Of a stretch of DNA of 45,326 nucleotides, positions 1-45,326 are shown one piece after another (positions within the stretch are counted from its first letter, which is position 1; every line of letters begins with the position of its first letter). Made by a program: the position numbers and the translations under genes. Below the pieces are notes generated by a model. The model saw only the letters and a program-made list of their open reading frames with translations, searched no databases and had not been told where the DNA came from. Location of the stretch: NCBI GenBank assembly GCA_030950585.1, contig JAUZRG010000090.1, forward strand, positions 1-45,326. The letters run 5' to 3'. Source of the DNA: Mariprofundaceae bacterium (GTDB lineage: Bacteria > Pseudomonadota > Zetaproteobacteria > Mariprofundales > Mariprofundaceae).

Positions 1-269
1 TGACCTTCAGCCAAGCCTGCTAGCCACGGTGCTAGAGGGGCTTGAAAGTGATATAAATTAATCTTTGCATATGCACTTTCAGGCAAATTTTGTGCCTCAA
101 GCAAGGTGCTAAGGTCTGTATTCAATTGCCCCTGCTCATAACCACACGCCATCGGTTTCAAAACCTGAGCGTGTAACTTCTTTCGCAACATAGCGCGCAT
201 CAAACCCACGCTTACAAATGTTTTGCCTGCATCGGTATCGGTCGCACTAATAAAAAGATTATTCGGCAT
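1..269 (-). CDS. bioD: Dethiobiotin synthetase, 3' end cut by window edge
   Basis: BioD closes the ureido ring of dethiobiotin from 7,8-diaminopelargonic acid, CO2 and ATP, the penultimate step of biotin synthesis. Only the first ~89 codons are present, read leftwards from ATG at 269-267. The translation starts MPNNLFISATDTDAGKT, which contains the P-loop (TDTDAGKT), followed by the KPMACG segment carrying the conserved substrate lysine. It overlaps the end of bioC by 11 bp and has no clear ribosome binding site of its own, so translational coupling is likely. It is the last visible gene of the bioFHCD operon. The rest of the gene lies outside the window. Confidence 0.93.
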   Translation of the reverse strand, partial: MPNNLFISATDTDAGKTFVSVGLMRAMLRKKLHAQVLKPMACGYEQGQLNTDLSTLLEAQNLPESAYAKINLYHFQAPLAPWLAGLAEG

Positions 270-1098
270 AGATGGGAATACTGTCTTTTTTATACCAAGC
301 TTGGGCATACAAAGCTTCAAAACTGGCATTCACGCCGCCCTTATCATTGCCATACGTGTATTCATCCGCCAATTGACGCAATAAACGGCGACCATATAAA
401 CCTTTCTGACGATGTTGAATTGCTGAGGACGATGCACCCATGCCTTTAAGTTCGCGCACCAAAGCCATCACATCTGGATACTCCAAAGTGAAGAGGTCGC
501 TATCGCTGACAAGATCTTCAAGGGCTAATGACTGCAAACTATTTCCCAAACTTGTGACATCAGGAAAAGCCAACATATTGCCAGATGCTTTCAGTGTTGC
601 CAGACACTGACGCAGCTCAATCAGGGTGCGCCGACCAAAGGTGGAAAAAAGAATCATGCCTTTAGGGGCAAGCACTCGGCGCATTTCTTGCATCATTTTT
701 TGTGGGTTTGTCACCCACTGCATGGTTAAGTTTGAAGTCACTAAATCAAATGAACCCGTAGCAAAAGGCAATGCCTGTGCATCGGCTTGCATATAATGAT
801 GCTTGGCTTGCCAAGGGAAACGCCTTGGTTGTTGTTGCGTTGCCTGCTGCAACATACTGCCAGACACATCCAGCATATATAATTCAGACTTTTTATAACG
901 TTGCTGTAATAAACGGCTAAAATAACCCGTACCACAACCAATATCTAAGATGCGTTTTGGCTGCAATTTCACAAAATTCAGATGTGCATCTAATCGATCT
1001 CCGATTTCTCGCTGCAACACAGCATGATCATCATAATGACTAGAAGCGCGCGTAAACGACTTTCTAACCTGAGGACTATTTATATAATCTGCTGACAC
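259..1098 (-). CDS. bioC: Malonyl-ACP O-methyltransferase BioC
   Basis: BioC methylates malonyl-ACP with S-adenosylmethionine, so that the fatty-acid machinery can build the pimeloyl chain of biotin. The SAM-binding motif I is clear (ILDIGCGTGYF, near residue 52), followed by the acidic strand (YMLDVS), the DAQALPF segment and the SNLTMQW motif of the BioC group. The start is taken as GTG at 1098 because a GGAG lies 5 nt upstream; TTG at 1101 is the alternative. The start lies inside the 3' end of bioH and the stop inside the start of bioD, so the three genes are coupled. The length of about 279 residues is near the family norm (E. coli 251). Confidence 0.93.
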   Translation of the reverse strand: MSADYINSPQVRKSFTRASSHYDDHAVLQREIGDRLDAHLNFVKLQPKRILDIGCGTGYFSRLLQQRYKKSELYMLDVSGSMLQQATQQQPRRFPWQAKHHYMQADAQALPFATGSFDLVTSNLTMQWVTNPQKMMQEMRRVLAPKGMILFSTFGRRTLIELRQCLATLKASGNMLAFPDVTSLGNSLQSLALEDLVSDSDLFTLEYPDVMALVRELKGMGASSSAIQHRQKGLYGRRLLRQLADEYTYGNDKGGVNASFEALYAQAWYKKDSIPIYAE

Positions 1099-1760
1099 CA
1101 ATTCTCCATAGCTTCATTTACTTGTTGTGAGTGCGTCCAAAGTGGCGCGTGCCCACAAGCCCTGATCATGTGTTGTTGTGCATGGGGAATTTCTTGCGCC
1201 ATCCAATCGGAGGCTTGGCAAGGAATCACTTGATCATTTTCACCATGAATCAATAACACAGGCACATGTATCGCGTGCAACTCTTCACGCAAATCCTGTT
1301 GATGCAACATCTGTAGACCTTGTAAAAGCTGTTGTTTTTCAAGAATCAAAGACTTATGCATCATTTGTAAGTATTGCCGACGTTGCAGGCCTGTCATTTT
1401 ACCACCGTGCAACATCAATTGATTAAAACGTTTCAAGGCTATTTCAGGGTCAATTTGCACAGCTTGATAGAAGGCATCAAACCACGCCTGACTGCACCCA
1501 TGCAACCAAGACTCTTTGGCACAAAAACAAGGACTTGAAGCCATCAACACCAAGCCTGAAATCTGCTCAGGGTAGCGCAAGGAAAAGCGTATTGCAGCTT
1601 GCCCACCCAATGACCAGCCAACGATCACAGTTGGCTTTTCCTTGGCCTGCATCATAAAAGATGCTTGATGTAAGAAATCAACGCTTTCTTCAACCCCTGT
1701 GAGTCCATCACCCACACAAGCTTGAAAACCCCACCCAGAAAAAAACACTTTTTTCATCAT
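1080..1760 (-). CDS. bioH: Pimeloyl-ACP methyl ester carboxylesterase BioH
   Basis: An alpha/beta hydrolase that removes the methyl group from pimeloyl-ACP methyl ester and so ends chain building for biotin. The visible triad is Ser50 in GWSLGG, Asp176 in HGENDQVIP and His204 in CGHAPLW. At 226 residues it is shorter than E. coli BioH (256); the missing part seems to lie between the N-terminal GWGF motif and the nucleophile elbow. Its ATG overlaps the bioF stop (ATGA), and it is followed directly by bioC. This context makes BioH more likely than another small hydrolase. Biochemical specificity is inferred from neighbours and motifs. Confidence 0.9.
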   Translation of the reverse strand: MMKKVFFSGWGFQACVGDGLTGVEESVDFLHQASFMMQAKEKPTVIVGWSLGGQAAIRFSLRYPEQISGLVLMASSPCFCAKESWLHGCSQAWFDAFYQAVQIDPEIALKRFNQLMLHGGKMTGLQRRQYLQMMHKSLILEKQQLLQGLQMLHQQDLREELHAIHVPVLLIHGENDQVIPCQASDWMAQEIPHAQQHMIRACGHAPLWTHSQQVNEAMENWCQQII

Positions 1761-2878
1761 AAATGAGAAAGGGCTTGAATAAGACGCAAGATATCTTTTT
1801 CTTCATGCAAGGCCGAAATCGTTATGCGCAACCTAGAGCGGTTGATTGGTACGGTAGGTGGGCGAATAGCAGGCACAAAGAAACCTTCTTTTGCGAGTTG
1901 ATCTGAGGCGGATAAGGCACGCTCTTCTGAACCTAGCACCAAGGCTTGAATGGCTGATTTTGAAGGCAATAATTCTAAGTGCTGCGCATGCTTTACAAAA
2001 AAATGAATATTGTGCTGTAGTTTCTCAACCCGCTCACCTTGCTGCATGCGTTCTAAGGCAACACTCGCGGCTTGAATGAGGCAAGCGGGTAAGGCTGTGG
2101 AATAAATCATGGTGCGTTGCCGCTGCCGCAAACCTTCAATCATGGCCTGACTACCTAGAATAAACGCACCGTAAGAACCAAATGATTTTCCCAAGGTTCC
2201 AACTTCAATCAAATAATCATGGCCTGACTTTTCAGCCAAAAGACCTTTGCCTTGCGAACCCATCACCCCCAATCCATGCGCATCATCAACGATTAACAAA
2301 CATTGGTATTCTTCAGCCAAAACCATCAAGGCATCGGTATCCGCAGCATCACCATCCATACTAAACACACCATCACTGACAATGATGCGCCGTTCTGCAT
2401 CATGTTGTTGCAACAACCGTTCCAACTGTACCAAATCATTATGGGCGTATCGATACACTTTGGCTTGACTCAAGCGCGCACCATCCACCAATGATGCATG
2501 ATTTAATTTATCACAAAACAAAGAGGTGTGCCGATTGGCTAAGGCTTGCAACAAACCGATGTTGGCCAACATACCTGAACCCACCAGTAAGGCATCTTCA
2601 TAACCCTTCCAGTGTGCAAGCTGTTGTTCAAAAGCATGAAAAACAGGGTGATCACCTGAGACCAAACGAGAAGCCCCACTGCCCAAACCTTCAGCATTAA
2701 TCGAGCTTATTGCCGCCTGACAAAGTTCAGGGTGTTGGCTTAAACCCAAGTAATCATTGGAGGAAAAATTTAATAATGTTTTTTGATCGATTTCAATCCA
2801 AAGTTGCTTGCGCTGACTTTTCAAAAAGCGTCGCTGACTTTTTTTCGGTAATGGTGAAAACCAATTGCGTGTATCCAT
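1757..2878 (-). CDS. bioF: 8-amino-7-oxononanoate synthase
   Basis: This PLP enzyme condenses pimeloyl-ACP with L-alanine to give 8-amino-7-oxononanoate. The 373 residues show the family marks in order: the NDYLGLS segment, GSGASRLVSG, the cofactor-contacting VDDAHG (Asp198/Asp199) and the Schiff-base lysine Lys231 in TLGKSFGSYG. It is the first gene of the local operon. The start codon (CAT on the plus strand at 2876-2878) sits inside the 5' region of the divergent comF-like gene. No Shine-Dalgarno sequence is visible before the ATG, and the best promoter lies only about 11 nt upstream, so the mRNA may be nearly leaderless. bioA and bioB are not in the window. Confidence 0.95.
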   Translation of the reverse strand: MDTRNWFSPLPKKSQRRFLKSQRKQLWIEIDQKTLLNFSSNDYLGLSQHPELCQAAISSINAEGLGSGASRLVSGDHPVFHAFEQQLAHWKGYEDALLVGSGMLANIGLLQALANRHTSLFCDKLNHASLVDGARLSQAKVYRYAHNDLVQLERLLQQHDAERRIIVSDGVFSMDGDAADTDALMVLAEEYQCLLIVDDAHGLGVMGSQGKGLLAEKSGHDYLIEVGTLGKSFGSYGAFILGSQAMIEGLRQRQRTMIYSTALPACLIQAASVALERMQQGERVEKLQHNIHFFVKHAQHLELLPSKSAIQALVLGSEERALSASDQLAKEGFFVPAIRPPTVPINRSRLRITISALHEEKDILRLIQALSHL

Positions 2879-2888
2879 GATTCAGACA

Positions 2889-2916
2889 ATCATTGCCAGC
2901 ATGTTGGAACTGTCAA
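2889..2916 (-). promoter_or_regulatory. Candidate sigma-70 promoter for bioF operon
   Basis: On the minus strand a perfect -35 hexamer TTGACA (2916-2911) is followed after 16 nt by AATGAT (2894-2889), which matches TATAAT at 4 of 6 positions. Transcription would start about 3 nt before the bioF ATG. The site lies inside the 5' coding region of the divergent comF-like gene. No clear BirA operator was recognised. The spacing is plausible but the -10 is weak. Confidence 0.35.
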
Positions 2917-3599
2917 CTTGGATGAAATACTTGTTTCCACCCAGCTGCATCTTTTGCCATGCAAGCAGTGCACATCACTGCTGCCATGCATGCGCACAAT
3001 CATTGCACAGTTATAGCCAACATCATTGTTTTCGCTGCGGTTTTATTTTGAGTGAATCCTTATCGCCTGGACCATGTGGTCATTGCTTAAACAAAGCACC
3101 ACCCCAGCAACAAAGTCAAAGCTTGTATGTCTATGAAGATGCCGTGCGCCTTGCGATTTTGAACTGGAAATTACACGGCCAAGATGCTGCTATTCATCAA
3201 CTTCTCACGATGGCACAAGCACGCTTACGCCAAATATTTCAACCCAATGATTTATTATTGCCCATTCCAGCACCGCTAACACGCATGCGTCAAAGTGGTA
3301 TTCACCACAGTGCTGATTTATGCAAAAAGATTAGCCATATCACCCAGTGCCAATGGGACTGGCGTTATTTACGTCGCCAAGGCCAACAACCACGTCAATC
3401 GGAGTTATCAGGCAAAGAACGTCGGCTCAATTTACGCCGTGCCTTTTGCTTATCCTCACGCCCATTACCAGAAAATATTCAGCGCATATGGATTCTTGAT
3501 GATGTGATGACCACAGGAAGCACCTTGCATCATGCCGCAAAGACAGCCGTGAAGTACCCATATGACATCCATATTTTTTCCTTAGCGCGGGTGCTTTAA
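2901..3599 (+). CDS. comF: ComF-family phosphoribosyltransferase-like protein
   Basis: Members of this family (E. coli GntX, B. subtilis ComFC) are linked to DNA uptake or use. The protein has the N-terminal zinc-ribbon cysteines (PPSCIFCH, CCHAC, CFRCG, CGHC) in the first ~70 residues and a C-terminal PRPP-binding loop (WILDDVMTTGSTL). ATG at 2901 is chosen because it leaves the usual dozen residues before the PPSC motif; ATG at 2877 or 2922 are alternatives, and none has a strong ribosome binding site. The gene is divergent from bioF and convergent with xerC, with 15 bp between the two stop codons. Function is inferred from the family only. Confidence 0.85.
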   Translation: MLELSTWMKYLFPPSCIFCHASSAHHCCHACAQSLHSYSQHHCFRCGFILSESLSPGPCGHCLNKAPPQQQSQSLYVYEDAVRLAILNWKLHGQDAAIHQLLTMAQARLRQIFQPNDLLLPIPAPLTRMRQSGIHHSADLCKKISHITQCQWDWRYLRRQGQQPRQSELSGKERRLNLRRAFCLSSRPLPENIQRIWILDDVMTTGSTLHHAAKTAVKYPYDIHIFSLARVL

Positions 3600-3614
3600 A
3601 AGACCTCAACTTAA

Positions 3615-4472
3615 TTATTTTGCCCGAGGGTGTGAAGACAAATAAACATGCTGAAGGTATTCCGTATCAAGATGGGTATAACGCTCTGTTGTTGCCAAAG
3701 AGCTATGACCCAACAAAACCTGAATCGCACGCAAATCTGCACCATTTTGTAATAAATGGGTTGCAAAAGAATGACGCAAGCGATGTGGATTCAATGTCGG
3801 ATCAATACCAGCATCAAAAGCACGTTTTTTGAGCATGCGCTGCACCGTTCTCACGCTGATTCTTTTATCACGATTATTCAGAAACAAAGCTGCTTCTTCC
3901 GACTTCCTTTCCGATTGATACGTTGATAATAAGCTGATGGCCAAGTGAGGCACTGGAACCACCCGTTGCTTCTTGCCTTTACCCAAAATAAACAAAGATG
4001 TTTCACTTATATCTGATACATTGAGAGCAACCAACTCAGAAACACGCAGCCCACAACCATATAACAACGCACACATGGCCGTATCTCGCGTATGGTGCAA
4101 CGCGCTTTGCTCTTTGAGTAAATGCGTTGCATCTGCAATAGGCAACACGGTTGGCAAACGTTGTTGTATTTTGGGGCTACGTACCGATTGAGCAACATTG
4201 GCCACACACCAAGCTTGCCGTTGTGCAAATGTCAAAAAAGATCGCAATGCTGATAAACGACGATTTAAAGTCGTATTGCTTAATTTTTTCGTATACGCCG
4301 CAACCAACCAGTCCTGCACCATGACACGGTTAATGCTTGCAATACTTGGGTTATCATAAAATTGAATAAAATGTTCTAAGTCTGTGCGGTAAGCCTTGAC
4401 CGTATGGTCTGAGGAAAGCTGAATACGAACGAGTTGATCTAAAAAAGACTCAATAGCTTTTTGCATCAGCAT
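3615..4472 (-). CDS. xerC: Tyrosine recombinase XerC
   Basis: XerC acts with XerD at the dif site to resolve chromosome dimers before division. All catalytic residues of the tyrosine recombinase family are present: Arg143 (GLRVSEL), Lys167, His230 and Arg233 (HRLRHSF), His256 (LLGHSS) and Tyr265 (ERYTHLD). The N-terminal SAM-like domain covers roughly residues 1-95. The 285-residue length fits XerC (E. coli 298). It is the last gene of the long minus-strand run and its start overlaps the end of the deacetylase gene by 23 bp. No dif-like sequence was recognised here. XerD is a possible alternative name, but it is not a phage or integron integrase by size and context. Confidence 0.87.
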   Translation of the reverse strand: MLMQKAIESFLDQLVRIQLSSDHTVKAYRTDLEHFIQFYDNPSIASINRVMVQDWLVAAYTKKLSNTTLNRRLSALRSFLTFAQRQAWCVANVAQSVRSPKIQQRLPTVLPIADATHLLKEQSALHHTRDTAMCALLYGCGLRVSELVALNVSDISETSLFILGKGKKQRVVPVPHLAISLLSTYQSERKSEEAALFLNNRDKRISVRTVQRMLKKRAFDAGIDPTLNPHRLRHSFATHLLQNGADLRAIQVLLGHSSLATTERYTHLDTEYLQHVYLSSHPRAK

Positions 4473-5310
4473 ACTGACTCTCTACATGCAAAAAGTTTCT
4501 CAACGAAGCAATATCACGATGACTTACTTGGGATTTAAGAAAAGCGAGTGTTTCTGGGTAAGGGTGTGCAATCACAATACACTGCTGGCCTTTCTTGGCA
4601 TACCTCAAAGCTTTTTGCCATGCTTTTTTAATCGACATAATATCTCGACTGGCATCTAAAAAAACCTTTCGTTCAGCCCAAACAACCCCTTCACGCTGCG
4701 CATGTGCAATAGCTACCGTCTTGTGAGTGGTGCGAGAATCCACAAAGTAAAGCTGATGTTTTTTACTGACTTCCATCACCCACTGCATTGGCTCATCCAA
4801 TGAGGTTAACAATGATCCCATATGATTATTCAGACCACTAACATAAGGAACACTGGCAATATTGGCTTCTAAAACCTGCACAAAATGCTCGCGAGTCATG
4901 CCTTGATACAACAAGCCAACTTGGTTGATATCATGATACTTGGGATTACTGGTTTCCATCGGTTGATGTAAAATCACCGTTCGCCCAGCTTGATGGGCTT
5001 GGCTTGCAACTTCTGTGGCAAATGGCGTGTGAGGAATCACCGCAAAAGTCACAGGAAAAGCCAAAGCTAACAAAGCTTTGGCATCCGATAAACGATAGCC
5101 TAAATCATCCATAATGATGGCAATATTTTGCTGAGAAGAAAGCAAGGATCGTGTAGGAGTAGAGGGTAGATAATTATTTATTTGTTGTTCAACTATATGA
5201 CTTTGAGGTGCTGCCTTAAGCCAGTCCTGAGCCTGTAATGGTGTCGTCAACCATAAAAAAAAGATGCATGCAAGCACAAAAAGAGGTGGCAAAGCATGCA
5301 TCTTTAGCAT
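4450..5310 (-). CDS. Divergent polysaccharide deacetylase family protein (YibQ-like)
   Basis: A secreted protein of the divergent polysaccharide deacetylase family (YibQ type), often found beside envC. A signal peptide is visible (MLKMHALPPLFVLACIFFLW, then a polar stretch after ALQ-like PLQAQ). The fold is shown by IAIIMDDLGYR, FAVIPHTPFA, VILHQPMET, LNNHMGS and FVDSRTT, which form the putative metal and active site region, and by a final VIAHPYPETL. The ATG at 5310 lies 1 nt after the ctpA stop codon; ATG at 5301 and upstream ATGs are alternatives. Substrate is unknown for the family. Its place after envC-like and ctpA-like genes suggests envelope or divisome-related work in the periplasm. 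Confidence 0.85.
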   Translation of the reverse strand: MLKMHALPPLFVLACIFFLWLTTPLQAQDWLKAAPQSHIVEQQINNYLPSTPTRSLLSSQQNIAIIMDDLGYRLSDAKALLALAFPVTFAVIPHTPFATEVASQAHQAGRTVILHQPMETSNPKYHDINQVGLLYQGMTREHFVQVLEANIASVPYVSGLNNHMGSLLTSLDEPMQWVMEVSKKHQLYFVDSRTTHKTVAIAHAQREGVVWAERKVFLDASRDIMSIKKAWQKALRYAKKGQQCIVIAHPYPETLAFLKSQVSHRDIASLRNFLHVESQYADAKSY

Positions 5311-5311
5311 T

Positions 5312-6652
5312 TTATTTTTGCTGTCCTGCATGCACAATGTGTAGTGCATTTAAAAGATCAAGACCACGACGAAGTACATTATCAAGGGTCAAGCGTTTCA
5401 CCATCTTATCTGAAACCAATTTCTTGTCTTCATCTTTTTTGGCTTCTTTTTGTTTCACATCTTTCTCGCCATTGCCATTGCCAAGGTGACCCTTTAAATC
5501 ACGTTCCAAAATTGGGCTAAATTTTTTCTCTTCGTCTTTAATGCTGATTTTAAGCTGCTTCACTTCAATATCAGGTGTGATACCTGTTGCCTGAATAGAT
5601 CCACCACTGGGCGTATAATAAAGTGCTGTGGTAATTTTCACTGCCGAACCATCAGGCAAAGGAATGACTGACTGTACGGAGCCTTTACCAAAACTCTGTG
5701 TACCCATCACAATGGCACGATGGTTATCTTGTAATGCACCCGCAACAATTTCAGACGCTGAAGCCGAACCATTGTTCACCAAAATCACAATCGGCAAACC
5801 ACCCAAGACATCGCCTGAAGTCGCTGCAAAATTCATGTTATTACCAGTCCGAGACTTGGTACTGACAATCACATCCCCTTCGTTCAAAAACATATCAGAT
5901 ACGGCAACGGCTTGATTGAGTAACCCACCGGGGTTATTTCTCAAATCCAAGATCACACCATTTAATTGACCTGATGATTGTTTGCGCAAAGCATCAATTT
6001 TTTCTTTCAACAACATACTTGTTTTCTCTTGAAACTGTGTAATACGCAACCATGCATAACCCGATTGCAGCAATTCACCTTTAACCGAACGCACTTGAAT
6101 AATCGCTCGTGTGACCTTGATGTCTAAAGGTGCAGGCTCTCCTTCACGGTAAATCTGCAACATAATCGATGTGCCTGGTTTACCACGCATCAACTTCACA
6201 CCATCCATCACGGTCATATCGCGTGTGGATGCATCATCAATCTTGATAATCAAATCGCCTGCTTTGATGCCAGCTTTAAATGCAGGGGTATCTTCAATCG
6301 GTGTGACAATGCGAATACCAGCCTCGCCTTTTGATATTTCAATGCCTAAACCACCAAACTGACCACTGGTATCAACTTGCATCTGGCTAAACATATCTTT
6401 ATTTAAATAGGAAGAATGCGGGTCAAGGCTAGAAAGCATGCCTGACAACGCACCTTCAATGGCTTTTTCATCAGACACTTCTTCCACATAAGAGCGACGA
6501 ACCATTTCTAAAATTTGGGTGAACTTTTGCAATTGCTGATAATCAGTTGCTGCAAATGCGGGTTTTACTTGCGGACTCCAAGCAAAAACAGCCATTGTCA
6601 TGACAATGGCGGAAACAGAAAAAATGCTTATTCGACGTAATATTATAGACAT
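5312..6652 (-). CDS. ctpA: S41-family carboxy-terminal processing peptidase (CtpA/CtpB type)
   Basis: A periplasmic serine protease of the C-terminal processing group. In order: a signal or anchor segment (residues ~8-32), an N-terminal helical part with LDPHSSYL, a PDZ domain (FGGLGIEIS to about residue 190), and the protease core with the LDLRNNPGG motif. The catalytic Ser lies in NNGSASASEIVAGAL and the Lys in GTQSFGKGSVQ. The ending is charged and lysine-rich. A GGGAG precedes the ATG by a loose distance. It sits between the envC-like gene and the deacetylase, an arrangement common in Proteobacteria, where such proteases trim cell-wall hydrolases and their activators. Target proteins here are unknown. 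Confidence 0.93.
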   Translation of the reverse strand: MSIILRRISIFSVSAIVMTMAVFAWSPQVKPAFAATDYQQLQKFTQILEMVRRSYVEEVSDEKAIEGALSGMLSSLDPHSSYLNKDMFSQMQVDTSGQFGGLGIEISKGEAGIRIVTPIEDTPAFKAGIKAGDLIIKIDDASTRDMTVMDGVKLMRGKPGTSIMLQIYREGEPAPLDIKVTRAIIQVRSVKGELLQSGYAWLRITQFQEKTSMLLKEKIDALRKQSSGQLNGVILDLRNNPGGLLNQAVAVSDMFLNEGDVIVSTKSRTGNNMNFAATSGDVLGGLPIVILVNNGSASASEIVAGALQDNHRAIVMGTQSFGKGSVQSVIPLPDGSAVKITTALYYTPSGGSIQATGITPDIEVKQLKISIKDEEKKFSPILERDLKGHLGNGNGEKDVKQKEAKKDEDKKLVSDKMVKRLTLDNVLRRGLDLLNALHIVHAGQQK

Positions 6653-6684
6653 ATGATGTACTTACTCTCCCATATTATAAACAA

Positions 6685-7794
6685 CTAACGGCACCATAAC
6701 TCAGGATTAGAAGGTTTGCCTTTTTTTCGTATTTCAAAATACAAACGTGTATTGCGAACCCAACCTGTGCTACCTGCTTGAGCCAAAACCTCACCTTTTT
6801 TCACGCTATCGCCAACCTTTTTATGTAAAACTTGATTATGCGCATACACACTCATCAAGCCATGCCCATGATCCACAATCATCATTAAGCCATAGCTGGT
6901 AAAAAACTGAGCATAACTAACTTGCCCATCTGCAATGACATGTACATTTCGATCAGAGGTGGTGGGTGCGATTTGCACACCCGATAATTTAGGCTGACCC
7001 GCTGCTGCTTTGGCAGCAAATCGAACCATCACCTTACCTTTTAAAGGCCACTTTAAATTACCTTTACGCTTTAACTTTTTAAACTTTTTATCTGTCCGAC
7101 GCTTCTTATGAACCTTAACGATTAACTGGCGCAACTGCCTTTCATGTCTTTTGAGCGCGGCCAGTTTTGCTTTTTTTAGGTTTTTATCTTTATCAACCTT
7201 TGACCATAAACGCTTTTTTTCTTTTCTTTTCGCACGAAGTTTTTTGATGTTTGCGTCTTTACTGGCTTTTGCTTGATGCAAAGCAAGGTGCTTCTGTTGC
7301 TGAGATTCTTTTAAGATCAAAAGATCTTGAAGCAATGTTTGATGCTGAGCAACATCCTGCTGTTGTTGTAAAATTAATTTTTGAAGCATGTATTTACGAT
7401 GAGGTAAATCCACTACTTTTAAAGGTGAGCGAATCCAACTGCTTTGCATATTGGCGTGCTGATACGCACCTTTTGCCTCTTCACCAATGCGCTCTCGCAA
7501 TATTTTTAAAGCTTGCTCTCGGCCATAACTTTCTTTTTTTATCTCTGAAAGCTGCCGATTTAATTGGCTTATTTGTTGTCGAAACGTTCTTTTTTCTTGA
7601 TTTAAACCCACCAAAGCACTGTCTAATCTCTCAACTTGACGACCAATACTTTTTAATTGAGACGATAAGACAGCTTGAGAACGTTTTAACTTCACTTGCT
7701 GTTGCTTAACGTCATTGAGTTGTGCTGAGCTAGCAGCCCAAGCATTGGCACTCAATACCCACAACAATAGAAACAACAAGACGAATGATTTCAT
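6685..7794 (-). CDS. envC: EnvC-like murein hydrolase activator with degenerate LytM domain
   Basis: A periplasmic coiled-coil protein that in relatives connects FtsEX to septal amidases. It has a signal peptide (residues 1-20, ending ANAWA), a long coiled coil (~22-215), a strongly basic linker (KKRTDKKFKKLKRKG) and a C-terminal LytM/M23 domain (~245-369). The metal ligands of active M23 peptidases are missing: the first motif reads LSGVQI in place of HxGxD, and the last reads LYFEIR in place of LHFEIR. That fits an activator rather than an enzyme. The ATG overlaps the rlmH stop (ATGA). NlpD-like function is an alternative, but the N-terminal coil favours EnvC. Confidence 0.88.
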   Translation of the reverse strand: MKSFVLLFLLLWVLSANAWAASSAQLNDVKQQQVKLKRSQAVLSSQLKSIGRQVERLDSALVGLNQEKRTFRQQISQLNRQLSEIKKESYGREQALKILRERIGEEAKGAYQHANMQSSWIRSPLKVVDLPHRKYMLQKLILQQQQDVAQHQTLLQDLLILKESQQQKHLALHQAKASKDANIKKLRAKRKEKKRLWSKVDKDKNLKKAKLAALKRHERQLRQLIVKVHKKRRTDKKFKKLKRKGNLKWPLKGKVMVRFAAKAAAGQPKLSGVQIAPTTSDRNVHVIADGQVSYAQFFTSYGLMMIVDHGHGLMSVYAHNQVLHKKVGDSVKKGEVLAQAGSTGWVRNTRLYFEIRKKGKPSNPELWCR

Positions 7795-8237
7795 GATCTA
7801 TGGTAAGGGTGTCCTTTCATAATAGTTAATGCACGATACAACTGCTCAACCACAGTGACACGAACCAGTTGATGCGGCAATGTTAATTTAGACAAAGCCC
7901 AAGTGGCGTGAGCCTTTTGCTTGATGCTATCATCCACACCATCGGCACCACCAATCACCCAGTCTAGGCAAGCATTAGCGGTCTGTTTCTCAATAAAACT
8001 TGCCCACTGCTTGCTACCTAGATTTTGACCATGTTCATCAAACAAAATAAAACGCTGACTTTGTTGTAAGATCTTTTCCGCTTCCTGTTTTTTACGTTGC
8101 GCCACTGTTTTTGCACGACTTTCTTTGAGTTCAATGATCTCAAATTTAGACCAAGCACGAATACGTTTATAGAAACGACTTTCAAAGTCATCCAACATCG
8201 ATGACTTTTTACCCACAACAATCAAACGCAGTGGCAT
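7791..8237 (-). CDS. rlmH: 23S rRNA pseudouridine-1915 N3-methyltransferase
   Basis: RlmH is a small SPOUT methyltransferase that modifies helix 69 of 23S rRNA on the assembled 70S ribosome. The 148 residues end in the diagnostic block WVIGGADGVDDSI, LSKLTLPHQLVRVTVVEQLYRA and the C-terminal KGHPYHR. The start ATG overlaps the rsfS stop as TAATG, and the stop overlaps the envC-like start. The rsfS-rlmH pair is a widely conserved neighbourhood, which strengthens the call. Confidence 0.96.
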   Translation of the reverse strand: MPLRLIVVGKKSSMLDDFESRFYKRIRAWSKFEIIELKESRAKTVAQRKKQEAEKILQQSQRFILFDEHGQNLGSKQWASFIEKQTANACLDWVIGGADGVDDSIKQKAHATWALSKLTLPHQLVRVTVVEQLYRALTIMKGHPYHRS

Positions 8238-8635
8238 TATTCTGTCACAATCTCAGTGATCACTTCGTCTTTCGCTTCGTCTTTCACTTCTTCTTTCGCT
8301 TCTTCTTTGGATTCTGTTGTTTTCGTCCATAGACTTTCCAAGGAAACTTCTTCACGAATATGAGGAAGGAATAGATGCACAATCACACTATCTAAATCAA
8401 CCAACATCCATTCAGCCGCTTCTCTTCCTTCACAAATAAATGGCAATCCTTGTTGATGTGCCAACTCACTGGTTGCATTGGCCATCGCTTTAAGGTGACG
8501 ATCAGTTTTACCTGTTGCAATCACAAAGTAATCTGTTTCTGCACAACGCTTTTGTACATCTATAGACTCGATATCAATTGCTTTTTTATCTTCTAACGCT
8601 TCAATGACCTGTGCTAACATGCTTTTGGCTTCCAT
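8237..8635 (-). CDS. rsfS: Ribosomal silencing factor RsfS
   Basis: RsfS binds ribosomal protein L14 and blocks joining of the subunits when nutrients fall. The core (residues ~5-105) shows IEVQKR-like helix, TDYFVIATGKTDRHLKAMA, and the late VHLFLP..REEVSLESLW signature. After the core there is a family-atypical acidic tail of about 25 residues built from repeated KEE/KDE units, encoded by a low-complexity DNA repeat at about 8255-8320. The gene begins directly after the nadD stop with no gap and overlaps rlmH by one base on the other side. Confidence 0.95.
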   Translation of the reverse strand: MEAKSMLAQVIEALEDKKAIDIESIDVQKRCAETDYFVIATGKTDRHLKAMANATSELAHQQGLPFICEGREAAEWMLVDLDSVIVHLFLPHIREEVSLESLWTKTTESKEEAKEEVKDEAKDEVITEIVTE

Positions 8636-9286
8636 TCAGTTCAGCCCTCCATAACAATCTTCAATTTCTTGAACAAGGCTTGCATTCACCATTTCTGTGA
8701 GGGCTAAACCTTGCTTTGCTTGAGCACGAATATGTGTGGATGAAATATCAAGAAGTTCATATCTCATCTTCAAAACGTGCCCAGCTGTTTCGTGCCAACT
8801 ACCTGATGCCTTTTTCCAACCATCCAAACAACGAATCACCGTTCCTTGGCGAGGAAAAACACAAATATTACAAAGATCTTGGTGTTGCGGGTAACCATAC
8901 CATTGCTCTAAACCATTAAACGCATCCGCACCCAACAATAAAAGCGGCATGTGCTGCGGGTGCGTTTGATGTAAACGTTGTAACGTTTCTAAGGTCGATG
9001 TGGGATGTGTATTTTGTACTTCCCAATCTAAAACACGTACCCGTGGCACATTCTCATAAATTTTCTCAACCCATGCCAAGCGCTGAAAAGCATTCGACTG
9101 ACCTGAAAGTTGACGATGTATTGCCACACCCACTGGCATCAACCAAACTTGCTGTACCTTGGGAAGAGATAAAGCCTGTGACACCATCGCTTGATGACCC
9201 AAGTGAAATGGGTCAAAACTTCCGCCCATGAGCGCAACAACATGTTGCGCTATTGGCGTATTTCTCCATGCCCAAAAACCACCCAT
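8636..9286 (-). CDS. nadD: Nicotinate-nucleotide adenylyltransferase
   Basis: NadD transfers AMP from ATP to nicotinate mononucleotide on the way to NAD. The nucleotidyltransferase motif [12 protein letters not shown] and the C-terminal ISSTHIR are both clear. The start at 9286 lies inside proA (37 bp overlap). The protein then carries about 19 residues before the ALMGGSF block, somewhat more than usual, but no standard in-frame start occurs between it and the internal ATG at 9229, which would remove the first strand. The stop codon is directly followed by the rsfS ATG. Confidence 0.94.
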
Positions 9287-10518
9287 TTTTGCGTGGTTAA
9301 GCCTTCTAAACCAACAGGTCCACGAACATGCAGGCGATCTGTTGAAATGCCGATTTCAGCACCAAGACCATATTCAAAACCATCAGCAAAACGTGTGCTG
9401 GCATTCCACATCACCGATGAAGAATCCACATCACGAATGAATTGCTGACCTGCTTTGTAATTTTCTGACACAATACTATCTGTATGTGCTGAACCATAAG
9501 TATTAATATGTTCAACCGCTGCTTCGAGGCTAGACACAACACGAATTGAAAGGATCAAAGCGAGGTACTCTGTGGACCAATCTTCTTCTTGAGCAGCTTC
9601 GACTGCACAGCTCGCATTTGTTTTTTCACACCCGCGAACTTCAACACCCTTGGCTTGCAAAGCTGCAATCACTTGTGGCAAAAAGCTTTCTGCAACAGCC
9701 TCATGCACCAACAAGGTTTCAAGCGCATTACAAACACCACAACGCTGTGTTTTGGCATTCACAGCAATATCACTCGCCATCGCTAAATCGGCAGCAGCAT
9801 CAACATAAACATGGCAAATACCATCCAAATGTTTGATCACAGGAATCCTTGCTTCATTGGCAACCCGTTCGGTTAATGAACGACCACCACGGGGAATAAT
9901 CACATCAATATAATCTGATGCACGCAGCATATCACCCACCAAAGCACGGTCAGTGTTATCCACCAACTGCACAGCATCTTGTGCCAAACCACTATCAACC
10001 AACGCCCGCCGCAAACAAGCTGCAAGCACACGGTTAGAATGGATCGACTCAGAGCCACCGCGTAAAATCACGGCATTGCCTGATTTCAAGCAAAGAGCTG
10101 CTGCATCAACGGTCACATTAGGGCGTGATTCATAAATCATACCAATCACGCCAATGGGTGTGCGCATCTTTCCCAACTGAATCCCTGAGGGTTGTTGAAC
10201 CAATTCATTGATGGTTCCCACAGGGTCTGGAAGTGCTGCCACTTGCTCCAAACCTTGGGTCATGGCTTCAATGCGCACTTCATCCAGCATCAATCGATCC
10301 ATCATGGCTTTATCAAGGCCTTTTTCTCGACCCAGTTTCATATCATGCTGATTGGCTGTGATAATGTCGTGATGCTCACGACGCAAAATCGATGCAGCCA
10401 ATAACAAAGCTTGGTTCTTTTGCTTCGATGTGGCCGAACGCATGGGAATAGCCGCTGCTTTGGCCTGTTGACCCAACTTATCCATCAAAGAAACGTTTAC
10501 TTTCTGATTAATTGTCAT
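9250..10518 (-). CDS. proA: Gamma-glutamyl phosphate reductase
   Basis: ProA reduces gamma-glutamyl phosphate to glutamate semialdehyde with NADPH in proline synthesis. The 422 residues contain the family marks [31 protein letters not shown], the catalytic cysteine region [17 protein letters not shown], and the end block [20 protein letters not shown]. The ATG at 10518 is chosen over an upstream TTG at 10530, which would overlap rpoD. It starts 4 nt after the rpoD stop. proB is not in the window, so the two proline genes are separated in this genome. Confidence 0.95.
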
Positions 10519-10522
10519 GAAT

Positions 10523-12448
10523 TCACACAACCTCAGGGTTTTCAGTGAAACTCTTCAATTTTTGTGAGCGTGAAGGGTGACGCAACTTACGCAAAGCTTT
10601 GGCTTCAATCTGACGAATACGTTCACGGGTTACACCAAATTGTTTGCCAACTTCTTCAAGGGTGTGATCGGTATTCATGCCAATACCAAAACGCATGCGC
10701 AATACTTTTTCTTCTCTTGCTGTTAATGATTCTAAAATTTCCTGCGTGGCTTCGCCCAATGCCTGACCCACAGCACCATCCAAAGGATCGCGCGCATTAT
10801 GATCAGGAACAAAATCACCTAGCTGAGAATCTTCATCATCACCAATCGGTGTTTCCAAAGACACAGGTTCTTTGGTTACTTCAAGAATTTGACGAATTTT
10901 CTCTTCGGGTAGTTCCAAGTGTTCTGCTAATTCTTCAGGTGTGGGTTCACGGCCAATTTCTTGAGAAATCTGACGGGAAACACGCATCATTTTATTAATG
11001 GTTTCAATCATATGCACAGGAATACGAATCGTGCGCGCTTGATCTGCAATGGAGCGTGTAATCGCTTGGCGAATCCACCATGTCGCATAGGTTGAAAACT
11101 TATAACCACGTCGCCATTCAAATTTATCCACAGCTTTCATCAAACCAATGTTGCCTTCTTGAATCAGATCCAAGAAACCCAAGCCACGGTTGGTGTATTT
11201 TTTAGCAATAGAAATCACCAAACGCAAGTTGGCTTCAATCATTTCACGCTTAGCTTGGCGAGACTTCGCTTCACCCATTGCAAGATGACGTGCCACATCT
11301 TTAAGTTCTAATACTTGCATTTCCATTTCTTTTTCAACACGTTTCAAACGACGTTGATTTTCTTTCACACGAATCGTATTTGGTTGAATATTTTCAATCC
11401 ATGCTGCCGAAGGGTCTTCTTTGGCAATAATGTCCATCCAACGTTCATTGGTTTCCATTTTTGGAAAGGTTTCTAAAAACAATTTACGCGGCATTTTTGC
11501 CTTTAAAGCCATTTTACGAATCTCGCGTTCGTAATTACGTGTCCGCTCTACAGCATTTTTAAAACGCTGCACAAGCAATAGAATTTGTTTGTTAGAGAAA
11601 GGAATACTGACCAATTCCTCTAACATACCATCCATGCTTTCTTTAATGCCTTTTTGTAACTTTTTATCACTTGTACGACGTTGTGCTTGTTTGCTTAAAC
11701 GCATAAAACGCGCGTAATGATGTTTGGCTGCTTCAAAATGTTTCAGAGCTTTTTCAAGTTGCTCTTCGCGCGTGATGATGGTTTCCAGCATTGGCGTGCC
11801 ATCAGGTGTTGCTGTGCGCTCACGAATCGCTTTGGATAGCTCTTCTGCATTCAGTTTTTTCTGAGTATCATCAGGCTCTTCTTCATCAGCACGATTCAAA
11901 CGAGATTCATAATCAGCAATTGCCGCTGCATTCACGACTTTATCATCAATTTCCAACACGCCGCGTAAATCCGCATCTTCTTCTTGCGCCATTTCACCCA
12001 GTAGCATGATTTCACGAAAGGTTGCAGGGCAAAGACACAAAGCTTCCAAGACCTGTAAACGACCTTCTTCAATGCGGCGTGCAATTTCAATTTCACCCTC
12101 ACGGGTCAATAACTCAACAGTACCCATTTCACGCAGATACATCCGCACAGGATCATCAATGCGAATCACAGTACCTAAAGTGGTGGTATCCGCACGCAAC
12201 GCAGAATCTTCCTTGCGCAAGCGTTCTTTACGGATGGCATATGCACCTGTGGGTGCACGTTCTGGATCAACAACTTCAATGCCCATTTCGGTAAATAAGT
12301 TGATGACTCTTTCAATTTGATCGGTAGAAACTAAGCCTGATGGCAGATGCTGATTAATGTCGGTATAGGTAATAAAACCTGCAGCACGACCTTGAGCCAT
12401 GAGCTTGCCCATGCCTTGAATACGTAATGCTTCTTCGTTATTTGCCAT
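10523..12448 (-). CDS. rpoD: RNA polymerase primary sigma factor (sigma-70)
   Basis: The housekeeping sigma factor. Region 1.1 lies in the first ~80 residues. Region 1.2 ([21 protein letters not shown]) follows, then a large non-conserved region. Regions 2-4 follow: [39 protein letters not shown] (-10 recognition), EPTPEELA, and the final helix-turn-helix with [20 protein letters not shown]. At 641 residues it is close to E. coli (613). A GAGG lies 5 nt before the ATG, and the start overlaps the dnaG stop by 11 bp. This keeps the dnaG-rpoD part of the classic macromolecular synthesis operon; rpsU is not beside it. Confidence 0.98.
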
Positions 12449-14123
12449 GATGACCTCTTTGCTTGACGATCAGTTGCTGTAACTTTTTGCGCAACTGCAC
12501 CTGCATATCAAGTGTTCTATGTTCACCTTGTTGGCCGAGTAGACGGCGAATACTGTTGATTTGTATGCCTAGCTTTAACTCTACAAAGCGTTGCTCACCA
12601 ATGGGCTTTGCAAGCCATCGTGCAATCAGGCTAGGATATGTATCAGTCAGATGAAATATTAGGTGTTGATAGTCCACTTTTTCTTGCAGGGCGCGGGTGT
12701 ATATTTCAAAAAGCGTACGATTGTCAAGATAAATATCTTTTTTCAATGCATCTATTTCATCAATGCGTTGTTTGTTTTGTAAGAAAGCTGCGACAAATTC
12801 TTCTTCATGTACTGGAAAAGATTCTGATTTTTCACTTTCTACTTTTGGTGTGTATTGTAACTGAGATAGTGGTATGCCCACCATTTTTTCCACTTCAATC
12901 TGCCATGCCTTCCTCAAGTATAAATCAGGAATTTGTTGCAACATCTGTTCAGCTTGCCGTGCTGCAAGAGCCTTTCCCTGAGCATCCCTTGCAAACATTT
13001 TTGCCAAACCTTGTAACCAAGTATCAATCATGGAATTCGCTTCTTCTAAGCGTTTCATAAAAGACTCACGCCCTTCTAAGCGCACCATGCTATCAGGATC
13101 TTGGCCTTGCGGTAGATATAAAAATTTGGGTGCATGCGAAGCCTGAAGTAATGGTAGAATATTTTCTAACACACGCCAAGCGGCTTTTCTGCCAGCGGTA
13201 TCACCATCAAAACAAAAAATTGGCGAAGGATATAAGCGCAATAACATGCGCAACTGTGTTTCACTGGTGGCTGTGCCCAAAGGCGCAACCGCTGTAGGAA
13301 TACCATGCGCTGCCAAAATCAGCACATCCATATAACCTTCCACCAATAAAACTTGTTTGTTTTTACGAATGTGATCACGATGCTCAAAAGCCGCATACAA
13401 AAGTTGCGATTTATGAAAATAATCGGTTTCTGGTGAATTTAAATATTTGGCTTGGTGACCCGAAAGTGTCCGACCGCCAAAACCCACCACTTTACCTTGT
13501 TGATTGCGAATCGGAAACATCAAACGATCTCTAAAACGATCCCCATAATCACCTTGATCACTACGAAACAACACACCGACTGCTTCTAGTTGAGCTAATC
13601 TGCGTGAATCAGAGCCAAACTTCTGACGTAAGAAACCATAACCATCGGGTGCGTAACCCAATTCATAGGTTTTTTGCACATGCAAAGGTAAACCTCGTTC
13701 TTGTAAATAAAGCTGTGCTTTTTTGGCATTGGCTGACTGCAAAGCTTGTACGAAAACATCATTCACACGCGCCAATAAATCATGTGCATGGTGATAAATC
13801 GCTTGTTTCTGAGGTGAATAATCATCTTGCTGGGGCAAGATCATGCCGTGTCTTTCTGCTAAATAAGCCACAGCTTCAGGAAAGTTATAACCATCATGTT
13901 CGATCAAAAACTGAAAGGCACCCCCACCCTTCCCACAACCAAAGCAATAAAACATTTGGCGTTGTGCAGACACGGAAAAAGACGGTGTTTTCTCATGGTG
14001 AAATGGACAAAGACCACTCAAATTAGAGCCTGATTTTTTTAACTTCACATGGGGTTCAATGAGGTCAACAATATCGGTCTGTGCCAAAACTTGATCAATA
14101 AAAGATTGGGGTATACGGCTCAT
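12438..14123 (-). CDS. dnaG: DNA primase
   Basis: DnaG makes RNA primers at the replication fork. The zinc finger ([21 protein letters not shown], residues ~39-65), the primase core, the TOPRIM domain ([22 protein letters not shown]) and a helicase-binding C-terminal part (~430-561) are all visible. The C-terminal part is weakly conserved, as expected, and somewhat short compared with E. coli (581 total). It lies 40 nt after a pilin-like gene and overlaps rpoD. The upstream gap holds no convincing promoter, so transcription may continue from the pilin genes. Confidence 0.97.
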
Positions 14124-14163
14124 AGGAGCCTGAATTAAAGCACAAGCAAGCGCCGATTACACA

Positions 14164-14649
14164 CTAAAAACGACAACTCACAGGTAAAAAGCGACTTTCA
14201 AGCGTGCCAATGTGCTCGCCACCCATCACTTTCATGCCTTTGGGAACGGAAGCATAGGCACAAACCCAACTGATCGGCACACGGGGCTCACCTGCCACAA
14301 TAGCAGGGCGCAACACCAAAGTTTTCCCTTGCACATTTGCATTCACTTTTTTACCTAAAGTCAGGTATAAAGCCCCTTGCTTGACTTCAAGACTCTCTAA
14401 AAAATTACCCATGATTTTTTGTGCATCGGGTAAGCCTGCTTCGGCATTATCTTTAGGAAAATCGGCCCGTTCTTTATAGTAAAACTCGATGGCATCTTGT
14501 CCCATTTCCGCAATTTTCAAAGCCTCTTGTACTTGGACACGAATCATACGATCATGCACAGATGGCAAGGCAATCGTGGCTAAAATACTCACAATAGACA
14601 TCACAATCAGAAGCTCAAATAAGGTAAACCCTGCTTTATCAATCTGCAT
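14164..14649 (-). CDS. Type IV pilin / pseudopilin-like protein
   Basis: A short secreted pilin-like subunit. The prepilin signature is plain: a short charged leader, then AG/FTLFELLIVMSIVSILATIALP, with Phe+1 and Glu+5 of the mature protein. ATG at 14649 is preferred because AAGGAG lies 5 nt upstream. The C-terminal region has two cysteines (SWVCAYA and VSCRF) that could close a disulfide loop as in type IV pilins. The segment EAGLPDAQKI..GNFLESLEV resembles the middle of the companion pilin at 15673-16137, so the two genes are probably paralogues. It is the third gene of a pilin, GspF-like, pilin set and is followed by dnaG. Its function is unknown. Confidence 0.85.
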   Translation of the reverse strand: MQIDKAGFTLFELLIVMSIVSILATIALPSVHDRMIRVQVQEALKIAEMGQDAIEFYYKERADFPKDNAEAGLPDAQKIMGNFLESLEVKQGALYLTLGKKVNANVQGKTLVLRPAIVAGEPRVPISWVCAYASVPKGMKVMGGEHIGTLESRFLPVSCRF

Positions 14650-14658
14650 CATCACTCC

Positions 14659-15672
14659 TTATATACCACTAGTCATCTGAAAGATGGGCCAATAGATGGC
14701 AATAACCATGCTCCCGATCAACACACCAACAGTGATCATCAAAAACAATCGACTCCATATATTAAAACGTTCCAAACAATCATTGGCTAACTCAACGGCT
14801 TGTGCTGCCAAGTAAGGGCATGCTTCATGCAACAAATGAGCTTCTTTGGCAGCAGATAGCATGCGTGTAAAAGCATCAGGAAAAAATGAAATTTGCCGCA
14901 AACATGCCACCACATCATCTTGACCTTGAAACGCCTTTTGCCACTCCTCACGATAAACGGGATTAGATAAAGTCGAGGCCACAACAACAAGGCTTTCTTT
15001 GGACTTGCTCCCTTGAGATAGCACGACACCCATCGTATAAAGTAACTCTGATATGGTCATAAATTGTAAGCTTGTTTTAAGTATTGGGATGCGCAGCAGC
15101 AGTTGAAAACGAACAAGCTTATTCTTTTTAAAAAGAAGCACTAAACCAAACATACAAGATACAACGAGCCACCAAAAATCAACCAACCAATCAGCTATCC
15201 CCATAAAAAGAAGAGTCGGCAAAGGCAAGTCTTGCCTCATAGAGAGGTACATCTCAGCAAACATCGGCATCACAAAAATCAATAATATCAAACTGAGTAA
15301 AACACAGGTAAAAATTACAATAACGGGGTAACTTAAGGCTTTCAATAAAACACGCATCACAGAAAAATGATCTTTTCGGTGTGCAAGATGGCTTAGTATG
15401 GATGCAAGACAGCGTTGGGATTCACCCAATCGAATTAAACTTAACGTACCTTGATCAATGAATTGAGGATACGCAGATAAAGCATCTGCCAAACTGGCAT
15501 TTTTTTGATATGCCTCAAACAGAGATAGCATCAAAGCATCTTGTTGCTGTGAAACAGGATCTATACTCAAGTATTCAAAGGAACTTAAAAGGCTTTTCCC
15601 CTGTTGCTGCAACATGGAAAGCTCATGCCAGAAATATTTAATTTGGCTAGCATGGAAACGGTGTTTAGCCAT
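14659..15672 (-). CDS. Type II secretion / type IV pilus inner-membrane platform protein (GspF/PilC-like)
   Basis: An inner-membrane protein of the GspF/PilC family that anchors pilus or pseudopilus assembly. At 337 residues it is a little shorter than usual (~400). It holds two F-domain halves (~15-125 and ~205-320) and hydrophobic segments near residues 112-135, 155-180 and 310-332. The pattern YPVIVIFTCVLLSLILLIFVMPMF after the first half is typical. The start codon directly follows the stop of the first pilin, whose last codons supply an AAGGAG. No ATPase, prepilin peptidase or secretin gene lies nearby, so it must share these with another locus or be vestigial. Confidence 0.85.
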   Translation of the reverse strand: MAKHRFHASQIKYFWHELSMLQQQGKSLLSSFEYLSIDPVSQQQDALMLSLFEAYQKNASLADALSAYPQFIDQGTLSLIRLGESQRCLASILSHLAHRKDHFSVMRVLLKALSYPVIVIFTCVLLSLILLIFVMPMFAEMYLSMRQDLPLPTLLFMGIADWLVDFWWLVVSCMFGLVLLFKKNKLVRFQLLLRIPILKTSLQFMTISELLYTMGVVLSQGSKSKESLVVVASTLSNPVYREEWQKAFQGQDDVVACLRQISFFPDAFTRMLSAAKEAHLLHEACPYLAAQAVELANDCLERFNIWSRLFLMITVGVLIGSMVIAIYWPIFQMTSGI

Positions 15673-16137
15673 TTAAAGCTCCTTATTGCTTGCTACTTTT
15701 TCCACTTGGCTGGGTAACTGATAGTCACTAGGAATAGGCATCCAAGGACGAAGCCACAACACAGGGCTTCCAGAAGACGTTTTATGAATCACAGGACGCA
15801 ACTCAAAGCTTTTGTTTTTTTCGGCATTATAAAGTTTATCTTCTTTCATCCGCACATGAATAGTCCCATGTTCAATGTGTACACTTTGCACGTACTGACC
15901 TTGAATCTTTTCAGCAGCCATCATACCAGCCTCTTGGTTATTCGCAGGAAAACGGCCAGTATAATCATAATATGCCAAGACATCTTTTTTATATGAGCCA
16001 GCAAAAGTTGCTGCCTCTGTCATTTTGGCTTGATCTCGAACAGGATGAAAATTAGGTATACTAACCGCCATTAAAATACCCATAATGGCAACCACAATCA
16101 TCAGTTCAATCAGTGTAAAACCTTCTTGTTGGTTCAT
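15673..16137 (-). CDS. Type IV pilin / pseudopilin-like protein
   Basis: A prepilin with a six-residue leader and cleavage site MNQQEG/FTLIELMIVVAIMGILM; Glu+5 is present. ATG at 16137 is chosen because GAGG lies 7 nt upstream; an ATG 18 nt further up has no such signal. The soluble domain contains YYDYTGRFPANNQEAGM and GQYVQSVHIEHGTIHV, which recall the beta-sheet part of Neisseria-type pilins. It lacks the two C-terminal cysteines of its likely paralogue at 14164-14649. As the first gene of the long minus-strand run, it may be where transcription of the run begins. Confidence 0.86.
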   Translation of the reverse strand: MNQQEGFTLIELMIVVAIMGILMAVSIPNFHPVRDQAKMTEAATFAGSYKKDVLAYYDYTGRFPANNQEAGMMAAEKIQGQYVQSVHIEHGTIHVRMKEDKLYNAEKNKSFELRPVIHKTSSGSPVLWLRPWMPIPSDYQLPSQVEKVASNKEL

Positions 16138-16284
16138 CGGAAACCTCAAAAGCATGTAAGTATAGCGAAATATTGGCAGATATACTACGTAATATCCATA
16201 TGTTTTGTATGATCGTAGAAATCAGAGCGACCTTAAGCAATAGAAGGTCAAATGCCATCTGGGCAGCTAAAGACATCTGCTAAA

Positions 16285-16302
16285 GCCAAGTTTAGACTTG
16301 GC
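16285..16302. promoter_or_regulatory. Inverted repeat upstream of arsM-like gene
   Basis: A perfect 7-bp inverted repeat (GCCAAGT, 4-nt loop TTAG, ACTTGGC) ends 32 nt before the arsM-like GTG. It has no T-run after it, so it is not a normal terminator. It could be an operator or a small RNA hairpin. No arsR-like regulator is in the window, so the role is open. Confidence 0.3.
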
Positions 16303-16334
16303 CTACTTTAATTTTGAATTCAGGAGTATCTATT

Positions 16335-17138
16335 GTGAGTGAAACAAAGAAAGATAATGTTCGCGTTCATGTGCGCCAAAGTTATGCCAATGTTGCGAAG
16401 GCGAGCAATTCAGGTTGCGGTACAAGTGATGCCGATAGCTGTTGTGGTGTCGCTTCCCAAGATGATATTGAACAGTTATTTTCAACACGTTTAGGCTATT
16501 CTCAAGAAGACGTGGAAGCCGTTCCCGAAGGTGCTGACATGGGCTTGGGTTGTGGCAACCCCAAAGCCATTGCCTCACTCAAATGTGGTGAAACGGTGCT
16601 TGATTTGGGCAGTGGTGGTGGCTTTGATTGTTTTCTTGCTGCACCCGAAGTCGGCAGCACTGGCCGCGTGATCGGCATCGACATGACCCCTGAAATGCTT
16701 TCAAAAGCACGAAATAATGCTGAAAAAAGTCAATTTAAACATGTCGAATTTCGTTTAGGTGAAATTGAATATTTACCTGTTGCTGACCAAAGCATTGATG
16801 TCATTATCTCTAACTGTGTGGTGAACCTATCACCCAACAAACAACAAGTTTTTCATGAAGCTTTTCGCGTGCTTAAACAAGGCGGACGACTCGCTATCTC
16901 TGATGTGGTTGCGACCGCTGAAATGCCCGAAGAGATGAAAAACGATCCAAAATTATATGCTGGCTGCATGGCAGGTGCCAGTATGATTGATGACTTGGAA
17001 AGCATGATGCAAAAAGCAGGTTTTTCTCAAATCAAGATCACACCCAAAGACGAGTCCAGAGAATTCATTCGTGATTGGGCACCAGGACGTGGTGTCGAAG
17101 ATTATGTCTTGTCTGCTCATATCGAAGCGGTGAAGTAG
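16335..17138 (+). CDS. arsM: Arsenite methyltransferase-like SAM enzyme
   Basis: A class I methyltransferase of the ArsM family, which adds methyl groups to As(III). The cysteines expected for arsenic binding are present: SCCG near residue 39, the SNCVVNLSP cysteine and the AGCMAGA cysteine. The SAM loop is VLDLGSGGGFDCFLAA. GTG at 16335 is chosen because AGGAG lies 8 nt upstream; a TTG 21 nt earlier has no such site. The length of 267 residues fits short bacterial ArsM proteins. It stands alone between divergent pilin genes and convergent uvrB, so it is probably a single-gene transcript. Substrate is inferred from the cysteines only. Confidence 0.88.
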   Translation: MSETKKDNVRVHVRQSYANVAKASNSGCGTSDADSCCGVASQDDIEQLFSTRLGYSQEDVEAVPEGADMGLGCGNPKAIASLKCGETVLDLGSGGGFDCFLAAPEVGSTGRVIGIDMTPEMLSKARNNAEKSQFKHVEFRLGEIEYLPVADQSIDVIISNCVVNLSPNKQQVFHEAFRVLKQGGRLAISDVVATAEMPEEMKNDPKLYAGCMAGASMIDDLESMMQKAGFSQIKITPKDESREFIRDWAPGRGVEDYVLSAHIEAVK

Positions 17139-17144
17139 ATAACT

Positions 17145-17175
17145 GTGACCTTCGTGTGAACGAAGGTCACTTTTT
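17145..17175 (+). terminator. Rho-independent terminator after arsM
   Basis: A perfect 11-bp stem (GTGACCTTCGT / ACGAAGGTCAC, 17145-17155 and 17160-17170) with the 4-nt loop GTGA is followed by TTTTT (17171-17175). It overlaps the uvrB stop codon at 17174-17176. On the minus strand no T-run follows, so it mainly serves arsM. Confidence 0.9.
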
Positions 17176-19108
17176 AACTTTCCATTCTTTTTTGCAACGC
17201 CTTCATCTTTTCCCTAAGCGCAATGGCATCTTCAAACTGCAACAGTTCCGCCGCTTCAAACATCTCTTTTTCAAGGCTCACAAGCATGGCTGGAATGCTT
17301 TGTTTTGGAATGTGTTGATGATCGCTCAATTCAATCTGTTTTTCTTTGATGCTTTTCACCACAGTCATCGGTGTGATGCCGTGTTCTTTATTGTGCTTTA
17401 ACTGCAACTCTCGCCGACGTGCTGTTTCATCCATCGCCGCTTGCATCGATTTGGTGGTTTTATCTGCATACAGCACCACATAAGCATCTTGATTGCGTGC
17501 AGCACGACCGATGGTTTGAATCAAACTACGGTAATCCCTTAGAAAACCTTCTTTATCGGCATCTAAAATAGCGATAAAACCCACTTCTGGAATATCTAAA
17601 CCTTCACGTAACAAGTTAATGCCCACCAAGACATCGAATTCACCCAAGCGCAACTGACGAATAATTTCTGCACGTTGTAAGGTATCAATATCTGAGTGTA
17701 AATAGCGTGCTTGAATCCCTTTGCCTGCTAAGAACTCACTGAGTTCTTCAGCCATTCGTTTGGTTAAAGTGGTGACCAAAGCACGGTTATTGTTTTCAAT
17801 CACACGATCTAGCTCAGCCTTAAGGTCATCCATTTGGCCTTGAATGGGGCGCACATAAACATTGGGATCTACCAACCCCGTTGGGCGAATCACTTGTTCC
17901 ACCACTTGCGAAGCAAGGCTTTTTTCATAATCACCGAGGGTTGCAGACACAAAAACAACCTGATTCTCTTGTAAATATTGCTCAAACTCTTCGTACTTCA
18001 AGGGTCGATTATCTAAGGCACAAGGCAAACGAAAGCCATAATCCACTAAGTTTTGTTTGCGTGAACGATCACCACGGTACATGCCATGATACTGCGGAAT
18101 GGTTTGATGGCTTTCATCGATAAAAATAAGAGAATCTTTTGGAAAATAGTTCAATAGGCAAAAAGGCGGCTCACCCGTTTGGCGCTCTTCAAAATGAATG
18201 GAATAATTTTCAATGCCTCGGCACGATCCTGTTTCCTTGATCATTTCCAAATCATGTTCTGTGCGTTGTTTGAGACGATGCGCTTCCAACATATCTAATT
18301 GAGGCAAACGCTCTTCCAACTCTTTGCCTATCCTCAGAATTGCTTTATCCATCTTATCTTGAGGCAACACAAAGTGACGGGCTGGATACACATAGTAATA
18401 ATCCATATCCTCAATCAAGGAAGCATTGAGCTTATCCACCTCGCTGAGACGTTCAATTTCATCACCAAACATTTCAACCCGAATAATATTCGAGGCATAG
18501 GCTGGAATAATATCAATGGTATCGCCACGCACACGGAAGGAGCCTGATTTTAAATCAATATCGGCACGTTCATATTGCGCATCAATAAGTTGGCGCAGTA
18601 GTTCTCGGCGTTCGATGACCATGCCTACCGACATCTCAAAACCCATTTTACTAAAATCCGCAGGGTCACCCAAACCATAAATAGCCGACACAGAGGCCAC
18701 GACCAACACATCTTGGCGTTGTGCCAAAGACGCTGTGGTCGAAAGGCGCATGCGCTCCAAGGTGTCATTGGTCTTGGCATCCTTTTCAATATAAACATCA
18801 CGGGATGGCATATACGATTCAGGCTGATAATAATCATAATAGGACACAAAGTACTCAACACGATTTTCTGGAAAAAAATCACAAAACTCATGATAAAGCT
18901 GTGCCGCCAAGGTCTTATTGTGTGCCAAAACCAAGGTTGGCTTTTGTATTTGCGCCACCACATTAGCCATCGTAAAAGTCTTACCTGAGCCAGTCACGCC
19001 CATTAAAGCTTGAAACCGCTCACCTTTTTGACAAGCTTTTACCAGCTTTTCAATCGCCGCAGGCTGACTACCCGCAGGCTGATAAGGTGCATGAAGTTTG
19101 AACTTCAT
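17174..19108 (-). CDS. uvrB: Excinuclease ABC subunit B
   Basis: UvrB is the damage-verifying helicase-like subunit of nucleotide excision repair. Present are the Walker A motif (GVTGSGKT, near residue 39), the beta-hairpin region YYDYYQPESYMP, the DE-box (FIDESH), the QTIGRAARN motif VI and the C-terminal UVR domain (SLEKEMFEAAELLQFEDAIALREK) that contacts UvrC. At 644 residues it is slightly shorter than E. coli UvrB (673). It starts 5 nt after the DUF411 gene stop, so the two are likely co-transcribed. Confidence 0.98.
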   Translation of the reverse strand: MKFKLHAPYQPAGSQPAAIEKLVKACQKGERFQALMGVTGSGKTFTMANVVAQIQKPTLVLAHNKTLAAQLYHEFCDFFPENRVEYFVSYYDYYQPESYMPSRDVYIEKDAKTNDTLERMRLSTTASLAQRQDVLVVASVSAIYGLGDPADFSKMGFEMSVGMVIERRELLRQLIDAQYERADIDLKSGSFRVRGDTIDIIPAYASNIIRVEMFGDEIERLSEVDKLNASLIEDMDYYYVYPARHFVLPQDKMDKAILRIGKELEERLPQLDMLEAHRLKQRTEHDLEMIKETGSCRGIENYSIHFEERQTGEPPFCLLNYFPKDSLIFIDESHQTIPQYHGMYRGDRSRKQNLVDYGFRLPCALDNRPLKYEEFEQYLQENQVVFVSATLGDYEKSLASQVVEQVIRPTGLVDPNVYVRPIQGQMDDLKAELDRVIENNNRALVTTLTKRMAEELSEFLAGKGIQARYLHSDIDTLQRAEIIRQLRLGEFDVLVGINLLREGLDIPEVGFIAILDADKEGFLRDYRSLIQTIGRAARNQDAYVVLYADKTTKSMQAAMDETARRRELQLKHNKEHGITPMTVVKSIKEKQIELSDHQHIPKQSIPAMLVSLEKEMFEAAELLQFEDAIALREKMKALQKRMES

Positions 19109-19113
19109 ATCAA

Positions 19114-19593
19114 TTAGTAAGTATTGTATTCTTTATAAGTGGAAACATGGCCTTCTTTATCAAAAGACATCACCGCGAAAGGATCTTTGCGATCACCCAT
19201 TTTCATCCCCGGTGTGCCCACAGGCATTTCAGGAACGGATAAACCATAAATAGTTTTATCCTTAGACTTTAATAACGCCTTGATGTCATTGGCAGGAACA
19301 TGACCTTCAATCACATAATTCCCCACCGTGGCGGTATGACAAGATTGCATGTTTTCAGGAATAACCATTTTCGCTTTATAGCTCGCCATATCATCATTTT
19401 TAATGCTGGTGACCTTAATGCCATGACGTTCTAAATGAGCAATCCAATCCGTACAACAACCACAATTAGGGTCATGTTGAACGCTCATTTCAATGACGGA
19501 TGCGTCTTTTTGAATCGCTTGATCCCAGCCTTCACCTGCAAAGGACTGCACAGACCACAAACACATGATTAAACAAACCCATACTTTTAACAT
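19114..19593 (-). CDS. Secreted DUF411 metal-binding protein
   Basis: A periplasmic protein of the DUF411 family, whose members are linked with copper and other metal resistance. A signal peptide is clear when ATG at 19593 is used (MLKVWVCLIMCLWSVQSFAG), and AGGAG lies 7 nt before that ATG. The metal-binding motif is PNCGCCTDW (about residue 47), with a third conserved cysteine in NMQSCHTA and the GHVPANDI and GTPGMK signatures of the family. It precedes uvrB. With the nearby arsM-like gene it suggests exposure to metals. The exact metal is not shown by the sequence. Confidence 0.9.
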   Translation of the reverse strand: MLKVWVCLIMCLWSVQSFAGEGWDQAIQKDASVIEMSVQHDPNCGCCTDWIAHLERHGIKVTSIKNDDMASYKAKMVIPENMQSCHTATVGNYVIEGHVPANDIKALLKSKDKTIYGLSVPEMPVGTPGMKMGDRKDPFAVMSFDKEGHVSTYKEYNTY

Positions 19594-19782
19594 AAAAAAA
19601 CTCCTAAAAAAACGAAACATAACACAAAGTCTCAAAAGGCTGAACGTATCCAAAGCCACTTGAAAAAAAGCTTCTCAACAATCAATAGTTAAGAAATATA
19701 GCACGCAAGATAAAAGGCGTGATCTCACCCAGTATCTCAGGTACGGTTGCGCGCTTTTTTAGATGGCAGGTGAGGTTAGGCA

Positions 19783-22443
19783 ATGTTTTCCTTTATCACG
19801 AAGGTTTTTGGTAGTCGCAATGAGCGTGTGCTCAAACAAATTTATCCACTTGTGGAACAGGTCAATAAATTTGAATCTGCCACACAAGCGTTAACAGATG
19901 CAGAGCTCACCAACAAAACACAAGAGTTTAAAGATCGAATCGAAAAAGGTGAAAGCCTCGACCATCTTTTACCTGAAGCTTTTGCAGTCGTGCGTGAAGC
20001 CGCTGTGCGTGCTTTGGGTATGCGTCATTATGATGTGCAAATTCTTGGTGGTATTATTCTTCACCAAGGCAAAATTGCTGAAATGAAAACAGGTGAAGGT
20101 AAAACACTTGTTGCCACCTTGCCCTCTTATTTACACGCACTCACAGGCAAAGGCGTGCATGTGGTCACCGTCAACGACTACCTTGCCTCGCGTGATGCCG
20201 CATGGATGGGAAAACTCTATCATTTTCTAGGCCTTAGCGTTGGCACGATCGTTAGTGGCATTAGCAATGAAGACCGTCGTGCAGCCTATGCTTCTGATAT
20301 TACCTATGGCACCAACAATGAATTTGGTTTTGATTACCTACGCGACAACATGGCCTTTGCTGACACTGAATTGGTGCAACGTGGACACTACTTTTCAATC
20401 GTCGATGAAGTGGATTCTATCTTGGTCGATGAAGCCAGAACGCCACTGATTATTTCAGGCCCTGCCGAAGAAGCAGGCAATTTGTATGATCAAGGCAACG
20501 ACATCATCTTAGAACTCATGCAAGATGAAAGTAATTATGAAAAAGATGAAAAAGAGCGTTCGGTCATGCTCACTGAAGACGGCACTGAAAACATCGAACA
20601 ACTTCTGCATAGCCATGATTTACTACCCAAAGACACCAGTTTATATGATGCTGAAAATGTTAATGTGCTGCATGCGACCACCCAAGCCTTGCGCGCCAAC
20701 ACCTTATTTACCAAAGAAGTAGACTATATTGTACGCAACAACGAAGTCATCATCATTGATGAGTTCACAGGGCGAATGATGCCGGGTCGTCGTTATTCAG
20801 ATGGTCTTCACCAATCTTTAGAGTCTAAAGAAGGCGTGACTGTCAAACCTGAAAACCAAACCCTTGCTTCTGTCACCTTCCAAAACTATTTCCGCATGTA
20901 TGATATCCTTTCAGGCATGACAGGAACAGCAGACACCGAAGCTGAAGAATTTCACAAGATCTATAAACTTGAAGTAGTGATGGCTCCCCCCAACCGTGAG
21001 ATTTCACGTGATGATATGGCTGACCTTATTTTCCGTGATCAAGGTGATAAATTTAATGCCATTGTTGATGATATTGTGGCCGTTCATGCCACGGGTCAAC
21101 CGATTTTGGTCGGAACAACTTCTATTGAAAAATCTGAAGAGTTTTCAGAAATTTTAAGCAAAAAGAACATCAAGCATGAAGTTCTCAATGCCAAGCACCA
21201 TGACCGTGAAGCAGAAATCGTGGCGCAAGCAGGTCGCAAGAATGCCTTAACCATCGCCACCAATATGGCAGGACGTGGTACCGACATCATGCTCGGTGGC
21301 AATCCCGACATGCTCGTTTCACAGCTGGCAAAGAAACATCAAGATGATGAACAGTTTGTCACGGATCTACGTGCAAAATGTGCGAGCGAACACGATGAAG
21401 TCATTGGCTTAGGGGGTTTATACATTCTTGGTACCGAACGTCATGAATCTCGGCGTATTGATAACCAGTTGCGTGGTCGTGCAGGTCGTCAAGGTGACCC
21501 CGGTAAAACGCGCTTCTATTTATCGCTTGAAGATGACCTCATGCGCATCTTTGGTGGTGAGAAAATGCAAGGCATGCTCACCAAGCTTGGCTTTGAAGAA
21601 GGCGAGGCCATCGAACATCCTTGGGTCAGTAAAGCCATTGAGAACTCACAGAAAAAAGTAGAAGGTCGCAACTTCGACGTGCGTAAGCAGCTTTTAGAAT
21701 ACGATGATGTCATGAACCAACAACGTGATGTGATTTATGTACAGCGTCGTGAGTTATTAGAAGCGGAAGATGTGGATGATGTCATGTTAGACATGAGCCA
21801 TGATTTTGTTGACACATTGGTTGAAGGCATTGTTCCCAAAGGAACTTTCATTGAAAATTGGGATTTAAAAGCCCTTGAAGAAGCCCTCCTTGAAAAGTTT
21901 GCCATGCAAGTTTCAATCCAAGAATGGTTGGATAATAACGAAGTTGAAGAAAGTGCAGACTTACAAACCGCGATACATCTACGCTTGAACGCCATGCTTG
22001 ATGCCAAGGCTGAAATGGTCGGCGCAGAAGAGTTACGTAACTTTAAAAAGTTTTTAGTCTTGCAAGTCTTAGACCACCTATGGAAAGATCATTTATTGGC
22101 CATGGATCACTTACGCCAAAGTGTCGGTTTACGCGGTATTGCGCAGAAACAACCGTTACAAGAATACAAACGCGAATCATTTGAACTGTTCTCTAAGATG
22201 CTTGATAAAATTAGAGAAAACACCATCAGCACCTTGCACAAGGTACAAGTGAACATCGAAGAACCCAAAGAAAATGAGCCCGTCATCTTAAGTCATCATG
22301 ATTTAGAAGATGCTCCTGAAGCTAAAAAAGTGCCGCAAATGGAAACCGTTAAACGTGATCAACCCAAGGTTGGCCGTAATGACCCTTGCCCTTGTAACTC
22401 AGGTAAAAAATACAAACAATGTCATGGTAAAAAGCGTAAATAA
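19783..22443 (+). CDS. secA: Preprotein translocase ATPase SecA
   Basis: SecA drives secretory proteins through SecYEG. The 886-residue protein contains NBD1 with Walker A (MKTGEGKTLVATLP, near residue 105) and the DEVDSILVDEARTPLIISGP box, the preprotein crosslinking domain, NBD2 with QLRGRAGRQGDPG, the helical scaffold, and a C-terminal zinc motif CPCNSGKKYKQCHG that binds SecB. The presence of the SecB-binding tail predicts a secB gene elsewhere. ATG at 19783 follows an upstream spacer of 123 nt with no clear promoter; argJ follows after 2 nt. Confidence 0.99.
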   Translation: MFSFITKVFGSRNERVLKQIYPLVEQVNKFESATQALTDAELTNKTQEFKDRIEKGESLDHLLPEAFAVVREAAVRALGMRHYDVQILGGIILHQGKIAEMKTGEGKTLVATLPSYLHALTGKGVHVVTVNDYLASRDAAWMGKLYHFLGLSVGTIVSGISNEDRRAAYASDITYGTNNEFGFDYLRDNMAFADTELVQRGHYFSIVDEVDSILVDEARTPLIISGPAEEAGNLYDQGNDIILELMQDESNYEKDEKERSVMLTEDGTENIEQLLHSHDLLPKDTSLYDAENVNVLHATTQALRANTLFTKEVDYIVRNNEVIIIDEFTGRMMPGRRYSDGLHQSLESKEGVTVKPENQTLASVTFQNYFRMYDILSGMTGTADTEAEEFHKIYKLEVVMAPPNREISRDDMADLIFRDQGDKFNAIVDDIVAVHATGQPILVGTTSIEKSEEFSEILSKKNIKHEVLNAKHHDREAEIVAQAGRKNALTIATNMAGRGTDIMLGGNPDMLVSQLAKKHQDDEQFVTDLRAKCASEHDEVIGLGGLYILGTERHESRRIDNQLRGRAGRQGDPGKTRFYLSLEDDLMRIFGGEKMQGMLTKLGFEEGEAIEHPWVSKAIENSQKKVEGRNFDVRKQLLEYDDVMNQQRDVIYVQRRELLEAEDVDDVMLDMSHDFVDTLVEGIVPKGTFIENWDLKALEEALLEKFAMQVSIQEWLDNNEVEESADLQTAIHLRLNAMLDAKAEMVGAEELRNFKKFLVLQVLDHLWKDHLLAMDHLRQSVGLRGIAQKQPLQEYKRESFELFSKMLDKIRENTISTLHKVQVNIEEPKENEPVILSHHDLEDAPEAKKVPQMETVKRDQPKVGRNDPCPCNSGKKYKQCHGKKRK

Positions 22444-22445
22444 CG

Positions 22446-23672
22446 ATGGCTGTTTACACAACTCAAATCATTGCCCCACTGAGCGTCCCAGGTTTTGACA
22501 TCGGCACAGCTTGCGCTAATGTCAAAATAAGCACCCAAGACTCACGTCCTGATGTTATGGTTCTTGCTGCAACTGTGGACTGCTGTGCTGCGCTCGTTGT
22601 CACCCAAAACAAAGTTCGTGCATCTTGTATTGACCTTGCCCAGCAAGCATTAGCCGTGAATTCACAACCCATTCGTGCCATCGTGGCCAATAGTGGCAAT
22701 GCCAATGCCTGCACAGGTCAGCTAGGCTTAGAACATGCTCAGCATATGATTGATGTGACCGCGCAAGCGCTCAACATCAATAGTGATCAAGTTTTATCGG
22801 CCTCAACGGGTGTCATCGGCCAACACCTCCCCATAGATCGCATTGAAAAAGCCATCAACCAAGCCACGAAAAACATGCGTGGCGAACACTGGAACGAGGC
22901 TGCACAAGCGATTCTCACCACAGATACCTTCGCCAAAACCTGTAGTCGTGAATTTCAAATTGGCACTCAAAACTATAGAATCACTGGCATTGCCAAAGGT
23001 TCAGGCATGATTCACCCCAATATGGCCACCATGTTGGCTTTTGTTGCCACCGATGTGCCTGTGAATAATCAAGACTTACAAGCCATGATTCATGACATTG
23101 CAGATCAAAGCTTTAATAGCATTTCTGTGGATGGTGACACCTCAACCAATGACTGCCTTTATGTTTTATCTTCAGGGCTTGGCCTTGGTCACCAAGCTCT
23201 AAATACTCAGGAAACACAGGTCTTTAAAGCAGCATTGCAAGACCTTTGTATCGACTTAGCACAACTCATTGTACGTGATGGTGAAGGTGTCACGAAGTTT
23301 GTCAGCATTGATGTCAATAGCGCTCAATCGGCGGTACAAGCACGCCATATTGGGCGTTGTATTGCTATCTCACCGCTTGTTAAAACCGCTCTTGCGGGCA
23401 ACGATGCCAATTGGGGCAGAATCATTGCAGCCATTGGCAATAGTGGCGAAGATGTCATCGCTCATAAGATTCATGTTTTTGCCAATGATGTTCATATTTG
23501 CCAAGGCGGTGTCGTTCATCCTGATTACCTTGATGCCGATGGCATGGCTGTGTTTGCGAAAGATGAGTTCAGCATCCGCATTGAACTTGGCTTAGGTGAT
23601 GCTTCAGCCACCGTTTGGACAGGTGACCTGACCCATGACTACATCACCATTAATGCAGAATACCGCACCTAA
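22446..23672 (+). CDS. argJ: Bifunctional glutamate N-acetyltransferase / amino-acid acetyltransferase
   Basis: ArgJ recycles the acetyl group from N-acetylornithine to glutamate in arginine synthesis. The self-cleavage site is visible in GSGMIHPNMATMLAFVATD, where the Thr of MATML becomes the N-terminal nucleophile of the beta chain. Further marks are ANSGNANACTG, STGVIGQHLP and the end TGDLTHDYITINAEYRT, which is the conserved C-terminus. It begins 2 nt after the secA stop, and such secA-argJ pairing makes co-transcription likely. Confidence 0.97.
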   Translation: MAVYTTQIIAPLSVPGFDIGTACANVKISTQDSRPDVMVLAATVDCCAALVVTQNKVRASCIDLAQQALAVNSQPIRAIVANSGNANACTGQLGLEHAQHMIDVTAQALNINSDQVLSASTGVIGQHLPIDRIEKAINQATKNMRGEHWNEAAQAILTTDTFAKTCSREFQIGTQNYRITGIAKGSGMIHPNMATMLAFVATDVPVNNQDLQAMIHDIADQSFNSISVDGDTSTNDCLYVLSSGLGLGHQALNTQETQVFKAALQDLCIDLAQLIVRDGEGVTKFVSIDVNSAQSAVQARHIGRCIAISPLVKTALAGNDANWGRIIAAIGNSGEDVIAHKIHVFANDVHICQGGVVHPDYLDADGMAVFAKDEFSIRIELGLGDASATVWTGDLTHDYITINAEYRT

Positions 23673-23688
23673 AGCAGGAGTTTTTAGC

Positions 23689-24231
23689 ATGCAGATGCTC
23701 ATTGTGTACCATTCTGATTATGGCAATACTGAAAAAATGGCGCATAGCATTGCAGCAGGTGCCAAGGCAGCCAATACACATATCAAGATTCAACTAAAAC
23801 AAGCGGAACACACAACTTTAGCCGATCTGATTGATGCCGATGTGCTTGTTTTTGGCAGCCCTGTGCATATGGGAAGCATGGCATGGCAAATGAAACAACT
23901 CATCGATCGCGCGGCAAAACTTTGGAAGCCGCAAGAATTAGCAGGTAAACTTGGTGGTGTCTTTGTGAGTGGTGGTGGTTTTGGCAATGCGGGTGGTGGT
24001 GTCGAACTCACCATGATGAGCTTGCACAGCCATTTTTTACAACAAGGCATGCTTGTCGCAGGTTTTCCAATGGATGCGATTGGCTATGCAGATGGTGGCT
24101 TGCAATGGGGTGCCTATGCTCGAAGTGCTAATGCCCAGGGCATGCCAACAGACATAAGTGAAAAAAGCCTTGCTGCGGCTCGTTCTTATGGGGCACACTT
24201 GTGTCACCTTGGTATAAAACTCAACAAATAA
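23689..24231 (+). CDS. Flavodoxin-fold NAD(P)H:quinone oxidoreductase (WrbA-like)
   Basis: A small flavoprotein of the WrbA/flavodoxin type. The FMN phosphate loop is YHSDYGNTEKMA (residues ~6-17), and FGSPVHMGSMAWQMKQLID and FVSGGGFGNAGGGVE form the other flavin loops. ATG at 23689 is chosen because AGGAG lies 8 nt upstream; a longer reading frame from within argJ has no support. At 180 residues it is somewhat shorter than WrbA (198). It may reduce quinones by two electrons and limit oxidative stress. The exact substrate is unknown. Confidence 0.85.
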   Translation: MQMLIVYHSDYGNTEKMAHSIAAGAKAANTHIKIQLKQAEHTTLADLIDADVLVFGSPVHMGSMAWQMKQLIDRAAKLWKPQELAGKLGGVFVSGGGFGNAGGGVELTMMSLHSHFLQQGMLVAGFPMDAIGYADGGLQWGAYARSANAQGMPTDISEKSLAAARSYGAHLCHLGIKLNK

Positions 24232-24353
24232 ACACGTTCTTTATAGAAAAAACACGGGCGGTCATGATCACGATTCAGCAAAAGACCTAGCATCTTTTGT
24301 ACTGATCATTATATTACACCCCGCATACAGAGGACATTAAGGGGGAAAAGCGT

Positions 24354-25940
24354 ATGGCCGAAGCCAAACAAGGACTATCTTTAGAGCTACAAGGCTCGTC
24401 AGCTCTCAATTCTGATGACATACCTGAAGTTGGTGCGATTGAAGCATTAACGGATGCCGTCGTTGTTCTTTTTCAAAATATTGATAAACAACTTGCCCGA
24501 TACCTACAGACCTATGATGAAGCCGAAAAAGCAGATTTACATAAGTCTATGCAACGTTTTCTTGGCCGCATTAACTCGAACCCACTGATCCCTTTAAGCT
24601 TTCGCTTAAAAGTTTTGCATACCTTCAGTAAAGAAATATCGTTCTTAGATGTTCAATTAACGCAGTCCATTCTCAATGCTTATAAAGTGGCTATCTTATT
24701 GGTACGTGATGCCGCAGAAAACCGCACAGAGTTCCTGCTTGTTTTGGCACGGCTTTGTGGGGAAGCCATCACACTTGCGATGCGAGTGACACGCTTAAAC
24801 TTTGAAAATTACCTTGAACCGGGCATTCAAATCACACGTCAAGTGCATGAGTTGACCCGTCTTGGCCTTGCTGCGATTGGGAGTGCTCAAGGCGGCGAAG
24901 CTAAAGGGCGAAAATTAAGAATGGTCATTCATGAAGGGCTTGCATGGTATGAAATCATGCGTATTTCCAATTTTTATGGCCTAACACCTGAAGGTCAAAA
25001 TATTGTTTACACCTCATTAAAACCTTATATCAAACATATCACGTCTGAATATTGTCAAGGCCAAGAGAAGGTGCACTCTCAACCCAAACATGTGTATTTG
25101 GTATCCGCAGTGGGTGGTCGCCAAAATCGTCCGCAATGGATGACTGAGCTTGAAGTTACTGCCAATACTGATCGTGTTATTTTAGACATTACATCCTTGC
25201 TTCCTGTGTTAAAACGTCAACTTAATGACGTGGAAGAACATTTAAAAAACCACAAGAGACAACAAGAAGAAATACGCACAGAAAAAGAATTATATATGAC
25301 GCATACTGTCACCAAACATTTGATGACATCCTTACATAAAGTCAAACGCAAGCACGAAAGGGAAAGTGTTAAAAAAGGCAATGTAACCTTGGTGGGTAGT
25401 TTCAACATTGGCTTACAGCTTCCCCAAGATAGTACCCGCATCCCCATACTCCCCGCCTCTCACAAAGGTGAGAACACCATAGCCAGCAACTGGCAAGCAT
25501 TCAACATATCACCCAGTGGTGTCGCCTTACAAACCGATGAAATTTTGAATATGCCAAACGTAACTTCCTTGGTTCGTTTGGTCTGGACAAATGACAAAGG
25601 CGAGGCGAAACCCCAATGGGGCGAAGTGCGTTGGCGTCGTCATTTAGCCTTTGGTAACCGCAGGCACCTTGGCATTCGCTTTTTACCACGCAACTTATCC
25701 ATTTGGCGCATTCAAGTGGTGGGTGGTGATAGCGATAAACAACACATGGTTTTGGGCATGCCCCTCAAAAAAGAAAATCGCTTGGTCGTCTGGTCAAACA
25801 ATACGCAGCTGGGTATCGGCAGCGTGTTACTCATTGAAATTAGCCGACAACTTTACACCTGTAAAGTCATGGGCATCGTGCAACGTGGTGATAATTTTGT
25901 CACTTGCCACCTCCGCGCTTCACGTGTGGACGGTAAGTAA
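24354..25940 (+). CDS. Large protein with C-terminal PilZ-like domain, function unknown
   Basis: I do not recognise a named gene. The first ~250 residues appear alpha-helical and soluble. A charged coiled stretch follows (~285-345, RQLNDVEEHLKNHKRQQEE). The last ~170 residues are beta-rich with WQAFNISPSGVALQ and WRRHLAFGNRRHLGIRF, which resemble a PilZ domain: the D/N-x-S-x-x-G motif is present as NISPSG. The upstream RxxxR motif needed for cyclic-di-GMP binding is not clear. There is no signal peptide or membrane segment. It is preceded by a 122-nt gap with a possible RBS (GGGGGAAAAGCGT) and followed closely by recG. A role in c-di-GMP-linked surface behaviour is only a guess. Confidence 0.7.
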   Translation: MAEAKQGLSLELQGSSALNSDDIPEVGAIEALTDAVVVLFQNIDKQLARYLQTYDEAEKADLHKSMQRFLGRINSNPLIPLSFRLKVLHTFSKEISFLDVQLTQSILNAYKVAILLVRDAAENRTEFLLVLARLCGEAITLAMRVTRLNFENYLEPGIQITRQVHELTRLGLAAIGSAQGGEAKGRKLRMVIHEGLAWYEIMRISNFYGLTPEGQNIVYTSLKPYIKHITSEYCQGQEKVHSQPKHVYLVSAVGGRQNRPQWMTELEVTANTDRVILDITSLLPVLKRQLNDVEEHLKNHKRQQEEIRTEKELYMTHTVTKHLMTSLHKVKRKHERESVKKGNVTLVGSFNIGLQLPQDSTRIPILPASHKGENTIASNWQAFNISPSGVALQTDEILNMPNVTSLVRLVWTNDKGEAKPQWGEVRWRRHLAFGNRRHLGIRFLPRNLSIWRIQVVGGDSDKQHMVLGMPLKKENRLVVWSNNTQLGIGSVLLIEISRQLYTCKVMGIVQRGDNFVTCHLRASRVDGK

Positions 25941-25964
25941 GATAAGCTTCGTTTAAGGCATCGC

Positions 25965-27964
25965 TTGTTATTTATTCTTTTTTTCATCAACCCTTAACCA
26001 ACCTTTCTGGCGTTGGGCAAGCCATTGCCAAACGCTTAGAAAAACGACAAATCACATGCTTGGGTGACTTATTACTGCACTTACCCAAGCATTATATTGA
26101 TGATCGTTCTCCCCTCAGCATCACACAATTACAACATGATAGGATTGCACGCACCCAAGGTCATATTGTGGCACGTAAATCACATGGTTTTGGCAAGAAA
26201 AAAGTCATCAGCATTACCCTAAGCGATGAGTACGGCGCACAGCTTCAGTTATCTTTTTTTCATTCAGCCTTTCTTGGTCACGACTCTCGGATGGCCGAAG
26301 GCCAACAAATTAGTGTGCGTGGACGGGTTGAGGTTTGGCAAAACAAATATCAAATGCAACACCCCACTTGGTTGCCTTTATCGCAATTTCAACCAAGCTA
26401 CCAACCTGAGTACAGTCACTTGGCTGGCTTAAGCAGCACCCGCATTCAAACCCTCATAGGGCGCGCCTTTGAACAAATGAATGCAAAGATGCACAGCCCT
26501 TTGGATGCAGCAACTGATCTCAGTCTGTATGAAGCCTTGCATCAACTGCACCTACCAAAAATAGATCATGCCGACACCTATCACGCTGCCCAGCAAAGAA
26601 TACACTTAGAAGAACTGTTTGTTCACCTTGCTTTAATGCATCAACATCGCCAAGAAGCGAAATGCCCTGCCATCAAACTGAAGCCTGCAAATTTAACACA
26701 ACAACTATTAGACCATTTACCGTGGGAACTAACGCAAGCTCAGCAACATGTATGGCAAGAAATTTCACATGATTTAAGCCGTGGTCAACGCATGCACCGC
26801 TTATTACAAGGTGATGTGGGCGCTGGTAAAACATGCATCGCTGCCCTAAGCATGGTTTGCGCCTGTGACCACCAGCAACAAGTCGCCCTGATGGCTCCCA
26901 CAGAAGTGTTGGCACAACAACATGCACAAAGTTTAAGTGTTTTTTTTAAGCCACTCGGTTTAGAGGTTGCTTTGCTCACCTCTTCCACTAAAAAAGCACA
27001 GCGACGAAAAATATTAGACCAGCTTCAAAAAGCAGAAATTAATATCATCATTGGCACCCATGCGCTGATCTCAGATGATGTTGTATTTTCAACATTAAGC
27101 CTTGCCATTGTGGATGAACAACATCGTTTTGGGGTTCGACAACGCTGGGCTTTAACGGAAAAAGGCCACCATGTGCATTTACTGGCGATGACAGCCACGC
27201 CCATTCCCAGATCATTGGCCTTGGCTCTGTATGGTGATATGGATTTAAGCATCATGAAAGGCCTGCCCCTTGGCCGAAAACCCATCACCACAACCTTACT
27301 GGATGAACAACAACTTCCACAGCTTGCCGCTGGTATGCAGCGCATTGTGCAAAACAAAGGACTCATTTATTGGGTAGTGCCACGCATTGAAGAAGATGAA
27401 GATGGAAATTCTGTCGAACAACGTCAACAAGCATTGCAACAACATTTTCCCAATTGGACGATTTTGGCCTTACACGGACGCATGAAGGCTGAAGAAAAAC
27501 GTCACATATTAGATCAATTCAGCCGTGGTGATGCACAAGTATTGGTTTCCACGACAGTCATTGAGGTGGGGGTACACATTAGCGATGCTCGCCTCATGGT
27601 CATTGATGATGCTCAACACTATGGCCTCGCTCAACTGCATCAATTGCGTGGACGTGTTGGCCGCAGTGATGAACAGTCGTATTGCGTGCTCATCAAAGGT
27701 AAAAGCACATCGCAAAACAGCTTACAACGCCTACAACAACTGTGTCATTTACATGATGGCCTTGCTTTGGCAGAGCTTGATTTAACCACGCGCGGCATGG
27801 GAGATGCACTAGGCATCCGTCAAAGTGGTGATATGAGCTTTCGTTTGCTCGACCCTGTGCGTGATGCAAACATGATCCAACATTATGCCAACAACATGCC
27901 TAATTTTGTGCTCACACAAGACATGATTTCTTTTTGGAAATCACCCCTATCAATTTCAGATTGA
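25965..27964 (+). CDS. recG: ATP-dependent DNA helicase RecG, abnormal start or frameshift
   Basis: RecG remodels stalled forks and Holliday junctions. The intact frame from about 25970 encodes the wedge-domain start (HQPLTNLSGVGQAIAKRL..LGDLLLHLPKHYID), Walker A GDVGAGKTCIA, DEQHRFGVRQR, TATPIPRSLALALYGD and VGRSDEQSYC. This frame has no ATG, GTG or TTG until TTG at 26060, which would remove conserved N-terminal residues. A good start exists at TTG 25965 (AAGG at 25955-25958) but in another frame; reading meets T TTT TTC at the T7 run (25978-25984), and a -1 slip there joins the recG frame. Alternatives are an error in the homopolymer length or ATT initiation at 25970. The 3' end overlaps the convergent phosphohexomutase by 82 bp. 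Confidence 0.9.
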
Positions 27965-29307
27965 GAAGCTAAAAAAGTCATCAGCGCATTGTAAATCAAG
28001 ACAAAACATTCGGAATCACCCGCTTCCATGCGTACAGACAACATGGCTTGTGTGTTGGAAGCACGCAACAAACACCAGCCACCATCAAAGTTAATTCGTA
28101 CCCCATCCACCAAACATATTCGATCATAACGATGACTAAACCATAACTTGGCTTGTGCCACCCACTGAAACTTTTTATCATCAGCACAAGGTATTCTTAT
28201 TTCAGGTAGTAGAATAGACGACTCTATGGGTCGAAGTTCATTTAAAGCATGGGGCTGTTGAGATAATAACTCAAGTAACCTCGCTCCTGCATAAACGCCA
28301 TCATCAAAGCCATAGTAATGGTCTGAAAAGAAAAAGTGACCATTCATTTCACCGCCCAGCAACGCAGATTCAGCATGCATTTTTTGCTGAATTTTGGCAT
28401 GGCCACAAGCAGAAATAACCAAGCGACCTTGCTGTGCTGCAACATCATCAATCAAGCCCTGAGAAGAGCGAACTTCAGAGACAATGCAACCATGCGGATG
28501 CGCTCTTAGCACTTCTTTTGCAAATAAAACCATCAGGTGATCGGCAGAAAACTCTTCTCCTAAAGCATCCACCACAGCCAAACGATCCGCATCCCCATCA
28601 AAAGCAATGCCTAAATCAGCACCCATATCTTTCACTTTCTTTTTTAAGGCAATCAAGTTTTCAGGATTACTTGGATCGGGATGATGATTGGGAAAGTGCC
28701 CATCAAGCTCGCAAAACAACGGCTCTACCTGACAACCCAATAAGCGATACAAAGGCACAGCCAGCATACCACCAGGGCCATTACCTGCATCCACCACCAC
28801 CCGCAAACGACGCTTAAGGCTTATTTTATGGGCAATATACTGTAAGTAATAATGTGCAACTTGCTGATGCACATGCGCTATCAAGCTTATTTTTGGCGTT
28901 GGCACGCGATGAATCTGTTGGCATAGCTGCTGGTATAATTCCTGCGTGATCGGTTGTTTTCCCACCATAATCTTAAAACCATTTTGATGTGCTGGATTGT
29001 GGCTACCTGTCACCATGATACAGCCCGCTTTGTCTTGATGATGCACCCAAAAATAAGCAAGTGGTGTGGGTGCAACACCCAAACAACACACGGAGATACC
29101 TGCTTCACGCGCCCCACGCATCACAGCATTTGCCAAGCTCTGCGAGGAAAGGCGAACATCCCAAGCCACGACCAGACCCTTTTCTGGCTCAAGCAATAAC
29201 TGTGCAACATGCCAACCTAAGTGCCATGCCAAGGCTTCATCCACCTCAGAACCCACATCGCCACGGATTCCATAAGCACGAAAAATGTGTTTGGGCCACT
29301 TCATCAT
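27883..29307 (-). CDS. Phosphomannomutase / phosphoglucomutase (AlgC-like)
   Basis: An alpha-D-phosphohexomutase that moves phosphate between C6 and C1 of mannose or glucose for sugar-nucleotide and envelope synthesis. The order of motifs is FRAYGIRGD, the phosphoserine loop MVTGSHNPAHQNGFK, the metal loop AFDGDADRLAV, the sugar loop GGEMNGHFFF and the phosphate-binding RASNTQAMLSVRMEA. ATG at 29307 is chosen because GGAG lies 9 nt upstream; a longer start at 29346 has no such site. The 3' end runs 82 bp into recG on the other strand, with a C-terminal tail of about 25 residues that looks unconserved. Confidence 0.92.
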   Translation of the reverse strand: MMKWPKHIFRAYGIRGDVGSEVDEALAWHLGWHVAQLLLEPEKGLVVAWDVRLSSQSLANAVMRGAREAGISVCCLGVAPTPLAYFWVHHQDKAGCIMVTGSHNPAHQNGFKIMVGKQPITQELYQQLCQQIHRVPTPKISLIAHVHQQVAHYYLQYIAHKISLKRRLRVVVDAGNGPGGMLAVPLYRLLGCQVEPLFCELDGHFPNHHPDPSNPENLIALKKKVKDMGADLGIAFDGDADRLAVVDALGEEFSADHLMVLFAKEVLRAHPHGCIVSEVRSSQGLIDDVAAQQGRLVISACGHAKIQQKMHAESALLGGEMNGHFFFSDHYYGFDDGVYAGARLLELLSQQPHALNELRPIESSILLPEIRIPCADDKKFQWVAQAKLWFSHRYDRICLVDGVRINFDGGWCLLRASNTQAMLSVRMEAGDSECFVLIYNALMTFLASQSEIDRGDFQKEIMSCVSTKLGMLLA

Positions 29308-29403
29308 GCCATTTATCTCCAAAACATAGAGCAAACTAACGTGCAATCCATAATGGACAACTTAATCTTGAACAGTGTATGCCAAAGACATGAGCATCGC
29401 CTC

Positions 29404-29519
29404 ATGTTTTTAGGTATTGATACAGGTGGCACATTTACAGATTTTCAATGAGCAAAGAAACATTCAACCCTATCGTTTGATGGGTGGAGAGGCTAGAAAG
29501 CTTGGTCACAACACCTAAC
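29404..29519 (+). pseudogene. Remnant of hydantoinase/oxoprolinase-type gene (5' fragment)
   Basis: The short frame from ATG 29404 reads MFLGIDTGGTFTDFQ and stops at 29451. GIDTGGTFTDF is the diagnostic N-terminal motif of HyuA/oxoprolinase proteins. About 45 nt later, in the +2 frame, LESLVTTPN recalls the KVxTTP segment that normally follows. The remainder of a ~650-residue protein is absent. It lies between a mutase gene and a UrtA-like gene. The first motif is convincing; the second is weak. Confidence 0.5.
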
Positions 29520-29636
29520 GGTGGTGGATGGCATAAGCCAGTAACAGTGCGATGATACGAAAATCAGACTAGACTTTGGCACAGTCAATTAACGATTTTT
29601 TTGTGTACAGCAGCGATCAACTTGAAAGGAGCTTAT

Positions 29637-30935
29637 ATGAAAAAAAGCATATTTATTATCACTTCTATATGCATCACCATACTTTCTATCACCGCACTCA
29701 GCTTGTTCTTTTATCAAAAAGAATTACCACCCATTAAAGTGGGTATTCTTCATTCAATGACAGGCAGTATGGCTATTAGCGAAATACCCGTCATGCAAGC
29801 GACCTTACTTGCCATAGAGAAAATCAATGCGCATGGTGGTCTGCTAGGTCGTCAGGTTGAAGCCATTGTGGTCGATGGGAAGTCTGATGAAATCACCTTT
29901 GAGCGCGAAGCCAAGCGGCTCATTATAGAAGAAAAAGTCAGTGTGATCTTTGGTTGCTGGACTTCTGCAAGTAGAAAAACGGTTCTCCCTATCTTTGAAA
30001 AGTACAATCACTTGCTTTTTTACCCTGTGCAATACGAAGGCTTAGAGCAATCACCCAACATCATTTATATGGGAGCAGCACCCAATCAACAAATTATACC
30101 AGCCGTTAATTGGGCGATTCAACGCTTTGGTCCACGCATTTATCTCATGGGTTCAGACTATGTCTTTCCGCATGTTGCAAATTGGCTGATTAAGAAACAA
30201 GCCAACGCCCTCCATGCTTCTGTAGTCGGTGAGCAATATATCCCTTTTAATCACTATGATGTGAAAAAAATCATCCAAGAAATCAAAAGGCTTCAACCTG
30301 ATTTTATCATGAATACCATCAATGGCGATGCCAACATTGCTTTTTTTCACGCACTCAGAGAGGAAGGTCTTTCTGCAAAAGACGCACCTGTGATCTCGTT
30401 TAGTCTTGGCGAGGCTGAATTGGCTCATATGCATGACGATCAAGATATAACTGGTCATTATGCTGCTTGGAATTACTTTCAAAGTATCGACAGCCAAGAA
30501 AATCGCGATTTTATTCGTGCTTATCAAAAAAAGTTTGGCGCACAGCCACTCAGTGACCCTATGGAAGCCGCATGGGCTAGCGTACATTTATGGGCCAAGG
30601 CTGTTAAATCGGCACAAACAGACAACACCGAATCGATTCGTCAAAGCATCGTTCACCAAAGCATCCTTGCACCTGAAGGTGTGCTTTCCATTGATAAAAA
30701 AACCCAACACGCATGGAAAAAAGTTCGCATTGGCATCATTCGCGCTAATCGCCAATTTGAAACGATTTGGTCATCTAAAAATCCTATTCGGCCTGCACCA
30801 TACCCTTTGATAATCTCCAAACCAGAAGCTGACATGTTTTTATCACAGCTTTACGAAAACTGGGATCAACATTGGACACAGCCTGTGATAAAGAAAAAGA
30901 ACAATCACTTTCCTATGCAGAAGTCACAGCTATGA
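29637..30935 (+). CDS. UrtA-like periplasmic urea/short-chain amide binding protein
   Basis: A substrate-binding protein of the branched-chain amino acid type, most like UrtA and AmiC/FmdD, which bind urea or small amides. It shows VGILHSMTGSMAISE, AHGGLLGRQVE, FGCWTSASRKTVLPIFE, LLFYPVQYEGLEQSPNIIY and GHYAAWNYFQSID, all typical of UrtA. The N-terminus (residues ~5-27) is a hydrophobic anchor without a lipobox. ATG at 29637 has AGGAG 5 nt upstream. No permease or ATPase gene is near. Its stop codon overlaps the start of a Cache hybrid histidine kinase (ATGA), so it probably acts as a sensor input rather than for uptake. Ligand identity is inferred. Confidence 0.85.
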   Translation: MKKSIFIITSICITILSITALSLFFYQKELPPIKVGILHSMTGSMAISEIPVMQATLLAIEKINAHGGLLGRQVEAIVVDGKSDEITFEREAKRLIIEEKVSVIFGCWTSASRKTVLPIFEKYNHLLFYPVQYEGLEQSPNIIYMGAAPNQQIIPAVNWAIQRFGPRIYLMGSDYVFPHVANWLIKKQANALHASVVGEQYIPFNHYDVKKIIQEIKRLQPDFIMNTINGDANIAFFHALREEGLSAKDAPVISFSLGEAELAHMHDDQDITGHYAAWNYFQSIDSQENRDFIRAYQKKFGAQPLSDPMEAAWASVHLWAKAVKSAQTDNTESIRQSIVHQSILAPEGVLSIDKKTQHAWKKVRIGIIRANRQFETIWSSKNPIRPAPYPLIISKPEADMFLSQLYENWDQHWTQPVIKKKNNHFPMQKSQL

Positions 30936-33721
30936 AAAATATTTTAGCAAGTATTAGAAAGTCCATTTTTAATGAACTAATGGTACTGGTCACCATTATT
31001 ATCATTCCACTTTCGCTTGCTCTGAGTGCTTATGTCTTCAGTAGCTTTAACCAAGTGACACACCAACTTCAGCTCGCATCACTCGGAAGCCTTGCCACAG
31101 CGAAGGCAAATACCATCAATCAATACATTGATAATCACTTAAACCACACTGAAACACTGAGCATGATCCCCAGCACCAAAATGGCTTTCAAAGGCTTTGA
31201 CTTATCTTTTCAACAAGGCATTGATTCAAAAGAATACCAGCGGATTCAAAGCACATACGATCCTTTTTTTAGGCGTTATCTAGCCCATTGGAATTATTAT
31301 GATTTATTCTTGATTGATGCAAAAGGCAATATTATTTACAGCATCAAGCACGAAAAAGACTTTGCCACCAACCTTCATACAGGTGCTTACCGCAATAGTG
31401 ACCTTAGCAAAGTTTTTCAACAATCACTCAACATGCTACAAAGCAATAATAGTACATTTTCTTTTTACGAACCTTCCCAAGAAGCAGCAGCATTTGTTGC
31501 CACACCTATCATTGATCAAGGCAAAGCCATCGGTGTGCTTGCCCTACAATTTGATACCGATGCTTTTTACGATGTTATTAACAACCTCATTGGTCTCGGT
31601 CAGACGGGAGAAATTGTTATCGGCCAAGATTTTCCTGATAAAGTACTACTTACCGCACCCTTACGTCATGACCCCGATGCAGCTTTTCAACGCAGTATTT
31701 CCCACAGTGCTAGCAACGCACGACCTATTCGAGAAGGTTCTCAAGGGAAAACAGGGTCTGGTATTATCATTGACTGGCGAGGTGAAGAGGCTATTGCTGT
31801 TTGGCAATATATCCCTTCCCTAAAGTGGGGAATGGTGGTCAAAATTGACACCGAAGAAGCGTTTAATCAATGGGGATACATTGAAAAAAACCTCATTGGT
31901 CTCATCGGTATTAGTCTACTCTTGGGTAGTTTTTTATTGTATTTATTTACTCGCCACGTCACCAAACCGCTACGTCAACTAACCCAAATTAGCCATGATG
32001 TGGCAGCGGGAAAACAAAGCGTTAAAGTCGATGGCTTACTACATATTAACAATGAAGTTGGCGTGTTAGCCAATGCTTTTTCCAAGATGCTGCAACAAAG
32101 TCAGCACTCCAAGTTAGCACTAGAAGATACCGTAAATAGACTGGCAGAAAGCAACAAAACACTTGATCAACGTGTGAAAGAACAAATTGAACACATTCAA
32201 GCCATCGTTGAATATTCTTCTGATGGTATTTTAACTATGGATCAACACGGTGAAATTCAAAGCCTTAACCCAGCTATTTGTCATATCTTTAACTACGAAG
32301 CACATGAGTTACTTGGCCAGAAAATCACAAAATTGATACCTGAAGAATATAGGGGTCAGCATCAAGATGCCTTACAACAATACCAAAGAAATGGGCAAAA
32401 AACACTAAATAACCAGTCTCTGGAGATCGAAGGTTTACGCAAATCAGGGGAAGTATTTCCCATAGATTTAAGTATCAATGAAATGCATGTCGATTCAAAT
32501 ATGTTATATTTAGGAACCATCCGTGATATAACCAATTACAATATCAAACGTGAAAAAATTGAGCACACCCAACGCTTAGAATCGCTTGGTGTATTGGCTG
32601 GTGGCATTGCGCATGATTTCAATAATTTACTGACTGTTATCTTAGGTAATGCAGCTTTAGCAAAAATCAAAATGCAAAATAATCAAGATGCCGATGACCT
32701 GCTCAATAATATTGAAACCGCCAGTGAACGCGCCGCAGCTCTATGCAAGCAAATGCTTGCCTACTCTGGTAAAGGTAAACTTGTCATTGAAAACATCAAT
32801 TTAACCACATTGCTAAAAGAAATGGTGAACCTCTTAGAAGTATCCATCCAAAAGAAAATTTCGATTCACTTGGATCTATCAGAACACTTATTACCCATTT
32901 CTGCCGATACAGCTCAAATTCAACAGGTCATCATGAACCTTGTGATCAATGCTTCCGAGGCCATTGACGATAAAAGTGGTATCATCACCATTCATACCGA
33001 ATTAATTGATGTTGACCTTAGCTATATTCAAAGCATCTACAGTCAAGATGACTTGCAAGCAGGACAGTATATCAATATTGAAGTATCCGACACTGGTTGT
33101 GGCATGGATAAGAAGACCCAAGCACATATCTTTGAACCATTTTTTACCACCAAATTTACGGGTAGAGGCTTGGGTATGAGTGCTATCCTTGGTATCGTGA
33201 GAGGACATCAGGGAGCCATCAAGGTTTACTCTGAAAAAGGAAAAGGAACGACTTTTAAAATTTTACTACCTTGCTCTAGTGAAAGTCACCATGTGATAAA
33301 AACATCACACACAGAAGTCATCGAATATCAAGAGAGAGGCACTATTCTTGTCGTTGATGATGAAGAAGGCATTCGAGAGATGGCAGGCATGGCCCTCAAA
33401 GAAGCTGGCTTTCATATCATTTATGCCAACGATGGTACTGAGGGTGTGAAAGCCTTTAAGAAGCATCAAAAAGATATTTGCGCCGTCCTGCTTGATATGA
33501 CCATGCCCAACTTAAACGGTGAAGAGGTCTTTCGTGCCATCAAACTCATTCAAACCAATATACCCGTGATATTATCCTCGGGTTACAATGAGCAAGATGC
33601 TACCAAACGTTTTATTGGCAAAGGGCTTGCAGGCTTTATTCAAAAACCATATTCACCGCATGCCTTACAAAAGAAAGTGATCGATATTTTAAAAACGGGT
33701 GTGACGAACTTTTCAGAATGA
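30932..33721 (+). CDS. Hybrid histidine kinase: Cache - HAMP - PAS - HisKA - HATPase - REC
   Basis: A membrane sensor kinase of 929 residues. TM1 lies at ~15-36 and is followed by a periplasmic Cache region (~37-315), TM2 (ISLLLGSFLLYLF, ~325-340) and HAMP (~340-395). A PAS domain (ILTMDQHGEIQSLNPAICHI) and then HisKA with phospho-acceptor His561 (GGIAHDFNNLL) come next. HATPase_c has NLVINASEAI, DTGCGMD and GRGLGM. A C-terminal receiver has DD near 819, Asp855 and Lys905. The start at 30932 overlaps the UrtA-like gene stop (ATGA), so the two proteins are made together. It has no DNA-binding output and no response regulator next to it; signalling must continue to another protein. Confidence 0.93.
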   Translation: MKNILASIRKSIFNELMVLVTIIIIPLSLALSAYVFSSFNQVTHQLQLASLGSLATAKANTINQYIDNHLNHTETLSMIPSTKMAFKGFDLSFQQGIDSKEYQRIQSTYDPFFRRYLAHWNYYDLFLIDAKGNIIYSIKHEKDFATNLHTGAYRNSDLSKVFQQSLNMLQSNNSTFSFYEPSQEAAAFVATPIIDQGKAIGVLALQFDTDAFYDVINNLIGLGQTGEIVIGQDFPDKVLLTAPLRHDPDAAFQRSISHSASNARPIREGSQGKTGSGIIIDWRGEEAIAVWQYIPSLKWGMVVKIDTEEAFNQWGYIEKNLIGLIGISLLLGSFLLYLFTRHVTKPLRQLTQISHDVAAGKQSVKVDGLLHINNEVGVLANAFSKMLQQSQHSKLALEDTVNRLAESNKTLDQRVKEQIEHIQAIVEYSSDGILTMDQHGEIQSLNPAICHIFNYEAHELLGQKITKLIPEEYRGQHQDALQQYQRNGQKTLNNQSLEIEGLRKSGEVFPIDLSINEMHVDSNMLYLGTIRDITNYNIKREKIEHTQRLESLGVLAGGIAHDFNNLLTVILGNAALAKIKMQNNQDADDLLNNIETASERAAALCKQMLAYSGKGKLVIENINLTTLLKEMVNLLEVSIQKKISIHLDLSEHLLPISADTAQIQQVIMNLVINASEAIDDKSGIITIHTELIDVDLSYIQSIYSQDDLQAGQYINIEVSDTGCGMDKKTQAHIFEPFFTTKFTGRGLGMSAILGIVRGHQGAIKVYSEKGKGTTFKILLPCSSESHHVIKTSHTEVIEYQERGTILVVDDEEGIREMAGMALKEAGFHIIYANDGTEGVKAFKKHQKDICAVLLDMTMPNLNGEEVFRAIKLIQTNIPVILSSGYNEQDATKRFIGKGLAGFIQKPYSPHALQKKVIDILKTGVTNFSE

Positions 33722-33723
33722 CT

Positions 33724-33757
33724 GCATCATTTCCGACCTTTTTATCGGAAATGATGC
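33724..33757. terminator. 13-bp perfect hairpin between convergent genes
   Basis: A perfect 13-bp inverted repeat (GCATCATTTCCGA / TCGGAAATGATGC, 33724-33736 and 33745-33757) encloses the 8-nt loop CCTTTTTA. It separates the kinase stop (33721) from the convergent rsuA-like stop (33768). The T-run is inside the loop, not after the stem, so it is unlike a standard terminator on either strand. Its position still favours a role in transcription ending or RNA protection. Confidence 0.5.
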
Positions 33758-33767
33758 TTAGCGAAGC

Positions 33768-34490
33768 TCAGCTTTCTTGCTTCTCGCCAAAAACAATTTC
33801 AAGCAACGCATCATGTGAGATGTGTTTGTATTCACCCGCATCCAAGCCAGCCAATGTTAAACCACCGATACTGATGCGAGATAAAGCATGCACATGATTC
33901 CCCACCGCAACAAACATGCGTCTGACTTGGTGATAGCGTCCTTCATACAAGGTTACTTCTGCTTCTGTCTCTGAAAGAATACGCAACTGCGCAGGCAAAC
34001 AAGGTTTATCTTCACCCTCAAGCAGAATCCCTTTTGCAAAAAGAGCCACAATATCATCTTCCAGCGGCTCAGCCACATGCACACGGTATACTTTTGCCAC
34101 GCCTTTTTCAGGGCTACTAATTTGATGATTCAACAACCCATCATCCGTGAGAAGCAATAAGCCTGATGTATCCTTATCCAATCGCCCGATACTAGATAAC
34201 ACAGGTTTACGCCTGCCCCACTGCTCTGGGAAATAATCATAGATTAAACGGCCTGATTCTTTATGAGAACAAACGCAATCTACAGGCTTATGAAAAACAA
34301 CGGTTAAGCCACTGGGGTAATCAAGCTCTTCATCGCCAAATTGCACATCACTTGCCAATAATTTGGTAGAGCCTGTTGCACGTTTCTTGCCTGCGACTTT
34401 GATCACACCTTGCTTTAACAACAGACCCACTTCTTTGCGTGAGCAATAACCCAAGCGAGATAACAAACGATCTAAGCGTTCTGCTTTCAT
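33768..34490 (-). CDS. Pseudouridine synthase, RsuA/RluB family
   Basis: An rRNA pseudouridine synthase. The N-terminal S4 RNA-binding domain (RLDRLLSRLGYCSRKEV, residues 4-50) is followed by the catalytic domain with the motif GRLDKDTSGLLLLTDDG, where the Asp of RLDKDTSG is catalytic, and the end block EGRYHQVRRMF. Size (240) and the family pattern fit RsuA, which modifies U516 of 16S rRNA. RluE or RluF-type activity cannot be ruled out. The start overlaps the rsmC-like stop (ATGA), and the gene ends the operon. Confidence 0.9.
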   Translation of the reverse strand: MKAERLDRLLSRLGYCSRKEVGLLLKQGVIKVAGKKRATGSTKLLASDVQFGDEELDYPSGLTVVFHKPVDCVCSHKESGRLIYDYFPEQWGRRKPVLSSIGRLDKDTSGLLLLTDDGLLNHQISSPEKGVAKVYRVHVAEPLEDDIVALFAKGILLEGEDKPCLPAQLRILSETEAEVTLYEGRYHQVRRMFVAVGNHVHALSRISIGGLTLAGLDAGEYKHISHDALLEIVFGEKQES

Positions 34491-35482
34491 TTTTCTGCCC
34501 TCAAGACTTTAAAGCCTTGTGCCGCAGCTAACTCAGTCCAAGACGAAGCGTGTTCACTTAAAATTTGCTCATAAGGTAAATGACGGTTGGCAACCATATA
34601 CAAGGTTCCGCCTCGTTTAATCGCTTTGCAACATTTAACAATCATGTCTTGCCCTAATTCGGTGTCTTGTTGTTGCCCATGATGAAAGGGCGGATTCAAG
34701 ACAATCCAATTGGGTTTCACGTGAAACGCTTCGTGCACGGCATCCAAGTGATGAACGTGAACATCGACACCTTCAGGTGCAACTGCATTTTTCTGGGCAG
34801 CCTTGATGGCTGGCCAAGAAGAGTCATATAAATAAAGCTCTTTGATACCTTGGTTACGTTTGAGCAATGAGGCGCTCAAAATACCATTACCACAACCCAC
34901 ATCCATGCCAACACCCGACAAATCTTTAGGCACATGTTTTAACAATAGTTCAGAACCCTTATCAGCCCGATTCCAACTAAAGAGACCGGGAGAAGAGAAT
35001 AAGTCTAAGCCTTCAACCCATTGCAAAGACCCTGACTTTAGCCATGACTGAGCTAAATCAACATCCATTTTATCGGTACGTTTCACATGAAACAATCGAC
35101 ATTTATTCTTACTGACGCAATGCGCGTCCATACCTGCTAATTGTGTCAAACGTTTTTGATAACCGCGCGCACCCATCTTATTGGCACAACACATGGTGAG
35201 TGTTCCGCCTTCTTCAAGTGCCAGTATGGCTTTGGCCATCCAAGCAGCACTTTGCTGTGTTTGCTTGTGTGGTAATAATAAAATGTGCTGATGTTCTCCA
35301 TCTAGCTCATTTTCCACATCCAAATTCATTTGTAACAATTTCAAGGCTTGTGTGCGATCATCTTGAATCAAAGCACTTGTTTTTAAGTCATAAAGTAAAC
35401 TATCAGGGTAAGCATTACACACCACCACAGGCACATCTGTGGGGGCATTTTGATATAATAAGCGCGCTGCATCTTCCATCAT
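34487..35482 (-). CDS. rsmC: RsmC/RlmG-family rRNA guanine N2-methyltransferase
   Basis: A class I SAM methyltransferase with the tandem-domain layout of RsmC and RlmG. The N-terminal domain is a degenerate pseudo-methyltransferase (residues ~1-160). The C-terminal domain has [18 protein letters not shown] (SAM loop) and the catalytic [11 protein letters not shown] motif. RsmC methylates G1207 of 16S rRNA. RlmG is the main alternative. The ATG overlaps the dut stop and the stop overlaps the rsuA-like start. Two parS-like palindromes lie within the gene, at 34713-34728 and 35079-35094. Confidence 0.86.
34713..34728. promoter_or_regulatory. parS-like ParB binding site within rsmC
   Basis: The sequence GGTTTCACGTGAAACG has a perfect 14-bp palindromic core (GTTTCACGTGAAAC). 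It differs from the common parS sequence TGTTTCACGTGAAACA only at the two outermost positions. It lies about 9 kb from parB. Binding is inferred from sequence alone. Confidence 0.6.
35079..35094. promoter_or_regulatory. Weaker parS-like site within rsmC
   Basis: CGTTTCACATGAAACA matches the common parS sequence at 14 of 16 positions; the central CACGTG is changed to CACATG, so symmetry is broken at the middle. It lies 351 bp from the better site at 34713-34728. It may be a weak or decayed site or chance. Confidence 0.35.
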
Positions 35483-35946
35483 TTCTGACCTGAACTACCG
35501 AAGCCGCCACTGCCGCGTTCGGTATCGGATAAAGAATCCACTTCTAACCACTCTATAGATTCAACAGCAGCAAAAACCATTTGTGCAACCCGTTCACCGC
35601 GTTGAACACAAAAGTCTTCCTGACTTAAATTAATCAAGATCACCCCAACTTCACCACGGTAATCTGCATCAATCGTACCGGGGCTATTTAAAACAGTGAC
35701 CCCTTTTTTCAAGGCAAGACCAGAACGAGGCCGAACTTGAGCCTCATAACCAACAGGCAAAGACATCGCAAAACCCGTTGGAACCAAGGCGCGTTGCATC
35801 GGCTTAAGGATCAGGTCTTCTGTAATCGCTGCTCTTAAGTCCATGCCTGCTGCATGTTCTGATGCATAATGCGGTAAACTCAGACCATGACCATGGGGTA
35901 AAACCTTTATTTTAACCTGCTTCATCTTCGCTCCACTCTTTTTCAT
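35479..35946 (-). CDS. dut: dUTP diphosphatase
   Basis: Dut hydrolyses dUTP to dUMP, keeping uracil out of DNA and feeding thymidylate synthesis. All five trimeric dUTPase motifs are seen: [39 protein letters not shown] and [10 protein letters not shown] at the C-terminus. The ATG at 35946 overlaps the coaBC stop (ATGA); ATG at 35925 has a GGAG 5 nt upstream and is a plausible alternative giving 148 residues. The coaBC-dut pair is a classic neighbour set in Proteobacteria. Confidence 0.96.
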
Positions 35947-37145
35947 TCTTTTTCATTCTTTTTCAAACGCATGATGGCATCGACCAACCAACTGGCTAAC
36001 TGCCATTTATCCATCACAGGAACTTCACTGCATTGCTGCCCTTGCAGCCAAAACCCCGCTGACTGATCGGATGCCATATTGCTGACATCATTGGCATAAA
36101 TCGCATCCACTTTTTTGCTCAACATCTTTTTTGTTGCGTATTCAATATGCTTTTCTGTTTCAGCAGCAAAGGCAATCACAGCCTTTGGGCGTTGTGTCAT
36201 TTGGGCAATATGCTTCACAATATCTGGATTATTTTGCAATGTAACATTGATCGTCTTTTGCTGACCACGCTTAAACTTATGCTTTAATGGTTCTTTAAAA
36301 CTAAAATCACCCACCGCAGCACTGGCCACAAAGGCATCGGCATTTTTTGCCAAAGAATGAGACGCATGCAACATATCATTGGCCGATACCACATCATAAC
36401 GCTGCACGCGATAAGGGGTTAATGTGGGTGTATTCGGCCCAGCAATCAAACTAACTTTTGCACCCCGTGCCGCTGCACAAGCAGCCAAAGCAAAACCTGT
36501 TTTACCACTGGCTGGATTCGATATGAAACGAATGCTATCCCAATATTCATGGGTTGCACCTGCATTAATCACCCAATGCTGCCCTGCCAAATGAGAGCCT
36601 TGGGTCAGTGCATACACAGCACTATAAATAGCATGCATGATTTGTTCAGGTTCAGCCAAACGTCCGACACCCTTCTCTCCACATGCGACAACGCCCGAAA
36701 TTGGACCAATAAAACAACAGTGTTTTAATAACTTTCTATTCCGAACAGTGGCTTCTGAAGCCCACATTTCAGGGTTCATCGCAGGTGCCAACAATGTCTT
36801 TTTAGGGCCTGCTTGATAAAGCGTGGTCAACAAATCATCGGCAATACCATACGCTAACTTGGCCATTAGGTTGGCAGTTGCAGGGGCAACAACCAATAAG
36901 TCAGCCCACCGAGCCAACTGAATATGCCCCATTTCACGTTCAGAGGTTAAATCAAATAACTCGGTGTGTACCTTTTCTGATGTTAAAGCTTCAAAAGTTA
37001 AAGGCTGCACAAACTCCATCGCAGACTTAGTCATCACACAACGAACCAACGCGCCTTGTTTTTGAAGAAGACGCACCAGCTCAGCCACGCGATAGACCGC
37101 GATGCCACCACCGATACCAATCAGAATTTTTTTATTATTGAGCAT
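35943..37145 (-). CDS. coaBC: Bifunctional phosphopantothenoylcysteine decarboxylase/synthetase
   Basis: CoaBC makes 4'-phosphopantetheine precursors for coenzyme A. The N-terminal flavoprotein half (~1-185) has GGGIAVYR, the [20 protein letters not shown] stretch and PAMNPEMW with the key asparagine, plus the redox cysteine region. The C-terminal half (~190-400) has the [23 protein letters not shown] substrate region and FAAETE. The start overlaps bcp by 11 bp. The last codons are built from a 10-bp tandem repeat (about 35937-35966) that also forms the dut start, which is unusual. Confidence 0.95.
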
Positions 37146-37590
37146 TTAGCGTAGTCAGCACTTCTTGCACATGCTCTTTCACACGAACCTTTCTCCATAA
37201 GGCAACTACCTTGCCTTCAGGGTCAATTAAAAACGTGGAACGTTCAACACCACGCGCTTGTTTGCCATACATATTTTTCATTTTCATCACATCATAAGCC
37301 AAACAAATGGCTTCATCTTCATCACTTAACAATGCAAAATTAAGTTCTTGTTTTTCACTAAATCCTTGGTGTGATTTCAAAGAATCTCGACTGACCCCTA
37401 AAATCACTGCATTGGCATCGGCAAAATCTTGTTTGGCATCACGAAACTCTTGTGCTTCTGTGGTGCAACCAGACGTATTATCACGCGGGTAAAAATACAG
37501 CACCACGTATTGGCCACGCAATGCGGACAAGCAGATCTCACCTTGCTGTGACTGTGCTTTAAAATTTGGGGCTTCTCTATTCAATTCCAT
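37135..37590 (-). CDS. bcp: Thioredoxin-dependent peroxiredoxin, Bcp/PrxQ type
   Basis: A peroxiredoxin that reduces hydroperoxides. The peroxidatic Cys42 is in the motif FYPRDNTSGCTTEA. The second cysteine found five residues later in E. coli Bcp is absent (an Ala-Gln-Glu run instead), so the resolving cysteine, if any, may be the one in EAICLAYDV near residue 96, or the enzyme works in a 1-Cys way. It is the first gene of the bcp-coaBC-dut-rsmC-rsuA operon and is divergent from ispH, with a 117-bp gap between the two starts. Confidence 0.92.
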   Translation of the reverse strand: MELNREAPNFKAQSQQGEICLSALRGQYVVLYFYPRDNTSGCTTEAQEFRDAKQDFADANAVILGVSRDSLKSHQGFSEKQELNFALLSDEDEAICLAYDVMKMKNMYGKQARGVERSTFLIDPEGKVVALWRKVRVKEHVQEVLTTLNAQ

Positions 37591-37707
37591 AACACTCTCC
37601 TAAAATAAAAAACCAAGCCTAACCATAGCCTAGCATGAAAAACACAATACACATTGCATTTATCACCTAAACTACGTCATGATACGCCTTAAAAAAGGAG
37701 TCTCATC

Positions 37708-38652
37708 ATGAAAGTGATTTTGGCTCAACCACGTGGCTTTTGTGCTGGTGTTGATCGCGCTATTGAAATTGTCGAAAAAGCATTGGAGCTTTTTGGCACC
37801 CCTGTTTATGTTCGCCATGAAATTGTTCACAATAAATATGTGGTCGATAGCCTGCGCAATAAAGGGGCTGTTTTTGTTGACGAAGTTGAAGACACACCTG
37901 CAAATGCACTGTTAATTTTCTCTGCTCACGGTGTCAGCCAAGAAGTGCGGCACAATGCCCAACAACGTGGCTTGCATATTGTCGATGCCACTTGTCCCTT
38001 GGTCACCAAGGTGCATTTAGAGCTTATTCGCCATCATCAACAAGGCCGCCAAATCATTTTGATTGGCCATGCAGGCCACCCTGAAGTCATCGGCACGTTA
38101 GGCCAAGTTCCTGAAGGGGCGGTGTTGCTCGTTTCAAGTATTCAAGACATCCATACCCTCAAAGTTCATGATGAAACTAAGCTCGCTTATGTTACCCAAA
38201 CCACACTCAGCATGGATGACACATTACCTATTATCACAGCCCTGCAACAACACTTTCCCAAGATTCAAGCCCCAAAACGGGAAGACATTTGTTATGCCAC
38301 CAGCAATCGTCAACTTTCCGTGAAAGAACTCGCAAAAAAAACAAATCTGATCTTAGTCATCGGTTCACCCAACTCATCCAATAGCCAACGCCTATGCGAA
38401 ACAGCCAAACAACAAGGCGTGTCTTCGTGGTTGATTGAAAATGCCACAGAAATAAAAACAGATTGGCTAAAAAACATTGCAGCTGTGGGCGTGACCGCTG
38501 GCGCTTCAGCACCTGAACTTTTGGTACAAGAAGTGGTTGACCGACTCATGCAGCTTGGCGGGGAGAGCTTGCACCATGATGTTTTTATTGAAGAAAATGT
38601 CTTTTTTCCCTTACCCAAAGAGCTAAGGATTATCGCAGACCATGAATCATGA
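37708..38652 (+). CDS. ispH: 4-hydroxy-3-methylbut-2-enyl diphosphate reductase
   Basis: IspH is the last enzyme of the MEP isoprenoid pathway and carries a 4Fe-4S cluster. The three cluster cysteines are Cys12 (GFCAGVDRAI), Cys96 (DATCPLVTKVH) and Cys195 (EDICYATSNRQ). The catalytic Glu is in GHPEVIGT, and TQTTLS is present. At 314 residues it has normal length. A good AGGAG lies 7 nt before the ATG. Its end overlaps the phosphopantetheinyl transferase by 11 bp. Confidence 0.97.
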   Translation: MKVILAQPRGFCAGVDRAIEIVEKALELFGTPVYVRHEIVHNKYVVDSLRNKGAVFVDEVEDTPANALLIFSAHGVSQEVRHNAQQRGLHIVDATCPLVTKVHLELIRHHQQGRQIILIGHAGHPEVIGTLGQVPEGAVLLVSSIQDIHTLKVHDETKLAYVTQTTLSMDDTLPIITALQQHFPKIQAPKREDICYATSNRQLSVKELAKKTNLILVIGSPNSSNSQRLCETAKQQGVSSWLIENATEIKTDWLKNIAAVGVTAGASAPELLVQEVVDRLMQLGGESLHHDVFIEENVFFPLPKELRIIADHES

Positions 38653-39289
38653 ACTTCAAACCTATTCTCTTCATATCCCCAACACATCTTGCCTAAAAGG
38701 AGAGCTTTATGCTCTTCTTTCAAGCCAAGAACAAGATCGAGCACAACGCTTATGCATACCAGAAAAGAAAGAACAATTTATCATCACACGCGGCGTACTG
38801 CGTTTATTATTATCACAACAATTAAACATCTCAGCCCATGACATCGCGATTCAAAGAAGACATTCAGGCAAACCTTTTGTGCAGAGCAGTCCCAAACTTC
38901 ACTTTAATATTTCGCATAGTTTTGAGTACGCTGTTTTTGCCCTGAGTGATCATAATGTCGGCATCGACATTGAATATTGCGATCCAACATTCGATGTCCA
39001 AGCTTCTTTGTCTTTTTTGCACCCAAAAGAAAAATCCTATCTACGCCAAAAAGATTATGATCAAGCCTTGTTTTTTGAACTGTGGACGCACAAAGAAGCA
39101 TGGGGAAAATTACATGGCGATTTAACCCATGAAGACTGGTCTAATTGGACTGTACCCACAGATCACCCACGCATTAGTCTTGAAATTCACCGTGATTACA
39201 AAGCCACCTGCTTTCAACGCCATATACACAAGCACCACCATCACTGCCTTACCACTTATAGCCTCAAGGATTTATTGAAAAAACAATGA
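38642..39289 (+). CDS. 4'-phosphopantetheinyl transferase, Sfp type
   Basis: It moves phosphopantetheine from coenzyme A to carrier proteins. The Sfp motifs are in order: GKPF (P1a), FNISHSFEYA (P1), VGIDIEYCD with the Mg-binding Asp and Glu (P2), and FFELWTHKEAWGKLHG (P3). With 215 residues it has Sfp, not AcpS, size, so it may serve a secondary-metabolite or lipid carrier or may stand in for AcpS. The C-terminus is His-rich (HKHHHHC). Both ends overlap neighbours (ispH and waaA), which argues for co-transcription. Confidence 0.92.
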   Translation: MNHELQTYSLHIPNTSCLKGELYALLSSQEQDRAQRLCIPEKKEQFIITRGVLRLLLSQQLNISAHDIAIQRRHSGKPFVQSSPKLHFNISHSFEYAVFALSDHNVGIDIEYCDPTFDVQASLSFLHPKEKSYLRQKDYDQALFFELWTHKEAWGKLHGDLTHEDWSNWTVPTDHPRISLEIHRDYKATCFQRHIHKHHHHCLTTYSLKDLLKKQ

Positions 39290-40476
39290 ATAGCCCACAG
39301 CAAGAACCCATCAAGTGGCGACAGCACCTTAGCCTAGATTTACCAAAAGTATCACCATCGCCTTTATGGATTCACGCATGCTCTGTGGGTGAGGTCGCAT
39401 CAGTTGCCCCCCTTATTCGTAGCTTAATCCAGCAAGGCATGCCACTACACCTCACCGTTGTGACCAAGACAGGTATGCAACATGCTAGACGTTGCTTTTC
39501 AGATCAAATCAGCATTTCTTATTTGCCTTGGGATTTACCCACACGCTGCGCAAAACTATTCAAGCACATTCAGCCACGCGCCCTGCTGATTGCAGAAACA
39601 GAGTTCTGGCCCGGCTTGCTCAAAGCTGCCAAGAAGCATCACACCCCTGTCATCAGTATCAATGCCCGCATTTCAGACCGATCCTTCCCACGCTATCAAA
39701 AAACATCGTTCTACTGGCGACGTGTGTTATCTGGTGTGAATTTATTCTTAGCCCAAAGTGATATTGATGCCCAACGCTTAGAAAAAATGGGCATTCCGTC
39801 ACAACGGATTCAAAGCATCGGCAATTTAAAATATGCCACCCCTCGCCCTGAAGTTGACCTTGCCGACTTGCAACAAAAATTAGATCCATCAAAACAACGA
39901 CCCATCATTGTCCTCGCCAGTTCTCACGAAAACGAAGAGCAACAAATTTTAGAGCAGCTTGCCCAATGGCAAAGCCAATACCCCAACCTCCTTTTAGTCA
40001 TTGTGCCACGCCACCCGCAACGCTTTGATACTGTAGCTGAACTCATTCATGATTTTGGTTTTTCAGTGAAACGCTGGTCTCAGGATGATCCACGACCTGT
40101 TGATGTGCTTTTGGTCGATGCTATGGGCGTTTTAAATCAGCTTTATGCTATTTGTGACATTGCGATTATTGCAGGTAGCTTTAGTAATATTGGTGGACAC
40201 AACCCATTAGAAGCTGCGATTTGGGGCAAAGGCGTATTAACAGGCCCTTATGTGCAAAACTTCCGTCAAATCATGCAAGAAATGCAACAACAGGGTGCAG
40301 CGATCATCTGTAAGGATAAGAATGAACTTGCAAGCAGTGTCATCCAGTTACTGCAAAATGATTCACAGCGATTGCATTTACACAGGGCAGCTGAAAAAGT
40401 GATGGAAAACAAAGAACGTATTTTACAAAAAACATTGACTGAGCTTCATAAAATCATCCCTTCCATCACAGCATAA
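39286..40476 (+). CDS. waaA: Kdo transferase WaaA (KdtA)
   Basis: WaaA attaches Kdo to lipid A. The N-terminal half shows WIHACSVGEVASVAPLI with the catalytic Glu and TVVTKTGMQHA, then ETEFWPGLL. The C-terminal half shows LASSHENEEQQIL and IAGSFSNIGGHNPLEA. With 396 residues it is about 30 shorter than the E. coli enzyme, and the usual N-terminal membrane anchor is missing: the protein begins with polar residues directly before the glycosyltransferase domain. No in-frame start further upstream was seen that would add it. The start overlaps the preceding transferase stop (ATGA). Confidence 0.93.
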   Translation: MNSPQQEPIKWRQHLSLDLPKVSPSPLWIHACSVGEVASVAPLIRSLIQQGMPLHLTVVTKTGMQHARRCFSDQISISYLPWDLPTRCAKLFKHIQPRALLIAETEFWPGLLKAAKKHHTPVISINARISDRSFPRYQKTSFYWRRVLSGVNLFLAQSDIDAQRLEKMGIPSQRIQSIGNLKYATPRPEVDLADLQQKLDPSKQRPIIVLASSHENEEQQILEQLAQWQSQYPNLLLVIVPRHPQRFDTVAELIHDFGFSVKRWSQDDPRPVDVLLVDAMGVLNQLYAICDIAIIAGSFSNIGGHNPLEAAIWGKGVLTGPYVQNFRQIMQEMQQQGAAIICKDKNELASSVIQLLQNDSQRLHLHRAAEKVMENKERILQKTLTELHKIIPSITA

Positions 40477-40498
40477 ACGTCTTTTATTAAATAGCTTG

Positions 40499-40525
40499 CT
40501 GACAACTGTAACTTATCTCCATAAT
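40499..40525 (+). promoter_or_regulatory. Candidate sigma-70 promoter for the mnmG-rsmG-parAB operon
   Basis: CTGACA (40499-40504, five of six to TTGACA) is followed after 15 nt by CATAAT (40520-40525, five of six to TATAAT). Transcription would start near 40531-40534, at or next to the mnmG ATG. The spacing is 2 nt short of the optimum. The parS-like site begins one base after the start of the ATG. Confidence 0.4.
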
Positions 40526-40533
40526 GTTGCGCC

Positions 40534-42411
40534 ATGTTGCACGTGAAACACTTACAAAGAACAGATGTTATTATTGTTGGCGCAGGCCATGCTGGCTGTG
40601 AAGCCGCTTTGGCGGCGGCTCGCCGTGGCGCAAGCGTCAGACTCATCACCCAAGATCTCGATACCATTGCTAAAATGTCTTGTAATCCCGCCATTGGCGG
40701 CATTGGCAAAAGTCACCTTGTGCATGAAATTGATGCGATGGGTGGTGCAATGGGGCGTATGGCTGACCTTTCAGCCTTGCAGTATCGCTTATTGAACCGA
40801 CGCAAAGGTCCTGCTGTTCGTGCCACACGCACCCAGTGTGACCGACGTTTGTATCATATCCATATGCGCCAAATCTTAGACGCACAGCCCAACCTTCATC
40901 TTCATCAAGGCACGATTCGTGAACTGATGTTTGATGGTGATCGTGTGATTGGTGTGGTGGATGAACTTGATATTGCCCATGAAGCCGCAGCCGTCATTCT
41001 CACCACAGGTACTTTTCTTGAAGGTTTGATTCATGTTGGGGAAAAACAGTTTTCAGCAGGACGCGCCGCCAATGCCGCTGTGCATGGCCTTAGCGCGGAA
41101 CTTTACCGCAAAGAACTCAAGCTTGGTCGCCTCAAAACAGGCACACCCCCACGCCTAGATAAACGCAGTATTGATTGGGACAGTCTACCACGCCAAGCAG
41201 GTGAAACAGATTTACTGCCTTTTAGTCGCCTACACCAGAAGATCACCCAAAATCAAATTCCTTGTGCCATTAGTCGTACCAACCAAAGAACGCATGATAT
41301 TATCATGGAAAACTTAGCACGTTCACCGATGTATTCAGGTACGATTGAAAGCACTGGCCCACGCTATTGCCCCAGCATTGAAGATAAAATTCATCGCTTT
41401 GCTAGCAAAGATAGCCATCAAGTCTTTTTAGAACCTGAAGGCCGTGATCATGCTGAAGTTTACCCCAACGGTATTTCCACCTCACTGCCCATTGATGTGC
41501 AATGGGCTTTTGTACGTAGCATGGAAGGCCTTGAAAATGCGATAATTATTCGCCCTGGCTATGCCATAGAATATGATTATGTGGATCCCACAGAACTTAA
41601 AGCCACGCTGGAATGCAAGAAAGTATCGGCTCTCTTTCATGCGGGTCAAATCAATGGCACCACAGGTTATGAAGAAGCGGCTGCCCAAGGTTTGATTGCG
41701 GGCATCAATGCTGCCGCCCATGCCCTCGACCTTGAATCATGGGTTCCCAGCCGTAGCGAAGCTTATATTGGTGTGATGCTTGATGACCTTGTGAACAAAG
41801 GCATTACCGAGCCTTATCGCATGTTCACCTCACGGGCAGAGTTTCGTTTGCGCCTGCGTGAAGACAATGCTGACGTGCGTTTATCGGAGCATGCCATCCG
41901 CATGGGTATGCTCAGCCCAGAGCAACAACGCCACTTTGAGCAACGCCAACACACCTTGAGCCACTTTGAAGCGCAAATTAAAAGCTGCCGCATCGGCTGT
42001 GGTAAGCAATGGAAAGAGCGATTGGATGAACATCAATTGCCGATGCCCAAACAAGACATGCTCTTCTCTCCTTATAGTCACCGCCAAGATGTGGATAGCA
42101 AAGAAGCCATGCGCCTCTTTGCAGGTTTTGAAGATTTAAATCCCTTTGACCAACAAAGCTTAATGGCTTTTGTGCATTACGATGGTTATTTAGAGAAACA
42201 AGATCAGGAGATTAAAAGTTTTCAACGCTTAGAAAGCCAGAAAATACCAAATGATTTTGACTACACGCAAGTTGGAGGTTTGAGCATTGAAGCTCACCAA
42301 CGCTTGGTAGAACACCGCCCTCTCAGTCTTGGCCAAGCCTCACGTCTTTCTGGCATCACGCCTGCTGCAATCACAGCTTTAAGTATGTTTTTACGGACGA
42401 AAAAAACATGA
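40534..42411 (+). CDS. mnmG: tRNA uridine-5-carboxymethylaminomethyl modification enzyme MnmG
   Basis: MnmG (GidA) works with MnmE to modify the wobble uridine of several tRNAs. The FAD-binding motif VIIVGAGHAGCEAALAAAR is at residues ~13-31, followed by CNPAIGGIGKSHLVHEIDAMGG and GPAVRATRTQCDRRLY, and later GTPPRLDKRSI. The C-terminal part with YDGYLEKQ is intact. Length (625) is normal. The ATG at 40534 is supported by alignment of its N-terminus, but no Shine-Dalgarno sequence precedes it, and the predicted promoter ends a few bases before it. The gene overlaps rsmG (ATGA) and heads the operon. Confidence 0.98.
   Translation: MLHVKHLQRTDVIIVGAGHAGCEAALAAARRGASVRLITQDLDTIAKMSCNPAIGGIGKSHLVHEIDAMGGAMGRMADLSALQYRLLNRRKGPAVRATRTQCDRRLYHIHMRQILDAQPNLHLHQGTIRELMFDGDRVIGVVDELDIAHEAAAVILTTGTFLEGLIHVGEKQFSAGRAANAAVHGLSAELYRKELKLGRLKTGTPPRLDKRSIDWDSLPRQAGETDLLPFSRLHQKITQNQIPCAISRTNQRTHDIIMENLARSPMYSGTIESTGPRYCPSIEDKIHRFASKDSHQVFLEPEGRDHAEVYPNGISTSLPIDVQWAFVRSMEGLENAIIIRPGYAIEYDYVDPTELKATLECKKVSALFHAGQINGTTGYEEAAAQGLIAGINAAAHALDLESWVPSRSEAYIGVMLDDLVNKGITEPYRMFTSRAEFRLRLREDNADVRLSEHAIRMGMLSPEQQRHFEQRQHTLSHFEAQIKSCRIGCGKQWKERLDEHQLPMPKQDMLFSPYSHRQDVDSKEAMRLFAGFEDLNPFDQQSLMAFVHYDGYLEKQDQEIKSFQRLESQKIPNDFDYTQVGGLSIEAHQRLVEHRPLSLGQASRLSGITPAAITALSMFLRTKKT
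40535..40550. promoter_or_regulatory. parS-like ParB binding site overlapping mnmG start codon
   Basis: TGTTGCACGTGAAACA matches the common parS sequence TGTTTCACGTGAAACA at 15 of 16 positions; only position 5 differs, which is the position that varies most between natural sites. It begins at the T of the mnmG ATG, 9 bp after the predicted -10 box and about 2.4-4 kb from parA and parB. Confidence 0.8.
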
Positions 42412-42956
42412 AAAAGAATTTAAACCGTTATGTCGAAGAAGTGATGTTTTTTTCTAAAGCACTCAACCTCACTTCTATTCATGATTCAGCCTTATTTTAT
42501 GAACGCTTTATCGAACCCTCAGTCAAGCTAGCCAGTTTTTTGCCTGAGCAAGGCCGCTTGCTTGATGTGGGCAGTGGCATGGGTGTTCCGGGAATACCCA
42601 TCGTCATCTCCAAACCTGAGATACAAGGTGTATTGGTCGAACGCCGAAAAAAGCGGGCTGAATTTATTCGCCACGTCAGCAGAAAGCTCGACCTCAAGCT
42701 TGAAGTTCATGCCAGCGACATCAATAAGATCCCTTCTTTAGAAGTGAACTTATGTGTGGCCAGAGCAGTATCCAAGCCCGATGTGTTATTAAAAATGTTT
42801 ACACAACATTGCATTACAGGTGCGTTGGCTGTGTTTCCTGTCGCGGCAGAAGCCAGACCCAAAGACCAAGCTGGATGGGTATTTGAAGAAGAATATCGCA
42901 TCATGAGCGGCCCACAGCAGCAGCGCATACACCAATATCGTTACGGAGAACATTAA
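42408..42956 (+). CDS. rsmG: 16S rRNA guanine-527 N7-methyltransferase RsmG
   Basis: RsmG (GidB) methylates G527 of 16S rRNA; its loss often gives low-level streptomycin resistance. The SAM loop is LLDVGSGMGVPGIPIVI, followed by LVERRKKRAEFIRHVSRKL and the CVARAVS segment. It has 182 residues compared with about 207 in E. coli, mainly through shorter loops and a short N-terminus. The N-terminal FERFIEPS segment typical of the family is present as YERFIEPS. The start overlaps the mnmG stop (ATGA) and the stop overlaps the parA start (TAATG). Confidence 0.95.
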   Translation: MKKNLNRYVEEVMFFSKALNLTSIHDSALFYERFIEPSVKLASFLPEQGRLLDVGSGMGVPGIPIVISKPEIQGVLVERRKKRAEFIRHVSRKLDLKLEVHASDINKIPSLEVNLCVARAVSKPDVLLKMFTQHCITGALAVFPVAAEARPKDQAGWVFEEEYRIMSGPQQQRIHQYRYGEH

Positions 42957-43750
42957 TGCAATACAGTCATTTGGGTTCAGTGATCCCTATTGCCAATCAA
43001 AAAGGCGGTGTGGGTAAAACCACAACCAGTATCAACCTTGCGGCCTCACTTGCAGCCTTAGATAAACGTGTTTTATTGATTGATTTAGACCCACAAGGCA
43101 ATGCATCCACAGGCTTGGGCATTGATAAAGATGATGCAGATAACACCACCTATGACTTGCTCATGGGTACTTGTGCATTAGAAGATTGTGTCATGGAAAC
43201 AAGCTGCGAAGGTTTATTTATTGTACCTGCCAATGGTGATTTGGTTGGTGCTGACCTTGCGATGGCCAATATGCCAAAGCGTGAATTGCTTCTCAATCAA
43301 GTCTTAAATCAATACAAAGGTGAACACTTTCACTTTGTTTTGATTGATTGCCCCCCCACACTCAACCTTCTCACCATCAACGCTTTGTCGGCTGCCAGTA
43401 AAATCTTAATCACCCTGCAAACTGAATTTTATGCGATGGAAGGTTTAACTCAAATGCATGATGCGATTCGTCATGTACGTGCCAATCTCAATGAAAATTT
43501 AAGCATTGATGGCATTCTTTTAACCCTTGTGGATCGACGCAACACCCTTGACCGCCAAGTTGAAAAAGAAGTCCGCGCTTATTATGGCAGCCAAGTGTAT
43601 GAAACTGTCATTCCACGTAACGTACGTTTGGCCGAAGCCCCAAGTCATGGCATTCCTATTATCCACTACTCCGTGCAAGCCACAGGTTCAGTGGCTTATT
43701 TGAGCATGGCACAAGAAATGTTGGAAAGAGAAAGCATAGAAAGGAGTTAG
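42956..43750 (+). CDS. parA: Chromosome partitioning ATPase ParA (Soj)
   Basis: A deviant Walker-A ATPase that moves ParB-parS complexes over the nucleoid. Motifs in order: ANQKGGVGKTTTSINLA (residues ~12-28), LLIDLDPQGNASTGLG, FVLIDCPPTLNLLTINAL and the DNA-binding C-terminal helix. At 264 residues it is chromosomal in type, without the N-terminal helix-turn-helix of plasmid SopA/P1 ParA proteins. It sits in the usual place after mnmG-rsmG and 2 nt before parB. Confidence 0.97.
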   Translation: MQYSHLGSVIPIANQKGGVGKTTTSINLAASLAALDKRVLLIDLDPQGNASTGLGIDKDDADNTTYDLLMGTCALEDCVMETSCEGLFIVPANGDLVGADLAMANMPKRELLLNQVLNQYKGEHFHFVLIDCPPTLNLLTINALSAASKILITLQTEFYAMEGLTQMHDAIRHVRANLNENLSIDGILLTLVDRRNTLDRQVEKEVRAYYGSQVYETVIPRNVRLAEAPSHGIPIIHYSVQATGSVAYLSMAQEMLERESIERS

Positions 43751-43752
43751 TC

Positions 43753-44613
43753 ATGGCAATCAAAAAACGTGGTTTAGGTCGTGGTCTCAACGCCTTACTT
43801 GCAGGCACAGGTACACTTGACCCTGAAATAAGCAAAACCACCAATACCTTAAAAATAAAATCCATTAAGCCCAACCCTTTTCAACCAAGGGTCATCTTCG
43901 ATGATGCGGAACTCACCAACTTAGCTGAGTCTATTCGCCTTGATGGCGTGATCATGCCTATTTTGGTGCGTCCTGCCAAAAACAACACCTATCAGCTCAT
44001 TGCAGGTGAACGCCGTTGGCGCGCCTCTCAACTGGCTGGTTTGCATGATATTCCCGCGATTGTGCGTGATGTGGATGATCGCCAAGCTTTAGAGCTGGCT
44101 ATCATTGAAAATGAGCATCGCAATGATTTAACTGCAATGGAATCAGCACGCGCCTACCAACGCTTGCATAAAGAATTTGGCCTCACCCAAATCGATATTG
44201 CAACACGCATTGGTATTTCACGCTCACAAGTGACCAACCTCATTCGCTTGCTGCAATTACCACAACTCGTGCAAGACCTCATTGATCAACGCGCCATCGG
44301 CATGGGTCATGCTCGACCTTTAATTAACCTCAGCGAAGCAGAATCCATTAAGCTCGCGCAACGCTGCATTGCAGAAGGTTGGAGTGTTCGCCAAGTCGAG
44401 CAAGCCAGTAAAAACAATAAAATAGCAGCGAATACAACAAAGACACCCGAACCATCCATGCGAAAAATTCAAGATGAAATAAGCTTACACCTTGGTTTAG
44501 CCATACAATTAAACCAAAAACGCAACGGCAAAGGTGAAATGCGAATTAAATTTAAAAATCAACAAGAGATGGATGATGTGATTCACCATATAAAGAAACT
44601 CAGAACAGCATAA
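43753..44613 (+). CDS. parB: Chromosome partitioning protein ParB (Spo0J)
   Basis: ParB is a CTP-dependent DNA clamp that loads at parS and spreads. The N-terminal CTPase domain (~30-125) shows NPFQPR, GVIMPILVRP, the GERRWRAS motif and ENEHRNDLTAMESA. The helix-turn-helix (~140-200) has LTQIDIATRIGISRSQVTNLIRLL. A C-terminal dimer domain follows (~225-286). The length of 286 is normal. AAGGAG lies 5 nt before the ATG, provided by the end of parA. The gene is closed by a strong terminator at 44630-44667. Confidence 0.97.
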   Translation: MAIKKRGLGRGLNALLAGTGTLDPEISKTTNTLKIKSIKPNPFQPRVIFDDAELTNLAESIRLDGVIMPILVRPAKNNTYQLIAGERRWRASQLAGLHDIPAIVRDVDDRQALELAIIENEHRNDLTAMESARAYQRLHKEFGLTQIDIATRIGISRSQVTNLIRLLQLPQLVQDLIDQRAIGMGHARPLINLSEAESIKLAQRCIAEGWSVRQVEQASKNNKIAANTTKTPEPSMRKIQDEISLHLGLAIQLNQKRNGKGEMRIKFKNQQEMDDVIHHIKKLRTA

Positions 44614-44629
44614 TTCGTTTTTAAACCAT

Positions 44630-44667
44630 AAAAAAAGGCTCAGTTGTCACGCAACTGAGCCTTTTTT
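44630..44667. terminator. Bidirectional rho-independent terminator after parB
   Basis: A perfect 10-bp stem (GGCTCAGTTG / CAACTGAGCC, 44637-44646 and 44652-44661) with the 5-nt loop TCACG is preceded by A7 and followed by T6. It can stop transcription from either side. It closes the parB transcript. The same 38 nt recur identically at 44863-44900. Confidence 0.92.
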
Positions 44668-44794
44668 CTGTGGGGAAACTAAACTGCCCTTAAATTGGAA
44701 TCAGATGCCGAGGGGAGGACGACATCTGATGTACGAAGTATAGGCAGTAGCCCTTTAAGGAAAGATGATGATTACATTAAAGAAGATTAAGGTT
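44630..44794. repeat. Tandem structured unit, copy A (candidate small RNA)
   Basis: This unit of 165 nt recurs 231-233 nt downstream. It contains the terminator hairpin (44630-44667), a variable spacer of 33 nt, and a near-identical 94-nt part (44701-44794; two substitutions). The 94-nt part, with the preceding A, holds a stem of ATCAGATGCCG / CGACATCTGAT around the loop AGGGGAGGA. The one changed stem base makes an A-C mismatch on the plus strand but a G-U pair on the minus strand. A minus-strand transcript would end at the hairpin inside the unit. A weak minus promoter is seen for this copy only (TTGCCT, 16 nt, TTTAAT). Confidence 0.7.
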
Positions 44795-44862
44795 ATCAGG
44801 CAAAGAACATCCAGCATCTAAAAACAGTCTTAAAGCCTTGATATTCATTGACAAAAAATCAC

Positions 44863-44900
44863 AAAAAAAGGCTCAGTTGTCACGCAACTGAGCCTTTTTT
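44863..44900. terminator. Bidirectional terminator, second copy
   Basis: Identical to the terminator at 44630-44667: A7, stem at 44870-44879 and 44885-44894, T6. On the minus strand it would stop reading-through from the CRISPR array side before it reaches parB; on the plus strand it would end any transcript starting in copy A. Confidence 0.9.
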
Positions 44901-45025
44901 ATGTGGGGAAATAAACACCCTATAAACAGGATCAGATGTCGAGGGGAGGACGACATCTGATGTACGAAGTATAGGCAGTAGCCCTTTAAGGAAAGATGAT
45001 GATTACATTAAAGAAGGTTAAGGTT
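44863..45025. repeat. Tandem structured unit, copy B (candidate small RNA)
   Basis: Second copy of the unit, 163 nt. The stem here is fully paired over 11 bp (ATCAGATGTCG / CGACATCTGAT, 44931-44941 and 44951-44961) with the same AGGGGAGGA loop. The spacer between hairpin and stem differs from copy A and is 2 nt shorter. Beyond 45025 the two copies lose all similarity. The similarity of hairpin and stem, with a drifting linker, is what a structured RNA would show; a recent duplication with partial drift is the simpler alternative. Confidence 0.7.
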
Positions 45026-45059
45026 GTGATGCACCTTAGGTGTAGCACTGACAGAAAAG

Positions 45060-45090
45060 GGCTTAAACAAGGCCAGTTTATTTTGATATT
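45060..45090 (+). terminator. Weak hairpin followed by T-rich tract
   Basis: A 5-bp stem with one G-T pair (GGCTT 45060-45064, AGGCC 45070-45074) is followed by AGTTTATTTTGATATTTTA. It could end a plus-strand transcript from copy B. The stem is short, so this is tentative. Confidence 0.25.
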
Positions 45091-45093
45091 TTA

Positions 45094-45190
45094 TCCCCCT
45101 TTTTCAAAATGGGAGGCAATTTATTTCATCATCGCGCATCGCTGAGTAGACGCTGTTTTCATTCCCCTCTTTGGCAAATATGGACTAAGG
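45094..45190. repeat. Decayed palindromic intergenic elements
   Basis: TATCCCCCTTTTTCAAAATG followed by GGAGGCAAT (from 45093) and ATTCCCCTCTTTGGCAAATA followed by TGGACTAAGG (45161-45190) look like imperfect halves of C-rich/G-rich palindromes that occur in many bacterial intergenic regions. Both keep the left arm (CCCC then T-rich) and have a damaged right arm. They may be old REP- or MITE-like insertions. The call rests on general resemblance only. Confidence 0.3.
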
Positions 45191-45238
45191 TATATTTATT
45201 CAAACTATTGTTTTCATTTGGTTAATCACTAAATATCT

Positions 45239-45326
45239 TTTCTAAGCTGCCTATTCGGCAGTGAACACAAAATCAAGTGAAAATCAGCTGGATGTAATCT
45301 TCTAAGCTGCCTATTCGGCAGTGAAC
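45239..45326 (-). CRISPR. Start of a type I-F CRISPR array (two repeats, one spacer)
   Basis: Two 28-nt repeats (45239-45266 and 45299-45326) flank a 32-nt spacer (45267-45298), giving the 60-nt period typical of type I-F. On the minus strand the repeat begins GTTCACTGCCG, has the stem CTGCC/GGCAG, and ends GCTTAGAAA, which is the I-F consensus. The two copies are identical over 27 nt and differ in the last base on the crRNA strand (A in the outer one, G in the inner one). crRNA sense is therefore the minus strand, so the leader and any cas genes should lie to the right, outside the window, and this end is leader-distal. The window stops exactly at a repeat end. Confidence 0.88.

Follow-up and report, generated by a model that had tools for sequence, protein, structure and literature searches.

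Putative sibling small RNAs with an anti-Shine-Dalgarno loop in a Mariprofundaceae bacterium and its relatives

Introduction

NfeR1 of rhizobia, a member of the alpha-r14 family, silences mRNAs at their ribosome-binding sites (PMC10746234). NmsRA and NmsRB of Neisseria act by translational repression, silencing mRNAs at the Shine-Dalgarno sequence (PMC5362039). C-rich CCUCCUCCC loops are also carried by CcsR1-4 of Rhodobacter sphaeroides. OmrA/OmrB and Qrr are sibling small RNAs (sRNAs) that combine conserved parts with a drifting middle and answer to one response regulator; they are Hfq-dependent, have other sequences, and their seeds are not anti-Shine-Dalgarno hairpin loops. Here, a pair of repeated units at the end of a 45,326-nt stretch of DNA from a Mariprofundaceae bacterium (contig JAUZRG010000090.1; "the window") is described, which shares with several of these systems the sibling arrangement and a predicted hairpin loop complementary to the Shine-Dalgarno sequence.

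Results

The window ends, in order, with a methyltransferase gene (likely rsmG), parA, parB (43753-44613, plus strand), the two units, and a CRISPR array, of which the far end is included. Units 1 and 2 are direct repeats with a spacing of 231-233 nt. Their 38-nt terminator blocks are identical, the other conserved blocks (~97 nt) differ at three positions, and the linker (~32 nt) has diverged, including a 2-nt change in length; the two-copy repeat described in an initial annotation of the window was thus confirmed. Read on the minus strand, each unit comprises a ~65-nt conserved upstream part, an 11-bp hairpin, the diverged linker, and a 16-bp terminator. As the −10 element TATACT sets the predicted +1 where the hairpin begins, RNAs of ~100 nt (unit 2) and ~102 nt (unit 1) are predicted. 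The length of 150-165 nt originally proposed did not hold because ~65 nt of promoter had been counted in; of the conserved 94-nt part, which had been taken for RNA, only ~31 nt is RNA and the remainder promoter. The initial annotation recognised neither the promoter box nor the C-rich loop with its anti-Shine-Dalgarno motif.

The predicted transcript of unit 2 (44862..44961, minus strand, as are all features of both units) begins at 44961, as deduced from the −10 element (44968..44973), and ends in the T-run of the intrinsic terminator (44864..44900; 16-bp stem plus U tail). Its 5′ hairpin (44931..44961; 11 bp, loop UCCUCCCCU, anti-Shine-Dalgarno) rests on folding and on family-wide covariation of the stem; the promoter box, four T.A repeats at 11-bp spacing, lies at 44984..45023 (family matrix score 16.4). 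Delimited on the same basis, unit 1 consists of a predicted transcript at 44629..44730, a 5′ hairpin at 44700..44730 with the loop UCCUCCCCU, an intrinsic terminator at 44631..44667, a TATACT −10 element at 44737..44742, and a box of the same four 11-bp-spaced T.A repeats at 44753..44792 (score 17.8). The folding z-scores of the minus-strand RNAs were −10.5 (unit 2) and −7.7 (unit 1), and the scores with the covariance model R3 (see below) 104.1 and 104.2 bits, respectively. The sole stem change between the units converts U-A into the one U-G pair of unit 1 on the minus strand, so that pairing is kept. When the window was scanned with the box matrix, units 1 and 2 were the best sites by far. 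Both are likely minus-strand sRNA genes, each with a box, a −10 element, a ~100-nt transcript and a strong intrinsic terminator; the transcript is predicted from the sequence, and there are no expression data. The unit 1 terminator stem is symmetric and could possibly serve parB on the plus strand as well. A small peptide encoded on the plus strand (MMITLKK...) was rejected as a candidate: it overlaps the promoter box, and relatives conserve the box, not the peptide sequence.

A BLAST search with the unit in 100 relatives returned terminators and one short chance match, nothing else. Outside the window's genome, matches to a model of RNA plus terminator (R1) were weak (21-38 bits), looked like terminators, and were left aside. 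Searching with promoter plus hairpin (R2) retrieved four relatives that were convincing despite weak matches: L129 and L130 in the window's genome, and L123 and L124 in other genomes; the latter two have a CCUCC-rich loop and a terminator, although the terminator is absent from R2. Three further hits of this search (L125-L127) were rejected as chance matches. Model R3, seeded from six sequences (units 1 and 2 and the four R2 relatives), had matches in 68 of the 74 genomes from the taxonomic family of the window's bacterium (E ≤ 1; 1-7 matches per genome), and in 35 of the 36 good genomes among them. At E ≤ 0.01, R3 matched three genomes of a sister family (the order provided four genomes beyond those 74) and nothing in the ~320 genomes searched from the rest of the phylum; this sharp taxonomic edge doubles as a negative control. 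The covariance search in related genomes that the initial annotation had suggested, grown from the two copies, thus produced family-wide matches. Homologous copies without structure-preserving changes, which it had named as a refutation, can be judged on this set: copies exist, and they carry such changes. Tandem pairs or triples also occur in genomes G002, G015, G023, G030, G045, G051 and G054. In the window's genome, L130:1501-1615 and L129:1501-1596 are weaker copies with box and hairpin and without a clear terminator, L130 having a long C/U-rich loop and being placed between convergent genes; these two may be decaying copies. Two R3 hits are not sRNAs of this family: at L247:1220-1338 and L240:1226-1304, the sRNA hairpin is missing, and box and −10 element lead instead to small protein genes that have good ribosome-binding sites. 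Conceivably, these genes are protein members of the box regulon.

The structure was evaluated on 109 distinct sequences in an alignment fitted to the model. The outer 8-bp helix was paired in 99.5% of cells. Over the whole structure, 162 cells showed two-sided changes versus 53.6 ± 10 in shuffles, and the covariation score of 0.479 fell to ≤0.096 once the partner column was slid, collapsing already at a slide of one column. G-U pairs occupied 89 cells across the family and A-C only 2, which identifies the minus strand of the window as the RNA strand; the strand argument initially drawn from a single G-U substitution thus held for the units and for the whole family. The R3 seeds are hits of the model's own predecessor, and the stem counts therefore lean towards the model, a bias from which the search with the box alone (see below) is free. 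Because the model shaped the alignment, terminators and coding avoidance are weighted above the stem counts: a terminator lay no more than 120 nt downstream in 110 of 121 members versus 45 of 1210 random positions (3.7%), and the coding overlap of the RNAs was 8% versus 73% for the background. The median predicted RNA length in the family was 86 nt. What the sequence of a trans-acting sRNA gene is expected to show, namely its own promoter, a structured intergenic RNA, an intrinsic terminator, and conservation beyond one genome, was found in full.

The promoter box consists of four direct repeats of exact 11-bp spacing, with T/A at −60/−58, −49/−47, −38/−36 and −27/−25. Six of these positions are invariant in the 120 aligned members (A at −58 and −25, T at −49 and −38, A at −47 and −36); the other two are nearly so, 119 members having T at −60 and 115 having it at −27. 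The last repeat ends ~10 nt upstream of the TAnnnT −10 element, itself kept at the same distance from the hairpin across the family. Such repeat geometry is that of OmpR/PhoB-family activators, and the features of an OmpR/PhoB-type target (11-bp direct repeats ending ~10 nt above the −10) are present; the regulator itself is unidentified and its type inferred from the geometry of the box. Only one other site above 9 bits was found in the 694 kb examined. The possibility that pst operons share the box was rejected, as the 172 kb scanned around pstC genes contained no site above 9 bits; because the box is absent there, PhoB itself is unsupported. A separate observation concerns the pst genes: in most genomes, PstC/PstA-like permeases occur as an adjacent pair whose open frames are long (400-440 aa; G000:C58:8962-10984 and relatives), and shorter ordinary pst sets are present elsewhere. 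A pattern search for the box alone in 30 genomes yielded 78 sites, compared with ~9 for the reversed pattern. Among the 27 retrieved sites that R3 had missed, 24 lead directly into a hairpin with a CCUCC loop and a terminator; the remaining three, upstream of a multicopper oxidase, an Rrf2 regulator, and what we take, from reading its sequence, to be a glyQ-like gene, may be due to chance. The boxes of units 1 and 2 represent a weaker variant that the strict pattern fails to match.

An exposed complement of the Shine-Dalgarno sequence, one of the features expected of an anti-Shine-Dalgarno RNA, was present in 119 of 121 loops (CCUCC or CUCCC), most of which contain three CCUCC. Over 38 genes of the window, predicted pairing with the loop was only marginally stronger at start regions than in gene interiors (p = 0.011), and a Shine-Dalgarno core was found in just 12 of these genes. 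Hfq, on which an Hfq-dependent sRNA relies, was not found in the window's genome (a draft, 99% complete; searched with positive controls), and the sRNA would thus act independently of it.

In 40 loci, an RND efflux permease gene is located upstream on the same strand; judging by appearance only, this is likely the ancestral location. The other loci are dispersed, a pattern that fits trans-acting RNAs. The pair in the window occupies a different site, behind parB, and since no such hairpin follows parB in 29 relatives, parB is not the usual home of the sRNA. Members of the family are adjoined in three genomes by 6S RNA-like matches (L246:1423-1592, L357:1315-1489 and L234:1003-1168) of 40-45 bits, the Rfam cut-off being 46.4. 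The CRISPR array in the window (45239-45326) is of the CRISPR-DR4 repeat type and truncated at the window edge; its repeats read on the minus strand, which places the leader outside the window.

No Rfam family reached its gathering cut-off over the units or in 20 loci with relatives. Nothing relevant emerged from the literature searched on a zeta-pan motif or on sRNAs of Mariprofundus and the Zetaproteobacteria. The original claim of two terminator-ended minus-strand sRNAs outside known families is thus supported, with Rfam as the reference and in the absence of expression data.

Discussion

The units likely encode trans-acting sibling anti-Shine-Dalgarno sRNAs that block translation (probability roughly 0.78); repression and regulator are inferred, and neither transcript, target nor regulator has been shown. 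In this view, they would be two sibling genes of a multi-copy sRNA family, putatively switched on jointly by an OmpR/PhoB-type regulator. This winged-helix protein, whose identity is inferred and for which there are no binding data, would bind the four repeats at approximately −60 to −25, replacing a −35 element, and would turn on transcription from the TAnnnT −10; box and −10 are seen in the sequence. The RNA would begin with the first base of the hairpin, and its loop would present CCUCC (one copy here, up to five elsewhere), a motif that is complementary to the Shine-Dalgarno sequence and reproduces the 16S rRNA tail. A short linker would follow, and the RNA would end at the intrinsic terminator; loop motif and terminator are both apparent in the sequence. 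The loop would then most likely pair with the ribosome-binding sites of several mRNAs and thereby block their translation, an inference for which no target has been shown. Repression by pairing is favoured because NfeR1 and NmsRA/B, which expose an anti-Shine-Dalgarno word, block ribosome-binding sites. The siblings may add dose or, via the variable linker, small differences in target choice, which is likewise inferred.

Alternatively, the sRNA could use its loop to titrate a ribosomal component or a protein that binds C/U-rich RNA, without pairing to mRNA. Most loops contain two to five near-identical CCUCC repeats, more than a single pairing would require, and within the window the signal for target pairing is weak. 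However, the repeated word is exactly anti-Shine-Dalgarno, not merely C-rich, and known RNAs with such words work by pairing; titration is thus unlikely. An RNA from the plus strand, with GGA in its loop (AGGGGAGGA), might sponge CsrA in the manner of CsrB/RsmZ, but CsrA, on which such a sponge depends, was not found in the window's genome (a search with positive controls), and both the 89:2 ratio of G-U to A-C and the order of −10, box and terminator indicate the minus strand, which all but excludes this reading.

Hardly more tenable is a CRISPR-associated RNA or array remnant. Only ~200 nt separate the units from the CRISPR-DR4 array, at its far end, but 20 loci with relatives contain no CRISPR repeat at Rfam gathering scores, 40 loci sit behind the RND efflux gene instead, and the 8-nt word common to repeat and unit lies within an unconserved part of the promoter. 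The array, initially offered as context, is an incidental neighbour and no part of the sRNA system. A recent functionless duplication of a mobile or repeated element would account for near-identical adjacent copies; the covarying stem, the intergenic placement, the near-invariant box, and the conserved position in 40 loci make it very improbable. A bolder version can also be formulated, in which a dedicated regulator, its regulon consisting of little but these sRNAs, controls several hairpin copies per genome that repeatedly mimic the 16S rRNA tail and act, order-wide, as an Hfq-free, dose-dependent translation brake on many or most Shine-Dalgarno mRNAs; this we regard as unlikely.

If sibling anti-Shine-Dalgarno sRNAs are indeed encoded here, they would form an sRNA family that, to judge from Rfam and the literature searched, has no described predecessor in the Zetaproteobacteria, marine iron oxidisers, and one near-universal in its (probably iron-oxidising) bacterial family. 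As the box marks almost exclusively these RNAs, the whole post-transcriptional circuit (regulator, signal, targets) could be mapped from sequence. It also raises the question of target choice, since the anti-Shine-Dalgarno loop is generic and no Hfq was detected in the organism.

The inferred function is that of an anti-Shine-Dalgarno sRNA, yet the RNAs stand outside the catalogued families, and a description outside the literature searched cannot be excluded. Nearest by motif among Rfam families is alpha-r14 (RF02344), far below threshold (best score 28.7 bits versus a cut-off of 58.8). Like NfeR1, which keeps its CCUCCUCCC anti-Shine-Dalgarno motifs unpaired in hairpins of differing stems (PMC10746234), the new RNAs expose the motif in a hairpin; in contrast to the three one-motif hairpins of alpha-r14, the members inspected have one 5′ hairpin (1-5 CCUCC) and a terminator, and promoter control differs. 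OmrA/OmrB and Qrr are similar as siblings with conserved parts, a drifting middle and a single response regulator, and dissimilar in Hfq dependence, sequence, and seeds outside anti-Shine-Dalgarno hairpin loops. The four homologous CcsR sRNAs are clustered as well, but are cut from one transcript with ccaF1 under an RpoH promoter (PMC10253847), whereas each copy here has its own promoter and terminator. NmsRA and NmsRB contain three stem-loops and two anti-Shine-Dalgarno regions instead of a 5′ hairpin and a terminator (no direct sequence comparison was made), and resemble the present pair in being tandem intergenic siblings with UC-rich anti-Shine-Dalgarno parts (PMC5362039).
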